Both the position numbers and the translations under genes were made by a program. Source: Acidobacteriaceae bacterium (lineage in GTDB: Bacteria > Acidobacteriota > Terriglobia > Terriglobales > Acidobacteriaceae). From it: DNA of 64,000 bases. The notes beneath the pieces are model-generated. The model was not told the DNA's origin, did no database searches, and worked only from the letters and a program-made list of their open reading frames with translations. Shown piece by piece: positions 1 to 64,000 of this stretch (the first letter of the stretch is position 1; each line of letters starts with the position of its first letter). Location: positions 1 to 64,000 of the forward strand of contig DAHUXR010000003.1 in assembly GCA_027307045.1 (NCBI GenBank). The letters are read 5' to 3'.

Positions 1-48
1 GGCGGTGGTCTTCAGCGTTTCGACTTCACGAACTTTGATTTTCTTCAT
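1..48 (-). CDS. 5' end of an unidentified small reverse-strand gene (partial)
   Basis: Only the first 16 codons are in the window, running off the left edge; the product begins MKKIKVREVETLKTTA. The start is chosen because ATG at 46-48 is preceded, at a spacing of about 9 bases, by a near-perfect Shine-Dalgarno (GAAAGGAG on the minus strand, 58-65). The short, charged, Thr/Ala-ending N-terminus could be the leader of a small ribosomal peptide precursor, but it could equally be the start of an ordinary protein. No family can be assigned from 16 residues. Confidence 0.45.
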   Translation of the reverse strand, partial: MKKIKVREVETLKTTA

Positions 49-65
49 GATCTGTATCTCCTTTC

Positions 66-515
66 TGAGCATGCGTTAGCCGCGCTCACCTCAGCGAGAA
101 ACACCGGCTAACGTTCACCCGATTTAACACAGATAATGTTTAATACAATACAGCCCTAGCGCTGGCCTTATCTTCTCGATAAAAGACCTATAAAAATGAC
201 TGTGGCATGAGTATAAGCTAGCCCTAGGATGGAGGAATGGTTATCAACAAAAGAAATCTGTTGAAAACATAGTTAAGAGCCAAAATGGAACATGCTAAAC
301 ATAGTAAGCGTCAAAATTGGGTAGTACCAAAATGGGAAAAATCACAACAGGCTTGTGCAGCTCGTAACTAACTTGTTGAACAGATATGTGAGCCGGGCCG
401 CACCATGAAACATCGCGCCTTAATTCCAGATTAGCAAGTCTTAATTATGCAGCAAGTAAGAGAGTTTAGTTGTGCGATCCGCGCCGTTATCTTTCAGGTA
501 GTTACCTCTGAGACA
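66..515. other. No gene recognised
   Basis: This AT-rich stretch lies upstream of the reverse-strand small gene and presumably holds its promoter, but no convincing -35/-10 pair was found. The short open frames here have no recognisable protein features. It is best read as intergenic or decayed DNA bordering the relic region to the right. Confidence 0.4.
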
Positions 516-564
516 TCCTCCGTCACAGCAGAGGCCGCAGGTTCGAGTCCCGCCGTCCCCGCCA
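516..564 (+). pseudogene. tRNA 3'-end fragment
   Basis: Positions 536-564 read like the T arm and 3' acceptor strand of a tRNA: GGTTCGAGTCC in the T loop, a T stem with one A-C mismatch, an acceptor strand CGTCCCC, discriminator G and encoded CCA, then a T run at 567-573. A fitting anticodon arm, D arm and 5' acceptor strand (expected GGGGACG) are missing upstream, so this is a fragment rather than a working tRNA. Fragments of this kind are typical attachment-site duplications left by tRNA-targeting integrases, and an integrase relic lies 270 bases downstream. Confidence 0.5.
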
Positions 565-836
565 GCTTTTTTTAAGAACTTACAGAGATCAGCGGCGGCA
601 ATCCCACAACAATCCACAATAATCACGCGTGACCGGGTATTCCGGTACGCATGATCAGGTCGGCCAAGCGCTTTAGACATGAGCACGACCGCCCACTACA
701 TGGCATGCTGGACCGACGATGACGGCATTTATTGCAGTTGACCAATTCATCCGGCAGCAGATGCGATTGAGTGGGAATCCTCTAAAGAGAACGGAGAGGT
801 AGTTCGAACATCGCTCGGTACGCCTACAGGCATTGA

Positions 837-1043
837 ATGCGTGGTCCGCGGCCGTCCATTCTTGATGCTGTGACCCGCAGCGAAACCGGCTCCAAGGCCA
901 TCGCCTGTTGCTCTATCGCCACAAGACCAAGGCAGTCCCGTTTTGTGCCCATCCCGGCCAGCATCGCTGAGATGATGCAGGCCCTTTCAAACTCGAACCC
1001 GCGCTATTTGTTATGGAGCAGGAATGGGAATCCGCATATTCGA
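837..1043 (+). pseudogene. Tyrosine recombinase (phage-type integrase) relic, frameshifted
   Basis: Three pieces of an integrase catalytic domain follow each other in alternating frames. SILDAVTR (about 858-881) matches the stretch after the box I arginine of this family. RLLLYRHKT lies in a second frame at about 902-928. FVPIPASIAEMMQAL followed by NPRYLLWSRNGNP returns to the first frame at 942-1043. Two compensating frameshifts inside about 60 bases show that the gene is dead. The HxxR and catalytic tyrosine boxes expected further downstream were not found. Together with the tRNA fragment this suggests an old integration event at the left border of the biosynthetic region. Confidence 0.65.
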
Positions 1044-1511
1044 CCTGGCTTATGTCTTGAGTCAATGTGCTCGAAGAATTGATTTCTGATTCCATGGCCA
1101 TATGGTCAGATGTGCCATCTGGCGTTGTGCTGTCACAGCGGGCAGGTTCATCGTTCACGCCATCGAGCGCTGCTTTGAGGAAGTGCCGCGGGCGAACCGG
1201 CTCATGGTCTGCTTGGTCAATGTGGCATGGAGAGAATTACTACTCGGCTCTTCACCGCGATTCAATCTCGATTGAAAACCACACCCTCAAGCTTTTTACA
1301 GAGGCAGTTGGACATCAGCTCTTGACAAGAAACAGTTGATGATTTTCAAAAGTTCATCGTACAATAAATGCGGAATTGCGGGCATTTTAGCAATCTGAGC
1401 GTTCCACGATTTACAGCGAATCAATAGCTTCCGTGTTTTCAGAGCACGGGGACGGTTTGATCCCGGCAAGCTCCAAGATTCTAAGCCGCGGAAAGCGCGC
1501 GCCAGCCGGAT
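1044..1511. other. No intact gene; decayed DNA
   Basis: Nothing intact was recognised. The open frames are short and lack family features. One frame around 1140-1240 gives a protein-like stretch (VHAIERCFEEVPRANRL) interrupted soon after, which may be a further relic but could not be named. Confidence 0.35.
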
Positions 1512-1529
1512 CTTACACAATTGTGTAAG
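1512..1529. promoter_or_regulatory. 18-bp perfect palindrome, operator-like
   Basis: CTTACACAATTGTGTAAG is a perfect 18-base palindrome ending 28 bases before the ATG of the TonB-like relic at 1558. The TTACA/TGTAA half-sites resemble operators of dimeric repressors (BlaI/MecI and TetR types use such arms). The regulator is not encoded in this window. Since the adjacent gene is broken, the site may itself be a leftover. Confidence 0.45.
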
Positions 1530-1557
1530 GTCAAGAATGGCACATCATCCCACTTGA

Positions 1558-2006
1558 ATGCTGGAAAGAGACCACATATTACTATCAGATAAGCCCACGC
1601 CGAGCGTGCGCGCCTCTTTGCTGTCAGGTCTTGTCCATCTCATTACGTTCATTTTGATTGCGGTCTATCTTCGTATACCAACGGCGCTTATTGTGCCAGA
1701 CAAGACCAGGGCTGTTGAGGTTGTTTCTGGCAGAAGCCAATTGTCTTTTAAACCCATGAAATCCAATCCTTCGCGGCTTCATGTTCCCAGGACGCTTGAA
1801 CATCAAAGCAGACGGGAAGCACCTAAAGCTGAAACAACTTTTGCAGGTGAAGAATCCGGAGAGGTCCTTCGAGAACACGCAAAAAAGGCAACGGCGGCGA
1901 TCATGATGAATATTAGGCAGAGTTTGGAATTCGGTTTTTCTCCAAGCGACTATCAACTTCCCACCCAAACGGCTGGGGTCATCCCCTTAATGTCTATGCG
2001 GAAAGA
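1558..2006 (+). pseudogene. Truncated TonB-like energy transducer
   Basis: The frame opens with a short cytoplasmic segment, one hydrophobic membrane helix at about residues 22-42 (LLSGLVHLITFILIAVYL), a proline- and charge-rich periplasmic linker, and then SDYQLPTQTAGVIPL, a stretch I associate with the linker/C-terminal boundary of acidobacterial TonB-like proteins. The C-terminal domain that would contact outer-membrane receptors is absent. From about 2007 the sequence continues as NRPS adenylation sequence in another frame, so the gene was cut by recombination. The remaining frame runs on to 2073 but those last residues are out-of-frame NRPS sequence. Family assignment is moderate; the truncation is clearer. 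Confidence 0.5.
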
Positions 2007-2437
<431 letters not shown>

Positions 2438-2447
2438 AGAGAAAAGT

Positions 2448-3353
2448 ATGGCGATAACTCACAAAGCTTCTGAATCCAGCACGCAACTTGCGAAGGCGTG
2501 TCCACTGAACACAATCGGCGTAGTTGGCGCTGGGGTGATGGGTGCCGGGTTAGCTCAGGCGCTGGCCCAGGCGGGACTGCGGACTCTGCTGATCGATACA
2601 TCCGATTCAATCCTGGGTGCAGCCCTGGACAAGGTCAAAAACAATCTTCGCTTCCAGCGTCTGCTCCAGAAAGACTCTGTGGTCAATCCGCAGGAAGTGA
2701 TTGCCCGCATACAAGTTTCTACTGCCTATGATGTGCTGAGTGAAGCGGATTTCGTGATTGAAAACGTGACGGAGAAGCTTGACGTTAAGTCGCAGGTGCA
2801 TCGGCAAATGGAAGAAGCCTGCCCTGCTCATTGCATCTTCGCCGCAAATACTTCGGCCATTCCTATTACTCGAATCGCAGCCATGTCACGCCGCCCAAAC
2901 CAGGTTTTGGGCATGCACTTTATGAACCCCGTTCCATTGAAAACAACGGTGGAAGTTATTCGCGGGTATCACACCAGTGAGCAGACATTACAAGTGGCAA
3001 AACGGCTGCTCTCCTTGATGGGAAAAGAGGCCATTGTTGTTGGCGACTCACCCGGTTTTGTATCGAACCGCGTTCTGATGCTGACCGTAAATGAAGCCAT
3101 TTTTCTGCTGCATGAGCGGGTCGCCGCCGCGGAGGACATTGACGCTATTTTTAAGAACTGTTTTGGACACAAAATGGGTCCGCTTGAAACAGCGGATTTG
3201 ATTGGTTTGGACACCATCCTTTTTTCGATTGAGGTGCTTTACGAAGAATTCAAGGACAGCAAATTTCGCCCATGCCCATTATTAAAGCAGATGGTGGATG
3301 CGGGACTGCATGGACGCAAAAGCGGCCGAGGATTTTATAACTATGCCGATTGA
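2448..3353 (+). CDS. 3-hydroxyacyl-CoA dehydrogenase family (FkbK/ZmaG-like), intact
   Basis: This NAD-dependent 3-hydroxybutyryl/3-hydroxyacyl-CoA dehydrogenase has 301 residues, slightly longer than the usual 280-290. The N-terminal Rossmann motif reads GVVGAGVMGAGLAQAL (about 25-40). The catalytic region has NTSAIPITRIA and GMHFMNPVPLKTTVEVI with catalytic His157 and the paired Glu. GDSPGFVSNRVL and a C-terminal dimerisation domain ending GRKSGRGFYNYAD follow. In hydroxymalonyl/methoxymalonyl-ACP pathways this family oxidises the 2-hydroxyl of glyceryl-ACP. Its flanks are dead PKS and NRPS relics, yet it shows no lesion. A deleted paralogue lies at the equivalent position of the main cluster (29505-29672). 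I infer that this copy supplies the missing oxidation step in trans. A role in fatty-acid or butanoyl metabolism is the alternative. Confidence 0.85.
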   Translation: MAITHKASESSTQLAKACPLNTIGVVGAGVMGAGLAQALAQAGLRTLLIDTSDSILGAALDKVKNNLRFQRLLQKDSVVNPQEVIARIQVSTAYDVLSEADFVIENVTEKLDVKSQVHRQMEEACPAHCIFAANTSAIPITRIAAMSRRPNQVLGMHFMNPVPLKTTVEVIRGYHTSEQTLQVAKRLLSLMGKEAIVVGDSPGFVSNRVLMLTVNEAIFLLHERVAAAEDIDAIFKNCFGHKMGPLETADLIGLDTILFSIEVLYEEFKDSKFRPCPLLKQMVDAGLHGRKSGRGFYNYAD

Positions 3354-3485
3354 CCTGGACATGTGGGGCGATGCGCTTGATCAAGAGAAAGAAGAATTGA
3401 GAGGTTTTGTGCCCGGCCATCCGGTGGCGCGAAATTGCAGGATGATGGGCCGATCTTTGCGATCGTCTTCATGTGGGTTCCACGC

Positions 3486-4636
<1,151 letters not shown>

Positions 4637-4903
4637 TCAAAAAGCCGCCCCACACTTATGAAGAAAGAAAAATCTGCGCGTTCCGATTGACGCTATAGCC
4701 GAAAAACCGGCAAGAGAAATCCGCGAGCCGTATGCTTTATACGACATAGCATGGGGCTCTTATTAGCTTTGAACTTGCCCGGGAGATTTCCCCCACATCC
4801 TGTCCTTGGCCCGCAACATCTGTTGCTGTCGGCCCAATCGCGTGTCCAATGGCCCGCATCAGGCCAGGTTCCCGGATATTTCTGCAACTTTAATATCTGT
4901 GCG
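4637..4903 (+). pseudogene. Probable carrier-start and thioesterase debris
   Basis: After the adenylation relic, PPHTYEERKICA (about 4650-4685) reads like the lead-in to a carrier domain but stops at once. Further on, HSMG (about 4740-4752) is followed after a one-base shift in a G run by ALISFELARE, and then GPQHLLLSAQ (about 4808-4837). Together these resemble the nucleophile elbow region of a type II thioesterase (consensus GHSMGALxAFELAREL then a HLFVSGRRAP-like strand). Each piece is short and the frames differ, so the identification is tentative. If right, the decayed cluster once carried its own thioesterase. Confidence 0.4.
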
Positions 4904-5599
4904 TCATTTTGCCGCCGTGCGCTGCTCAATACTTTCTTGATCGAATACCCTGGTTAATTCAGAAAAGAAAGCGATCCAGAGTCGCCACATTTCTTCGGCA
5001 CTGGCGACGACACTCCTATACTGTTCGTCCGAAAGCTCCGGTTCCAGAGCATCGCTCGCCTTGTTGACATGATTCGGCTCCTGAAGGACGTGAATGTCCA
5101 CCCATGGAAGATTCTTCATGCCGGTCACTCGGCGCACGGCCGCGCCGATTCCGGAAACCATCGCCAGATCAGCCACCTCAGTTCCATACATGAAACCAAG
5201 CGCACTGAGGGACGCGGAGGAAGCGCGTTCGTACCCATGTACAAGGTCGCGGGTAGAACTAAGAGGACGAGTCTCAGTGACTTGTTGCCGAGAGAAGCCG
5301 GCAGCAGTCATGGTCTCGATATAAATGCGCTCATGGGCCTTTTCCGGGTTGCCTTCGCCAAGTTCCTCGGACAAAATGGCGCAAATCGCGGTTTTCGTCT
5401 CGAGGTTGGGAACAACAGAAATACTCCTGGAGAGAAAGTTTGGGAAGTAATGCAGAGGGTGCCACCATTGGCCTAAGAAAACCGCAACATCGTTGCGAGC
5501 AAGCGTGTCGGACTTGACGGCTTCAAAAAAAGGGTGATGGATTAGATTTTTTCTCAACGTGTTATTTTTCAGCGAGTCAAGAACACGGCCATGGACCAT
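4904..5599 (-). CDS. Haem-oxygenase-like (TENA/PqqC-fold) putative diiron oxygenase
   Basis: The 231-residue protein fits the iron-containing redox / haem-oxygenase-like family found in many NRPS and amino-acid tailoring loci. Candidate metal ligands are spaced as in family members: Glu79 and His89 (EELGEGNPEKAH), Glu141 (YGTEVADLA), and His170, Glu174 and His177 (HVLQEPNH). These are predictions from the pattern, not proof. The start at 5599 is preferred over one 60 bases upstream because AAGGAG sits 8 bases before it. The gene is convergent with the NRPS relics and lies on the same strand as the MFS gene, about 220 bases downstream of its end. Family members do N-oxygenation, C-C cleavage or decarboxylation, so it could tailor a building block. 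It could also be a leftover of the decayed cluster. Confidence 0.7.
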   Translation of the reverse strand: MVHGRVLDSLKNNTLRKNLIHHPFFEAVKSDTLARNDVAVFLGQWWHPLHYFPNFLSRSISVVPNLETKTAICAILSEELGEGNPEKAHERIYIETMTAAGFSRQQVTETRPLSSTRDLVHGYERASSASLSALGFMYGTEVADLAMVSGIGAAVRRVTGMKNLPWVDIHVLQEPNHVNKASDALEPELSDEQYRSVVASAEEMWRLWIAFFSELTRVFDQESIEQRTAAK

Positions 5600-5795
5600 T
5601 GTGGAACTCCTTATCAAACTGCATAAGGGCACAGTACCATTCCAGATTTTAGAATTCAATACATTGTGGCAGGCTGATTCAGACTTTTCTTAGTGCCGTT
5701 GAAATATAAAAAAGATGTGAATTTGCATGCGGAGAAGTAGACCCAAATTGGGATTTGCTTCAGATACTTTACTCGCGGTGACGCCTGGAAATTTG

Positions 5796-5823
5796 GTATT
5801 ACGCTTTCTGTATTACGCTTTCT
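5796..5823. repeat. Tandem repeat, 2 x 14 bp
   Basis: GTATTACGCTTTCT occurs twice head to tail just beyond and overlapping the stop codon of the MFS gene (TAG on the minus strand at 5822-5824). It looks like a small slippage or duplication product; no function is suggested. Confidence 0.6.
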
Positions 5824-7054
5824 ATTGAATCTCCCGGACCGATTTATGCAACGACGCCCCGGCGGCAGTTATCAACATTGCCAGGCCGGCGATCAGAAAC
5901 GTGAACTTCAGGTTCCACGCAATCAGGAATCCGGCAACGGCGAAAGAGATAGGCATGATTCCGAAGCTGGCGAGCATGAGCACACTTGCCACTCGCCCGC
6001 GCACTGCTGCATCGATCCGCTGCATCACCCATGCGCTTATGTGGACGTTCATCAAGGCGGCCAAAACGCCAATCACAAATAGCACACCGGCAAGAGGCCA
6101 CACGCTGCCCACGAGCCCAATGGATCCAAGGCAAGGGGCCAATGCCGCCGCCACCAGAAGCATAAGAACGCCGCGCCTGCGAATCTTCCACACACCGGCC
6201 AGCAGCGCGCCTAGCAGACTTCCCGCGGCTACAGCCGACATCAAAGTTCCTAAAATGGCGGGCGAACCGAAGCGGCTTTTTGTGAGATAGGTGAGACCAA
6301 TCGAAACCGGGCCGGTAAAGCAGAAGTTCATCATCATGGCCAACAGCATTAACGAACGCAAAGGCACGTCTCTTCCCACGTAAGAGATACCCTCTGCAAT
6401 CGCGGGCCATACCGCTTTTTTGGCTGCCTCAGATTTAGGCGGATCGGGCAGCTTCCAGAGTGCGCCGATGATAAACAGGAAACTCACTGCATCCACGAAA
6501 AAGGCCCACGCTACTCCCAGGGCCTTGATCACAAATCCTGCCGGAACCGGGCCAACAATGGTTGTCAATTGCGCTGTGCTCTGGCTGACTGAGGATGCCG
6601 CTACCAGTTGCTCGGGCTGCAACAGAGAAGGCAAGTAAGCTGTTGATGCGGGAGCGGCAAATGCATCGGCCACGCCAAAAAAAACTGCCAGGGCATAGAG
6701 TTCCCACAGGCGAAGAACGCCAAACCATACGAGAATTCCGATCACGGCCACACAGATAGTACGCGCAGTGGCTGTGGTCATCATGATCTTGCGAGCAGAC
6801 ACGCGATCACTGAGGACGCCGCCCATGAGCATTAGAAGAGCGCGCGGAATAGACCCTGCCATCAAGACAGCGCCCATGGCCACTGCCGATCCCGTCTGCT
6901 GCAGGATCAGCCAGGGCAGAGCCACCATGTAGAACTGATCGCCGAGAAACGATATTGTGCCGCCGATCAACCAAAGGCGATAGTTGGGGTTGCGCAGCGG
7001 ATGCTCGATGGCAGGGTTAGAAGCTGTTTGCGTGGATGCAGGTACCGAGGCCAT
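5822..7054 (-). CDS. MFS transporter, EntS-like exporter family
   Basis: A hydrophobic protein of 410 residues with about 12 membrane helices. Family features include GGTISFLGDQFYMVALPWL in helix 1, the motif-A-like loop GGVLSDRVSARKIM between helices 2 and 3, and PASTAYLPSLL. This subfamily (MFS_3) includes the enterobactin exporter EntS and many natural-product efflux pumps. The start at 7054 was preferred over the ATG at 7081 because AAAAGGA precedes it. It is divergent from the alcohol dehydrogenase with a 250-base shared upstream region. Export of the NRPS/PKS product or self-protection is a reasonable inference from position, not shown by the sequence. Confidence 0.85.
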   Translation of the reverse strand: MASVPASTQTASNPAIEHPLRNPNYRLWLIGGTISFLGDQFYMVALPWLILQQTGSAVAMGAVLMAGSIPRALLMLMGGVLSDRVSARKIMMTTATARTICVAVIGILVWFGVLRLWELYALAVFFGVADAFAAPASTAYLPSLLQPEQLVAASSVSQSTAQLTTIVGPVPAGFVIKALGVAWAFFVDAVSFLFIIGALWKLPDPPKSEAAKKAVWPAIAEGISYVGRDVPLRSLMLLAMMMNFCFTGPVSIGLTYLTKSRFGSPAILGTLMSAVAAGSLLGALLAGVWKIRRRGVLMLLVAAALAPCLGSIGLVGSVWPLAGVLFVIGVLAALMNVHISAWVMQRIDAAVRGRVASVLMLASFGIMPISFAVAGFLIAWNLKFTFLIAGLAMLITAAGASLHKSVREIQ

Positions 7055-7304
7055 AAAAATCCTTTTGCTATTGTCAGGCATTAAAGCGGAAAGTGAACGC
7101 CGAATGCAATTACATTGTATCTTTGTGAAATGTGGGCACTCGGCGGGTTATGGTTGATCGAGGCTGGAATTTGGGGAGTGCACTGGAATTTCAGAATCTT
7201 ACAATGCTGGTTTCGTTTCTCTGATGTTGGCTGCCGAGGCTAGGCAAAAGTCCTTGCCTGGACCAGGCACTAACAGTAAAGGCGCAGAAAGCTGAGGTAT
7301 CCCT

Positions 7305-8405
7305 TTGAAAAAAATCCTGGCAGCGGTAATGGAAAAACCGTTTCTTCCGATACAGTTGCGTGAGTTTGAAGAACCCGAACTGGAAATGAACTCAGCAATC
7401 CTGGATGTACGCTTGAGCGAGGTCTGTGGCACAGATATCCATTTGCATGCAGGACACCTGGCGGGGGTACCCTATCCGATTATTCCCGGGCACGTCTCAG
7501 TGGGAGTTTTGCGCAAAATACGCGGCAGCCTGGTTGACTCCGATGATCGCAGATTTCGCGAAGGGGATGAGGTCACGTTTCTCGATGTGCATGGAACATG
7601 CGGGGTGTGCTGGTATTGCGCGGTGGCAAAAGCAAGCACACGCTGTCCGAAGAGGAAAGTCTATGGAGTCACCTACGGAGTGGCCGATGGCTTGGCGGGC
7701 GGGTGGGCCCAATCGGTTTACCTTAAGCCGAATACGCGCTGCTTAAGCCTGCAAGGTGTTGATTCGCAAAGATTCATGGCCGGCGGATGTTCATTGCCGA
7801 CGGCAGTACACGCAGTGGAGCGCGCGTCGATTTCACTCGGAGACATAGCGCTGGTACTCGGAAGTGGTCCTGTGGGTATATCCGTTATTATTTGCGCATT
7901 GCTACGTGGCGCACATCGCGTTTTTTGCCTGGGATCCCCGGAAGCCCGCCTGCAGGTGGCACGGCTGGTAGGCGCGCATCAAACGAAGGATTTCACAACC
8001 TGTACAGAAGCCGAAAGGTTAGAGTGGATCCGCGATCTTACGGACGGAAGAGGAGCAGACGTGACGATCGAAGCCACGGGCAATCCACAAGCTGCGGTTG
8101 ACGCGATGCGCTTTACGCGTGACGCGGGACGAGTTGTTATTGTTGGTCAATACACGAATGCGGGCGACGTATCTATCAATCCGCACCTGGATTTGAATAA
8201 GAAGCACCTCGACGTGAGAGGCTGCTGGGGCGCTGACTTTTCGCATTTCTACAAATCCGTACGGCTGATGACAGATCCCTCACGGTCCTCCGCATGGTCG
8301 GCGCTCCCTTTGAAGTTTTATGGCTTGAGCGAAGTGAATGCGGCCCTGGAGAATGTAGTCGCAGGAGCTGCTTCGAAGAGCTTAATTAATCCGCAGCTGT
8401 GCTGA
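7305..8405 (+). CDS. Zinc-dependent alcohol/sorbitol dehydrogenase family (MDR)
   Basis: A 366-residue medium-chain dehydrogenase. EVCGTDIHLHAGH holds the first catalytic-zinc Cys; the structural-zinc cluster is CGVCWYC followed by Cys eight residues on; the nucleotide-binding loop is VLGSGPVGIS; GADVTIEATG is family-typical. Oddly, the usual GHE motif reads PGHVSVG, so the glutamate next to the catalytic-site His is replaced by valine. The start is taken as TTG at 7305, with a GAGGT element nearby; an ATG at 7329 is the alternative. The next gene is NRPS1, 508 bases downstream, so it may be cluster-associated (polyol or amino-alcohol oxidation) or unrelated. The substrate cannot be told. Confidence 0.8.
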   Translation: MKKILAAVMEKPFLPIQLREFEEPELEMNSAILDVRLSEVCGTDIHLHAGHLAGVPYPIIPGHVSVGVLRKIRGSLVDSDDRRFREGDEVTFLDVHGTCGVCWYCAVAKASTRCPKRKVYGVTYGVADGLAGGWAQSVYLKPNTRCLSLQGVDSQRFMAGGCSLPTAVHAVERASISLGDIALVLGSGPVGISVIICALLRGAHRVFCLGSPEARLQVARLVGAHQTKDFTTCTEAERLEWIRDLTDGRGADVTIEATGNPQAAVDAMRFTRDAGRVVIVGQYTNAGDVSINPHLDLNKKHLDVRGCWGADFSHFYKSVRLMTDPSRSSAWSALPLKFYGLSEVNAALENVVAGAASKSLINPQLC

Positions 8406-8913
8406 GAGGGTTTGAAAAGAAATTGGCACACAAAATGGTGCAAGCCAACCTTGATTCAGGATTTTATTATTCCTAATACGAATGGGTAACATGAGTCTAT
8501 TCGTGTCAGCCCCGATGCGGTAGATGTTGCCATAACATTTATTTCTATATGAGGATCTATCTGCTCTAACCCAGTGGTTAAACAAAATCACTCCGCCAAA
8601 CATCCGCTGCCGCTTTGCGTAAAAAATCCCCAGATGCAACACATGTGGGGCACAGATGCGCTCTGTTTCAATTCCGGAAACTGAATTTTTCATTTGAAAA
8701 AACAGCCCAAAACATCGTTAGACTAAATGGAGTTAGACTGGTGAAATTACGCTATAAAGTAAATTTTTAGACGGGCTGTGATTGTGCGGCCAGATCGGAA
8801 ACCAGAGGCTCAGACTTCCATGTTTTTTCCATTGCATGGTCAAGGTATTTTTCAACTCTGATTCAGAAATTCTTAAAACTTAAAACCCATTGAAAAGTTA
8901 GAGTTTATTAAAA
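8406..8913. promoter_or_regulatory. Leader region of the NRPS/PKS operon
   Basis: This 508-base AT-rich stretch without a gene precedes the first NRPS and should hold the promoter of the 41-kb operon. A directly repeated octamer GTTAGACT occurs at 8717-8724 and 8732-8739 (15-base period). A TATAAA at 8753-8758 could be a -10, but no well-spaced -35 is visible. NRPS1 itself has no strong Shine-Dalgarno. No riboswitch or terminator structure was recognised. Confidence 0.35.
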
Positions 8914-11900
8914 ATGTCTCCTGAAAGAGCTGAGTTGAAAAAGGATCAGGCAGAAGAAGAGCGGGAACTGCTGCGTCTTTTGCTCCAGAAAGAAGGCCTT
9001 AGCTCCGAGGCTTGGGAGATTAACTCGCCAGAAACTCGCGAGCGGCTGCCGCTTTCCTGGGCACAAAAGCGTCTCTGGTTTCTGGATCGTCTGCAACCGG
9101 GTAATGATTTTTACAACGTCGTGCTTGCTTGCGAACTGCACGGAGATTTGAACGGGCCAGCTCTAGAGAGGAGTTTGCGAGAGATCATCCATCGGCATGG
9201 GGCCTTGCGGACGGGGATTGCCGTAGAGGACGGCGAGCCAGTGCAGAAGGTTGAGGATTCTGTAGAGTTCCGGCTGCAACTGCTGAGTCTAAGCAATCAG
9301 GAAGGCGCTGCGGACACCAGAAAACAGGCTCAGGAGATCATCAAGCAGGAAGTATCAAAGCCTTTCGATCTGGAAAGCGCACCCTTGTTGCGTGGCGTGC
9401 TGATCCGGATAGCGGAACGGGAACACATTCTGGCGTTGAGCATTCACCATATCGTGGTGGATGAGTGGTCGATGGGGATCTTGCAGCAGGAAATAGCGCT
9501 GCTATACGCGGCGTATGTGCAGGGACAGGAATCGCCGCTGCAGGAGATGCCACTCCAATATGCCGAGTACACCCTGTGGCAGATCCAGTGGCTGCAAGGG
9601 GAAATTTTCACCCGCCAGATGGAGTACTGGACGCAACAGTTAGCTGGAATGCCGGAAGTTTTGGAGCTTCCCACGGACAAGCCGCGACCGGCCATGCCCC
9701 AGCATCGGGGCAGCACGGATGCGGTAACCATTGACAAAGAGTATTGGGAAAACCTGAAGTTGTTCAGTCGGCAAGAGGGCGCCAGCGTTTTTATGACAGT
9801 GCTGGCGGTCTATCAGGTGCTGCTCTCGAGGTATACGGGACAGACGGATTTTGGAGTGGGAACGCCTATAACGAACCGTAGACATATGCGGATGGAGGGC
9901 ATGATTGGATTCTGTGTAAACACTCTGATCATGCGGGCTGATCTGAGGGCCGAACCTACTTTCAGGGAAGTGCTCAGGCGTGTGCGGAGCGCGACGCTGG
10001 ATGCCTTCGATCATCAGGACTTGCCTTTGGAGAAGCTGGTGGAGGAATTCTCGCCGGAGCGGCAGTTCAGCGGATCGCCACTGTTTCAGGTGACATTTAC
10101 GTTCATGGATGGCAAGGCTGTACCGCTTGAGCTTCCAGGCCTGGAGATGCGTCCAATGGCGCCGGAAATCACCACCTCGAAGTACGATCTGGCGCTGCTT
10201 GTGGTAGACCGTGAAATTCCTTTGCTGGCGTTGAACTATGACACCGGTTTGTTTGAGGCGGACACAATTCAGCAGATGCTTCAGCACTTTGGCAATTTGC
10301 TGGCCACCGCAATAGCCGAACCTGAGCTTCGAATTTGCGACCTGCCGATGCTGACTCAGGATGAAATCCGGCAGCTCTTAGTGGAGTGGAATCCGACGCC
10401 GGTCCAATTTGGCCGGAAGTGCGTGCATGAGCTATTCGAGGAGCAGGTGAGAAGAACGCCGAATGCGCCAGCGATCGTGTTCGAAGACGTTTTTTTGACC
10501 TATGGAGAGCTGAACCGCAGGGCGAACCAGTTAGCGCATTACCTGAGAAGTATTGGGGTGAAGCCGGAGACGCGGGTGGCGATTGGGGTGGAGCGTGGAT
10601 TGGAAATGGTGGTGGGAATGGCGGCGGTGTTGAAGGCTGGGGGAGCCTATGTGCCGCTGGATCTGTCGTATCCGGCGCAACGCTTGCGATTCATGTTGCA
10701 GGATAGCGCTCCCGTGGCGGTGCTGGCGCGGAGTGATCGGCAGGATTTACCGGCAGGAATTGAGGCAGGCATCCAAATTATTGATTTAGCGAACGAGGAC
10801 GTATTTACGGACCTGCCGGAGACGAATCTGGAACGGGCGGAGACAGGTGTTGACCCTGAATGCGTGGCCTGTGTCATCTACACTTCGGGATCCACCGGAG
10901 AACCAAAGGGGAGCGAGATCCCACATCGCAGTATTCCCGGATTCATTTTTGGAACGGATTACGTCCCCTTCGATGAAGAGTCGGTGCTATTGCAGCATTC
11001 ATCGGTGAGCTGGGATGCATTCACGATGGAGCTATGGCCGGCGTTGCTGAGTGGAGGCCGAAGCGTGCTGGCGCGGCAACGAGTCATGAGCGCGGAAGAA
11101 ATCCGGGAGTACGTGCAGGGCAAGGGAGTCAATACGCTGTGGTTGACTGCGGCGCAGTTCAACTCGATTGTGGAAAGCGATGTGAGGTGCCTGGAAGGCG
11201 TGAAGTATCTGATGACCGGGGGAGAAGCGGCCTCGGTGAGGCATGTCCGGCGGGTGAAGGAGCAGTTGCCTGGAATGCGAGTAGTGAACGGGTACGGACC
11301 ATCGGAATGCACGGTGTTCAGCAGTTGCTATGTAGTGCCGGACGAGTTGCCAGAGAGCGTGATCTCGCTGCCAATCGGCAAACCGATAGGAGACCGGCGG
11401 ATGTATGTGCTGGATCGAGCGATGAACGTGTCGCCCATTGGAGTGGTGGGGGAAGCCTATATAGGAGGAGCGAGTGTAGCGCGGGGATATTTGCTGCGTC
11501 CGGATTTGACGGCGGAGCGGTTTGTGCCGGATCCGTATAGCGCGGAAGGGGGAGAGCGATTGTACCGGACGGGCGATCTGGTTCGGTGGCGGCGCGACGG
11601 AACGATCGAATTTGTAGGACGAAATGATGATCAGGTCAAGGTACGTGGCTTCAGAATTGAGTTGGGAGAAATTGAAGCGCGGCTGTTGGAATATGACGGA
11701 GTAAGGGAAGCGGCGGTGGTAGCGCTGGAAGATGTGGCTGGGAACAAGCGCCTGGTGGCTTATTACACAGAAGGCGCAAATGATTTTCAGCAGAGCAATG
11801 GGGAAGGAAAGGTCGGAGCAGAAGAATTGCGCCGCCATCTGGCGCAAAGACTGCCAGAGTACATGGTGCCGGCGAGGTATGTGCGGCTGGAAGCATTGCC

Positions 11901-14900
11901 GCTGACGCCCAATGGGAAGCTGGACCGCAAGCGGTTACCAGCGCCGGATGGAAATGCTTACTCGGTGAGTGGTTATGAGGAGCCGCAAGGAGAAGTTGAA
12001 ACAATGCTGGCGGCGATCTGGCGGGAAATGCTTGAAATAGCAAAGGTGGGCCGGAACGATGACTTTTTTGAATTAGGCGGGCACTCGCTGCTGGCGGTAA
12101 CGATGATTGGGCGGTTAAGGGAAGCGCTCAGATTGGAAGTTGAAATCGGCGATGTATTTGAGCATTCACGTCTGAGCGAATTAGCCGGCAAGATCTCAGG
12201 CGGCAGAGAGGCGCAATTGCCGCCCATCACAAAAGCCGATCGCAGTCAGCCTCTTCCGCTTTCGTATGCACAGCAACGGCTATGGTTCCTGGCGCAGATG
12301 GAAGGAGTGAGCGAGGTCTATCACATGCCCTTTGGCGTGCGTCTGGTGGGCAGGCTGGACCGGCAGGCATTGGGGCTGGCCCTGGATCGGATCGTCCAGC
12401 GCCATGAGGCGTTGCGGACCACGTTCGCAATGGTGGATGGCGAACCAGTGCAGCGGATTGCCCCGGTGGAGGGCAGCCATTTTATATTGCGCGACCATGA
12501 TTTGCGGGTAAACGATTTGCGCCAACAGGCGGACTCGGAGCCTGGATTACGGCAACTCTATGAAGAAGAGGCGCATACAAGTTTTGATCTGGAAGCCGGT
12601 CCGCTGATTCGCGGACGGCTGGTCAGGCAGGGAGAAGATCAATATGCGCTGCTCATCACCATGCACCACATCATCTCCGATGGCTGGTCGGTTGGAGTAT
12701 TGCTCAACGAATTGAGCGTATTGTACCGAGCATTTGTACGCGGAGAAGCTGATCCGTTGCCGGAGCTGGCTGTGCAATATCCAGACTACGCGGTATGGCA
12801 GCGGCATTGGATGCAGGGAAAAGTCCTGGAGCAGCAAGCTGAGTATTGGAAAATCACGCTGGCAGGGGCACCGACCCTGCTCGAGTTACCTGCGGACCAT
12901 GTGCGGCCAGCAAACCAGGAGTATGCGGGCGCATGGTACGACATGGTGCTGGATGAAAGGTTAACGGCAGGATTAAAGGAATTGAGCAAGCAGCATGGCG
13001 CTACCTTATATATGACGCTCGTGACAGGATGGGCGGCACTTATGGGGCGCTTATCGGGCCAGCAGGACATATTGATAGGGTCGCCGGTAGCCAACCGAAG
13101 GCAAGGAGAGCTTGAAAGGCTGATCGGATTTTTTGTGAACACGCTAGTGCTGCGGACGGATTTATCCAACAGACCTGATGTTGGGGAACTGCTGGAACGA
13201 GTGAAAATCCAGTCGCTGGGTGCGCAGCAACATCAAGATATTCCCTTTGAGCAGGTCGTGGAAGCCGTGCAGCCGGAACGCAGCCTGGCCCATGGCCCAT
13301 TGTTTCAGGTGATGTTTGCGTGGCAGAACGCTCCCAGGGGTGAGTTGGACCTTGTCGGATTGAAGACGATGGGACTGGAAATGGCGTCGCATCGCGTAGC
13401 CCGGTTTGATCTCACGGTGTCTTTGTGGGAGTTGGGCGAACGGATTGCAGGCGGCGTGGAATACGCCACGGCGCTCTATGAGAAAGCAACGATCGAGCGC
13501 TACATGGAATATTGGCGCCGCATGCTGGAAGGGATAGTCGCCGCAAGCGGGCAGATCGTCGATTGTCTGGAATTGCTGTCAGAGGGTGAGCGGAACCAGC
13601 TTTTGTATGAGTGGAACCAGACGGATGCGGTATACCCCCACAAGTGTGTGCATGAGTTATTCGAGAACCAGGTGAGAAGAAGTGCGGAAGCGATAGCGGT
13701 GGAGTGTGAAGGGCAGAAGTTAACGTATGGTGAGCTGAACCGGAGAGCAAATCAGTTAGCACATTATTTAAGGAAAGTGGGAGTGGGTCCGGAGAAGCGT
13801 GTGGGACTCTGCATGGAACGCGGCCTGGAAATGGTGATCGGGCTGCTAGGGATTCTAAAAGCAGGCGGGGCTTATGTTGCGCTAGACCCTGATTATCCGG
13901 CAGAACGTCTCAAGTTCATGGTGGAGGATTCATCCCTAGCGGTGCTGCTGGCACAAAGCGGCTTATTGAGGCAGTCGCCGGGATCTGCGCAGGTGATTTA
14001 CTTAGACCATGAACTGGCTGCGATAGCGCAGGAGAGCGGAGAGAATGTTGGGCTTCCGCTCCATCCGGGAAATCTTGCCTACGTGATTTACACATCAGGA
14101 TCCACGGGCAGGCCAAAAGGGGTTGCTATCCAGCATAGTAGCGCGAACGTGCTGCTGCACTGGGTGCGGGAAGTCTTTTCGGAAAAGGAGTTGGATGGAG
14201 TATTGGCTTCCACCTCCATTTGTTTTGATCTGTCTGTATTTGAGATTTTTGCTCCGCTCAGTTGGGGTGGAAAGACAATCATGATGCGGAATGCGCTGAG
14301 CCTCGCGGAGATTGGGCAAAACGCGGGAGTAAGTTTACTCAACACAGTGCCATCCGTGATGGCGGAGTTGCTGCGAATCAAGGGGGTACCTGACTCGATT
14401 CGAACTGTGAACATGGCTGGAGAAGCTTTGCCGCCGAACACTGTGGAGCAACTCTTCGAAGAATCAGAAGTGGAGCGGATTTTCAATCTGTATGGGCCAT
14501 CGGAGGACACCACGTACTCCACTTATGCATGTTTTAAAAGAGGAGAGGCGAGCGGGAGGGCGGTGCCGATTGGAAAACCGATCAGCAATACGCAAGCTTA
14601 CGTACTGGATAGAGAGTACCAGCCAGTACCAGTGGGGGTTATCGGCGAGTTGTGTCTGGGAGGCCATGGAGTCGCGCGCGGATATTTAAACCGGCCAGAG
14701 TTGACTGCGGAAAAGTTCGTTCCCAATCCTTTCGTTGAACGCGGCGGAGAGAGGATGTACAGAACCGGGGACCAGGTGAAATGGGGGCAGAATGGAAACC
14801 TGGAATTCCTGGGCCGGCTGGATCAACAGGTAAAGCTGCGGGGTTACCGTATTGAACTAGGAGAAATCGAAGCAGTTTTGCGGGTACATCCGGGAGTCGA

Positions 14901-16737
14901 AGGGTGTGCCGCAATAGTTCGGGAAGATCAACCCGGAGAAAAACGAGTAGTGGCGTATTTGGTTACGAATGGCGCTGTTGCGCTGCCATTCAGGGACTTC
15001 CTCAAAGATCGATTGCCTGATCACATGATTCCATCAGCTTTTGTGGAGATAGATCAATTGCCGCTTACGCCAAACGGCAAGGTTGACCGCAAAGCACTGC
15101 CCGCTCCGGAAAGAGAATGGAGTGAACGGAGAGGCTATGTGGGCCCGCGCAATGGCGAAGAAGAAGTATTGTGCGATCTGTTTGCGGAAGTGTTAAACCG
15201 GGACCGCGTAAGTGTGCATGACGACTTCTTTGCCATGGGCGGACACTCGCTGCTGGCCACTAAGTTAGTAAGCCGGATCCGCGACACTTTGGGAGTAGAT
15301 GTAGCGCTGCGCAGCGTCTTTGAATCGCCCACCATTGCCAAGTTTGCACCGCGACTGCAAGATAGCGGGAAAGCCCGGAGTTCATTGCGACGCTACCCCA
15401 ACGTCGAGCGAGCACCGTTATCGTATTCCCAACGGCGGCTATGGTTCATCGATAAACTGAAGGGTAGCAGCGCGGAATATAACATGCCAGAGGCGTTGCG
15501 TTTGCGCGGCAGATTGGACGTGGACGCATTGCGCCGCACCGTCCAGTCCATTGTGGACCGGCATGAGAGCCTGCGCACCCATTTTGGAGAAGAGCAGGGG
15601 GAGCCGGTACAGATCATCGCGCCCAGCCTTACTGTTGAAATTCCAATGGAAGACCTCAGCCTGCTTTCTGAGCCCGAGCAGCAGCGGCAGGTGATGGCGT
15701 TCCTGAACAATGAATGGTGTGAACCATTCGATCTGGCTCATGGTCCTGTGCTGCGAGTGAAGCTGCTTAAGCTGGCGGAGGAAGATCATATTCTCCTGCG
15801 AACATTCCATCACATTGTCTCGGATGGATGGTCGCTGGGTGTGTTCATGAGGGAGTTCAGGGATCTGTATGAGGCTTACCTGCAAGGCCGCGAGAACCCA
15901 TTACCGGACCTGCCTCTGCAATTTGCGGATTTCGCTTTGTGGCAGACGCAATCGGCACGTGATGGACTTCTGGATGAAGATCTCCGGTTCTGGAAAGAGC
16001 AACTGGCAGGAATACCGGAAGAGTTGGAGATTCCACGTGATAGGGAACGTCCCTCTGTGCAGACTTTCGCGGCGGATGCTTGTGGAATAACTTTACCGGC
16101 GGAAAAAGTAGCGGCTTTGAAACAGTGCGGTCGCTCCACCTTATACATGACGCTGATTGCAGCTTTTGCCGTTCTGCTGCATCGCTACAGCGGACAGGAT
16201 GACATTGTGGTTGGTTCGCCCATTGCCAATCGCCAGGATGAGCGACTGGAGGGGCTGATCGGATATTTTGCAAACATGTTGGCGATGCGAGTAAGAGTGG
16301 ACCCCAACGCCAGTTTCCGCGAACTGCTTGATCAGGTACGTGAGTCTGCGTTGGAAGCCTATCGGCACCAGGACATTCCCTTTGAGCGGGTGCTGGAAAA
16401 ACTCTCTGTGAACCGCAGCTCAAACCGGACACCCGTCTTCCAGGTGATCTTTGCCCTCCAGAATGCTTCCTCAGGATCGCAGGAGCTTAAAGGACTCAAG
16501 ATTGAGGAACTGGGAGCAGAAGCCTGGACCGTGCGCTTCGATTTGGAGGTGAATGCTATCGAACGCAATGGACAACTGCACATCGTCTGGATTTACAACC
16601 GTGATTTGTTTGATCGCGGACGCATAGAGCAAATGGCGCGGCATTACGAGCGATTGCTAACCGCGGCATTGCAGGACCTGGACCAACCTGTCTGCAATTT
16701 GGGGACACTGGGCGCGAACGAAATACTTTCGGGATGA
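8914..16737 (+). CDS. NRPS1: C-A-T-C-A-T-C
   Basis: This 2607-residue synthetase starts with a charged helical segment (LKKDQAEEERELL) shared with NRPS2 and possibly a docking element. C1 starts at about residue 43 (LPLSWAQKRLWFL) with HHIVVDE at 178-184, where Gly of HHxxxDG is Glu. A1 spans about 505-1005 (YTSGSTGEPKG 656, YGPSE 794). Its pocket residues read by eye as DAMWMGGVFK, closest to valine-type codes. T1 has Ser1058. C2 has HHIISDG at 1251. A2 spans about 1580-2050 (YTSGSTGRPKG 1726, YGPSE 1860) with code DLFNNALTYK, alanine-type. T2 has Ser2112. C3 starts near 2167 with HHIVSDG at 2299 and ends the protein. The terminal condensation domain has no following adenylation domain and NRPS2 begins with its own C. 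C3 may therefore work on release or dock with another protein. Confidence 0.95.
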   Translation: MSPERAELKKDQAEEERELLRLLLQKEGLSSEAWEINSPETRERLPLSWAQKRLWFLDRLQPGNDFYNVVLACELHGDLNGPALERSLREIIHRHGALRTGIAVEDGEPVQKVEDSVEFRLQLLSLSNQEGAADTRKQAQEIIKQEVSKPFDLESAPLLRGVLIRIAEREHILALSIHHIVVDEWSMGILQQEIALLYAAYVQGQESPLQEMPLQYAEYTLWQIQWLQGEIFTRQMEYWTQQLAGMPEVLELPTDKPRPAMPQHRGSTDAVTIDKEYWENLKLFSRQEGASVFMTVLAVYQVLLSRYTGQTDFGVGTPITNRRHMRMEGMIGFCVNTLIMRADLRAEPTFREVLRRVRSATLDAFDHQDLPLEKLVEEFSPERQFSGSPLFQVTFTFMDGKAVPLELPGLEMRPMAPEITTSKYDLALLVVDREIPLLALNYDTGLFEADTIQQMLQHFGNLLATAIAEPELRICDLPMLTQDEIRQLLVEWNPTPVQFGRKCVHELFEEQVRRTPNAPAIVFEDVFLTYGELNRRANQLAHYLRSIGVKPETRVAIGVERGLEMVVGMAAVLKAGGAYVPLDLSYPAQRLRFMLQDSAPVAVLARSDRQDLPAGIEAGIQIIDLANEDVFTDLPETNLERAETGVDPECVACVIYTSGSTGEPKGSEIPHRSIPGFIFGTDYVPFDEESVLLQHSSVSWDAFTMELWPALLSGGRSVLARQRVMSAEEIREYVQGKGVNTLWLTAAQFNSIVESDVRCLEGVKYLMTGGEAASVRHVRRVKEQLPGMRVVNGYGPSECTVFSSCYVVPDELPESVISLPIGKPIGDRRMYVLDRAMNVSPIGVVGEAYIGGASVARGYLLRPDLTAERFVPDPYSAEGGERLYRTGDLVRWRRDGTIEFVGRNDDQVKVRGFRIELGEIEARLLEYDGVREAAVVALEDVAGNKRLVAYYTEGANDFQQSNGEGKVGAEELRRHLAQRLPEYMVPARYVRLEALPLTPNGKLDRKRLPAPDGNAYSVSGYEEPQGEVETMLAAIWREMLEIAKVGRNDDFFELGGHSLLAVTMIGRLREALRLEVEIGDVFEHSRLSELAGKISGGREAQLPPITKADRSQPLPLSYAQQRLWFLAQMEGVSEVYHMPFGVRLVGRLDRQALGLALDRIVQRHEALRTTFAMVDGEPVQRIAPVEGSHFILRDHDLRVNDLRQQADSEPGLRQLYEEEAHTSFDLEAGPLIRGRLVRQGEDQYALLITMHHIISDGWSVGVLLNELSVLYRAFVRGEADPLPELAVQYPDYAVWQRHWMQGKVLEQQAEYWKITLAGAPTLLELPADHVRPANQEYAGAWYDMVLDERLTAGLKELSKQHGATLYMTLVTGWAALMGRLSGQQDILIGSPVANRRQGELERLIGFFVNTLVLRTDLSNRPDVGELLERVKIQSLGAQQHQDIPFEQVVEAVQPERSLAHGPLFQVMFAWQNAPRGELDLVGLKTMGLEMASHRVARFDLTVSLWELGERIAGGVEYATALYEKATIERYMEYWRRMLEGIVAASGQIVDCLELLSEGERNQLLYEWNQTDAVYPHKCVHELFENQVRRSAEAIAVECEGQKLTYGELNRRANQLAHYLRKVGVGPEKRVGLCMERGLEMVIGLLGILKAGGAYVALDPDYPAERLKFMVEDSSLAVLLAQSGLLRQSPGSAQVIYLDHELAAIAQESGENVGLPLHPGNLAYVIYTSGSTGRPKGVAIQHSSANVLLHWVREVFSEKELDGVLASTSICFDLSVFEIFAPLSWGGKTIMMRNALSLAEIGQNAGVSLLNTVPSVMAELLRIKGVPDSIRTVNMAGEALPPNTVEQLFEESEVERIFNLYGPSEDTTYSTYACFKRGEASGRAVPIGKPISNTQAYVLDREYQPVPVGVIGELCLGGHGVARGYLNRPELTAEKFVPNPFVERGGERMYRTGDQVKWGQNGNLEFLGRLDQQVKLRGYRIELGEIEAVLRVHPGVEGCAAIVREDQPGEKRVVAYLVTNGAVALPFRDFLKDRLPDHMIPSAFVEIDQLPLTPNGKVDRKALPAPEREWSERRGYVGPRNGEEEVLCDLFAEVLNRDRVSVHDDFFAMGGHSLLATKLVSRIRDTLGVDVALRSVFESPTIAKFAPRLQDSGKARSSLRRYPNVERAPLSYSQRRLWFIDKLKGSSAEYNMPEALRLRGRLDVDALRRTVQSIVDRHESLRTHFGEEQGEPVQIIAPSLTVEIPMEDLSLLSEPEQQRQVMAFLNNEWCEPFDLAHGPVLRVKLLKLAEEDHILLRTFHHIVSDGWSLGVFMREFRDLYEAYLQGRENPLPDLPLQFADFALWQTQSARDGLLDEDLRFWKEQLAGIPEELEIPRDRERPSVQTFAADACGITLPAEKVAALKQCGRSTLYMTLIAAFAVLLHRYSGQDDIVVGSPIANRQDERLEGLIGYFANMLAMRVRVDPNASFRELLDQVRESALEAYRHQDIPFERVLEKLSVNRSSNRTPVFQVIFALQNASSGSQELKGLKIEELGAEAWTVRFDLEVNAIERNGQLHIVWIYNRDLFDRGRIEQMARHYERLLTAALQDLDQPVCNLGTLGANEILSG
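10438..11660 (+). repeat. Adenylation-domain duplicate, copy in NRPS1
   Basis: The DNA encoding A1 of NRPS1 is very similar to that encoding A1 of NRPS2 (18363-19585). Long identical runs are visible, for example around the SWDAFT pocket region, YVQG and NGYGPSECTVFSSCYVVP. The flanking condensation and carrier domains diverge more. This suggests domain duplication or gene conversion limited to the adenylation core. Confidence 0.75.
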
Positions 16738-16799
16738 ACGTTTGTGGCGCTGATACCGAAATTTGACGATCAGAAACTTTCATAAAGGGCTTTAGAGAA

Positions 16800-19700
16800 A
16801 TGTCTTCAGGAAGAGTTGTATTGAAAAAAGATCGGTTGGAAGAAGAGCGGGAACTCCTAAGGCGTTTATTGGAGAAGGAAGGCCTTGGCGCTCCAGGCAC
16901 TCAGACAACGCAGAGTGTCGCGCAGGAGCAACTGCCATCTTCTTCATCGGAAGTCTCCGGAGCCAGACCTTCGCTCTTCCCGCTTTCCTATCAGCAGGAG
17001 CAGCTTTGGTTTCTGGAGAGATTCCATTCCGGCACTGCGTTCTACAACGTACCTATGACCTGGCGGGTCAAAGGCGACCTGGATGTTGCCACGCTGGAAC
17101 GTAGTCTGCAGGAGGTGGTGCGACGACACGAAATCCTGCGGACCTGTTTTGTGACGGACGAACACGGGAAACCCATGCAGAAGGTCATCGAGAAGAGACT
17201 CGATGTGCGGTTGCGGGTCATGGATCTGCGATACCTTGAACCGGGAGAGCGAGAGGAGCAGGCGAAGAAGATCATTGCTGACGAGAGTAATGCGGGATTT
17301 GATTTAAGCCGGGCGCCCTTATTCCGCGTAGTGTTGGTCTGCATGGAAGAAGGCGACCATGTTTGGGGGCTCACGCTGCACCACAGTATTTGTGATGAGT
17401 GGTCGTTAGCAGTATTGATGGAGGAGTTGGAGCAGTTGTACGAGGCGTATAGGAGAGGAGAAGAGTCGCCGCTGCCGGAGTTGGAAGTGCAATATGGGGA
17501 ATATGCGCGGGAGCAGAGGGAAGAGCTCAGTGGCGAGAAGCTTCAACAGCAGTTGGAGTACTGGAAAAGACAGTTAGACGGGATGCCTCGGGTGCTGGAG
17601 TTGCCCACGGACCATGTGCGGCCGGCAAAGCTGAGTTTCCGCGGCCGAATGCAAGCGCGAAACCTGGAGAGCCGTCTGTTGGAACGTGTGAGCGCGGTGG
17701 GAAAAGGCGAAGGGGCCAGTCTATTCATGACATTGCTGGCTGCATTCCAGGTGCTGTTGATGAGATACACCGGGCAAGAGGATTTTGGGCTCGGCACAGC
17801 CATAGCCAACCGTAGCCAATCAAAAATACATGGACTGATTGGTTACTTCGTGCACACGCTGGTGATACGCGCGAATCTGGATGGGGAGTTGACTTTCCGC
17901 GAAGTCCTGCGGAAGGTCCGACTGACGGCGCTGAACGCGTACGAGAATCAGGACCTGCCATTTGAAAAATTGGTGGAAGAATTGGCCCCGGATCGGGACC
18001 TTAGTCGTGGTCCGCTCATTCAAACAATGTTCTCAGTGCCCAGACCCACGGATTCAAAATTCGGGTCATTTCAGTTGAGCGAGTTCGAAACGAATATTCG
18101 AACATCCAAGTTTGACCTCGCCATGCTTGTCGAGGAATCCAAAGAGCCAAAGATTGCGCTCAACTACAGCACTGACCTGTTTGAAACAGGGACCATTGAG
18201 CGGATGCTAAGACATTACGAGCGGCTACTGACGGCCGTGGTGGAAAATCCGGAGCAGCGGGTTTGGGAGTTGTCTCTATTGACAGCTGAGGAAAGGAACC
18301 AACTCCAATCATGGAGCCTGACCGGCCGAGACTACGGCCGTGATAGGACGGTCGCAGAATTGTTCGAAGAGTGTGCGGCAAAAATGCCGAACAACGTGGC
18401 TGTGGAATACCAAGGCCAGGAATTGACCTATGGAGAGCTGAACCGGAGAGCGAATCGGTTGGCGCGTTACCTGAGAGGGTTCGGGGTAAAGCCGGAGACG
18501 CGCGTGGCGATTGGGTTGGAGCGTGGATTGGAAATGGTGGTGGGGATGGTGGCGGTGTTGAAAGCCGGGGGAGCTTATGTGCCTCTGGATCTGTCGTATC
18601 CAGAGCAACGCTTGCGATTCATGTTGCAGGACAGTGCTCCCGTGGCGTTGCTGGCGCGGAGTGATTTGCGGGATTTACCGGCCGGAATTGAAGCAGGCAT
18701 ACATATTGTGGATGTGGGGAATGAGGTTGTGTATGAGGATCAGCCGGAGGCGAACGTAGAACGGAGCGAAACAGGGGTTGATGCAGAATGCCTGGCTTAT
18801 GTGATCTATACCTCGGGTTCGACGGGGGAACCGAAGGGGAGTGAGATACCGCATCGCAGCATTCCGGGCTTCATTTTTGGAACGGATTACGTGAGCTTCG
18901 ACGAAGACACGGTGCTGTTGCAGCATTCATCGGTGAGCTGGGATGCATTCACGTTGGAACTGTGGGGCGCGCTGTTGCGGGGAGGAAGGAGTGTATTGGC
19001 GGAGCAGCAGCGAGTCACAAGTGGAGAAGAAATCCGGGAGTATGTGCAGGGTCGAGGAGTGAATACGCTGTGGCTGACGGCGGCGTTGTTCAATGTGATA
19101 GTAGAAAGCGATGTGAAGTGTCTGGAAGGATTGAAGTCTGTGGTGACTGGAGGGGAGACGGCGTCGGTGGCGCACATCCGGCGAGCGATGAAGGAGTTGC
19201 CGGGGATGAGGGTGGTGAATGGGTATGGGCCATCGGAATGCACGGTATTCAGCAGTTGCTATGTGGTACCGGAGGAATTGCCGGAGAGCGTGATCTCGCT
19301 GCCCATCGGCAAACCAATAGGAGACCGGCGGATGTATGTGCTGGATCGATGGATGAACGTGACGCCGGTGGGAGTGGTAGGGGAGGCCTATATTGGAGGA
19401 GCGAGTGTTGCGCGCGGGTACATGGGGCGAGCGGAAATGACGGCGGAGCGGTTTGTGCCGGATCCGTATGGCGGGGAAGTGGGGGCGCGATTGTACCGGA
19501 CGGGAGATCTGGTGCGGTGGCGGAGGGAGGGGACGATTGAGTTTGTAGGACGGAATGACTTTCAGGTCAAGGTACGCGGTTTCCGAATTGAGTTGGGAGA
19601 GATTGAAGCGATCCTGCAGCAGCAGAGTGGGGTACAGGGCTGTGCTGTGGTGGCGAAGACAGGCGTGAATGGAAGTAAACGTCTGGTGGCGTATGTGGTT

Positions 19701-22700
19701 GGGGATCTGAACCGTGAAGAATTGCGGCGGGACCTGAAAGGCAAGCTTCCGGCGTACATGATTCCCAATGCCATTGTCGGCTTGCAGGCATTGCCGTTGA
19801 CGAGCAATGGGAAGCTGGACCGGCAGGCATTGGAAAAGTTAGAGGATTTGGATTCGGGTGATTCAGGAGAGGACTACGAAGCTCCGTGTACTGCGGTAGA
19901 GGAACAACTGGCGGAGATTTGGGCCGCGGTGCTGGAAGTCACGCGAGTCGGGAGACGCGGTAATTTCTTTGATTTGGGCGGACACTCACTGTTGGCAGTC
20001 TCAATGGCATCGAGATGTCGGAATGTATTTGGACTGGATGTTCCGGTACGAGCGATATTCGAATCGCCAACGATCGCGGAACTGGCAGAGATAATCGAGA
20101 TTGAATTGAAATCACAGGGAAGGAAGCTGGGCGACGACAACGAGGCAATACCAGCGCAGAGATCTTCTGTCTCAAGACCTTCAGTTTTCCCGCTTTCTTA
20201 CCAACAGGAACAGCTTTGGTTTCTTGACCAGTTCCAGCCGGGCAGCGACTTTTACAACGTGCCCTTGGCCTGGAAACTCACAGGCGACTTGGATGTCCCC
20301 ACGCTGGAGCGCAGCCTGCAGGAAGTGGTACGGAGGCATGACCAGTTGCGGACCTGCTTTGTGATGGATCCTCAGGAAGGACTGAGGCAGAAAGTGGTTG
20401 GGGAAAAACTCGATGCTCGATTGCCGGTAATGGATTTGCGGCATTTGGCGGCAGACGAGCGTGAGGAACAGGCGAGGAAGATCGTAGAGGAAGAGGGTAG
20501 AAAGGTCTTTGATTTGACCCAGGTGCCCTTGTGGCGCGGAGTGTTGGTGCGGACGGAAGCAAGAGAGCACGTTCTGGGATTGACGCTGCACCACATTCTT
20601 TGTGACGACTGGTCTTTGCGAATTTTGATGAGTGAGTGGGGGAAATTGTACGCGGCATATAGAAAAGGAGACGAGTCGCCGCTGCCGGAATTGGAAATGC
20701 AATATGGGGAGTATGCGCTGGAGCAGAGGGAAAGGCTGAGTAAAGGAAAGTTCCAGCAGCAGATGGACTACTGGAAGGGGCAGTTGAAGGGGATGCCGCA
20801 AGTGCTGGAGTTGCCAACGGACCACGTGCGGCCGGCGCGAGAGAGTTTCCGCGGAGGGACAGAGCAGCGAATTCTAAGCAGCGACATGTTCGAAGGTTTG
20901 AACGCGGTGGGAAAAGCGGAGAGGGCCAGCTTATTCATGACGCTGCTCGCGGCGTGCCAGGTGCTGCTGATGAGGTACACAGGGCAGGAGGATTTTGGTG
21001 TAGGCACCGTGGTGGCCAACCGCAAGCGGGCAGAAATGGAACCGATTTTCGGTTTCTTCCTGAATACGCTGGTGATACGCGCGAATGTGGCCGGCGAGCC
21101 CACCTTCCGTGAAGTGTTGCAGCGGGTGCGGGCGGCGGCGCTGGCCGGGTACGAGCATCAGGACGTGTCATTTGAAAAGTTGGTGGAAGAATTGGCGCCG
21201 GACCGCGATCCCAGCCGCACTCCTCTATTTCAAGTGTTGTTTACCACGCTTGGCGAGCCCGACAAATTGGAATTTGGGGAACTGGAGTTAAGCGGCTTTG
21301 AGATTGATACTGGAATGTCGAAGTTTGATCTCGTCGTGAGTGTTCAGGAGGCCTCGCAGGGCGCAGCGGTTACCATCAACTACTCCGCTGACTTGTTTGA
21401 AGCGGAGACCATCCGGCGGATGCTGGGACATTACGAGCAGCTGCTGAAGACGGTGGTGAAGAATGCGGCGCAAAGGGTGTGGAATCTGCCTCTGTTGACC
21501 GAAGCAGAGAGGGAGCAACTGGAAAGATGGAACCAGACTTCCAGAGACTATCCGCGCGACAAAACCCTTGCGGCATTGTTCGAAGAGCATGCCGCAAGCA
21601 CACCGAACGCCGTGGCGGTGGAATACGAAGGGCAGGAATTAAAGTATGGTGATTTGAATCGCCAAGCCAATCAGCTAGCGCATCATCTGCGAGCGTTGGG
21701 AGTGAAGCCGGACACGCCGGTAGCCGTATGCGTGGACCGCAGCCTGGAAATGATTGTGGGGCTGCTGGCCGTGATGAAGGCCGGAGGGGCATACGTGCCG
21801 CTGGATCCCGCGTATCCGCAGGATCGATTGCAATTCATGCTTGAGGACAGCAGGCCGGCAGTGTTGTTGATACAAAGCCACCTTCGGGGGTTGTTCACAG
21901 AAATCAGAGAGGAGCTGAAATTAATTGAGCTGAGAGACGCAGAGGCGTGGGATAACCAACCCGACTCGAACCCGGAACACGCCACTATTGGATTGACGGC
22001 TAAAGACCTGGCGTACGTCATTTTCACATCGGGTTCTACCGGGCAGCCCAAAGGGGTTGCCATGCCGGTGGGCGCCGCAATGAACATGATTGCGTGGCAG
22101 ATGAAGGAATCAGCGTGGGCCGGACCACTGCGTACCTTGCAGTTTGCCCCATTCGGTTTTGACGTTTCATTCCAGGAAATTTTCAGCACACTTTGCGCAG
22201 GCGGAACTTTGCTCCTGATCGATGAAGAGAAAAGACGCAACGCCACAGAGATGGCGCGCTATGTGATGGAGAAAGGCGTTCAGCGTTTGTTTCTTCCTGT
22301 TGTGGGGCTACAAATGTTTGCCGAAGGCGTGGCCGAGATTGGGGAGCCTTTCAATTGCGCGCTGCGGGAAATCAACGTAGCCGGGGAGCAACTCCGCATC
22401 AATGCCAAGATAAGGGCACTCTTCAAACGCCTGGGGCACTGCCGGTTGAACAACCATTACGGTCCGACAGAAACTCATGCTGCAAGTGCATTCCAACTGG
22501 ATATGGAAACCGACCGTTGGCCCGTGTTGCCCCCGATCGGGCAACCGATTGCGAACGCGCAAATCTACATATTGGATAAGCACGAACAGTTTGTTCCGGT
22601 GGGAGTGGCAGGAGAACTATATATCGGCGGAGCGGGCGTCGCACGCGGGTATTTGAACCGTCCAGATTTGACGGAAAAACGATTCCTGAAGAATCGGTTT

Positions 22701-25700
22701 GCCAAGGAAGATGGATCGCTGATGTACCGGTCTGGCGACCTTGGGAGATGGCGGACGGATGGGACCATCGAGTTTATTGGACGGAACGATTCTCAGGTCA
22801 AGATACGCGGTTACCGTGTGGAATTGGGTGAGATTGAGGCGATACTGCAACAGCAGAGTGGAGTGCGGGACTGCGCTGTGGTGGCAAAGACCGGCACAAA
22901 TGGAAGTAAAAAGTTGATTGCGTATGTGGTGGGGGAAGGGGATTGTGATGAGTTGCGGCGAAATCTGAAAGGTAAGCTTCCAACGTATATGGTTCCGAGC
23001 GCCGTTGTGGCTTTGCCGGAGTTGCCGCTTTCGGGCAACGGGAAGGTAGACCGGGAGGCCCTGGAAAAACGAGAAGACCTGGATCAGGGAGCCGAGCATT
23101 ACGAACCTCCCGCGAATGCGGCAGAAAAGCGGCTGGCAGCGATTTGGGTTGAGGCGCTGGGAGTCAGGCGAGTTGGGAGGCACGATAGTTTCTTTGATCT
23201 GGGCGGACACTCATTGCTTGCGACATTGGTAGCAACGAGGATGGGAAACGCGTTTGGAACCTACGTTCCGGTGCGAGCATTATTCGAGTCGCCCACGATT
23301 GCGGAACTGGCAGAGGTGATAAGAGCCAGCCTGAGATTGTCGGGAAGGACACAAGACAAGCCCGCAATACCTAAGCCGGCAGTTTCTGGTCCAAGACCTT
23401 CTCTTTTCCCGCTGTCATACCAGCAGGAGCAGCTCTGGGTACTGGACCGGTTCAATCCCGGCAATGCGTTCTACAACATTCCCATGACCTGGAGGCTCAA
23501 AGGCGATCTCAATGTTGCCCGGCTGGAGAAGAGTTTGCAGGAGGTGGTGCGGCGGCATGAAATCCTGCGGACCTGCTTTGTCATGGAACGCGAAGAACCA
23601 AGACAAAAGGTTATGGAGCCGACATTCGATGTGCGGTTGCCGGTGGTGGATTTGCGGCAGTTGGAGTCGGGCCAGCGAGAGGAACAGGCGAAGAAGGTTG
23701 TAGCACAGGAGGCGAACAAGGCATTTGAGTTAAGCCAGGCGCCCTTGTTGAGAGCAGTGTTGGTGCGGACGGACGAAAAGGAGCACATTTTGGGGCTAAC
23801 GCTGCACCACATTATCTGTGACGACTGGTCATTAGGGCTCTTGATGAAGGAGTTGGGTAAATTGTATGAGGCCTATGGAAGAGGAAAAGAGCCGCCGCTG
23901 CCGGAATTGGAAATGCAATATGGAGAGTATGCGCTGGAGCAGAGGGAAGGACTGAGTGAAGGAAAGTTCCAACAGCAGATGGAGTACTGGAAAGGACAGT
24001 TGGAGGGGATGCCTCAGGTGCTGGAATTGCCAACCGACCACGTGCGGCCGGCGAAAGAGAGTTTCCGCGGAGCGTCGGAGCAGCGAATTCTGCGTATCGG
24101 CTTGCTGGAAGGCTTGAACGCCCTGGGGAGAGCGGAGAAGGCGAGCCTGCTCATGACTATGCTGGCGGCTTTTCAGGTGCTGCTGATGAGGTACAGCGGT
24201 CAGCAGGATTTTGGAGTTGGCACCGTGGTAGCCAACCGTAAGCGGATAGAGACAAAAGACCTGATTGGTTTTTTCCTGAACACGCTGGTGATACGCGCGA
24301 ATTTGCGCGGTGAACCAAGCTTTCGCGAAATGCTGCGAAGGGTGCGGGAGGCGGTGCTGGGTGGATATGAGCATCAGGATCTGGCATTCGAGAAGCTGGT
24401 GGAAGAATTGGCGCCGGTACGTGACGTTAGCCGCAGTCCTGTCTTTCAAGTGGCGTTTACGTTGCGCAGATCCATTGAGGGCAAGCCGGAATTAGGCGGG
24501 TTGGAGATGGTGCCATTCGAACTGGATCCGGGTACGTCCAAGTTTGATCTCATTATGGGTGTGGAAGAAGCCGGGCAGAACGCAGTGATTGGCCTTAACT
24601 ACAGCAAAGACTTATTTGAGGCGGAGACCATCCGGCACATGCTGGAACACTATGAGCGTCTTCTGGAAGCAATCGTTGCAGACGCTGATCAGTTAGTTTG
24701 GGCATTGCCCATGATGAGCGAGGTCGATGAGAAAATCCTATCCGGCTGGAATTGCGAGAGACCAGCTGCTCCTGAAGAGAAGAACGTCATTGAGTTTCTC
24801 GAAGTGCAAGCAGCGAGCCGGTCGCAAGAACCGGCTGCAATCTTTGGTGAAGAGCGACTCACCTATGGGGAACTGAACAGCAGAGCCAGCCAGTTTGGGC
24901 ATTATCTTGCTTCGATGGGAGTGGGGCCAGAGTCACTGGTGGGTATTTTCATGCCGCCTTCGAAAGAGATGATGGTGGCCACGCTGGGAGTCCTGAAAGC
25001 CGGTGGTGCCTGGCTGCCTTTGGATGTCCAGAATCCCAAAGATCGTTTGCGGTCCATGATTGACAGTTCAGAAGCTGCCGTGTTGCTGACCGTGGAGAGT
25101 CTGCGCAAGCGTCTTCCCCAGACCAATGCAGGAGTGGTCTGTTTGGATTCGGAATGGGAGATGATCGGGCAGCACAGCGCAACAAATCCTGATGTTCAGA
25201 TCAATCCATGGAGTCTCGCTTGCGTTATCTACACTTCCGCCCAGGAGGGACGCGCCAAAGGTCTGATGCTTGAGCACAGCGCGCTGATGAATCTTGTGTC
25301 GGCGTGCGATGCCGCTGGTACGGCGAAGCAAAATGGACACGCGAAGATTCAAGACAATGGCGATTTGGAAATTTGGCAGCGTTTGACATCCAGTTCTTTC
25401 CTGGTCTCCACCTCCGCCATGCTCACACCCGTGGAAGAAGAAGAACGAAATAGATTCAGGCCACACGGCAATGCAGCGATCTACCTTCTTGATCCGCACC
25501 TGCGGCGCGTTGCCATTGGAGTTCCGGGGGAATTGTGGATTGGCGGACCTGCCGCGGGCCGCGGTTATCTCGGGCGGTCTTCGCTGACAGCGGAGAAGTT
25601 TCTTCCCAATCCATTTACATCGGAAATGGGTGGACACATGCGCGGGACAGGAGAGCGTGCCCGATATAGAGAGGATGGAACTATCGAGCTTATGGGCAGA

Positions 25701-26336
25701 CTTGATGATCGGCTGGAAATCGAAGGCTTTCCGGTGGAACTGGGAGAAATCGAGGCCACTCTGGTGAGTTATGAGAGCGTTCGGGACGCGGTGGTAGTTG
25801 TGCGTCCCACTGGCGAACTGGTGGCTTATATCGTAGTTCGCGACGGAAAGAGATTGGTGCAAAACGAAGTGCGCAGTTACCTCGACGACAAACTGCCTCT
25901 TTACATGATTCCAGGCACTTTTATTACCGTGCAAGAGTTGCCCAGGAATGCCAGAAGTGAGGTGGACCGGGCCGCATTGTCTGTTCTGGGTCAGGCGCAA
26001 TTGACCAGGGAATTTGTCCTCCCGCGAACCGAACTGGAAAAAACCATTGCGGCTGCCTGGCAGGCCGCTCTTGGCATCGATCAGGTGGGAGTATATGACA
26101 ACTTTTTTGATCTTGGCGGGCACTCGCTCCGCATGATTCAAATCCATCAGAAGCTGCGGGCGGAACTTTCGCTTGATATTGAACTTCTCAACCTCTTTCA
26201 ATTTCCCACCATTGACTCTCTCGTCCGCTTTCTTCAGGCGGGTTACAACTTCGACGGCAAATCGCGTGAAACCCGGGACCGAGCCGGACGGCAAAAAAAC
26301 GCCATCCAAAAGTTAAAAAGGACGCACACACCATGA
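16800..26336 (+). CDS. NRPS2: C-A-T-C-A-T-C-A(dead)-T
   Basis: A 3178-residue synthetase 62 bases after NRPS1. C1 has HHSICDE at 194. A1 (about 520-1020; YTSGSTGEPKG 670, YGPSE 809) has code DALWVGGVFK, valine-like. T1 has Ser1063. C2 (about 1131) has HHILCDD at 1264. A2 (TSGSTGQPKG about 1743, YGPTE 1887) has code DVQFNAHAAK, nearest to proline-type codes. T2 has Ser2138. C3 (about 2202) has HHIICDD at 2336. A3 (about 2655-3060) is degenerate: the P-loop reads YTSAQEGRAKG at 2811, the segment holding A4-A5 and the substrate pocket is missing, A7 reads MRGTGE, A8 reads DDRLEIEGFP, and A10 reads RSEVDRAAL at 3052 without the catalytic Lys. T3 (LGGHSLRM, Ser3109) is intact. The reading frame is unbroken, so the third module needs loading in trans or is skipped. 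The stop overlaps the PKS start (ATGA). Confidence 0.95.
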   Translation: MSSGRVVLKKDRLEEERELLRRLLEKEGLGAPGTQTTQSVAQEQLPSSSSEVSGARPSLFPLSYQQEQLWFLERFHSGTAFYNVPMTWRVKGDLDVATLERSLQEVVRRHEILRTCFVTDEHGKPMQKVIEKRLDVRLRVMDLRYLEPGEREEQAKKIIADESNAGFDLSRAPLFRVVLVCMEEGDHVWGLTLHHSICDEWSLAVLMEELEQLYEAYRRGEESPLPELEVQYGEYAREQREELSGEKLQQQLEYWKRQLDGMPRVLELPTDHVRPAKLSFRGRMQARNLESRLLERVSAVGKGEGASLFMTLLAAFQVLLMRYTGQEDFGLGTAIANRSQSKIHGLIGYFVHTLVIRANLDGELTFREVLRKVRLTALNAYENQDLPFEKLVEELAPDRDLSRGPLIQTMFSVPRPTDSKFGSFQLSEFETNIRTSKFDLAMLVEESKEPKIALNYSTDLFETGTIERMLRHYERLLTAVVENPEQRVWELSLLTAEERNQLQSWSLTGRDYGRDRTVAELFEECAAKMPNNVAVEYQGQELTYGELNRRANRLARYLRGFGVKPETRVAIGLERGLEMVVGMVAVLKAGGAYVPLDLSYPEQRLRFMLQDSAPVALLARSDLRDLPAGIEAGIHIVDVGNEVVYEDQPEANVERSETGVDAECLAYVIYTSGSTGEPKGSEIPHRSIPGFIFGTDYVSFDEDTVLLQHSSVSWDAFTLELWGALLRGGRSVLAEQQRVTSGEEIREYVQGRGVNTLWLTAALFNVIVESDVKCLEGLKSVVTGGETASVAHIRRAMKELPGMRVVNGYGPSECTVFSSCYVVPEELPESVISLPIGKPIGDRRMYVLDRWMNVTPVGVVGEAYIGGASVARGYMGRAEMTAERFVPDPYGGEVGARLYRTGDLVRWRREGTIEFVGRNDFQVKVRGFRIELGEIEAILQQQSGVQGCAVVAKTGVNGSKRLVAYVVGDLNREELRRDLKGKLPAYMIPNAIVGLQALPLTSNGKLDRQALEKLEDLDSGDSGEDYEAPCTAVEEQLAEIWAAVLEVTRVGRRGNFFDLGGHSLLAVSMASRCRNVFGLDVPVRAIFESPTIAELAEIIEIELKSQGRKLGDDNEAIPAQRSSVSRPSVFPLSYQQEQLWFLDQFQPGSDFYNVPLAWKLTGDLDVPTLERSLQEVVRRHDQLRTCFVMDPQEGLRQKVVGEKLDARLPVMDLRHLAADEREEQARKIVEEEGRKVFDLTQVPLWRGVLVRTEAREHVLGLTLHHILCDDWSLRILMSEWGKLYAAYRKGDESPLPELEMQYGEYALEQRERLSKGKFQQQMDYWKGQLKGMPQVLELPTDHVRPARESFRGGTEQRILSSDMFEGLNAVGKAERASLFMTLLAACQVLLMRYTGQEDFGVGTVVANRKRAEMEPIFGFFLNTLVIRANVAGEPTFREVLQRVRAAALAGYEHQDVSFEKLVEELAPDRDPSRTPLFQVLFTTLGEPDKLEFGELELSGFEIDTGMSKFDLVVSVQEASQGAAVTINYSADLFEAETIRRMLGHYEQLLKTVVKNAAQRVWNLPLLTEAEREQLERWNQTSRDYPRDKTLAALFEEHAASTPNAVAVEYEGQELKYGDLNRQANQLAHHLRALGVKPDTPVAVCVDRSLEMIVGLLAVMKAGGAYVPLDPAYPQDRLQFMLEDSRPAVLLIQSHLRGLFTEIREELKLIELRDAEAWDNQPDSNPEHATIGLTAKDLAYVIFTSGSTGQPKGVAMPVGAAMNMIAWQMKESAWAGPLRTLQFAPFGFDVSFQEIFSTLCAGGTLLLIDEEKRRNATEMARYVMEKGVQRLFLPVVGLQMFAEGVAEIGEPFNCALREINVAGEQLRINAKIRALFKRLGHCRLNNHYGPTETHAASAFQLDMETDRWPVLPPIGQPIANAQIYILDKHEQFVPVGVAGELYIGGAGVARGYLNRPDLTEKRFLKNRFAKEDGSLMYRSGDLGRWRTDGTIEFIGRNDSQVKIRGYRVELGEIEAILQQQSGVRDCAVVAKTGTNGSKKLIAYVVGEGDCDELRRNLKGKLPTYMVPSAVVALPELPLSGNGKVDREALEKREDLDQGAEHYEPPANAAEKRLAAIWVEALGVRRVGRHDSFFDLGGHSLLATLVATRMGNAFGTYVPVRALFESPTIAELAEVIRASLRLSGRTQDKPAIPKPAVSGPRPSLFPLSYQQEQLWVLDRFNPGNAFYNIPMTWRLKGDLNVARLEKSLQEVVRRHEILRTCFVMEREEPRQKVMEPTFDVRLPVVDLRQLESGQREEQAKKVVAQEANKAFELSQAPLLRAVLVRTDEKEHILGLTLHHIICDDWSLGLLMKELGKLYEAYGRGKEPPLPELEMQYGEYALEQREGLSEGKFQQQMEYWKGQLEGMPQVLELPTDHVRPAKESFRGASEQRILRIGLLEGLNALGRAEKASLLMTMLAAFQVLLMRYSGQQDFGVGTVVANRKRIETKDLIGFFLNTLVIRANLRGEPSFREMLRRVREAVLGGYEHQDLAFEKLVEELAPVRDVSRSPVFQVAFTLRRSIEGKPELGGLEMVPFELDPGTSKFDLIMGVEEAGQNAVIGLNYSKDLFEAETIRHMLEHYERLLEAIVADADQLVWALPMMSEVDEKILSGWNCERPAAPEEKNVIEFLEVQAASRSQEPAAIFGEERLTYGELNSRASQFGHYLASMGVGPESLVGIFMPPSKEMMVATLGVLKAGGAWLPLDVQNPKDRLRSMIDSSEAAVLLTVESLRKRLPQTNAGVVCLDSEWEMIGQHSATNPDVQINPWSLACVIYTSAQEGRAKGLMLEHSALMNLVSACDAAGTAKQNGHAKIQDNGDLEIWQRLTSSSFLVSTSAMLTPVEEEERNRFRPHGNAAIYLLDPHLRRVAIGVPGELWIGGPAAGRGYLGRSSLTAEKFLPNPFTSEMGGHMRGTGERARYREDGTIELMGRLDDRLEIEGFPVELGEIEATLVSYESVRDAVVVVRPTGELVAYIVVRDGKRLVQNEVRSYLDDKLPLYMIPGTFITVQELPRNARSEVDRAALSVLGQAQLTREFVLPRTELEKTIAAAWQAALGIDQVGVYDNFFDLGGHSLRMIQIHQKLRAELSLDIELLNLFQFPTIDSLVRFLQAGYNFDGKSRETRDRAGRQKNAIQKLKRTHTP
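18363..19585 (+). repeat. Adenylation-domain duplicate, copy in NRPS2
   Basis: Partner of the near-identical adenylation-coding segment in NRPS1 (10438-11660). Pocket residues differ at only a few positions (DALWVGGVFK here, DAMWMGGVFK there), so both modules probably take the same or a very similar hydrophobic amino acid. Confidence 0.75.
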
Positions 26337-29300
26337 CCCGAGACGCACTTGACGGAATAGCAATCATCGGCATGGCGGGGCGATTTCCCCAGGCCCCTAA
26401 TCTTCAGCGATTCTGGGAAAATCTCTGCCAGGGAATCGAATCGACATCTTTTTTCTCTGAAGAGGAACTGGAACAAGCCGGAATCAGCCGTGAGCTGCTT
26501 CGTCATCCCAACTATGTGAGAGCCAGGGGAGTGTTGGAAGATGCTGATTTGTTCGATGCCGGCTTTTTTGGTTACTCGCCGCGCGAAGCAGAATTAACGG
26601 ACCCGCAGATACGGTTGCTTCTGGAGTGCGCGTGGGAAGTGCTGGAATCCGCGGGATGGAACCCGGAGAAATTCTCCGGAATGATTGGTGTTTATGCCGG
26701 AATGTCATTCAGCTCTTATATATGGCAACTTGCGGGAGAAGATACTGATGCGGATTCAGTGAGCGCTTTTCGCATCCTCATGGGTGGCGCTGAAAAAGAC
26801 CACTTGGCAACGACCATCTCTTACCGCCTTAACCTGCGCGGCCCGAGCTTAAACATTCAGACCGCGTGCTCCACCTCACTGGTTGCCGTGCATGCGGCTG
26901 CCCGCGCGGTAATGACCTATGAGTGCGATATGGCCATCGCAGGCGGCTCTACCGTCAATGTGCCCCAACGTAGCGGCTACATGTACGAGCCTGGGGGGAT
27001 TGCTTCAGCAGATGGTCACTGCCGCAGCTTCGATGCCGAAGCCAGCGGCTCAGTGAGCGGCGATGGAGTTGGAGTTGTTCTTTTGAAACGTCTGGAGGAC
27101 GCGATCGCCGCCGGCGATACGGTGTATGCAGTCATCAAGGGTTCGGCGATCAACAACGATGGCCGCAGGAAAGTCGGTTTCACTGCGCCCGCAGTGGAAG
27201 GGCAGGCGGAAGTCATTGCCCTGGCGCTGGCCGCAGCGGAAGCGGAATGCGAAAGCATTGGCTATATCGAGGCGCATGGCAGCGCCACACCAATGGGAGA
27301 CCCGATTGAGATTGCGGCGCTAAACCAGGTCTATGGTCAGGCTGGGCTTAAACCCGCAAGCATTGCCGTGGGATCGGTTAAGAGTAACTTTGGCCATCTG
27401 AACGCGGCTGCTGGAGTGGCTGGGTTGATCAAGACAATTTTGGCCGTCCGGCATGGCTCGATTCCCGCCTCCTTGAATTTCCGGCAGCCAAACCCTGCGA
27501 TTCCTTTCGGGCGCGGCCCTTTCCGTGTCAATCACACGCTCTCGCCATGGCCGGAGAGCAATAAGCCGAGGCGGGCAGGAGTAAGTTCATTCGGGATCGG
27601 CGGCACCAACGTTCATATGATTCTGGAGGAAGCGCCGGAGATAAAGCCATCCGATCCCGCCAAGCCCTGGCAGGTTATCACAATCTCTGCCAGGAGCCGC
27701 GAAGCGCTGGAGCGAGCTACGGATCAATTAGCCACACATCTTCTCGAACATCCGGAACAGAACTTTGCAGATGTCGCATTCACTTTGCAGGAAGGCAGAA
27801 AGGCTTTTGAGCACAGGCGCATGGCCGTGTGTCGCGATTCCTCCGCCGCGGCCAGTCTTTTGCAGTCTCGGATGCCTTCTCAGGTATTCACAACTATCTC
27901 AGCGTTGCGGCGGCGGCCTGTTGCTTTCCTGTTACCCGGTTTAGGCGACCAATACCTGGATATGGGCCGCGGCTTATATGAATCGGAGCCTGAGTTCGCG
28001 CGGCACGTGGACGAGTGCTCGGAGCTTCTCCAGCCGCTGTTGGGAGTTGACCTGCGCAAGACCATGTATCCCGATCCAAGAGTGAGGGAGCAGAATGAGG
28101 TCAGAACGGAAGAACGCATGAACTTCCGCAACCTGGTGCAGCGTGAGCGCGAAGGCAATTCCACGGCTTTGCAGGAAATTCACCGCACACTGTGGGCGCA
28201 GCCCGCGCTGTTTGTCATCGAGTATGCGCTGGCCAAGCTCTGGATAAGCTGGGGCATTATTCCTGAAAGCATGATGGGTTACAGCATTGGGGAATACGTG
28301 GCTGCGTGCCTGGCCGGCGTAATTTCCCTGGAAGACAGCTTGCATATGCTGGCGATTCGGGCGCAGAAAATTGAAGCGCTCGCCCCCGGTGCAATGCTGG
28401 CCATCGCAGCGTCAGAAACAGAAGTCCGTCCTCTGCTCACCCCGGAAATCTCCATGGCGGGCATCAACGGCAAATCACTTTGCGTAGTCGCGGGTACGCC
28501 AGAGGCGGTTGATGCGTTGCAACAGCGGCTGGCTCGTGAAGGCGAACTGGTGTGCAGGCGGCTTCTCGCAAGTCACGCCTTCCATTCACCGTTGATGGCG
28601 CCGGTGGCCGAGGAATTGACCAGACTTGCGCGGTCCATCCCTCTCAGTCCGCCCAGGATTCCTTACATTTCCAATGTGAGCGGCAAACCGATTACGGATG
28701 CTGAAGCGACGGATGCCACATACTGGGCGCGGCATCTGACGCTGCCGGTCCAGTTTGCCGCGGGCTTGCAGCACATGTGCTCGGCCACAGCGCCGGTATT
28801 CCTGGAAGTTGGCCCCGGTCAAATGTTAACGTCTCTTGCCGAGCAGTATCTTGCTGGCCGGGGTTTTGCCGACCGGGTTGCGCTCGCCTCGTTGCCGCAT
28901 GCTTCGGACGCGCAGCCAGATCGCGCTTTTATTCTCAGCACCCTTGGAAATTTATGGCTTGCTGGCATTGAACCGGACTGGACCGCGCTCCACCGGGATG
29001 AACATAGGAGGCGCGTGCAGCTTCCCACGTATCCTTTCGAGCGGCAACGCTATTGGCTTTCGCCACGCAGGCAGCCGCAGCAGCAGCGAGAGGCCGGGCC
29101 TGTAAAGGCCGCTACCGCGGCTGCTTCAATCGGACAGGAGATAGGTTCGTCACAGCAAAACATCAAGCTCGAAAGCAACGGTGTGGAGAATTCACGGTCA
29201 CATCTGAGCGCCGAGTTTGTTGCGCCTGGCAATTCCACCGAGCAAAAGATTGCGGAAATATGGGAGGAATTGTTGGGAATCCATCCCATTGGAATTCATG

Positions 29301-29530
29301 ACGAGTTTCTGCGGTTAGGCGGCAATTCACTGCTGGCCATAAAGGTAGCGGCTGAATTGCGTGAAACATTCCAAATCGAGTTACCGCTTGCGGCGCTTTT
29401 GCGATCGTCTACCGTATCTGAGATTGCCCTATTTGTCGAGGACGCCCTGTTGACCATGATCGAGAACATGGATGAGTCTGAACTGTCCGGAATGGAGACA
29501 AACGATGTTTACCCATCCGCCACCGACTGA
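26333..29530 (+). CDS. Type I PKS module: KS-AT-ACP
   Basis: A single 1065-residue extension module without reductive domains, so it would leave a beta-keto group. The ketosynthase (about 8-430) has Cys179 in TACSTSL, His315 in EAHGSATPMGD (usual HGTGT altered to HGSAT) and His355 in FGHLNAAAG: a complete triad. The acyltransferase (about 520-870) has GYSIGEY with Ser651 and the HAFH motif at 748-751. The linker inside AT is extended (residues about 580-625). The carrier (about 955-1040) has LGGNSLLA with Ser999 and looks peptidyl-carrier-like. Translation is coupled to NRPS2 by an ATGA overlap, so the KS probably accepts the NRPS2 peptidyl chain. The extender genes that follow suggest hydroxymalonyl-ACP as extender. 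HAFH on its own is typical of malonyl-type ATs, so specificity remains open. Confidence 0.95.
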   Translation: MTRDALDGIAIIGMAGRFPQAPNLQRFWENLCQGIESTSFFSEEELEQAGISRELLRHPNYVRARGVLEDADLFDAGFFGYSPREAELTDPQIRLLLECAWEVLESAGWNPEKFSGMIGVYAGMSFSSYIWQLAGEDTDADSVSAFRILMGGAEKDHLATTISYRLNLRGPSLNIQTACSTSLVAVHAAARAVMTYECDMAIAGGSTVNVPQRSGYMYEPGGIASADGHCRSFDAEASGSVSGDGVGVVLLKRLEDAIAAGDTVYAVIKGSAINNDGRRKVGFTAPAVEGQAEVIALALAAAEAECESIGYIEAHGSATPMGDPIEIAALNQVYGQAGLKPASIAVGSVKSNFGHLNAAAGVAGLIKTILAVRHGSIPASLNFRQPNPAIPFGRGPFRVNHTLSPWPESNKPRRAGVSSFGIGGTNVHMILEEAPEIKPSDPAKPWQVITISARSREALERATDQLATHLLEHPEQNFADVAFTLQEGRKAFEHRRMAVCRDSSAAASLLQSRMPSQVFTTISALRRRPVAFLLPGLGDQYLDMGRGLYESEPEFARHVDECSELLQPLLGVDLRKTMYPDPRVREQNEVRTEERMNFRNLVQREREGNSTALQEIHRTLWAQPALFVIEYALAKLWISWGIIPESMMGYSIGEYVAACLAGVISLEDSLHMLAIRAQKIEALAPGAMLAIAASETEVRPLLTPEISMAGINGKSLCVVAGTPEAVDALQQRLAREGELVCRRLLASHAFHSPLMAPVAEELTRLARSIPLSPPRIPYISNVSGKPITDAEATDATYWARHLTLPVQFAAGLQHMCSATAPVFLEVGPGQMLTSLAEQYLAGRGFADRVALASLPHASDAQPDRAFILSTLGNLWLAGIEPDWTALHRDEHRRRVQLPTYPFERQRYWLSPRRQPQQQREAGPVKAATAAASIGQEIGSSQQNIKLESNGVENSRSHLSAEFVAPGNSTEQKIAEIWEELLGIHPIGIHDEFLRLGGNSLLAIKVAAELRETFQIELPLAALLRSSTVSEIALFVEDALLTMIENMDESELSGMETNDVYPSATD

Positions 29531-29672
29531 CAATAAACCCTCTGGAGAAGCTCTGGACGTTCCCGGCCTGGAAGCTATAGGTGTGATTGGGTCGGCAAGT
29601 CATGGGTTTGGCCTGGCCCATGCGTTGGCGCGCCGTAAGATCGGGCGCGGGTTATACAGCTATGAGAATTGA
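29505..29672 (+). pseudogene. 3-hydroxyacyl-CoA dehydrogenase, internal in-frame deletion relic
   Basis: ATG 29505 has GGAG 7 bases upstream and overlaps the PKS end by 26 bases. The 55-codon frame begins with a linker, then AIGVIGSASHGFGLAHAL, which matches the Rossmann-fold start of the intact dehydrogenase at 2448 (TIGVVGAGVMGAGLAQAL). It then jumps directly to ARRKIGRGLYSYEN, matching that protein's last residues (GRKSGRGFYNYAD). About 245 central residues, including all catalytic ones, are missing, but start signal, frame and stop survive. The position (PKS, this gene, ACP) is where a methoxymalonyl/hydroxymalonyl cassette would carry its dehydrogenase. The intact paralogue 26 kb upstream also follows a PKS-type tail. 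Confidence 0.8.
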
Positions 29673-29696
29673 CCAATCCAGCAAAGAAGGAAGTTC

Positions 29697-29957
29697 ATGG
29701 AACAAACGAAAGAAAAACTTAGGGCTTTTCTGACGCGACATATAGCTGGCCGGACGATTGCCGACGAGGACCAGATTTTTGCGTCTGGCTTTGTCAATTC
29801 CATGTTTGCCATGCAACTCGTGTTGTTCCTGGAAAAGAACTTCAAGATTGCCATTGGTAATGAGGACCTGGAGCTAAAAAATTTTCAGAGTATTAACGCC
29901 ATGGCAGACCTGATAGAGAGAAAGACCCCGCACTCACAAAACGGTTCGAATTCATGA
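29697..29957 (+). CDS. Discrete acyl carrier protein for extender-unit synthesis (FkbJ/ZmaD-like)
   Basis: An 86-residue stand-alone carrier. The phosphopantetheine site lies in FASGFVNSMFAMQLV with Ser35; the GFVNS-x-FAMQLV form is characteristic of ACPs that carry glyceryl, hydroxymalonyl or methoxymalonyl units, unlike the LGG-HSL form of the megasynthase carriers here. Conserved acidic residues follow (GNEDLELKNFQSI). A Shine-Dalgarno-like AAGGAAG precedes the start. It sits between the deleted dehydrogenase and the acyl-CoA dehydrogenase, 10 bases from the latter. The expected role is to receive the three-carbon unit from the FkbH-like enzyme and hold it through two oxidations before transfer to the PKS acyltransferase. 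Confidence 0.9.
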   Translation: MEQTKEKLRAFLTRHIAGRTIADEDQIFASGFVNSMFAMQLVLFLEKNFKIAIGNEDLELKNFQSINAMADLIERKTPHSQNGSNS

Positions 29958-29967
29958 TTGGTCCTTT

Positions 29968-31119
29968 ATGGAAATGACCTTTGAACAGCAACGGCTACGG
30001 ACCGCGTTCCGCGAATTTGCAGACGCCCACATCGTGCCCCATGCGAATGCCTGGGACCGGGCAGAACATATGCCGGCCGAGGCGGTGCGGCAATTGGCCA
30101 ATAAGGGCTATCTCGGCGCGGTGCTGCCGGCGGATTGTGGCGGCGCCGGCTTCGATATGGTTGGATTTGGCCTGCTGAATGAGGAATTAGGGCGAGGTTG
30201 TTCATCCATCCGTAGTTTGTTAACTGTTCACAGCATGGCCGCTTTGACAATATGGCGCTGGGGAACGGAGGCGCAGAAAGCCCAGTGGCTGGAAAAGCTG
30301 GGGCAGGGGGAGGCAATCGGCGCATTTGCCCTCACCGAACCCGAAGCCGGAAGTGACGCGCGGGAAATCAGAACGGAGGCCGTTGTCAGCGGGGATGATT
30401 TCCTTCTTAACGGACACAAGAAATGGATCACCTTTGCGCAAATCGCGGACTTGTTTCTGATATTCGCCAGAAGCCAGCGAGGGCCGTGTGCCTTCCTGCT
30501 GGAGCGAAACACGCCGGGCCTGGTGATCTCGCCGGTGCATGGCATGTTGGGCACGCGCGCCTCCATGATGGCTGAACTGCACCTCGAGCAATGCCGTGTT
30601 CCAAAACAGAACCTGGTTGGCGCTCCAGGGGTTGGCCTTTCTCATATCGCCTCCTCAGCCCTGGATTGCGGGCGCTACAGTGTGGCCTGGGGCTGTGTAG
30701 GCATTGCCCAGGCATGTCTTGAAGCGTGTTTGCAATACGCAGGACAGCGAAAACAGTTCGGCAGTCTCCTGCGCGACCACCAGTTGGTCCAACGCATGAT
30801 CGCGCACATGGTGGTGGGCGTGAAAGCAGCCCGTTTGCTGTGCCACAACGCTGGACAACTCAAGGATGCAGGTGATCCAACCTCAATCATTGAGACCTCA
30901 ATTGCCAAGTACTTCGCGTGCAGAACCGCTGCGGAGATTGCCCGGGATGCCGTCCAGATACACGGCGCAAACGGATGCAGCAGCGAATATCCGGCAGAAC
31001 GTTTTTATCGAGACGCCAAGATCATGGAAATCATTGAAGGAAGCAATGAGATCCAGGAAATCACGATCGCGCAGAGTGCCTGCCAGCAAGTTGCGGACAA
31101 CGCGGCCATAGCCAGGTGA
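29968..31119 (+). CDS. Acyl-CoA dehydrogenase family (FkbI/ZmaE-like)
   Basis: A complete 383-residue FAD-dependent acyl-CoA dehydrogenase-type protein. Family blocks in order: N-terminal helical domain with GYLGAVLPADCGGAGFDMV, the FAD-contact region FALTEPEAGSDA (about 125-136) and GHKKWITFA, then RKQFGSLLRDHQLVQ, and the C-terminal QIHGANGCSSEYPAERFYRDAK with EGSNEIQ. In hydroxymalonyl/methoxymalonyl cassettes this enzyme oxidises the ACP-bound aldehyde formed from the glyceryl unit to the carboxylate. The neighbouring ACP and FkbH genes make that role more likely than fatty-acid beta-oxidation. It lies 10 bases after the ACP and 10 before FkbH, so the three are surely co-transcribed. Confidence 0.9.
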   Translation: MEMTFEQQRLRTAFREFADAHIVPHANAWDRAEHMPAEAVRQLANKGYLGAVLPADCGGAGFDMVGFGLLNEELGRGCSSIRSLLTVHSMAALTIWRWGTEAQKAQWLEKLGQGEAIGAFALTEPEAGSDAREIRTEAVVSGDDFLLNGHKKWITFAQIADLFLIFARSQRGPCAFLLERNTPGLVISPVHGMLGTRASMMAELHLEQCRVPKQNLVGAPGVGLSHIASSALDCGRYSVAWGCVGIAQACLEACLQYAGQRKQFGSLLRDHQLVQRMIAHMVVGVKAARLLCHNAGQLKDAGDPTSIIETSIAKYFACRTAAEIARDAVQIHGANGCSSEYPAERFYRDAKIMEIIEGSNEIQEITIAQSACQQVADNAAIAR

Positions 31120-31129
31120 GAGATTATTT

Positions 31130-32212
31130 GTGACTGAACTCGGAATCAAAACCAAATCGTCAGGCGATGCGGCGGCCCCCGCTAAGCGCCGCAAAGTCAA
31201 GTGTGTTGTGTGGGACCTGGACAACACCCTATGGAGCGGGACTCTGCTTGAGGGCGATGATGTGCGTCTGCGCGACGGCGTTCGGGAGATCATCCACGCG
31301 CTGGATGCCCGCGGCATTCTGCACTCCATCGCCAGCCGCAATCATGCAGAATCGGCGCTCGCCCGGCTCCGTGAACTGGATTTGGAAGAGTATTTCCTCT
31401 ATCCGCAGATTAACTGGGGATCAAAGGCTGCTTCCATACGGACGATCGCGGAAAGTCTCAACATCGGCATGGATAGCATCTGCTTTATTGACGATCAGGA
31501 TTTCGAACGTGCGGAAGTCCAGGCTGCATTGCCGCAGGTCCTTTGTATAGACGAGATCCAATTACCCCATCTGCTGCAGATGCCGGAATTAAATCCTGAG
31601 ACCATCACGGCAGAGTCACGCATGAGGCGCCAGATGTATCTGGGCGAAATGCGACGCAAGCAGATAGAGGAGGCATTCACCGGTCCACAGGAAGAATTTC
31701 TCGCCTCGCTCGGCATGGTGTTTACTATCTCCCCTGCGCGCGCACAAGACCTGGGCCGGGCGGAAGAACTTACCAACCGTACCAATCAACTCAACACCAC
31801 GGGACGCACTTTTTCCCGGGAGGAACTGGAGGAGCTGCGCTGCTCAGATCGCCATCTCCTGCTCATGTCTGAGTTGACTGATAAGTTCGGCCGTTACGGA
31901 AAAATTGGCCTTGCCCTGGTGGAATGCGGTCCTGATGTATGGACGATCAAATTGCTGCTGATGTCCTGCCGGGTGATGAATCGGGGCGTAGGCACGATCA
32001 TGTTGAACCACATCCTCAAGAAGGCAAAAGAATCAGGAGTCCGTCTGCTCTCCGAGTTTATATCGAATGACCGCAACCGCATGATGTACGTCACTTACAA
32101 ATTTGCAGGATTTACTGAGATCGAGAACAGAGAAGGGACCCAGATTCTGGAGCATGATCTGGCATTGATTCCTCCAGTGGCAGATTACATTTCAGTGAGA
32201 GTTGAGACATAA
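31130..32212 (+). CDS. fkbH: FkbH-like HAD-family glyceryl transferase/phosphatase
   Basis: A 360-residue HAD-superfamily protein of the FkbH group, which captures the glyceryl unit of 1,3-bisphosphoglycerate, dephosphorylates it and loads it on a discrete ACP. HAD motif I is WDLDNTLW with Asp29 and Asp31; motif II is SIASRN; the Lys motif lies in NWGSKAASI; the acidic motif is CFIDDQDFERAEV. The C-terminal acyltransferase-like half includes RTNQLNTTGRTF, a hallmark of the group. The start is GTG at 31130, with AGGTGAGA about 8 bases upstream. Together with the ACP and acyl-CoA dehydrogenase it commits the cluster to a hydroxymalonyl-type extender. No FkbG O-methyltransferase gene is present, so the unmethylated unit is predicted. 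Confidence 0.92.
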   Translation: MTELGIKTKSSGDAAAPAKRRKVKCVVWDLDNTLWSGTLLEGDDVRLRDGVREIIHALDARGILHSIASRNHAESALARLRELDLEEYFLYPQINWGSKAASIRTIAESLNIGMDSICFIDDQDFERAEVQAALPQVLCIDEIQLPHLLQMPELNPETITAESRMRRQMYLGEMRRKQIEEAFTGPQEEFLASLGMVFTISPARAQDLGRAEELTNRTNQLNTTGRTFSREELEELRCSDRHLLLMSELTDKFGRYGKIGLALVECGPDVWTIKLLLMSCRVMNRGVGTIMLNHILKKAKESGVRLLSEFISNDRNRMMYVTYKFAGFTEIENREGTQILEHDLALIPPVADYISVRVET

Positions 32213-32353
32213 ACAGCAGCAGCCGTGGGAACTCGCAGATGGCAAGGATTTTGAGTCTGATGCGAATAGAAGGGAATGCTGAAGCTGTTCTTTTCACGCG
32301 TTGGCGCAATCTCAGGTAAGAGTCAACTCGCGAGAATGGGAGATTTTCCAAAA

Positions 32354-35300
32354 ATGAGTAATGAAGTTCACGACAGAGAATCAACCGTCAATCAGGAGCG
32401 GATTTCCCGGCTCACGCCGGCCCAGCGCGAAATGCTACAGAAGCGGCTGCGGGGTGAAGGGCCGCGAACCGAGTCCAAATTGGTCATCAAGCGTCGCCCC
32501 ACCCTGGACTATCCAATCACAGCCGAGCAGGAACATCTGTGGCTGCTGCACCAGATGGACCCTAATGTTCATTACTTCAACCATACCCATGCCTTTCGAC
32601 TGAAAGGCGCCTTGAACATTGATGCGGTGGAGCGTGCGATTAATGAAATGGTGCGCCGCCACGAGAACTTCCGCACGGCGCTCCCGGAAATTGACGGCAA
32701 GCCCAGGGCCGTAGTTGCTCCGCAGCTTCAGATTCCACTGGAACGGGTGGAAGTTCCTGAGTTTCCTGTAGAAGACCGGTATGAGCGTTTGCAAGCCTTG
32801 GTTACAGCCTATACTTGCCGGCCTTTTGACCTCCTGAACGGCCCTTTGGTTCGCGCGATTCTTTTGCGCGTCACTGAACACGAGCATGCAATCATGCTTA
32901 CCCTCCATCACCTCATTACAGATTTTGTTTCCTATGACTTGGTTGATAATGAGTTCTTTGCTCTCTACGATGCTTTTTCCCGAGGATTACCATCTCCTCT
33001 TCCCGAACTGACGATTCAGTATGGCGACTTTGCCTACTGGCTCGACCAGTGGATGAAGTCTGAAGAAGCCGCCAGACAGGCTGACTATTGGCTCCGCAAA
33101 CTCGCGGACTTGCCGCGCCTCGATTTGGTGACAGACATGCCGCGTCCGCATACCCGGAGTTTTAGTGCCGTGCGTCTTGTGTGGACGCTCCCGGATGCGT
33201 TGTGGGTGCAATTCAAGCAGTTGTGCGCGGCTGAAAATGTCACACGATTTACAGCATTTCTCGTCGTCTTTGCCATGTTCCTGCGGGAGTATAGCGGTAA
33301 AGATGACATTCCCATTGCCACCCCTGTGAGCAGCCGCAAGCACAGGGAAACTCAGCCTTTGATCGGCTACTTTCTCAACACCATCGTGTATCGCCTGGAT
33401 TTATCCGGCGACCCCAGTTTTCGTGAACTGTTGCAGCGCACGCGCATGACCACGCTGGAAGCAATGGCGAACTCTGACTTGCCCTTTGAGTTTCTGTTGA
33501 ACAAACTCCAGGCAGAGCGTGATCCCAGCCGGGCGCCGCTGGTGGATAGCTCGTATGCTTTTGGCAACGATCACAAGAAGCCGCAACCTCCCGCCGGCTT
33601 GGCATCGCTGGAAGAATTTGATGCTTTTTACCAATCAGGCTGGCTGGATGTAAATCTTGGAGTGAACGATAACACCGATCACGCCGTCGTCGTTTTTGAC
33701 TACCTTGTTGATCTCTTCCTGCATTCCACAGGAGAGCGGATGATGCAGCACTTCCAGCGTTTGTTCGAGCAGGCGGCGGCTGATCCGGGAAGGCGACTGA
33801 GCAACTTCCTGTTGCTCAGTGATCGTGAACAGCAACAGATTCTTACGGATTGGAATGACACTGCCGCACCCTATCCCTCAACGCAGACAATTCAAAGCTG
33901 TTTTGTCTTGCAGGTTTCACGGAATGAAAGCGCCATTGCTCTTCGATCACCGGAGACGGAACTGACCTACGGTGAGCTGAATAAGCGAGCCAACCGTCTT
34001 GCGCACAGGCTCATAAAGACCGGCGTGAAACCTGAAAGTGCGGTGGCCATCCTGATGGAACGTTCCGTGGACATGGTAGTTGCCACGCTTGCGGTGTTGA
34101 AAGCCGGTGGCGCATATCTGCCGCTGCATTCCGCGTATCCACTTGAGCGCATGCGGCTGATCATGGAAGAGGCGGGCGCGTCGGTGCTTCTCCTTGACCG
34201 TACCACGGCAAGACGCGAGTTTGGTTACGGCGAAATCATTGTGGTTGATGACCAGCCTTTTTTGGAAACGCAAGATAATGCCGACAGCGGTCCCGATATC
34301 ACGGTCCATCCTGACCAACTTGCGTATGTAATCCACACTTCGGGATCCACTGGTACGCCCAAAGGCGTCGCCGTCACGCACCGCAATGTTCTCAGCCTGG
34401 CATTCGACCGTGGCTGGCGAGAGGGAAGCCTGGAAAGAGTGTTGTTTCATTCTTCCCACGCCTTTGACGCTTCAACATTTGAGATGTGGGTCCCGTTGCT
34501 GCGGGGTAAACAGGTCATCATCGCGCCGCCCGGCGAGTTGGATAGTGCCGCTTACCGGCGTTTGTTTCAGGAAGAAAAGGTCACATCTACCTTTCTTACT
34601 GCCTCGCTTTTCAATGCGCTTGTTCAGGAGTCCCCTGGATGTTTTTCCGGTGTCCCCGAGATATGGGCGGGTGGAGATGTTGTTTCCGCCATCGCCGTCC
34701 AGCGGCTGCACGAACATTGTCCTGAGACCCTGGTGTGCAATGGCTATGGGCCGACCGAAACGACCACATTTGCCACTCATTACGCGATCTCCAACCCAGA
34801 GAAGTTGACCGGTAATGTGCCTATCGGCAGGGCCATGGATAACCACCAGGTTTATGTTCTGGACTCTGTTTTTAAGCCGGTTCCAGTAGGTATTCCCGGT
34901 GAGTTATTTATTGCCGGCGATGGACTAGCACGCGGATATCTGCAGCGGCCTGATTTTACGGCGGAGCGTTTTCTTCCTAATCCCTTCGGCGCGTCCGGCG
35001 GGCGTATGTATCGCACTGGAGACAGAGTGCGCTGGCGCGAAGATGGGCAGATAGAATTCCTGGGACGAACTGACCAGCAGGTCAAGCTTCGGGGTTATCG
35101 CATTGAGTTGACGGAAATAGAAGTAGCTCTGTTGGGCTGTTCCGGCGTAGGTCAGGCAGCCGTAATTATGCATTCGGACAGCAGGGGAGAGAAACGGCTG
35201 GTTGCTTATGTAGTGCCTGCTACCGGCCAAAGCCTGAATTCAGTTGAGTTGCGCGAGACCCTGGCCCGTATCTTGCCTAACTACATGGTGCCTGCCTTCA

Positions 35301-38300
35301 TTACGGTCCTGCCTTCTCTACCTTTGAACCCAAACGGCAAGCTTGACCGCAAGAAATTGCCGGCACCTGAAGTAACCAGAAGCGGTTCAGTCCGCAGGCC
35401 CGGCACGCACGCGGAGGAAGTTCTCTGTTCCCTCATGATGCAGGTGCTGAGTGTTCACCACATCACACCGGACGATAACTTCTTCGCGCTTGGCGGCGAC
35501 AGCATTTTGGCGTTTCAACTGGTCAGCCGTGCGCGGCAGGCGGGATTGATCCTCAGCTTGCGCGATGTTTTTGAACAACCGACGATTGAGGTCCTTGCGA
35601 GTATTTCTCGCGCGCAAGATGTGGTGGCTGCTGTACCCGAGGTTGGAGTAGGCGCAATGCCGCCCACTCCAATCATGTGTTGGTTCCTGGAGTCGGGTGG
35701 CACGCTGAGTCGCTTCAGCCAGTCTATTGTGTTGCAAGTCCCAGCCAATCTGGAGCGCCAGCATCTTGTAAGCGCTTTGCAGACGATGCTCGATCATCAC
35801 GATGCGCTGCGCTTGCGTTTTACCGGCGCAGAGAAGCGCAGGGAAGAGTGGAGGCTGGAGGTCCAGACGCAAGGCGCAGTGCGGGCCGAATCGTGCCTGC
35901 ACACCCTAGATGTGGAAGGTATCGACGATGATGGACTCAGACAGAAAATAGCGGAGGAAGCACAAGCTGCTACAAGTCGGCTTTCTGCTGAGAGCGGACT
36001 CATGCTGCAGGCCGTATGGTTTGATGCGGGTCGCAGTTCGTCCGGACGTTTGCTGTTAATCATCCATCACTTGGCAGTAGATGGAGTGTCTTGGCGAATT
36101 CTGGCTCCAGACTTTGTGGCTGCCTATGCGGCAACAGCCGCTGGACATCCGCCAGTCCTTGAGCCATGTCCCGTCTCATTCCGTGGCTGGGCTGAACGAT
36201 TAAGCCGTGAGGCGTTGGACCCAGAGCGAGTGAAGGAACTGTCTTTCTGGACTGACATGTTGAAGGACGCACAGGAACTTGTTCCCAGCCAGCAACTGGT
36301 TCGCAGCCGCGATACTGTCGGCAGCGCTCAACAGATTGCTCTTACGTTACCGCCAAAAGTTACTGCTCCTTTGCTGAACCGGGTCGCGGGGGCATTTCAT
36401 GCGCGAATCAATGATGTGCTGCTCACCGGGCTCGTGCTTAGCATTCTGAAGTGGCGGAAAAATTCCAGTGATGGCACCTCCGTCTTGATTGATATGGAAG
36501 GCCACGGGCGCGAAAGCATTTTTGACGGTGTTGACCTTTCCCGCACGGTGGGATTTTTCACCACCATCTTTCCTGTGAATCTTGACCCCGGCAACCTGGA
36601 CCTTGAGGAATCCTGGACGGGAGGTGAAGCGCTGGGAAGGGCACTCAAGTCAATCAAGGAACAGCTTCGCTCGATTCCTGACAATGGGATTGGTTACGGA
36701 TTGCTGCGTTATTTGAATCCTGAAACTGCGCCGGTTTTATCCCGCTTGCCCAAGTCGCAAATTGACTTCAACTACCTGGGGCGTTTCCCGGTGACGGAAA
36801 CCGCCGACTGGACGCCATCCGAATCTTTCAGCGGAGGCCTGGATCCCGAAATGGCCTTCCATCATCCATTGCAAGTTGATTCCATGGTATTAGAGCGCGC
36901 TGCCGGTCCAGAGCTGACGGCCGTCTGGACGTGGATGCCGGGAATACTTTCGGAAAAGGACGTGCGTTTAATAGCAGATGGATGGTTCCACATGCTGGAG
37001 GCGCTTGTCCAGCATAGCGAACAGCCCGGAGCGGGAGGGCTCTCTCCATCGGACGTGCCCCTGGTCACTCTCTCACAATCTGAGATTGACCGGCTTGAAA
37101 GCGAACACGGAGAGATTGAAGACATATTGCCGCTCACACCCCTGCAAGAGGGAATGCTCTTCTTTGCTTTTTATGATGCCGGTGGACCCGATATTTACAA
37201 CGTCCAGATCATGCTCAGGCTGGAGGGGGCGCTCGATGAAGAAGCACTTCACGATGCAGCGAAGGCTTTGCTGAGCCGCCACAAGAATTTGTGCGTAGCT
37301 TTCGAACACAAAGATTTGGACCGGCCGGTGCAAATCATATCAAAAAATTTCTCTTTGCCTTGGGATACCGTGGACCTCTCGGCGCTTGAGCCGCAACATC
37401 GTGAGCTGAATTGGGCTGAGCTGGTGCAACGCGATCGCGTGGCCCGGTTTACTCCGAATGTTTCGCCACTGTTCCGGTTTCTTCTGGTCCGTTTTGCGCC
37501 GCAAGAATCGCGCCTGCTGATTACAACCCATCACATTCTGGTGGACGGATGGTCTGTGCCATTGATGATTCCCGAGTTGCAGACGCTCTACGAGCATCAT
37601 GGCAGCGCTGCTGCCTTGCCCCGAGTCACGGCGTATCGAGACTACCTGGCGTGGCTTGCAAGCCGGGACCGCAGTGCAGCCGAAGCTGCCTGGCGAGAAG
37701 CGCTGGCTGGACTCGAAGAGGGCACGCGGCTCAGCCCGCTGGCATCCCTAGGCGAACCCAAAATACCTGAACGAATTATTGTTGAACTTGAGGAAGAACT
37801 CACTCGGCAGCTTACGGAGCAGGCGCGCGCCCGCAATTTGACCGTCAATACGATAGTCCAGGGCGCCTGGGCTGTTTTGCTGTCACGTCACACTGGCCGG
37901 GAGGATGTAGTGTTCGGCAGCACCGTTTCCGGACGCTCTCCGGAGATCGCGGGCGTTGAAGGCATGATTGGACTTCTGATCAACACCGTGCCCACGCGCG
38001 TAAGGCTGCGCTCCGCCGATTCATTCAACGACCTTGTTAGCCGTTTGAATCAGGAACAATCCCGACTGCTCGCTCATCAATACCTTGGATTGGTGGAGAT
38101 TCAGCGCCTGACAAAGCTGCACGAATTGTTCGACACTCTGGTGGTCTTTGAGAACTTCCCCAGAGGAGAGGAAGCGGGCGCGAACGTGCAACGCTCCGGC
38201 GGTCTGCGATTCACAGTGATGGATCTAAACGATGCCGCACATTATCCGTTAACCGTGGTGGTGGCTCCCGGCCGGCGGCTGAGCGTCTATTTTACGTATC

Positions 38301-40321
38301 ACCCGGACCACTTCGACGCCCATTCTGTGGAACTTCTGGGCCGCCGCTTTATGCGCCTGCTTGCGGCCTATGCCACCGCTCCCGATCAACCTGTTAACTG
38401 CATCGATTTGCTCGACGCGCGCGAGCGCCGGCAGATTGTGGGGGAATTCAACCAGACACATACAGAGTATCCTCGCAACAAAACCATGATGGAATTGTTT
38501 GCGGAGCAGGTCCAGCGCCGCGGGGAAGAACTGGCGGTGGTTTGCGGCCAGGAGAAAATCAGCTATGCCGAACTGAACCGTCGTTCGAATCAACTGGGCC
38601 GCTACTTAAGGAACTTGGGCGTCGGTCCGGAAAAGCTGGTGGGCATCAGCGTCGAGCGTTCTATACACATGGTGCTCGCAATGTTGGGCATTCTTAAAGC
38701 CGGCGGAGCGTATGTCCCTATCGATCCAGCATATCCGCTGGATCGGCTGCGCTTCATGGCGCAGGATTCTGACATTGGAGTTTGGCTGACCCAAGGACAC
38801 CTGGCTCATCGCATCCCACAATTAAAAGCGCAAGTGGTCTGCCTTGATCGTGATTGGGACGAGATCGCGCAGCAAAGCGACAACAGTTTTCGAACTCAGG
38901 TATTTCCGGAAAACCTTGCCTATGTGATCTATACGTCGGGTTCGACAGGACAGCCTAAAGCGGCAGCGGTAAGCCATCGCAGCATGATTCGCCTGCTGCG
39001 CGAGACTAACTACATCCAATTTAAGGGCGATGAAGTGGTGGCCCAGACCGTCAACATGTCCTTTGATCCCTCCACATTTGAGATATGGGGAGCGTTGTTG
39101 AACGGATGCCGGCTGGCGATCATCGGCAATGAAGTGCTGCTCGATGTAGAAAGATTTGCGGCAGAAATCATAGACAAGGGTGTGCAAGTCATGTTTCTGG
39201 CAACCGCATTGTTTAACGAAGTGGGGCGACTGAAACCCACCATGTTCAATTCGGTGAAAAGTTTGCTGTTTGGAGGGGAAGCCGTTTATCCCGTAACCGC
39301 TGCTGCCGTGCTTGAGCATGGAGGGCCGGAGCGGCTGGTGAACGCCTATGGGCCTGCCGAATGCACCACATTCAGCGGTTGGTATGTCGCAAAAAAGGTA
39401 GCCAGGGATGCTGTAAGCGTACCTATCGGCAAGGCGGTCGCAAATACCCAGCTTTATGTGCTCGATCGCAACATGAACCTAGAGCCCATTGGAATCGTGG
39501 GCAAGTTGTACATCGGTGGCGAAGGGCTCGCGCGAGGCTATTGGAAAAGGCCGGAACTAACGGCAGAGAGATTTGTTCCAGATCCTTATGGCCAACCGGG
39601 AGGACGTCTTTACATCAGTGGGGACCTTGCCCGTTGGATGGACGATGGCAATCTGGAATTCTTTGGCCGTGAGGACAATCAGATCAAGATCCGCGGTTTC
39701 CGGGTGGAACTGAGCGAGATTGAGGTCGCGCTGCTACAGCATGGTGGAGTGCGCAACTGTGCCGTGCTCATGAAGAGCCTGGGTAGTGGCAAGCAACTGG
39801 TGGCCTACATCTCCGGTGAAGCGAAGCTTGACGAGTTAAAGGCTTACTTGAAAGCCAAGCTGCCCGAGTACATGGTGCCCGGTATCTATGTGATCTTGCC
39901 TGAGTTACCACTGAATACCAATGGCAAAGTAGATCGCAGAGCTCTTCCGGAGGTAGAAGATAGTGTGCTCCCGGAGATAGAGGAAAGTGCTTCGGAGCCG
40001 ATTACTCCTATCGAAGAGTTGCTTACGGATATTTGGAAAGAAATTCTGGGCGTGGCGCGCGTCTCAGTGCGCTCAAACTTTTACGATCTGGGCGGACACT
40101 CACTGCTGGCGCTCCGCGTAGTATCCCGGATTAATGACTATTTCCAGACAGGGCTTTCGGTGCGTACGCTTCTTGAATATCCAGTATTGAAGGAGTTTGC
40201 ACAAAGGCTGCGTTCCATTTCGACGCGTCCCGTTCTAGAAATGGAAAAAATGGCCAGGATCGGGCTGATGGTCCGCAGGATGACACCTGATCAACGCAAA
40301 GCTGCTCTTGCGGCGCAATGA
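32354..40321 (+). CDS. NRPS3: C-A-T-E-C-A-T
   Basis: About 2655 residues from ATG 32354, chosen because the paralogous relic at 3486 starts at the same point (MSGEIQ/MSNEVH); an in-frame ATG at 32276 is the alternative. C1 (about 50-480) has HHLITDF at 185, with Phe for Gly as in the relic. A1 (HTSGSTGTPKG 661) has code DAFFWGGTFK, suggesting a branched aliphatic residue. T1 is LGGDSI (Ser1050), the form that precedes epimerases. E (about 1090-1540) has HHLAVDGVSWRIL at 1238. C2 (HHILVDG 1726) should therefore accept a D-configured donor. A2 (YTSGSTGQPKAA 2193; the usual Gly after PK is Ala) has code DPFFLGATFK, hydrophobic but unassigned. T2 has Ser2583. The C-terminal tail (LEMEKMARIG to KAALAAQ) resembles that of NRPS4 and may be a docking segment. 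There is no thioesterase. Confidence 0.93.
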   Translation: MSNEVHDRESTVNQERISRLTPAQREMLQKRLRGEGPRTESKLVIKRRPTLDYPITAEQEHLWLLHQMDPNVHYFNHTHAFRLKGALNIDAVERAINEMVRRHENFRTALPEIDGKPRAVVAPQLQIPLERVEVPEFPVEDRYERLQALVTAYTCRPFDLLNGPLVRAILLRVTEHEHAIMLTLHHLITDFVSYDLVDNEFFALYDAFSRGLPSPLPELTIQYGDFAYWLDQWMKSEEAARQADYWLRKLADLPRLDLVTDMPRPHTRSFSAVRLVWTLPDALWVQFKQLCAAENVTRFTAFLVVFAMFLREYSGKDDIPIATPVSSRKHRETQPLIGYFLNTIVYRLDLSGDPSFRELLQRTRMTTLEAMANSDLPFEFLLNKLQAERDPSRAPLVDSSYAFGNDHKKPQPPAGLASLEEFDAFYQSGWLDVNLGVNDNTDHAVVVFDYLVDLFLHSTGERMMQHFQRLFEQAAADPGRRLSNFLLLSDREQQQILTDWNDTAAPYPSTQTIQSCFVLQVSRNESAIALRSPETELTYGELNKRANRLAHRLIKTGVKPESAVAILMERSVDMVVATLAVLKAGGAYLPLHSAYPLERMRLIMEEAGASVLLLDRTTARREFGYGEIIVVDDQPFLETQDNADSGPDITVHPDQLAYVIHTSGSTGTPKGVAVTHRNVLSLAFDRGWREGSLERVLFHSSHAFDASTFEMWVPLLRGKQVIIAPPGELDSAAYRRLFQEEKVTSTFLTASLFNALVQESPGCFSGVPEIWAGGDVVSAIAVQRLHEHCPETLVCNGYGPTETTTFATHYAISNPEKLTGNVPIGRAMDNHQVYVLDSVFKPVPVGIPGELFIAGDGLARGYLQRPDFTAERFLPNPFGASGGRMYRTGDRVRWREDGQIEFLGRTDQQVKLRGYRIELTEIEVALLGCSGVGQAAVIMHSDSRGEKRLVAYVVPATGQSLNSVELRETLARILPNYMVPAFITVLPSLPLNPNGKLDRKKLPAPEVTRSGSVRRPGTHAEEVLCSLMMQVLSVHHITPDDNFFALGGDSILAFQLVSRARQAGLILSLRDVFEQPTIEVLASISRAQDVVAAVPEVGVGAMPPTPIMCWFLESGGTLSRFSQSIVLQVPANLERQHLVSALQTMLDHHDALRLRFTGAEKRREEWRLEVQTQGAVRAESCLHTLDVEGIDDDGLRQKIAEEAQAATSRLSAESGLMLQAVWFDAGRSSSGRLLLIIHHLAVDGVSWRILAPDFVAAYAATAAGHPPVLEPCPVSFRGWAERLSREALDPERVKELSFWTDMLKDAQELVPSQQLVRSRDTVGSAQQIALTLPPKVTAPLLNRVAGAFHARINDVLLTGLVLSILKWRKNSSDGTSVLIDMEGHGRESIFDGVDLSRTVGFFTTIFPVNLDPGNLDLEESWTGGEALGRALKSIKEQLRSIPDNGIGYGLLRYLNPETAPVLSRLPKSQIDFNYLGRFPVTETADWTPSESFSGGLDPEMAFHHPLQVDSMVLERAAGPELTAVWTWMPGILSEKDVRLIADGWFHMLEALVQHSEQPGAGGLSPSDVPLVTLSQSEIDRLESEHGEIEDILPLTPLQEGMLFFAFYDAGGPDIYNVQIMLRLEGALDEEALHDAAKALLSRHKNLCVAFEHKDLDRPVQIISKNFSLPWDTVDLSALEPQHRELNWAELVQRDRVARFTPNVSPLFRFLLVRFAPQESRLLITTHHILVDGWSVPLMIPELQTLYEHHGSAAALPRVTAYRDYLAWLASRDRSAAEAAWREALAGLEEGTRLSPLASLGEPKIPERIIVELEEELTRQLTEQARARNLTVNTIVQGAWAVLLSRHTGREDVVFGSTVSGRSPEIAGVEGMIGLLINTVPTRVRLRSADSFNDLVSRLNQEQSRLLAHQYLGLVEIQRLTKLHELFDTLVVFENFPRGEEAGANVQRSGGLRFTVMDLNDAAHYPLTVVVAPGRRLSVYFTYHPDHFDAHSVELLGRRFMRLLAAYATAPDQPVNCIDLLDARERRQIVGEFNQTHTEYPRNKTMMELFAEQVQRRGEELAVVCGQEKISYAELNRRSNQLGRYLRNLGVGPEKLVGISVERSIHMVLAMLGILKAGGAYVPIDPAYPLDRLRFMAQDSDIGVWLTQGHLAHRIPQLKAQVVCLDRDWDEIAQQSDNSFRTQVFPENLAYVIYTSGSTGQPKAAAVSHRSMIRLLRETNYIQFKGDEVVAQTVNMSFDPSTFEIWGALLNGCRLAIIGNEVLLDVERFAAEIIDKGVQVMFLATALFNEVGRLKPTMFNSVKSLLFGGEAVYPVTAAAVLEHGGPERLVNAYGPAECTTFSGWYVAKKVARDAVSVPIGKAVANTQLYVLDRNMNLEPIGIVGKLYIGGEGLARGYWKRPELTAERFVPDPYGQPGGRLYISGDLARWMDDGNLEFFGREDNQIKIRGFRVELSEIEVALLQHGGVRNCAVLMKSLGSGKQLVAYISGEAKLDELKAYLKAKLPEYMVPGIYVILPELPLNTNGKVDRRALPEVEDSVLPEIEESASEPITPIEELLTDIWKEILGVARVSVRSNFYDLGGHSLLALRVVSRINDYFQTGLSVRTLLEYPVLKEFAQRLRSISTRPVLEMEKMARIGLMVRRMTPDQRKAALAAQ

Positions 40322-40472
40322 ACTCCCGTTTGCGCCGCGGCTTTCGTAGTGGGTCAGTTCGATGAAAGCTGGCCGCCAATATCAGCGTGCCTTTACGAGA
40401 TGTTCATCGCGGCGATGAGCTGCCGCGAAGAATTGTTAGCCAAACTGAGCTACTGCCAGGTCAGGGGTGACC

Positions 40473-43400
40473 ATGAATAAACCCAACGGAATGCTGTCGG
40501 ACGCAGAGCGACAGCAGATTTTCCATGAGTGGAACAACACGCATGCGGAATATCCCGAGGTGTGTATTCACGAGCTGTTTGAAGCGCAGGTAAAACGCAC
40601 GCCGGAAGCCACGGCGGTGGCGTTTGGCAGCGAGAGAGTGAGCTATGCCGAGTTGAACCGGCGGGCAAACCGGCTGGCGCATTATCTGCACACGAAGGGA
40701 GTCAGGCCTGAAGAGCGAGTAGGAATATGCGCGGAGCGGGGCGTGGAAATGGTTGTGGGACTGCTGGCTGTGCTGAAAGCTGGCGGAGCTTATGTTCCTC
40801 TGGATCCAAAGTATCCAGAGGAACGGTTGCAATATATGGTGAAGGACAGCGCACCCGTGGCAGTGCTCACGCAGAGGAGCACGGACGCTTTGCTGAGAAG
40901 AATTGGGAATGGAATCAGCGTGATCGGGTTGGATGGAGTTGCGCAGAGTAGGGAAGCGGCAGAAGAAATAAATCCTGAACGCACGAGCATAAGGCTCACG
41001 CCTGGTCATTTGGCTTACGTGATTTACACTTCAGGTTCCACCGGTGTGCCCAAGGCCGTGATGCTGGAACATCGCAATGCCGTTAACCTGATCTGCTGGG
41101 CGCACACGGTTTTTAGCGATGATGTCCTGTCGCGGACATTGTTTTCCACCTCCCTCAATTTTGATCTGGCGGTGTATGAGTGCTTTGTCCCGCTAACGTG
41201 CGGAGGCTGCATCCACGTGGTGTCCAACGCGCTGGATTTGGCGGGAGGAGGAGTGGATGTAACGCTGATCAATACGGTGCCGTCGGTGATGAAGACACTG
41301 CTGGAAGAGCGGGCGGTGCCGGCAGCGGTACAGGCAATGAATGTCGCCGGGGAGCCGTTGCGGCGGGAACTCGTGGAAAGCATTTTCGCAGGCACGGAAG
41401 TGAAGCAGGTATGCAACCTGTATGGTCCCACGGAAACCACGACCTACTCGACCTGGGTGAGGATGAAGCGGGAAGATGGATTCATAGCCCATATCGGAAG
41501 GCCACTGGCTAACACGCGTGTATACATTCTGGATGAAAAGATGGATCCGGTTCCCGTGGGTGTGGAGGGCGAGATTTATATCGGCGGAGCGGGAGTGGCC
41601 CGTGGATATCTGAACCGCAATGAGCTAACGGCGGAGCGCTTTGTGCCCGACCCTTATTCGGCGCAAGCGGGCGCGCGCATGTACAAGACGGGCGATCTTG
41701 GCAGATGGCTGGCGGACGGAAACCTGGAATTTCTGGGACGGAACGACGAACAGGTGAAGGTTCGCGGGTTCCGAATCGAGCTTGGAGAGATAGCAGCGCG
41801 GCTAAAGGAGCACTCGGCGGTGGCGGAGGCAGTGATCGTTGCGCGGGAAGACGTGCCCGGAGAAAAGCATCTGGTGGCTTACTACGTTATGGACAGCGCC
41901 TGCCGCGGTAGTGAAGGGTATGGCACACGAGAGGCGCTGAAGGCCGAGCAGGTGAATGGATGGGCAACCACATACGACGCAATCTGTAACGAATGGGCTT
42001 CCGTTGCGGACCCCACGTTCAACACTGCTGGTTGGATCAGCTTCTATACCGGGCAGCCCATTGCTGCGCAAGAAATGCGCGAGTGGCTGGATGGAACAGT
42101 GAAGCGTGTTAAGGCGTTGCAGCCAAAGCGCGTTTGGGAAATCGGCTGTGGCACGGGTATGTTGCTGTTCCGCATTGCCCCTGAGTGCGCGTTCTACCGG
42201 GGGACGGACATATCTGTGGCGGCACTGAATTTTTTGCGTCAACAGTTGCAGCGTCCTGAACTGCACATGCCCCATGTTGTGCTGGAGCGCAAGGCCGCGC
42301 ATGAATTTGGAGACATAAGCAAGCTGCAACCATTTGACCTCCTGCTCATGAACTCCGTAGTCCAGCATTTCCCCGACCTTGAGTACCTGATGACCGTTCT
42401 AGCCGGTGCGGTGGAAACGCTGGAAACAGGCGGCGCGATCTTCATAGGAGACGTGCGTAATTATTCATTGCTGGAGGCTTTTCACACTTCCGCACAACTA
42501 TACGAAGCGACCGATTCCCTGAGTTGTGATGCTCTCTTGTACCGCGTGCAAAAGAGTATCCATCAGGAAGGACAGTTGCTTATCTCTCCGGAATTCTTCA
42601 CTGCATTGCCCCAGCGCCTGCCGCAAATCACCCGGGTTGAAATCGACTTGAAACGCGGCCAGGCCCACAATGAACTCACCAGCTTTCGTTATGATGTCGT
42701 GCTTCACGTGTGTAGGCCTGTCCTGCTTTTGGAATGTCCCTGGATTGATTGGAGCGCTGAAAATTGGAGTCTGGAGCGGTTGCGTGAGATCTTGGGCCGT
42801 GACCACCCCGAGGTGCTGGGAGTTGCAGGAATTCCCGACGCTCGCGTTCAGCGCGATGTCATCGCCAGTCGAATTCTTCGTTCAGGAAATCGTCCGGCTA
42901 CGGTAGGCGCACTGCGCCGGCAGTTAGAGGGCGAACGGCCATGCGCAGTCGAGTTGGAAGATATCTGGTCACTCGAAAAGGATTTGCCTTACACCATCGA
43001 GGTCCGCTGGTCAAAAACCGGGGCTGGGCTCTGTGATGTGCTCTTCCGCAGATGTGGAAATGCCAAGAGTACGAAGCAAGCCGCAAAGGTGACGTTTCCT
43101 GGGGAAAACACGGTCTTGGGTCCGTTGCACGTTTACTCTAATGATCCATTGAAGCCACGGCTGGCTGAAGGTCTGGTGGGCGAACTGCGTAGTTGGCTCC
43201 AGGCGAAACTTCCGGAGTATATGGTGCCGGCAGTATATGTACAGCTCGAGCAGATGCCGCTGACAGCCAACGGGAAACTTGATCGCAAGGCGTTGCCGGC
43301 CCCCGAAGCGGATGCGTACGCGAGGCAAGCCTATGAAACTCCCCAGGGAGAGACGGAAGAGATGCTGGCGGCAATATGGTCCGAATTACTTCAGGCGAAG

Positions 43401-46400
43401 CGGGTCGGGCGTCGCGATAACTTTTTTGGCCTGGGTGGACATTCACTACAGGCAGTGCGCGTGGTGACGCGCATCCGGCAAGGATTGGGTGTGGCGATGA
43501 CGGTAGCAGATCTGTTTGCGCACCCGGTGCTGGCGGATCTGGCCGGTAGTCTGAAGGGCGCAATGCCAGTTGATCTGCCGCCAATTGTGCGCGTGGAGCG
43601 CGGCGCGCGGCTGCCGTTGTCTTTTGCGCAGCAACGCTTGTTTTTTTTGGCGCAGATGGAAGAGGCAAGCAAGGCATATCACGTGCCTTGGGGCTTGCAT
43701 TTGAGGGGCGAACTGGACACGGCAGCCTTGCGGCGAGCGCTGGACCGGATTGTGGCGCGGCATGAGGCTTTGCGGACTACTTTTGTCTTGCTTGATGGAG
43801 AGCCTGTGCAGCGCATTGCCTCCGCTGCGGACAGCCGGTTTCATCTGCTGGAGCGCGATCTGCAGCGGCAACGGGATGCACCGACGGAACTGAATCGTCT
43901 TCTCGCTGAGCACGCTAACGCTTCTTTTAATTTGCAAATTGGGCCATTGATTCGCGGGCTATTGGTTCGCGAGTCCGAAGATGAGCACACGCTTCTGATC
44001 ACCATGCACCATATCGTCTCCGATGGGTGGTCGTTGGGGGTTTTCCGTAATGAGTTGAGCCAATTGTATAGCGCCTTCCGTCGTGAAGAAGAGGACCCAT
44101 TGCCGGAATTAGAAGTCCAGTATGCAGACTATGCGATGTGGGAACGGCGGTGGCTGGAAGGAGAGGTGCTGAGGCAGCAGAGCGAGTACTGGAAAGAAGC
44201 TTTGCAGGGCGCTCCCGCCTTCCTTGAGTTGCCCACGGACCACGCACGACCCGCGCAGCAGGATTATAGAGGAGGAGTGGAGGAACTGGTGCTGGAGCAT
44301 GGGCTCACGGCGGGGCTGAAAGAGCTGAGCTGGCGGCAGGGAACAACCTTATATATGACGCTCCTGGCAGGCTGGGCAGCATTGCTCGCGCGCCTGTCAG
44401 GCCAGGGGGAAGCGGTGATCGGCACGTCGGTAGCAAACCGGGGACGGGCAGAGATCGAAGGAGTGATTGGATTTTTTGCAAATACTCTGGCTCTGCGGGT
44501 GGATGTAAGTGGCGCAATATCAGTGAAAGAGTTGCTGAAGCAGGTGAAGGAAGTGTCCTTGCGAGGGCAACAGAATCACAATCTGCCGTTTGAGCGGGTA
44601 GTGGAGATAGTGCAGCCTGAGCGGAGTCTGACTCACAATCCCTTGTTTCAAGTTTCGTTTGCATGGCAGAACGCGCCGGAAGGATCCATGCTGCTTCCCG
44701 GGGTGGAAGCGAAGCCGCTCGAGTCGCTGCCTTACCAGCCGGCAAAATTCGATTTGACGCTTTTTATGCGTGAGGCAAATGGAACGATCACCGGTGAATT
44801 GGAATATGCTACCTCGCTGTTTGAGCCCGGCACCGTCAGACGCTATCGGGAATATTTCCGCAGGCTGCTGGAGGGGATGGTAGCGCATGATTGGGAGATG
44901 GTGGACCGGCTGGGTATGCTCAGTGAGAGCGAGCGAGAGCAGGTCCTATACCGGTGGAATGCGACCGCGGTCGAATTTCCGTCGAACAAGACCCTCCCCG
45001 AGTTATTCGCGGAGCAGGTGGAGAGGACGCCAAAAGCGGTGGCGGTGGAATATGAAGGCCGGCAGTTGACATATCGCCAACTGAATCGGCAGGCGAATCA
45101 GCTGGCGAATTATCTGCAAACTTTGGGAGTGAAGCCGGAGATGCGGGTGGCACTCTGCGTAGAGCGGAGTTTGGAGATGATCGTAGGGCTCATGGCCATA
45201 CTCAAGGCCGGGGGCGCTTACGTGCCATTGGATCCGGCCTATCCGCAGGAACGTTTGCAGTACATGCTGGAGAATAGTGGACCGGTCGTTCTGCTGACGC
45301 AAGCTCAAGTGATGGAGCGTTTGGGGCCATTGCCGGCCAGCCTCGCAACGTTGGATTTGACCGATACTTCTTCCTGGGCCAACCAACCGAGGAGCAATCC
45401 GGAGACTCTCGGCGCAGGGTTTACCCCAGCGCATTTGGCTTACATCGTTTACACATCCGGTTCCACAGGCAAACCCAAAGGCGTGATGGTGAGCAACCAG
45501 AATCTTGTGAGTTCAACCTTTGCCAGAAAACTGGCTTACGGTGATTTGGGCCGTTTTTTGCTGCTGTCTTCCATCTCCTTTGATAGTTCGGTGGCTGGTA
45601 TTTTTGGAAGTCTTCTCCATGGCGGTACGCTAGTGATCGCCAGTAGCGATGTCGTTCGCGATCCGTTGCGTCTCAACATGGAGCTTCAGCGCCTGGGAGT
45701 GGAAACCCTGCTCTGTGTTCCATCCTTATATAAGCACCTTTTGGAATATTCTGTCGGCCATGGAAAAAAGAAACAGCTTTCCCGGGTCATCGTTGCCGGC
45801 GAGGCTTGTCCCTCGGACTTAGTCGCGAAGTCAGCCCAGCAGCAACCCCAGGTTGAGCTATTCAACGAGTACGGGCCCAGCGAAGCTACGGTGTGGGCGA
45901 GCATGTACCGTTGCGCCGATCCATTGGGTAGCCAATCGGTGCCGATCGGGCGGCCGATTGCGAATACGCGGGTGTACATCCTGGACAGGTATGGAGAACC
46001 AGCGCCGATTGGAGTAGCGGGGGAGCTGTACATCGGCGGAGCAGGAGTGGCACGAGGATACCTGAACCGCAGTGAACTGACGGCGGAGCGTTTTGTGCCC
46101 GATCCGTACGCAGCCGAGGCGGGCACTCGCATGTACAAGACAGGCGATGTGGGCAGATGGCTGGCGGACGGGAAACTGGAATTTCTGGGACGGAATGATG
46201 AACAGGTGAAGATTCGCGGGTTCAGAATTGAGGTTGGAGAGATAGCAGAGCGGCTAGAGGAACATCCGGCAGTGGAGGAAGCGGTAGTGATAGCGCGGGA
46301 AGATGCGCCTGGAGAGAAGCGTCTGGTGGCCTACTATTCGCCTTCAACTCTGCACACTTTTCCTGATCCCGAATCCCGATCTTCCGACCTTCGTTCGTTC

Positions 46401-46874
46401 CTCTCCAGACGTTTGCCGGAGCACATGGTGCCGGCAGCGTATGTGTTGCTTGAGTCGTTTCCATTGACGCCGAATGGCAAGCTGGATCGTAAGGCTTTGC
46501 CGGCGCCAACGGGGAAAGCCTATGCGGTGCGTCAGTATGAACCTCCACAGGGAAACCTTGAGACTGCCCTGGCAGAAATCTGGGCGGAGGTCCTTAAATT
46601 GGAGCGGGTGGGTCGTCACGATGACTTCTTCGCATTGGGCGGACAATCCCTGCTCGCGCTCCGAGTGCTGTACCGCGTGAATGACTGCTTCCAGATGGAA
46701 CTCTCTGTGCGGGTACTTCTTGAGCATTCGGTACTGATGGATTTTGCGCAGAAACTGCGATCTTGTTCTGGACGCAAGCCGGAGGAATTGGAAAAAATAG
46801 CGACGATTTGGCTTAGGATCCATGGGATGACCTCTGAAGAACTCAAAGCCGCTCTTGTTCGCTATACTGCTTGA
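40473..46874 (+). CDS. NRPS4: A-NMT-T-C-A-T, adenylation-first
   Basis: A 2133-residue synthetase starting at ATG 40473 (AGGGG upstream; an in-frame GTG lies 6 bases earlier). Only about 25 residues precede A1, so there is no N-terminal condensation domain. A1 (YTSGSTGVPKA from 185) has code DLYNNALTYK, alanine-type. A methyltransferase (about 480-800; SAM motif EIGCGTG at 556-562) is inserted between A8 and A10 (NGKLDRKAL about 933), the usual site for N-methylation. T1 has Ser991. C (about 1046) has HHIVSDG at 1179. A2 (YTSGSTGKPKG 1660) has code DSALIAEVWK, which I cannot assign safely. T2 is LGGQSLLAL (Ser2059). The C-terminal tail resembles NRPS3's. An N-methyl-alanine starter followed by one more residue is the simplest reading, making this a loading protein despite its position near the operon end. 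Confidence 0.93.
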   Translation: MNKPNGMLSDAERQQIFHEWNNTHAEYPEVCIHELFEAQVKRTPEATAVAFGSERVSYAELNRRANRLAHYLHTKGVRPEERVGICAERGVEMVVGLLAVLKAGGAYVPLDPKYPEERLQYMVKDSAPVAVLTQRSTDALLRRIGNGISVIGLDGVAQSREAAEEINPERTSIRLTPGHLAYVIYTSGSTGVPKAVMLEHRNAVNLICWAHTVFSDDVLSRTLFSTSLNFDLAVYECFVPLTCGGCIHVVSNALDLAGGGVDVTLINTVPSVMKTLLEERAVPAAVQAMNVAGEPLRRELVESIFAGTEVKQVCNLYGPTETTTYSTWVRMKREDGFIAHIGRPLANTRVYILDEKMDPVPVGVEGEIYIGGAGVARGYLNRNELTAERFVPDPYSAQAGARMYKTGDLGRWLADGNLEFLGRNDEQVKVRGFRIELGEIAARLKEHSAVAEAVIVAREDVPGEKHLVAYYVMDSACRGSEGYGTREALKAEQVNGWATTYDAICNEWASVADPTFNTAGWISFYTGQPIAAQEMREWLDGTVKRVKALQPKRVWEIGCGTGMLLFRIAPECAFYRGTDISVAALNFLRQQLQRPELHMPHVVLERKAAHEFGDISKLQPFDLLLMNSVVQHFPDLEYLMTVLAGAVETLETGGAIFIGDVRNYSLLEAFHTSAQLYEATDSLSCDALLYRVQKSIHQEGQLLISPEFFTALPQRLPQITRVEIDLKRGQAHNELTSFRYDVVLHVCRPVLLLECPWIDWSAENWSLERLREILGRDHPEVLGVAGIPDARVQRDVIASRILRSGNRPATVGALRRQLEGERPCAVELEDIWSLEKDLPYTIEVRWSKTGAGLCDVLFRRCGNAKSTKQAAKVTFPGENTVLGPLHVYSNDPLKPRLAEGLVGELRSWLQAKLPEYMVPAVYVQLEQMPLTANGKLDRKALPAPEADAYARQAYETPQGETEEMLAAIWSELLQAKRVGRRDNFFGLGGHSLQAVRVVTRIRQGLGVAMTVADLFAHPVLADLAGSLKGAMPVDLPPIVRVERGARLPLSFAQQRLFFLAQMEEASKAYHVPWGLHLRGELDTAALRRALDRIVARHEALRTTFVLLDGEPVQRIASAADSRFHLLERDLQRQRDAPTELNRLLAEHANASFNLQIGPLIRGLLVRESEDEHTLLITMHHIVSDGWSLGVFRNELSQLYSAFRREEEDPLPELEVQYADYAMWERRWLEGEVLRQQSEYWKEALQGAPAFLELPTDHARPAQQDYRGGVEELVLEHGLTAGLKELSWRQGTTLYMTLLAGWAALLARLSGQGEAVIGTSVANRGRAEIEGVIGFFANTLALRVDVSGAISVKELLKQVKEVSLRGQQNHNLPFERVVEIVQPERSLTHNPLFQVSFAWQNAPEGSMLLPGVEAKPLESLPYQPAKFDLTLFMREANGTITGELEYATSLFEPGTVRRYREYFRRLLEGMVAHDWEMVDRLGMLSESEREQVLYRWNATAVEFPSNKTLPELFAEQVERTPKAVAVEYEGRQLTYRQLNRQANQLANYLQTLGVKPEMRVALCVERSLEMIVGLMAILKAGGAYVPLDPAYPQERLQYMLENSGPVVLLTQAQVMERLGPLPASLATLDLTDTSSWANQPRSNPETLGAGFTPAHLAYIVYTSGSTGKPKGVMVSNQNLVSSTFARKLAYGDLGRFLLLSSISFDSSVAGIFGSLLHGGTLVIASSDVVRDPLRLNMELQRLGVETLLCVPSLYKHLLEYSVGHGKKKQLSRVIVAGEACPSDLVAKSAQQQPQVELFNEYGPSEATVWASMYRCADPLGSQSVPIGRPIANTRVYILDRYGEPAPIGVAGELYIGGAGVARGYLNRSELTAERFVPDPYAAEAGTRMYKTGDVGRWLADGKLEFLGRNDEQVKIRGFRIEVGEIAERLEEHPAVEEAVVIAREDAPGEKRLVAYYSPSTLHTFPDPESRSSDLRSFLSRRLPEHMVPAAYVLLESFPLTPNGKLDRKALPAPTGKAYAVRQYEPPQGNLETALAEIWAEVLKLERVGRHDDFFALGGQSLLALRVLYRVNDCFQMELSVRVLLEHSVLMDFAQKLRSCSGRKPEELEKIATIWLRIHGMTSEELKAALVRYTA

Positions 46875-46920
46875 TTTGATTTAAGTCGATTGAATTTGCT
46901 GATCCCAACCCGGAGGCCGG

Positions 46921-49350
46921 ATGCTTAGTCTCGCACAGAATCTTCGATTTGCACTTCGCAGGTTAAAAAACAATCCTGGATTCACCATTGTGGCTGTGCT
47001 CACGCTAGCGTTGGGAATTGGCGCGAATACCGCGATGTTCAGCATCGTCAATGCTGTCCTGCTTCGGCCTCTCCCATATCGTGATCCGCAAAAACTCATG
47101 TTGCTTGCCGAGCATTGGCCGCAATTCCCCAGGCTGTCTCTTTCCTATCTCAATTACAAGGACTGGCGCGATCAGAGCCATTCCTTTGAAGCAATAGGAG
47201 CGGTTCGGAACAATCAGATGACGATGACGGGTGGCGCCGAAGCCGAACGGCTGCCCTCGCAAAACGTTACTGCCAATCTTTTTGACCTTTTAGGGGTCAA
47301 GCCGGAATTGGGGCGCGGGTTCTCTGACGCGGAAGATAAGCCGGGAGCGCCCCCTGTGGCGCTCATCAGCCATAGTCTCTGGGAGCGGCGATTTTCGTCT
47401 TCTCCCAGTGTGCTCAGTCAGGCCATCACACTGGATAATCAAAGTTATTCCATTATCGGTGTGATGCCGCCCCGTTTTGAGATTCTTCAGCAGGCCGCGG
47501 ATGTCTTCTTACCGTTCGAACCCTGGGCAAGAACCCTGCCAGATGATCGTAGCTGGCATCCTGGAATCCTGCCTATAGCCCGTCTGAAACCGGATGTTTC
47601 ACTCGAGCAGGCCCGCTCCGAGCTAGCCGTGATTGCCAAACGGCTGGAGCAGAAATATCCGGAAACCAACAACAATGTGACATCACTGGTCGATCCAATG
47701 CTGGAGCAGATTGTGCAGAACGTTCACACCGCGCTTTGGGTCTTGATTGGCGCAGTGGGAGTTGTGCTCCTGATTGCCTGTGCTAATGTCGCCAATCTTC
47801 TGCTCGTGCGCGCCACTGGCCGACGGCGCGAGATGGCAGTCTGCATCGCTCTGGGGGCCCGGCGCGCTGATATTATTCGCCAGCTGTTGACGGAAAGTAT
47901 CCTGGTGGCTATTGCTGGGGGCGTTCTTGGGCTTGCCCTGGCCTGGGCCTCAATACCTCTTTTAGTACGGCTGGCGGGAAGCAGCCTTCCACGCAGCAGT
48001 AGCATTTCTATGGATCCATGGGTACTGGGTTTCACTGCCCTGATTGCATTTGTAGCGGGCATCCTGTTTGGGCTGGCACCCGCGCGCCATACGTGGAACA
48101 TCGACCTGCGTGAAACTCTGAATGAGACCAACCGCGGCGGGTCTGTCCGCGCCGTTTTGCGTACACGCGCCGTCCTGGTTGTTTCTGAGATCGCTTTGGC
48201 AATGTTGCTGCTGGTTGGGGCCGGTCTTCTATTCAAGAGTTTCGCGCGCCTTTCCCAGGTTTCTCCGGGTTTCTCTATCGATCACATCTTGATCGCGAAT
48301 ATAGTGCGTTCGCCTGCCGCGTACAGTGATCGGAATGTGCGCTTGAACTTCTTCGACCGCCTTTTTGAGCAAGTGTCGGCCCTGCCCGGTGTGCGCTCAG
48401 TTGGAGCTGTGTCCGTTCTGCCCGTCACCGGCATCGGGTCGGCTCTGCACTTTAATATTCAGGGGCGGCCCCCCCGGTCCCCCGCGGAATACACGATCAC
48501 CGGCTATCGTGTGGTCAGCGCAGGCTACTTAAAAACAATGGGAGTGCCGCTTATCTCCGGCAGGTGGATTGAAGATCGCGACCGCGAAGGAGCTCCTGGA
48601 GCTGTCGTGGTAAATTCCAGCTTTGCGCGCACCCATTTTCCGAACCAGTCTCCGCTCGGCCAGCATATCCAGCTTGGATCCTCACCGAGTCCCGACGTTC
48701 CATGGATGGAAATTGTCGGGATCATTGCTGATGTGAAGCAGTCTCTGGCCAGCGAGTCTTCTTCAGAGATATACCTCCCTTTTCGCCAGGCGGACCAGGT
48801 GCTTCCAGTCACGACGCTGTCCCTGGTAGTGCGCACCGCTGGAGACCCATTGGCGCAGGCCAATTCCTTACGCGAGGCAGTGCATAACATCGATCCTAAT
48901 CAACCGATTACCTCAATCCAAAGCATGGAAGAGAACATCTCGCAGTCCATCTCTCAGCCGCGATTTCGCACCGTTCTGTTAGCGGTCTTTGCCGGCATCG
49001 CTCTGGTGCTTGCGGCGGTTGGCATTTTCGGCGTCATGGCGTACTCGGTTGCCCAGCGCACTCGGGAACTCGGGCTGCGGATGGCCCTGGGGGCATCCCG
49101 CGGCCAAGTCCTGCAATTGGTCCTGGCCCATGGCGTGCGCCTGACGCTGATAGGTGTGGCCATTGGAATGACGGCCACATTCCTCCTCACTCGTTATGTG
49201 TCCAGTTTGTTGTTCAACGTTCCTGCTTACGATCCCATGACATTGGTGGGTGTGGTTGCAGCATTGATTGTAATTTCACTCTGTGCTTGTTACCTTCCTG
49301 CTCGGCGCGCCACCCTGGTTGATCCGATTGTGGCCCTGAGAGAAGAGTAA
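46921..49350 (+). CDS. FtsX/MacB-type ABC permease, acidobacterial duplicated (ADOP) family
   Basis: An 809-residue membrane protein with two MacB-like halves. The N-terminal helix includes FTIVAVLTLALGIGANTAMF followed by LLRPLPY, the family signature. A long periplasmic domain is followed by two FtsX cores: LWVLIGAVGVVLLIACANVANL with RRREMAVCIALGARR, and near the C-terminus VGIFGVMAYSVAQRTRELGLRMALGASRG. It ends LPARRATLVDPIVALREE, typical of the group. No ATPase gene is adjacent, as is usual for these 'orphan' permeases. It lies 46 bases after NRPS4 on the same strand. Export of the product or resistance is plausible from context, but ADOP genes are abundant in Acidobacteriota and their functions are largely unknown. 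Confidence 0.88.
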   Translation: MLSLAQNLRFALRRLKNNPGFTIVAVLTLALGIGANTAMFSIVNAVLLRPLPYRDPQKLMLLAEHWPQFPRLSLSYLNYKDWRDQSHSFEAIGAVRNNQMTMTGGAEAERLPSQNVTANLFDLLGVKPELGRGFSDAEDKPGAPPVALISHSLWERRFSSSPSVLSQAITLDNQSYSIIGVMPPRFEILQQAADVFLPFEPWARTLPDDRSWHPGILPIARLKPDVSLEQARSELAVIAKRLEQKYPETNNNVTSLVDPMLEQIVQNVHTALWVLIGAVGVVLLIACANVANLLLVRATGRRREMAVCIALGARRADIIRQLLTESILVAIAGGVLGLALAWASIPLLVRLAGSSLPRSSSISMDPWVLGFTALIAFVAGILFGLAPARHTWNIDLRETLNETNRGGSVRAVLRTRAVLVVSEIALAMLLLVGAGLLFKSFARLSQVSPGFSIDHILIANIVRSPAAYSDRNVRLNFFDRLFEQVSALPGVRSVGAVSVLPVTGIGSALHFNIQGRPPRSPAEYTITGYRVVSAGYLKTMGVPLISGRWIEDRDREGAPGAVVVNSSFARTHFPNQSPLGQHIQLGSSPSPDVPWMEIVGIIADVKQSLASESSSEIYLPFRQADQVLPVTTLSLVVRTAGDPLAQANSLREAVHNIDPNQPITSIQSMEENISQSISQPRFRTVLLAVFAGIALVLAAVGIFGVMAYSVAQRTRELGLRMALGASRGQVLQLVLAHGVRLTLIGVAIGMTATFLLTRYVSSLLFNVPAYDPMTLVGVVAALIVISLCACYLPARRATLVDPIVALREE

Positions 49351-49373
49351 CAGGACGAGGCGAAACAAGTTTC

Positions 49374-50462
49374 ATGGACGCAACCATCTTGATCATCGGC
49401 AGCGGATCTTTGACGCGTGCCATCTCTTATTCCCTGGCCTTATTGCCATCGCGGCCTCATCGCGTGATAGTTTGTGCCCGCTCCAGAGATAAATTGAATG
49501 AGATCATTTATGTCTCACGCGCCAAGGCTGCAAGCGCGCACTCGCCGGCGAAATTTGAGACCGTCGAATTTGACCCCGAATCAGGTGATGCCTGCAGGCT
49601 GCTTTCATCACTACAACCTGACATAATAATTAATTGCGCTTCGTATTACTCCCCGTGGGAATGGATTCACCAACCTTCATTGTGGACGCAGCTGCTCCGC
49701 GGCGCGGGATTCGGTTTCACGTTGCCATTGCAGGCAGCTTTTGCAATCAAATTTGCTAAAGCCGTGGCTGCTCATTCGCGGCCAGTGCTTTTTATCAATG
49801 GCTGCTATCCTGATGCGGTCAACCCACTCTTGCGCGCCCTGGGCCTTCCTGTGTTTTGCGGCATCGGCAATATTGCTCTTGTGGCGGCAAGCTTGCGGTC
49901 TTCTCTTGGTCTTATGTCCGGCCAGCGCTTACAAGTCATGGCTCATCACCTGCATTTATACACACCAAAACCTGGAGTGGATGAAGCACAGGTCTGGGTT
50001 GATGGGAAACATTGCGAGAACGTAACCGGCTTGCTGGTAAACCAACGGACAAGCAATGGCTTAGAAGTCAATAAAGTAATTGGGTGTACAGCCGCTGTCT
50101 TGCTGCGCGACATCCTTGACGGAAGCGGTAAGGAAACCCACGTCCCTGGCCCATTTGGACTTCCCGGAGGATATCCGGTGCGCGTAGTGGGTGCACGCAT
50201 GGAACTGAATTTACCGGCCAATCTTTCAGAATGTGAGGCAATTGCGTGGAATGAAAGAATTGCAGTTGCGGATGGAGTAAGGATACTTTCCAATGGAAAC
50301 GTGGAATTCGGAGAAGAGACGAAGCTTGCGCTCAGGCAATATATACCCCAAATATCCGAGGGCTTTCACGCCAGCGAGATAGATAAAGTCATACAATCAC
50401 TGCTGCAACTCCGGCAGAGGCTGACAAGAGAGAAGGTTCACCCACTCAAGACTAATAAATGA
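49374..50462 (+). CDS. Rossmann-fold NAD(P)-binding protein, saccharopine/opine dehydrogenase-like
   Basis: 362 residues, 23 bases after the permease and apparently the last gene of the operon. The N-terminus ATILIIGSGSLTRAISYSLA is a glycine-rich dinucleotide-binding loop, followed by an Arg/Ser-rich second strand (VIVCARSRDKL), which favours NADPH. DIIINCASYYSPWEW matches the loop seen in saccharopine-dehydrogenase-like and related proteins. The rest (GYPDAVNP-type region, GIGNIALVAASL, PGPFGLPGGYPVRV) is not recognisable to me as a named family. It may reduce or modify the peptide or a precursor. With no thioesterase present, a part in reductive or imine chemistry after release is possible, but this is speculation. 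Confidence 0.6.
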   Translation: MDATILIIGSGSLTRAISYSLALLPSRPHRVIVCARSRDKLNEIIYVSRAKAASAHSPAKFETVEFDPESGDACRLLSSLQPDIIINCASYYSPWEWIHQPSLWTQLLRGAGFGFTLPLQAAFAIKFAKAVAAHSRPVLFINGCYPDAVNPLLRALGLPVFCGIGNIALVAASLRSSLGLMSGQRLQVMAHHLHLYTPKPGVDEAQVWVDGKHCENVTGLLVNQRTSNGLEVNKVIGCTAAVLLRDILDGSGKETHVPGPFGLPGGYPVRVVGARMELNLPANLSECEAIAWNERIAVADGVRILSNGNVEFGEETKLALRQYIPQISEGFHASEIDKVIQSLLQLRQRLTREKVHPLKTNK

Positions 50463-50656
50463 ACTGGTCAACCATTAGCTGAAATTGGAGCGCTGCCAGC
50501 TAAAAGTTAAAAAGTGGGAACAGGACGATTGAAAGATGGAATCTGTATGTGGGACTGATTGACTTCATTTCGGTAGGGGGACGGTAACCACCTTTTCTCG
50601 GCACGAACCGCTGGCAGGCATCACCCAATCAGCCTTGGGTAATCTATTATCCTATT

Positions 50657-52525
50657 GTGCTTTTGTCGAACAGACCAATTGCCAAGATTCACGATTATGC
50701 TGCGGTTGGAGATTGTCGTTCCGCCGCCCTGGTTTCAAGATACGGATCAGTAGACTGGCTTTGCTGGCCTCGATTTGATAGTCCGTCGATTTTTGCCGCC
50801 ATTCTCGATAAGGACAAAGGCGGCTATTGGTCGATATCACCGTCGGAACCGAGCCAGTTTGAGCGCGCTTACATTCGCGGATCCAATGTCCTGGAGACCC
50901 ATTTTATTTGCACCACGGGCCGCGCAACCCTCACTGATCTCATGCCAGTGGCTTCAGAAGAGTTCAAACGACGACACTTGCTGCCGGATCACGAACTTCT
51001 GCGGCAAATTGCATGTACAGAAGGGGAGATTAAGCTGAAGGTGGCATTCTGCCCTCGTGGCTACTATGGAACGAGAGAAGTGGAAATCAAGAATCTGGGC
51101 CCAAATGTTTTGCGACTGGAGATCGGGCGAGGCGCATATTCCTTGCGCGGCAATGTTCCTTTAAAGATCCATGGGAATGAAGCCCGCGGAGCGTTTTCAA
51201 TGAGAGATGGTGACGTGCTTCAGTTCTCGCTCAGCTATTCTGAGGAGTCACCCGCTGTCCTGCCGGCATTGGGCGAAAATGCGACCGCGTCGATTAAGCG
51301 TTCCGTAAACTGGTGGCAGGGATGGGCGGCGCGAGCGAAATATCAGGGACCGTATCGTGACGCAGTCGTGCGCAGCGCTCTGGCGCTCAAACTGATGGCG
51401 TATGCGCCTTCAGGAGCAATCACAGCGGCCGTAACAACTTCACTGCCTGAGCGAATTGGCGGCAGCCTCAACTGGGACTATCGGTACTGTTGGTTGCGTG
51501 ACGCATCGCTGACCGTGCGTGCGCTTTTGGGCCTTGGCTACATCGAAGAAACAGAAAGTTTCATGACCTGGATGTTGCACGCCACGCGGTTGACCCAGCC
51601 TCGTTTGCGTGTCCTATATAACGTTTTCGGTGGGATCGCTCCTCGCGAAAAAGAACTGGATCTTGCGGGCTATTTCGATTCCCGGCCGGTACGCATTGGT
51701 AACGGGGCAAGACATCAGCTTCAACTTGACGTTTACGGTGAAGTGATAGAAGCCGCGGCCCAGTATGCACAGCGGCATGGACACTTCGACCGCACCACGC
51801 AAAAAGTCTTGATCGGCTTTGGAGAGTACGTTGCGGCACACTGGAACCTTGCTGACGAAGGAATTTGGGAGCCACGATCCGGCGGAGCCAACCACACTCA
51901 TTCGCGCCTGCTATGCTGGACGGCCCTTGATCGCCTGCTTGCTCTCAGCGACAAAGGCCTTCTGGATGGAGTGCCACGCCAGCAATTTGAACTGGAGCGC
52001 GGACGCATCCGGCAACAGATAGAACATCGCGCATGGAATGATAACCTTCAGAGCTATGTAAGTGTCCTCGATGGTGACAGTGTGGATGCCACTCTGCTGC
52101 GCCTCCCATGGTATGGCTTTGAAGAAGCACAGTCGTCACGTATGAAGAGCACTTATCGCAAAATCCGTCAGGAATTGAGCCCCGGTGACAGTCTCCTGTT
52201 TCGCTATCGGTCTCAGCCTCCCGAGGGCGCTTTTGGTATATGCGGCTTCTGGGCCGTGGAGTATCTTGCGCTCGGCGGAGGTACGCTAAAAGAAGCCTAC
52301 GACGTTTTTGATCAACTTCTCAAGTATGGAAATGATCTCGGCTTGTTTGCTGAGGAGATTGATCCTGGAACAAGAGACGCTCTGGGGAATTTCCCACAGG
52401 CCTTCACGCATATCGGTCTGATCAGCGCGGCGCTCACCCTGGAAGAAAAGGAACGTGGAGACTCTCATCCTGCCGCACAGACTGGCGAAAACGTTAAATT
52501 GGGCAGCCGCGAGGTGATCTCATGA
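50657..52525 (+). CDS. Glycoside hydrolase family 15 (glucoamylase/trehalase-type)
   Basis: A complete 622-residue GH15 protein. The N-terminal beta domain starts IHDYAAVGDCRSAALVSRYGSVDWLCWPRFDSPS, the family opening. In the (alpha/alpha)6 barrel, NWDYRYCWLRDASLTVRAL, IWEPR (candidate catalytic acid Glu near residue 405) and FAEEIDPGTRDALGNFPQAFTH (candidate base Glu near 565) are all present. Such proteins cleave alpha-linked glucosides; bacterial members act on trehalose, maltose or dextrins. No signal peptide is evident, which fits a cytoplasmic enzyme. The start is GTG at 50657, without a clear ribosome-binding site. The stop overlaps the next gene's start (ATGA), so they are co-translated. 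Confidence 0.88.
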   Translation: MLLSNRPIAKIHDYAAVGDCRSAALVSRYGSVDWLCWPRFDSPSIFAAILDKDKGGYWSISPSEPSQFERAYIRGSNVLETHFICTTGRATLTDLMPVASEEFKRRHLLPDHELLRQIACTEGEIKLKVAFCPRGYYGTREVEIKNLGPNVLRLEIGRGAYSLRGNVPLKIHGNEARGAFSMRDGDVLQFSLSYSEESPAVLPALGENATASIKRSVNWWQGWAARAKYQGPYRDAVVRSALALKLMAYAPSGAITAAVTTSLPERIGGSLNWDYRYCWLRDASLTVRALLGLGYIEETESFMTWMLHATRLTQPRLRVLYNVFGGIAPREKELDLAGYFDSRPVRIGNGARHQLQLDVYGEVIEAAAQYAQRHGHFDRTTQKVLIGFGEYVAAHWNLADEGIWEPRSGGANHTHSRLLCWTALDRLLALSDKGLLDGVPRQQFELERGRIRQQIEHRAWNDNLQSYVSVLDGDSVDATLLRLPWYGFEEAQSSRMKSTYRKIRQELSPGDSLLFRYRSQPPEGAFGICGFWAVEYLALGGGTLKEAYDVFDQLLKYGNDLGLFAEEIDPGTRDALGNFPQAFTHIGLISAALTLEEKERGDSHPAAQTGENVKLGSREVIS

Positions 52526-52998
52526 ATTGGGCTAGCTGGCTGTTGTGGGGTTTTCTTGCAACCATTGTCCTGACCACAATCAGTGCGGGCGCCCAGGGAC
52601 TCGGACTCACTCGCATCAATTTCCCCTACATGCTCGGCACCATCTTCACCCCTGATCGCGATCGCGCGAAGCTGTATGGCTTTCTGGTGCACTTGGTGGC
52701 GGGATGGATATTTTCCGTGGTTTACGTCTTCATCTTCCAGGCGCTGGGAACTGGAGGTTGGTGGCGGGGAGCATTGATAGGCATCGGTCATGGAATCGTT
52801 GTGCTGGTGGTCGGGATGGCACTATTGCCGGGGCTGCATCCGCGCATGGCCAGCGAGCAACAAGGCCCGACGGCCAAGAATCTGCTTGAACCTCCAGGAT
52901 TTCTGGCTTTGCATTACGGTGTGCAAACCCCGCTGGCAATCATGATTGCGCACACCATTTTTGGAATGATTCTGGGCGCGTTCTATCACCTGGCTTGA
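52522..52998 (+). CDS. Small integral membrane protein of unknown function
   Basis: 158 residues with about four hydrophobic segments: residues 1-25 (SWLLWGFLATIVLTTI), about 58-75 (VHLVAGWIFSVVYVFIF), about 87-103 (ALIGIGHGIVVLVVGMALL) and the C-terminus (AIMIAHTIFGMILGAFYHLA). It is translationally coupled to the GH15 gene by a four-base overlap. No catalytic motif was seen. I do not recognise the family beyond a conserved hypothetical membrane protein. Confidence 0.7.
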   Translation: MNWASWLLWGFLATIVLTTISAGAQGLGLTRINFPYMLGTIFTPDRDRAKLYGFLVHLVAGWIFSVVYVFIFQALGTGGWWRGALIGIGHGIVVLVVGMALLPGLHPRMASEQQGPTAKNLLEPPGFLALHYGVQTPLAIMIAHTIFGMILGAFYHLA

Positions 52999-53734
52999 TT
53001 ACAGCGCGATACCGGCGCCCGGTCGCGCACGAGTCGAAGACCGGCAAGGTCGTCAGATGAGACAGGCTCTTCAAACCATGTCACGCCGAAGGTGGCAAAG
53101 CGCTCCGCCCGCATCACGGCTTGTTTGCGACCGTATGCCCCATTAGCGTCAACGTAGAGTTCGGTTTCAGGAGAGATCGCTTTGCGGGCGAGACGGACGC
53201 GTTCCACGTCACGGATTGCGTCGCGTCCAATTTTTATTTTTACGCGCCTTGATCCCCCGCTTTACCCAGCCGGAGAGTTGGTTTGTAAGTTGCCTGTCCG
53301 AGTACGAAGTGAATCCGCCGCTGCCGTAAATCGGCGCGGCATCTCTAACCTGGCCCAACAGAGTGACTAAACAGATTCAGCAGACGGGCTTTCAGGTCCC
53401 ATAGCGCACAATCGACAGCCGAGATCGCCATGGAACAAATCCCAGGTCGGCCGAGGTTGCGTATCTTTTGCCACATGGCCATGTAAGCCGCGCCTGGGGA
53501 CATGGCATCTTTCCCCGACAGAGCTGGAATTAGCGTGTTGTGAATCAGAGAGGCCATTGCAGTGTCGGCATAGGTGTAGCCGATGCCTTGGTTGCCGCCG
53601 CCCGAGATCCTGACCACTACCAGAGTTGTACGGTCCCATTCCAATGTACCGTCAGATTCAGGGAGGTCGGTTGGCACCGTGTAACTCTTTACGTCTACGC
53701 GATCAACGGGGACGATCTGTGAAATGCGCGGCAT
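52999..53734 (-). pseudogene. Enolase-superfamily (mandelate racemase/muconate cycloisomerase) pseudogene
   Basis: Reading from 53734, the N-terminal capping domain is clear (VVRISGGGNQGIGYTYAD, MAISAVDCALWDLKARLL). A frameshift near 53365 moves to a frame with VTLLGQVRDAAPIYGSGGF. A second shift near 53240 leads to VKIKIGRDAIRDVERV, LYVDANGAY and WFEEPVSSDDLAGLRLV. Lys of KIKIG and Asp of VDANG are recognisable superfamily positions. The last third, with the remaining metal ligands and general base, is missing where the sequence meets the end of the convergent membrane-protein gene. Two frameshifts and a 3' truncation mean it is not functional. Confidence 0.85.
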
Positions 53735-53851
53735 GTGGACCTAAGCCACAGTTTCAATACATCAAGCAGTGACTTTGAAAAAGGGCTGACTTCTAATTCG
53801 ATGTTTGCCCTGCGGCAAGGGTAGCCAGCCGTTAGGCAAACAGATGAGTAA

Positions 53852-53868
53852 ATATCGTATTACGATAT
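53852..53868. promoter_or_regulatory. 17-bp inverted repeat, operator-like
   Basis: ATATCGTA-T-TACGATAT is a perfect inverted repeat with a one-base centre, 74 bases upstream of the SDR gene start and beyond the start of the reverse-strand pseudogene. Size, symmetry and location fit a binding site for a dimeric repressor. No regulator gene is nearby. Confidence 0.5.
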
Positions 53869-53941
53869 GCGAGCAAACACGATGTTCCCCGTCGGCATCC
53901 AAACTGGTATATGACATTCAAAGGAAGGGCGGTATTGGAAC

Positions 53942-54988
53942 GTGGCGAAGCATGAGGTAGTTGTTATCACCGGAGCGTCTGCGGGAGTGGGGCGTGCGAC
54001 AGTCCGGGAGTTTGCTAGACGCGGTGCATGGATAGGTCTAATTGCCAGGGGAAAGGATGGGTTGACGGCGGCCCGTCGTGAAGTGGAGGAAGCCGGCGGC
54101 AGAGCTCTGGTGCTTCCAGTCGACGTGGCCGATGCCGATGCGGTTGAAGCTGCGGCAGACTACGTGGAAAAAAACCTGGGACCGATTGACATCTGGGTAA
54201 ATAACGCCATGGCATCGGTATTTTCTCCCATCAAAGAGATGACCCCAGAGGACTTCAAGCGGGTCACAGATGTAACCTACCTGGGATATGTATATGGATC
54301 GTTGGCGGCCCTTAAGCATATGCTGCCAAGAAACCGCGGCACGATTGTGCATGTGGGTTCGGCGCTCGCCTATCGGAGCATACCCTTGCAAGCTGCTTAT
54401 TGTGCCGCCAAGCATGCAGTGCTTGGCTTTTTCGCCGCACTGCGCACAGAGCTTAAGCATGACCACAGCAAAGTGCGTACCACAATGGTTCAAATGCCGG
54501 CTCTCAATACTCCGCAATTTGGCTGGGTGAAAAGCCGCCTGCCACGCAAGGCGCAGCCGGTGCCACCGATCTTTCAGCCAGAGGTGGCGGCCCGCGCTAT
54601 TTATTACGCCGCCCATCATCCCGATCGCCGCGAGTATTACGTGGCGTGGTCCACCGTAAAGGCAATCTTCGGCAACAAGCTTGTCCCTTCTTTTGCCGAC
54701 GACTATCTTGCGCGCACGGGATATGAATCGCAGCAACATGATGGCCCGGAAGATCCCAATCGCCCAGATAATCTCTGGGAGCCTGTTCCGGGAGATCACG
54801 GCTCTCATGGAATTTTCGATAAGCGTGCACACTCGTTCAGTATGGAACTGTGGTTGGAAAGCCATGCGAAGTGGCTGGCCTTGGCCGCAGGATTGACCGT
54901 TGCCGGGACCACACTCAGTTTAATGAGACGAGCGTCAGCTTCAGGAGAGGAGCAGAGAGTCGAATCGAAGACGAACGCGGCGGCATAA
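53942..54988 (+). CDS. Short-chain dehydrogenase/reductase with C-terminal membrane anchor
   Basis: 348 residues: a classical SDR followed by an extra 100-residue tail. The cofactor loop is TGASAGVGRA (residues 9-18), NNAM lies at about 87-90, the catalytic Ser is in HVGSALAYRS and YCAAK contains the catalytic Tyr and Lys. Near the C-terminus a hydrophobic helix (WLALAAGLTVAGTTLSLM) probably anchors it to the membrane. The start is GTG at 53942 with AAGGAAGGG about 15 bases upstream. Stand-alone gene between a pseudogene and a convergent DUF92 gene; the upstream inverted repeat may regulate it. The substrate is unknown. Confidence 0.88.
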   Translation: MAKHEVVVITGASAGVGRATVREFARRGAWIGLIARGKDGLTAARREVEEAGGRALVLPVDVADADAVEAAADYVEKNLGPIDIWVNNAMASVFSPIKEMTPEDFKRVTDVTYLGYVYGSLAALKHMLPRNRGTIVHVGSALAYRSIPLQAAYCAAKHAVLGFFAALRTELKHDHSKVRTTMVQMPALNTPQFGWVKSRLPRKAQPVPPIFQPEVAARAIYYAAHHPDRREYYVAWSTVKAIFGNKLVPSFADDYLARTGYESQQHDGPEDPNRPDNLWEPVPGDHGSHGIFDKRAHSFSMELWLESHAKWLALAAGLTVAGTTLSLMRRASASGEEQRVESKTNAAA

Positions 54989-55249
54989 ACTGGTTGTTTT
55001 CTTACTAGTCATAAAAAAGTCTTGTCATGATCCAATGGACCTGGTTTGCGAATGCAGCAACATTTGCGAGCCACGCAACGTTTGTCGCTGCGAATGCCGA
55101 AATGTGAAGACATGCAACGGACGAACTCTCGGTATTTTCAGACTAGTATCCATTCTCGTTCATTCAATAGACCTTCAAATGTTCCCGCAGTTATTCCGAA
55201 TGGCGGCGATCGCCACGGATTTGAAAACGGATAACAAGCTACGAATGAC

Positions 55250-56038
55250 TCAGCCCAGCCCCCACGCCATCCCTACTGCGGCGGCAGTACTGAGCAGGTT
55301 CACCAGATCGTTATCCAGCCAGCCGCGGCGCTCAAGGACCGCGCCCAGCAGGCTATCAATCAAGGTGCCGAAGAAGCCCGCAAGAATGACGATCGCAAGC
55401 TGGCTGAAAGGCACAAGACCTGTAGCGAGGGCAGCTACGGCTACGCCAGCCGAACCTAGCAAAGCCGCGATGGTCCCAAAAAGGCTCATGCCGCCGTCAG
55501 TCCCCGCGGGAACTGACTTGAAGGTGGCGATCATCACGGTCTTGCCGGGAAAGGCCATGCCGATTTCGCTCGATGATGTATCACCAGCGGCTTCAGCCAG
55601 AGCGGCCAGCGCCAGCACCGGCCACGCTTTGCCCGCTAGGGCAACCACCAGCGCGGCGATGCCAAGATTGGCCATGGCTTGAGCGGCAGTGCGTCCGCCA
55701 GGAGGCTCAGCAGTGCGGAGTTGCTGTTTGCGCGCATAGCCGACGCGAGTGGCGACGAGCGTAACGGCAAAAACGATGAGCAGCGCCAGAAACATGCGCA
55801 GATCGCGAACCGCCATGATGAAAGCTACGGCGGATCCGGCCAAGGCTCCGCTGAAATTCACGCCGCCGGCGAACCAGGCCAGCACGGCGAATCCGGCGGT
55901 GATGGCCAACGCGGTGAGGAATCGGCGGCCGCCAAGAGGGAATTCAGAGTGATGCAGCGATGCGAAAACAGCGAGAATGGCGGCGGCAAAGCCCAGCGCC
56001 AGGAGGTCAGAGATCCTGAATGAGCGCGATTTTGGCAG
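55250..56038 (-). CDS. DUF92 family integral membrane protein
   Basis: A polytopic membrane protein (about 263 residues if started at CTG 56038; 219 if at TTG 55909). Family features: NFSGALAGSAVAFI, ARKQQLRTAEPPGGRTAAQAMANLG, LAALAEAAGDTSSSEIG, TDGGMSLFGTIAALLGS and GFFGTLIDSLLGAVLERRGWLDND. The frame stays open and hydrophobic upstream of 55909 and a GGGGAGGA element lies just before 56038, so the longer version is likelier, although no ATG is available. The plant homologue VTE6 is a phytyl-phosphate kinase, and bacterial members may act on polyprenyl phosphates; that role is not shown here. It is convergent with the SDR and divergent from Ku. Confidence 0.82.
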   Translation of the reverse strand: MPKSRSFRISDLLALGFAAAILAVFASLHHSEFPLGGRRFLTALAITAGFAVLAWFAGGVNFSGALAGSAVAFIMAVRDLRMFLALLIVFAVTLVATRVGYARKQQLRTAEPPGGRTAAQAMANLGIAALVVALAGKAWPVLALAALAEAAGDTSSSEIGMAFPGKTVMIATFKSVPAGTDGGMSLFGTIAALLGSAGVAVAALATGLVPFSQLAIVILAGFFGTLIDSLLGAVLERRGWLDNDLVNLLSTAAAVGMAWGLG

Positions 56039-56276
56039 TGCATTCCTCCCCGGGGACGAGCGGCGCTGGCGGCATACAAGCCCCTTAGCGCATCGTACAA
56101 GAGAAAGGGTTGCTGCAAACAGGATGACCCCACGATTTCTGAATCGGGACGAGATATATCACCGGTGGATCCTTGCTCAGGCCACGCCGGAATAGGCCGG
56201 ATCTGCTAACCGGGTCGTCCTTCTAACTAATAAGGGTAATCCTCAGCAGAGTGAATTCTTAATTAAAGGGTGAATC

Positions 56277-57158
56277 ATGGCTGCATCTGTTTGGACCGGA
56301 TATCTTACTTTTGGACTTATTTCCATGCCGGTACGGCTGTTTTCCGGCGCACGCGGCACGCGCGTTTCTTTTCACATGCTCCATCGCGACGATAACGCCC
56401 GGGTAAAGCAGCAGCTTTATTGCCCAGTGGACGAAAAGGTCATTGAGCGGAATGAGGTTGTAAAGGGCTATGAATTCCGCAAGGGCGAATACGTGGTCAT
56501 TGAGCCGGAAGAAATTAAGAAAATCGAACCCAAGACCGCCAAAGCCATGGAGATCCTGGAGTTTGTGAAACAGGAAGAAATCGATCCGGTTTACTTTGAG
56601 TCATCCTACTATCTGGCCCCGGACGAAGCCGCTAAAAAGCCTTACGCCCTGCTGGTAAAAGCAATGAAAGATACCGGCTACGTTGGCGTGGCCAAGCTGG
56701 CCATGCACAATCGCGAATACACGGCGTTTTTGCGTCCGTATGAAAAAGGCTTAATGCTGCACACCATGTATTACAAGGAAGAAGTCCGCGAAGCGCCTGA
56801 TTTTGGCACCGAGCATGCCACCCTGAAAGAGGGGGAAGTGAAAGTGGCGCATCAGCTGATTGAAGCCCTTGCCGCCAAGTGGGACCCCACAAAGTATTAC
56901 GACACGTTTGAAGAGAACCTGAAAAAGATGATCAAGGCCCATATGGAAGGGAAGCAGGTTGTGGCGATTGACAAGCCGAAGCCTGCAGCCCCGCCCACTG
57001 ACCTGATGGCCGCGCTGAAGCAGAGCCTGGCGCAGATGGAAGGGAAGAAGAAAGGCCCGCAACGAGTAGAGGCTGCCCAGCGCGAGTCAGAGGTTGAGGT
57101 GAAAGGGAAGCAGAAATCGGTGGCTGGAAAGAAGAAGCCGCCGAAGCGGGCCGCCTAA
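56277..57158 (+). CDS. ku: Ku DNA end-binding protein (NHEJ)
   Basis: 293 residues, the normal length for bacterial Ku. It opens with VWTGYLTFGLISMPVRLFSG and continues with FHMLHRD, QLYCPVDEKVIERNEVVKGYEF, VVIEPEEIKKIEP and FESSYYLAPDEAAKKPYALL, all conserved in the beta-barrel ring. The C-terminus is a Lys-rich, disordered tail (KGKQKSVAGKKKPPKRAA), seen in longer bacterial Ku proteins and thought to aid DNA binding and ligase recruitment. The start at 56277 has AAGGGTG upstream. It works as a homodimer that loads on double-strand breaks and recruits LigD; no ligD is in the window. Confidence 0.95.
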   Translation: MAASVWTGYLTFGLISMPVRLFSGARGTRVSFHMLHRDDNARVKQQLYCPVDEKVIERNEVVKGYEFRKGEYVVIEPEEIKKIEPKTAKAMEILEFVKQEEIDPVYFESSYYLAPDEAAKKPYALLVKAMKDTGYVGVAKLAMHNREYTAFLRPYEKGLMLHTMYYKEEVREAPDFGTEHATLKEGEVKVAHQLIEALAAKWDPTKYYDTFEENLKKMIKAHMEGKQVVAIDKPKPAAPPTDLMAALKQSLAQMEGKKKGPQRVEAAQRESEVEVKGKQKSVAGKKKPPKRAA

Positions 57159-57412
57159 AGGCTGAGGTCGGGGATCGCGCGGATCAGGTGATCTATTGAT
57201 TTTGTGTGTTGTGTGACTCTATTGGCGCGAAATGCCGCGAACGCCGACTTGCGCCTGCCAAGCGTCCTGCTATGAGTGCCCAAAAATGTTCGCCAACGAC
57301 CACACTTCCCCAGCGGTTTGGAGCGAAGCGAAATAAGCAAATGATTTACAATAAATCCTTCGCAATAATTCAGAGTTTGAGCGTTCAAACCGGTAGCACC
57401 GGTGGAGTTTGA

Positions 57413-58969
57413 ATGAAGGCAAGTTTCAAGGCAATGTGGCTGCTGGCCAGCCTGGGCATTCTTATGTTGGTGGCCGTAGGCTGCAATGACACCTTACGGC
57501 AATTCATCACCCCTGTTCCGTCTCCTTCTGGCGATCCCGGAACGCTCGCGCATGCTATCACGTTATCGACCAACCCGGTTGTTTCCCCCGCACCCCCCGC
57601 GGACGGCAGTGACATGCACATTGATGTCTCAGGGGACTCAAGCGTAGGGATCGTGCCTGTGGGAGTGAATCCAGTTTTTCTGGGAAAGACTTCAAACCGC
57701 GTTTTCATTATTAATAGCGGCGATCCGAGCGCTTCGATTCCGCCGTCGGTTTCTACCTATCTCGCGCTGCTTCCCACCACAACCGTTTCCACGGTGACGT
57801 TGCCCGCCACAAGCCAGGGCCCGGTTGCGGGCGCCACCAACAGTGCTGGTAATTTCTATATCGTTAATCGCCTCAGCAATACCGTGGACTTGATTTCCGG
57901 CGGCGTCCTTGCCGTCGTTTCCACTATCGCACTGCCTGCCGGCGATTCGAACCCAGTCATGATTGCGGGCAATGCCGCTAATAACAAGATTTTTGTCGTG
58001 AACCAGAATGCGGGCGCGGGCACGGTGACGGAAATTTCCACGATAGATAACACGATCATCAAGGACATTCCCGTTGGATCGAATCCGATCTGGGCCGTGA
58101 TGAGCACAGACGGACTATTTGTGTTTGTCGTCAATCAGGGCGATGGAACTGTAAGCGTGATTGATACTTCGCTCGACATCATTCTTCCTTGTGCCGTCAG
58201 CCCATCGTGTCCTGCCGGAAATGCCATCAAGGTAGGCACCACCGGTGCGTCATCGCCAAACTTTGCTTTCTATGATTCCAAGCTGAGGCGCGTTTACGTA
58301 AGCAATACGGGAACGGGCGAAAACACCATCTCCGTGATCCAGGCCAACGGTCTTGACCTGGGATCAAATCCGCAGGTGCTGCCGACCAAGCTTGCAGACA
58401 TTCATGTTTCGGGCAGTCCAACATCTTTGACCGCGCTGAGTGACGGCAGCAGAGTGTATGCGGCGCTGGGAAACTGTCCGGCAGGAGTGAATCACCTCAC
58501 GCTTCCGGACCAGACTTCCGCCAGCAATGCCAGTCATTGCCCCGGCAATCTGGTCAGCGTGATTGACGCGGTTGGTCTGCGTGAAACGGGAACAATCGCA
58601 GTAGGCCCAGGCGCAATTTCAGTGGACGCTTCCTCTGACGCGTCGCGCGTTTATGTGGTCAGCGCCAATGACATTACTACCGTCCGCGATGACGTGCATG
58701 TGCCTAATTGCATTGATCCTTTTTGCCTTCAGGGCCCAGTGCAGCCCGATAGAACTTTCCCAACACCTTCGATTTCAATTATCAAGACCAGCACAAATTC
58801 AGTGCTGGCGACTCCGGTAAATGCCGGCATAGTAAACCTTCCGCTGCCCACGTTCCATGTTCCACAGCAGGACCCAGGGTGTGTTCCAACGATTGATCCT
58901 AATTTCAACGATGAAGTCCCTTTGCCATGTCCGCTGCAAACGCCGTTTGTGGTCCGCACTTTCCCATAG
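57413..58969 (+). CDS. YVTN/NHL-type beta-propeller lipoprotein
   Basis: 518 residues beginning with a lipoprotein signal: positively charged start (MKASFK), hydrophobic core (LLASLGILML) and lipobox LVAVGC with the modified Cys near residue 24. The body carries several degenerate propeller repeats: VPVGVNPVFLG, VGSNPIWAVMSTDGLFVFVVNQGDGTVSVID, VYVSNTGTGENTISVI, TALSDGSRVYAALG and VGPGAISVDASSDASRVYVVSA. These match the cell-surface YVTN repeat class. It is probably outer-membrane anchored or periplasmic and may act in protein or polymer binding. Stand-alone gene between Ku and the convergent che operon. No catalytic residues were seen. Confidence 0.82.
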   Translation: MKASFKAMWLLASLGILMLVAVGCNDTLRQFITPVPSPSGDPGTLAHAITLSTNPVVSPAPPADGSDMHIDVSGDSSVGIVPVGVNPVFLGKTSNRVFIINSGDPSASIPPSVSTYLALLPTTTVSTVTLPATSQGPVAGATNSAGNFYIVNRLSNTVDLISGGVLAVVSTIALPAGDSNPVMIAGNAANNKIFVVNQNAGAGTVTEISTIDNTIIKDIPVGSNPIWAVMSTDGLFVFVVNQGDGTVSVIDTSLDIILPCAVSPSCPAGNAIKVGTTGASSPNFAFYDSKLRRVYVSNTGTGENTISVIQANGLDLGSNPQVLPTKLADIHVSGSPTSLTALSDGSRVYAALGNCPAGVNHLTLPDQTSASNASHCPGNLVSVIDAVGLRETGTIAVGPGAISVDASSDASRVYVVSANDITTVRDDVHVPNCIDPFCLQGPVQPDRTFPTPSISIIKTSTNSVLATPVNAGIVNLPLPTFHVPQQDPGCVPTIDPNFNDEVPLPCPLQTPFVVRTFP

Positions 58970-59002
58970 TCTGGTCTTGAACATCCTGAGACTAAGCATC
59001 GC

Positions 59003-59031
59003 AAAAAAAAGGGCGGCTTGTGTGCCCGCCC
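59003..59031 (-). terminator. Intrinsic terminator of the che operon
   Basis: On the minus strand a GGGCGG/CCGCCC stem with a short loop is followed by eight T residues (A run at 59003-59010 on the plus strand). It lies 34 bases past the cheX stop codon and closes the reverse-strand chemosensory operon. It also faces the end of the convergent lipoprotein gene. Confidence 0.85.
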
Positions 59032-59064
59032 GTTGGAATCGCTATGAGAAGAAGTTAGCTTGCG

Positions 59065-59547
59065 TTAGTTGTCCGTTCGACGCTTGCGGTTGTAGCGCAT
59101 GGCGATGTTCATAAAGATGTTTCCGCTGCCCGTGTCAAAACACATCACCAGTGATTCCTGATCTTCGCTGCTTTTTTCGCCCAGTTCATCGGCATGGATC
59201 ACAGGCGGATAAATCTTGAACTTGAATCCCTGGTCGTTGAGCGCGGTAATGGCGCTGCCAATCACCATGTTGGCCAGTTCGCACACGGTTTCCCGCGCCA
59301 CTTCATCGCTTTCGGGCACAGGCGATCCAGTGAGATAGCTCGCTACCCTGGCCGCGGTCGGCGTATCGATATCAAAGATGATACGGCCTTCAATGTCGCC
59401 CTTGATCGTAACCATGGAAGCGATGCCTTTGCGGCGATACGCTTCTTCGTCCATGGTCACGTCGCCCATGCGGGCCGCGCATTGCAGAGTCTCCGCCAGC
59501 ACGGCATCCGCCGCGTTGATGAACGGCTGAATTAGTTCGATCTTCAT
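59065..59547 (-). CDS. cheX: CheX-type CheY-P phosphatase
   Basis: 160 residues matching the CheC/CheX/FliY phosphatase fold in its short CheX form. The phosphatase signature ExxN is present in ETVCELANMVIGSAITAL, and the preceding strand GDIEGRIIFDIDTPTAARVASYLTG is family-typical. CheX dephosphorylates phosphorylated CheY, ending the signal. It follows cheY by six bases and is the last gene before the terminator. Confidence 0.88.
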   Translation of the reverse strand: MKIELIQPFINAADAVLAETLQCAARMGDVTMDEEAYRRKGIASMVTIKGDIEGRIIFDIDTPTAARVASYLTGSPVPESDEVARETVCELANMVIGSAITALNDQGFKFKIYPPVIHADELGEKSSEDQESLVMCFDTGSGNIFMNIAMRYNRKRRTDN

Positions 59548-59553
59548 CGGATC

Positions 59554-59991
59554 TCAGCTTTCCTGGGCAGTTGGTGTGGCCACGGCCGCGTCATCGCCCA
59601 TTACGTACTTGATGACTTCGTAAAGTATTTCCGACTTCACCGGCTTCTGGACAAAGTGGCGCGCACCCTTTTGCAGCGCGGCAACAATGTTTTCCTGGTA
59701 GCCGACGGAAGACACCATCACGATACGAGCATTCGGATGCGACCGCACGATGCGTTCCGCAGCCTCAATACCTTCCATCTGTGGCATGGTAATGTCCATC
59801 AACACCATGTCAGGTGTGGTTCGGTCGTATTCCGTAATGGCGGTGCAGCCATCGCCGGCCTCGCCGACAATTTCGCCGCCAAAAGCCTCAACCATCTTCG
59901 CAACGTTCTTGCGCGCGAAGACGGAATCGTCCACCACTAGATAGCGGATCGGCATGCCGTCTTTACGAATCAGAATTGGAAATGTTTCCAT
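59554..59991 (-). CDS. cheY: CheY-type single-domain response regulator
   Basis: 145 residues from the ATG at 59991, preferred over an ATG 66 bases upstream because GAGGAGA lies 8 bases before it. Receiver features: acidic pair VVDDS, phospho-acceptor Asp in VLMDITMPQMEG, the conserved Ser of VMVSSVG and Lys of FVQKPVKSE. There is no output domain, so it acts by protein binding, with CheA as donor and CheX as phosphatase. Only 23 bases separate it from cheB. Confidence 0.92.
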   Translation of the reverse strand: METFPILIRKDGMPIRYLVVDDSVFARKNVAKMVEAFGGEIVGEAGDGCTAITEYDRTTPDMVLMDITMPQMEGIEAAERIVRSHPNARIVMVSSVGYQENIVAALQKGARHFVQKPVKSEILYEVIKYVMGDDAAVATPTAQES

Positions 59992-60014
59992 ACTTGTTCT
60001 CCTCGCGAATCCAA

Positions 60015-61097
60015 TCAAACTTTTACTACTGCTCGAGCAATCTTTTCCGGGTTGCACTGCATGGCCAGCGTATTCGCCAGCATATCCAGGGGGACAATGC
60101 GCATGGCATGTCCGCGTTCCACGGCCGCTTTGGGCATGCCAAACACCGTGCAGGAGTCCTCGCTCTGCGCGATCGTCAGGGCGCCCGCATCTTTCATCAA
60201 GCCCAGTCCGTCGGCGCCGTCATCGCCCATGCCGGTCATCAATACGCCTACGGCACGGCTGCCAAACTCTGCCGCCACTGAGCGAAACAGAATGTCAACT
60301 GATGGCCTGTGTCCATTTGTGCGGGCCTCATCGGAAAGCACCACGGTATTTCCCAGCGGCATCCGCCGGACTTTGATGTGCCGGTCTCCAGGACAAATCA
60401 GCGCTCGTCCTGCAATCAGCAGGTCGCCTGACTGCGCTTCCTTTACATCGATGGCGCAAGACTCATCCAGCCGCCTCGCAAACATCTCCGTAAATCCTTC
60501 GGGCATGTGTTGCACCACAACAATGGTGCCGGGAAAATCTCCAGGCAATTGCTGCAACAAATATTGCAAGGCGTTTGGCCCTCCTGTAGAAATGCCAATT
60601 GCCACGATCTTGGTTGGCTCGCGCCGCGCGCGCAAAGGTTTCTTGTCTGGTCTGGGCCGATCGAATGCGAGAGGGTTTGGCGTGTTGCGAATCTTGGTTT
60701 TGGCGGCAACCTTGATTTTACTGATCAGGTCCACGGCAATCTCGTCCATGTGAGCGGAGGCGGCATCGCGTGGCTTGGCCACAAAATCAAACGCTCCCAG
60801 GGCCAAAGCCTTGAACGTCGCGCTTGCGCCCTCCGTGGTCAACGCGCTCACTACGATCACCGGTACGCGGAACCGCCGCGTGATCTGGCGCAGTGTCTCC
60901 AGTCCGTCCATACGCGGCATTTCCAGGTCCAGCGTTACCACGTCAGGACGAAGGTCTTCAATCTTCTTGAGCCCAAAAGCGCCGTCCATTGCGGTTCCTA
61001 CTACTTCAATTTCGCTGTCCCGGGCAAGGATCTGTGGAATCAACTTTCGCATCAGTGCTGAATCATCCACCACCAGGACTCGCAATTTCGTACTCAT
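60015..61097 (-). CDS. cheB: CheB chemoreceptor methylesterase/deamidase
   Basis: 360 residues with the standard layout. The receiver domain has VVDDSALMR, phospho-acceptor Asp in VTLDLEMPRMDGLETL and Lys in DFVAKPRD. After a linker comes the methylesterase domain with catalytic triad motifs GISTGGP (Ser), VVQHMPEGFT (His) and MTGMGDDGADGL (Asp). It removes methyl groups from chemoreceptor glutamates when phosphorylated by CheA. The start overlaps the cheA stop (ATGA), giving translational coupling. Confidence 0.96.
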   Translation of the reverse strand: MSTKLRVLVVDDSALMRKLIPQILARDSEIEVVGTAMDGAFGLKKIEDLRPDVVTLDLEMPRMDGLETLRQITRRFRVPVIVVSALTTEGASATFKALALGAFDFVAKPRDAASAHMDEIAVDLISKIKVAAKTKIRNTPNPLAFDRPRPDKKPLRARREPTKIVAIGISTGGPNALQYLLQQLPGDFPGTIVVVQHMPEGFTEMFARRLDESCAIDVKEAQSGDLLIAGRALICPGDRHIKVRRMPLGNTVVLSDEARTNGHRPSVDILFRSVAAEFGSRAVGVLMTGMGDDGADGLGLMKDAGALTIAQSEDSCTVFGMPKAAVERGHAMRIVPLDMLANTLAMQCNPEKIARAVVKV

Positions 61098-63217
61098 GCT
61101 GTGGCCCCCACCATCTGTAACTTGCCGAGCTTTGCAACTACACTTGAGAGATTCAGGATCAGCACCACAGTTCCATCGCCAAGAATGGAAGCGCCGCTGA
61201 CCAGATCAGTGGCCACTAAATGATCGTCCATGGCCTTGATGACTAATTCTTCTTCGCCTACCAAATGGTCCACCACCAGGCCGAACTTGCGCTCGCCCGT
61301 CGAGATCACCACCACAAACATCTTTCCCGTTTCCGCCTGCTCTTTTTCCAGCCGGTGCAGATGCAGCAGAGCAAGCACCTCATTGCGCAACTGCATTACC
61401 TCATGCTGGTCCACGCGATGCAGCGCGCCTTGTGTCGTCCGCGTGATCTCCACTACGGAAGCCAGCGGCACGGCGTATAACCGGTCACCCACGCGGAAGA
61501 GCAAGGCCTTGATGATCGCCAGTGTTAGCGGCACTTTCAGGAAGAACGTTGTTCCTTTGCCGGCGGTCGTGCGGATGCTGACCGTGCCTTTCAGTTTTTC
61601 CAGCACCGTCTTCACCACATCCATGCCTACGCCACGGCCGGAAATAGACGTAACTTCCTGCGCGGTGCTCAGGCCTGGATGGAAAATCAGGTTGTTGGTC
61701 TCTATTTCACCCAGCACCACTGCGTCACCGTGCTTGATCAGGCCGCGCTCCACCGCTTTTGCTATCAACTTTTCGCGGTCAATGCCTCGCCCGTCGTCGG
61801 TCACCTCAATCACAATCTCATTGCCCTGGTGATAAGCGTCAAGCGTTACCGTGCCTTGCGCCGGCTTTCCGTCGTTGATGCGCTCTGCCGGAGACTCAAT
61901 CCCGTGGTCCACGGCATTGCGCACCAGGTGCGCCAGCGGCTCGGCCAGCATGTCCAGAATGCTTTTATCAAGGTCGGTATCCTGTCCGGTCACCACTAGA
62001 TTTACTTCCTTGCCGCAGGACTTAGCTACATCGCGCACCACGCGCGGAAATCTGCGGAAAAGATGTTCCACCGGAACCATGCGGATCTTCATTACGGATT
62101 TCTGCAGGTCGTTCATGATCCGCGCCTGGAATGCCATGGCGTCAGAGAACCGCATTTTCAAAGGATCTTTGGGATGGCGCTTTTCAAATTCATTGATCGC
62201 CTGGTGTAGCATGCTCTTGGCGATAATCAATTCGCCCACCAGGTTGAGCACGGAATCAATCTTCTCCGCGTCCACGCGCAACAGCGTTTCTGACATGCTG
62301 GCAAAACTGGCGGGCTGCGTGTCATTCGCTATTTGCGAATTGGCATTTTCCGCTCTTGGTGTTGCAACTTCGCGGGCGGCCGACTCTACCAGCGTTTCCT
62401 CAGCTCGGATGACGGTTTCGGTCCCGTCTTCCTGTGGTGTGGTTACGTGCCTGACAATATCGAGAACGTCGTCCGCGGGCTCCTGTGCCTGTCCGGCTTT
62501 TTGTACAAGGACTTCCGCAACCACTGACGGGATACGGCACTTTTTTGCGATCCATTCCTCGGAGTTGTCGCTGGCAATGGCCGCCTCCACCACGTCCAGA
62601 TCGTTACTCAGAGTGCTCTGGTCTGGTGCAACCGCCAGCAGCTTGCCGCAATCCTGCAGCACGTTGCGGATCAATTGCATTGCGGCGCCACGCATCGGGC
62701 ACTGCGGTTCAATGGAGAACGCCACGTTGTAAACGGTTTCTCCGCGGCCCAGCGCGTCCGCCACTACCATTTGCTCGTATTCGCTCCAGACAAAGCGAGC
62801 CTGCAGCTTGTAACGCACGGTATTGGCTGGTTTTTTGGTAAGCGAAACGATCTGCTCTTTCAGCTCTTCTCCTGCCGGCGGTTGCAGGCTGCCGCGATAA
62901 GCGGAGAGCATGGAACTGAACGTATCGGCAGCAATCAGCACCACTTCCGCCAAAGCTGCCTTGCTCACAGCGGCAATATCGGGACGCAGGACATCTTCCA
63001 GCGCATGCGCCAACTCGCTTAGTTCGGTGTAACCGCAAGCTGCTGAGTCGCCCTTCAGGGTATGGACCGTGCGCCGAACCTGGCGCAAAACTTCTTGATC
63101 TTCCGGACGCTTCTCCAGCTCCAGCCCCTCTTCATTGAGCGTCTGCAACAGTTCTGTTGCGCTCTCAAAGAAGAGTTCGCGAAGCTCAGCCGCGTGATCG
63201 TCAGAGAAGAAGTTCAC
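61094..63217 (-). CDS. cheA: CheA histidine kinase
   Basis: 707 residues. The N-terminal P1 phosphotransfer domain contains VHTLKGDSAACG with the phospho-accepting His near residue 52. A spacer region with a P2-like segment (about 130-240) follows. P3 dimerisation (LRVDAEKIDSVLNLVGELIIAKSML) leads into the P4 kinase domain with LAHLVRNAVDHGIESPAER (N box), VTDDGRGID (G1) and SGRGVGMDVVK (G2). P5 at the C-terminus is CheW-like (FRVGDRLYAVPLASVVEI). It phosphorylates CheY and CheB. It overlaps cheR and cheB by four bases each. No separate cheW or receptor gene is in view. Confidence 0.96.
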   Translation of the reverse strand: MNFFSDDHAAELRELFFESATELLQTLNEEGLELEKRPEDQEVLRQVRRTVHTLKGDSAACGYTELSELAHALEDVLRPDIAAVSKAALAEVVLIAADTFSSMLSAYRGSLQPPAGEELKEQIVSLTKKPANTVRYKLQARFVWSEYEQMVVADALGRGETVYNVAFSIEPQCPMRGAAMQLIRNVLQDCGKLLAVAPDQSTLSNDLDVVEAAIASDNSEEWIAKKCRIPSVVAEVLVQKAGQAQEPADDVLDIVRHVTTPQEDGTETVIRAEETLVESAAREVATPRAENANSQIANDTQPASFASMSETLLRVDAEKIDSVLNLVGELIIAKSMLHQAINEFEKRHPKDPLKMRFSDAMAFQARIMNDLQKSVMKIRMVPVEHLFRRFPRVVRDVAKSCGKEVNLVVTGQDTDLDKSILDMLAEPLAHLVRNAVDHGIESPAERINDGKPAQGTVTLDAYHQGNEIVIEVTDDGRGIDREKLIAKAVERGLIKHGDAVVLGEIETNNLIFHPGLSTAQEVTSISGRGVGMDVVKTVLEKLKGTVSIRTTAGKGTTFFLKVPLTLAIIKALLFRVGDRLYAVPLASVVEITRTTQGALHRVDQHEVMQLRNEVLALLHLHRLEKEQAETGKMFVVVISTGERKFGLVVDHLVGEEELVIKAMDDHLVATDLVSGASILGDGTVVLILNLSSVVAKLGKLQMVGATA

Positions 63218-64000
63218 CCCGCCACCTCAATGCGCTGGTAAGCCGTACCGTTGTTCTGGTGCAGCATCTTGTATTTGTCTGAGAGGCCAAACAGGCTTTC
63301 CGCATGGCCGATAAACAGGTAACCCTCGGCGTTCAGGCAGCGATACAGCTTTTCTACCAGGCGCTTCTGCTCCGCTTCATCAAAGTAGATCATCACGTTG
63401 CGGCAGAAGATCACGTCATTGCGCTGGGGCAGAAACTCCGTTTTGAGATTGTGGAAGTCGAAATGGACCAGGTCTTTCAGTCCCCGCTTTACCGCGTATC
63501 GGTCGCCCAGCTTGTCGAAATATCGCAGCCGGTAAGCGTAATCCACGGATTCCATCTGATTTTCTGAATAAACGCCCTCCTGCGCCGTGCGCAATACCGT
63601 GTAGTTGATGTCGGAAGCCAGGATCTCCACTTTCCACGGTGGCGGAATCAGCGGCTTGGGACTGGGCATTTCAAAAGGCAGAGGATTGCGCAGGTAATAG
63701 TAAGCCAGCGCGTCGCACACCTGCATGGCCAGCGTATATGGTTCTTGTCCTGTGGAACATCCCGCGCACCACATGCGCAGGCTCCAGTCGCGCCGCTCCT
63801 GTTTTCGCTTCAACAGTTCTTCCAGAACGTTTTTCTGGAACAGTTCAAGCTGCGGTTTATTGCGAAAGAAGCTGGTTTCATTCACCGTGAGGTTTTCCAC
63901 CAGCGCGCTCATTTCCGCCTTGCCCTGATAGCTGGTGAGCAGGCGATAGTAAGCGTAAAAAGTATCCAGCCCGCAGATCTTCAGCCTGCGTTGCAGGCGG
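63214..64000 (-). CDS. cheR: CheR chemoreceptor methyltransferase (5' end beyond window)
   Basis: The frame runs to the right edge of the window. The visible 262 residues start inside the N-terminal helical domain (LKICGLDTFYAYYRLL) and include NETSFFRNKPQL, the SAM-binding motif MWCAGCSTGQEPYTLAM, EILASDIN, DVIFCRNVMIYFD and LFIGHAESL, all diagnostic of CheR. It uses S-adenosylmethionine to methylate receptor glutamates, opposing CheB. An ATG at 63912 is not the true start because the family N-terminal domain continues upstream of it. First known gene of the che operon. Confidence 0.95.
   Translation of the reverse strand, partial: RLQRRLKICGLDTFYAYYRLLTSYQGKAEMSALVENLTVNETSFFRNKPQLELFQKNVLEELLKRKQERRDWSLRMWCAGCSTGQEPYTLAMQVCDALAYYYLRNPLPFEMPSPKPLIPPPWKVEILASDINYTVLRTAQEGVYSENQMESVDYAYRLRYFDKLGDRYAVKRGLKDLVHFDFHNLKTEFLPQRNDVIFCRNVMIYFDEAEQKRLVEKLYRCLNAEGYLFIGHAESLFGLSDKYKMLHQNNGTAYQRIEVAG

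What the first reader, a model, noticed from the sequence alone, without database searches (positions are those of the whole stretch)
24760..26000. Dead adenylation domain retained in frame at the NRPS-PKS junction
Module 3 of NRPS2 has intact C and T domains, but its A domain has lost the P-loop consensus (YTSAQEGRAKG), the A4-A5 pocket block, the A7 aspartate motif and the A10 lysine. The frame is unbroken over more than 1.2 kb, so the protein is probably still made. The carrier must then be loaded by another adenylation domain, bypassed, or passed a chain without extension. In the decayed upstream locus the A domain before the PKS tail is also cut, so this position looks prone to loss.
Basis: partly seen in the sequence, partly recalled or inferred. 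Interest (0 to 1): 0.65.

Follow-up and report, generated by a model that had tools for sequence, protein, structure and literature searches.

The report
Gutted adenylation domain, conserved in frame
In a soil Acidobacterium's peptide-polyketide assembly line, one amino-acid-loading domain has lost its substrate pocket and catalytic residues yet is kept in frame in all three related species that carry the line, so the module is probably still used with its carrier charged by another loading domain.

Summary
NRPS2 (16800-26336) is C-A-T-C-A-T-C-A*-T. The third A domain, A* (about 24729-25994), is not merely point-decayed: 90-110 residues carrying A4, A5 and nine of the ten pocket positions are excised in frame. 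A3, A7, A8 and A10 are also lost. C3 and T3 keep their active motifs.

It is not an assembly error. Two other Candidatus Angelobacter-group genomes have the same gutted A* at the same place (88% and 80% aa identity). No ortholog with an intact A was found.

Because the loss predates the split of the three species, dN/dS measures selection after A* died: A* 0.24-0.31, its live neighbour A2 0.11-0.16, C3 0.15, T3 0.06-0.07. A* is relaxed but still constrained; C3 and T3 are as constrained as live domains. This favours a working module whose carrier is charged by another A domain, over a skipped module.

Dead or truncated A domains with carriers charged elsewhere are known (SidD, albicidin; capreomycin for an A-less module). 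This is a new variant of a known kind; the loader was not identified.

The parts
23403..24740 (+). C3 condensation domain of NRPS2 module 3; HHIICDDWS intact; 67% aa identical to C2 of the same protein
   Evidence: dN/dS 0.15
24729..25994 (+). A*, gutted adenylation domain: A3, A7, A8 and A10 lost, A4-A5 pocket block excised in frame
   Evidence: AlphaFold model keeps the A fold outside the excised lobe
25311..25457 (+). junction of the excision, about 50 low-similarity residues; the small indels between species here are all multiples of three
   Evidence: model pLDDT under 50 over parts of this stretch
26034..26240 (+). T3 carrier domain, DNFFDLGGHSLRM, phosphopantetheine serine present; most constrained domain tested
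26241..26333 (+). C-terminal tail of NRPS2, probable docking to PKS1; similar to the tail before the related PKS in G001 C190
   Evidence: docking role is inference
26333..29530 (+). PKS1, KS-AT-ACP, start overlaps the NRPS2 stop; KS cysteine and ACP serine present
   Evidence: dN/dS 0.11-0.13
16800..26336 (+). NRPS2, C-A-T-C-A-T-C-A*-T
2084..2434 (+). decayed upstream locus: A-domain fragment fused in frame to the last ~30 residues of a PKS

Best explanation
A* is a catalytically dead adenylation pseudo-domain kept as a structural part of a module that still works. The C3-A*-T3 module still accepts and extends the chain: T3 is phosphopantetheinylated, charged with an amino acid by another A domain of the assembly line (inter-modular loading, with the preceding A2 of the same protein the simplest candidate), C3 makes the bond, and T3 hands the chain to the KS of PKS1. 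Shown: loss of catalytic residues and pocket by sequence, in-frame retention in three species, purifying selection on C3, T3 and, more weakly, A*. Inferred: that T3 is charged from elsewhere, which A does it, and that A* serves as spacer or platform between C3 and T3.
For: All ten specificity positions are deleted or changed, and the A3, A7 and A10 catalytic residues are lost. The same gutted A* lies at the same position in G004 C15 and G001 C120, with no intact ortholog among nine genus genomes. dN/dS measured after the loss: A* 0.24, 0.27, 0.31 (95% limits together 0.16-0.42), A2 0.11-0.16, C3 0.15, C2 0.15-0.19, T3 0.06-0.07. So C3 and T3 are not relaxed, as they should be if the module were skipped. 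The indels in A* between species are all multiples of three. KS and ACP motifs of PKS1 are intact. The model of A* is confident over most of its length (mean pLDDT 81) and matches solved A domains, Z 34 over 370 residues to 4d4i. Precedents: SidD module 2 with a truncated A and T2 loaded by A1, and SidC A3 loading T4 and T5 (PMC10192304); capreomycin CmnI loaded by CmnA-A1 (PMC12400406).
Against: No product or biochemistry is known. dN/dS rests on only three species and cannot show catalysis. The G001 line has further damage (most of T1 of NRPS2 deleted with a frameshift, ACAD and FkbH genes absent), so that copy may be dying. No loader was identified: none of the seven short A-like ORFs inspected in the window's genome looks like a stand-alone NRPS A domain. 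A* is significantly relaxed relative to A2, as slow decay would also give.
Confidence: 0.55

Rival explanations
1. Module skipping: the chain moves from T2 straight to the KS of PKS1, and C3-A*-T3 is by-passed relic sequence.
For: A* is dead. Skipping is a known outcome of dead domains (own knowledge: myxochromide).
Against: C3 and T3 remain as constrained as live domains after the A* loss, and T3 is the most constrained domain tested. The T3 tail next to PKS1, not T2, resembles the tail of the related line that feeds a PKS.
Confidence: 0.2
2. Transfer without extension: T3 receives the chain from T2 as an acyl shuttle to the KS, without an added residue.
For: Would explain strong constraint on T3.
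Against: C3 keeps full condensation motifs and constraint; no transfer-only role of C3 is indicated.
Confidence: 0.08
3. Charging in trans by a dedicated A or A-T protein or split module elsewhere, as in albicidin, ramoplanin or syringomycin; for instance the A-MT-T start of NRPS4 (40467 on), which lacks a C domain, or the A-T of contig C288. This is a sub-case of charging from elsewhere, so it overlaps with the best explanation.
For: Such trans-complementation of a dead A is known (PMC8949500). NRPS4 begins with an A domain without a C.
Against: NRPS4 is missing from the G004 cluster, where A* is kept, and the orphan C that ends NRPS1 is the more natural partner of the NRPS4 start. No stand-alone NRPS-type A was found among the short A-like ORFs inspected in G000.
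Confidence: 0.2
4. Neutral decay: the line is non-functional and A* is a pseudogene stretch still in frame by chance.
For: G001 shows further breakage, and the upstream locus in the window is clearly decayed.
Against: dN/dS well below 1 for A*, C3, A2 and PKS1 in all three pairs; no stop in any of the three A* frames; indels all multiples of three.
Confidence: 0.06

Closest known systems
SidD / Nps6 module 2 truncated A (dA) and SidC inter-modular loading (fungal siderophore NRPS, PMC10192304)
   Same: A truncated, inactive A domain is left in a module whose carrier is charged by the A domain of a neighbouring module.
   Different: SidD lacks about 290 N-terminal residues; here the N-terminal and C-terminal parts stay and the pocket block in the middle is gone. 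Bacterial, and at an NRPS-to-PKS junction. Loader not shown here.
Albicidin and cystobactamid lines with an inactive A complemented by a stand-alone A-T (PMC8949500)
   Same: Bacterial hybrid line with an A domain present in the main line but non-functional.
   Different: There the core motifs are poorly conserved and an A-T partner exists; here the pocket is deleted and no such partner was found.
Capreomycin CmnI, A-less module charged by CmnA-A1 (PMC12400406)
   Same: Bacterial module without a working A charged by the A of another module.
   Different: CmnI has no A domain at all.
Bripiodionen BpdC inactive A (PMC10956176)
   Same: Inactive A in a bacterial PKS-NRPS hybrid.
   Different: The line has a separate NRPS subunit, BpdD, proposed to supply the aminoacyl group; no such subunit was found here.

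Membership tests
Functional NRPS adenylation domain (PF00501 type) | A3 P-loop YTSGSTG-PKG | tested here: not met
   YTSAQEGRAKG in the window, YTGAQEGHAKG in G004, YAAALEGHAQG in G001
Functional NRPS adenylation domain (PF00501 type) | substrate pocket A4-A5 with ten specificity positions | tested here: not met
   block absent; A3-A8 spacing 155 against 235-285
Functional NRPS adenylation domain (PF00501 type) | A7 aspartate and A10 lysine | tested here: not met
   GTGER and RSEVDR
Functional NRPS adenylation domain (PF00501 type) | overall fold | tested here: met
   model pLDDT 81, Z 34.1, rmsd 2.3 over 370 residues to 4d4i, excised lobe apart
C-A(dead)-T module charged by another A domain (SidD/SidC, albicidin, CmnI type) | inactive or absent A with intact C and T | tested here: met
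C-A(dead)-T module charged by another A domain (SidD/SidC, albicidin, CmnI type) | module maintained by selection after loss of A | tested here: met
   dN/dS C3 0.15, T3 0.06-0.07
C-A(dead)-T module charged by another A domain (SidD/SidC, albicidin, CmnI type) | carrier shown to be loaded by another A domain | not testable with these tools
   needs protein mass spectrometry
Albicidin-type trans-complementation | stand-alone A or A-T partner | tested here: inconclusive
   the seven short A-like ORFs inspected score 67-159 bits against 452 or more for most full NRPS A domains scored in this genome; genome 93.7% complete; contig C288 has an A-T

The most novel reading that the evidence does not exclude
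A* is a selected adenylation pseudo-domain whose remaining fold has a non-catalytic job: it holds C3 and T3 at the right distance, or docks the A domain that charges T3, at the hand-over from peptide to polyketide synthesis. Parallel gutting in another Angelobacter line (G001 C179) would make pocket excision a recurrent way for this genus to turn a module into a carrier-sharing module.
Probability: 0.3. Interest if true: 0.55.

Novelty: new variant of a known kind. Interest (0 to 1): 0.42.

Why it matters
Prediction tools read one residue per A domain, and a dead A makes the predicted product wrong. Here is a natural case, fixed in three species, where selection on C and T after the death of A can be measured, which helps to separate 'charged by another A' from 'skipped' without chemistry. 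It also gives a natural module with the pocket cut out and the rest of the fold kept, of use to those who re-engineer such lines.

Tried and rejected
Assembly error: rejected, same state in two other assemblies. Loss-prone position: rejected by full-length A domains at the G001 C190 junction and at least nine other homologous NRPS-to-KS junctions. FkbH-type glyceryl loading of T3: considered because FkbH, ACAD and a carrier lie downstream, but the cluster has its own FkbJ-like carrier (29697-29957), and G001 keeps A* without FkbH or ACAD in the cluster, so dropped. Other split A domains in the genus: the G001 C179:32978-34174 signal lies just before a KR domain and reads better as the pseudo-subdomain of a keto-acid A-KR module, and the G001 C89 split looks like an insertion; neither was counted. 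Whole-module structure prediction failed once and had not finished when last polled. First paper searches on 'inactive adenylation domain' were swamped by ubiquitin E1 papers.

Full report
What is there. NRPS2 runs 16800-26336 in one frame of 3178 aa. Its domains are C-A-T-C-A-T-C-A*-T, and PKS1 (KS-AT-ACP, 26333-29530) starts in its stop codon. The third A domain, A*, lies at about 24729-25994. Pfam AMP-binding matches only positions 2-196 and 346-384 there. Aligned with seven intact A domains of the window, A3 reads YTSAQEGRAKG, A4 and A5 are missing, A7 reads GTGER, A8 reads RLEIEG and A10 reads RSEVDR. A3 and A8 are 155 residues apart, against 247 and 252 in the two live A domains of the same protein and 235-285 in the homologues scored. 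So the pocket has been cut out, about 90-110 residues, and the remaining catalytic residues have been lost by substitution.

It is real and shared. A search of 150 related genomes found the same protein segment in only two others, both in the same genus: G004 C15 at 88% and G001 C120 at 80% identity. A scan of one genome per species named them as a Terriglobia MAG and Candidatus Angelobacter sp. Gp1-AA117. Both have the same excision and lost motifs, in the same order of genes from NRPS2 through PKS1 to NRPS3. Three of nine genus genomes carry it, and none carries an intact ortholog.

Selection after the loss. Since all three share the excision and lost motifs, the loss most simply came before they split, and the divergence between them measures selection on a line with a dead A. 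dN/dS (Nei-Gojobori, codon bootstrap) for the three pairs: A* 0.24, 0.27, 0.31; A2 0.11, 0.16, 0.15; C3 0.15 in each; C2 0.15, 0.15, 0.19; T3 0.06, 0.07, 0.06; PKS1 0.13, 0.11, 0.11. A* exceeds A2 in over 99% of bootstraps and is below 1 in all. So A* is relaxed but constrained, while the C and T around it are constrained like live domains. The small indels in A* are all multiples of three. A predicted model of A* is confident apart from its ends and the junction of the excision (mean pLDDT 81) and superposes on solved A domains (Z 34.1, rmsd 2.3 over 370 residues).

How it most likely works. Skipping the module would leave C3 and T3 free to decay; they have not. The best reading is that T3 is charged by another A domain and used. 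The preceding A2 is the simplest candidate, by analogy with SidD A1 and SidC A3, which load carriers one or two modules on, with the C domain of the receiving module needed in SidC (PMC10192304). A dedicated partner, as in albicidin (PMC8949500), was not found: the seven short A-like ORFs inspected in this genome do not resemble NRPS A domains. The A domain that opens NRPS4 without a C is possible, but NRPS4 is absent from the G004 cluster, and the orphan C that ends NRPS1 fits it better. Which A loads T3 is not shown.

The upstream locus does hold an A fragment (2084-2347) running into the last ~30 residues of a PKS (to 2434), but that fragment has intact A7 and A8 motifs and the join is one deletion across several domains. 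Homologous junctions elsewhere keep a full A: the related line in G001 C190, whose PKS is 62% identical to PKS1, and at least nine others (G119, G126, G061, G043, G005, G028, G016, G123, G065). The position is not generally prone to loss. Gutting is not unique to it either: G001 C179 has another dead A (YTSSSTRWTKR, A4 deleted) between intact C and T domains, and G001 C30 has an A2-region deletion; these are single-genome cases and could include assembly faults.

Known or new. Dead, truncated or absent A domains with carriers charged elsewhere are established (PMC10192304, PMC8949500, PMC12400406, PMC2644324). The paper found on this genus reports its many NRPS clusters; a text search of it found no mention of truncation or deletion (PMC9723581). 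New here are the kind of loss (pocket excised, both flanks kept), its place before a PKS, and the selection evidence. New variant of a known kind.

Noticed in passing
L045 5131-18000 (G001 C179), aa about 1047-1455: A second, independent dead A domain: YTSSSTRWTKR, A4 deleted, NLYAPTE, with intact C and T around it.
   Followed up: partly
L126 5953-16290 (G001 C30), aa 1546-1994: A domain with about 66 positions around A2 deleted in frame; A3-A10 intact.
   Followed up: partly
window 15409-16737 and 40467 on: NRPS1 ends in a lone C domain and NRPS4 starts with an A lacking a C; together they could form one module split at the C-A linker.
   Followed up: no
window 29531-29957 and 2448-3353: The 3-hydroxyacyl-CoA dehydrogenase that follows PKS1 in G004 is reduced to a remnant here, before an FkbJ-like carrier (29697-29957); another copy sits in the decayed upstream locus and may replace it for an alkoxymalonyl-type extender.
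   Followed up: partly
L043/L044 (G001 C120): G001 ortholog lacks most of T1 of NRPS2 with a frameshift, and lacks ACAD and FkbH between PKS1 and NRPS3: the line may be breaking down there, or the assembly is faulty.
   Followed up: partly
L041/L042 (G004 C15): G004 lacks NRPS4; the similar 3' ends of NRPS3 and NRPS4 suggest a recombination between them.
   Followed up: no
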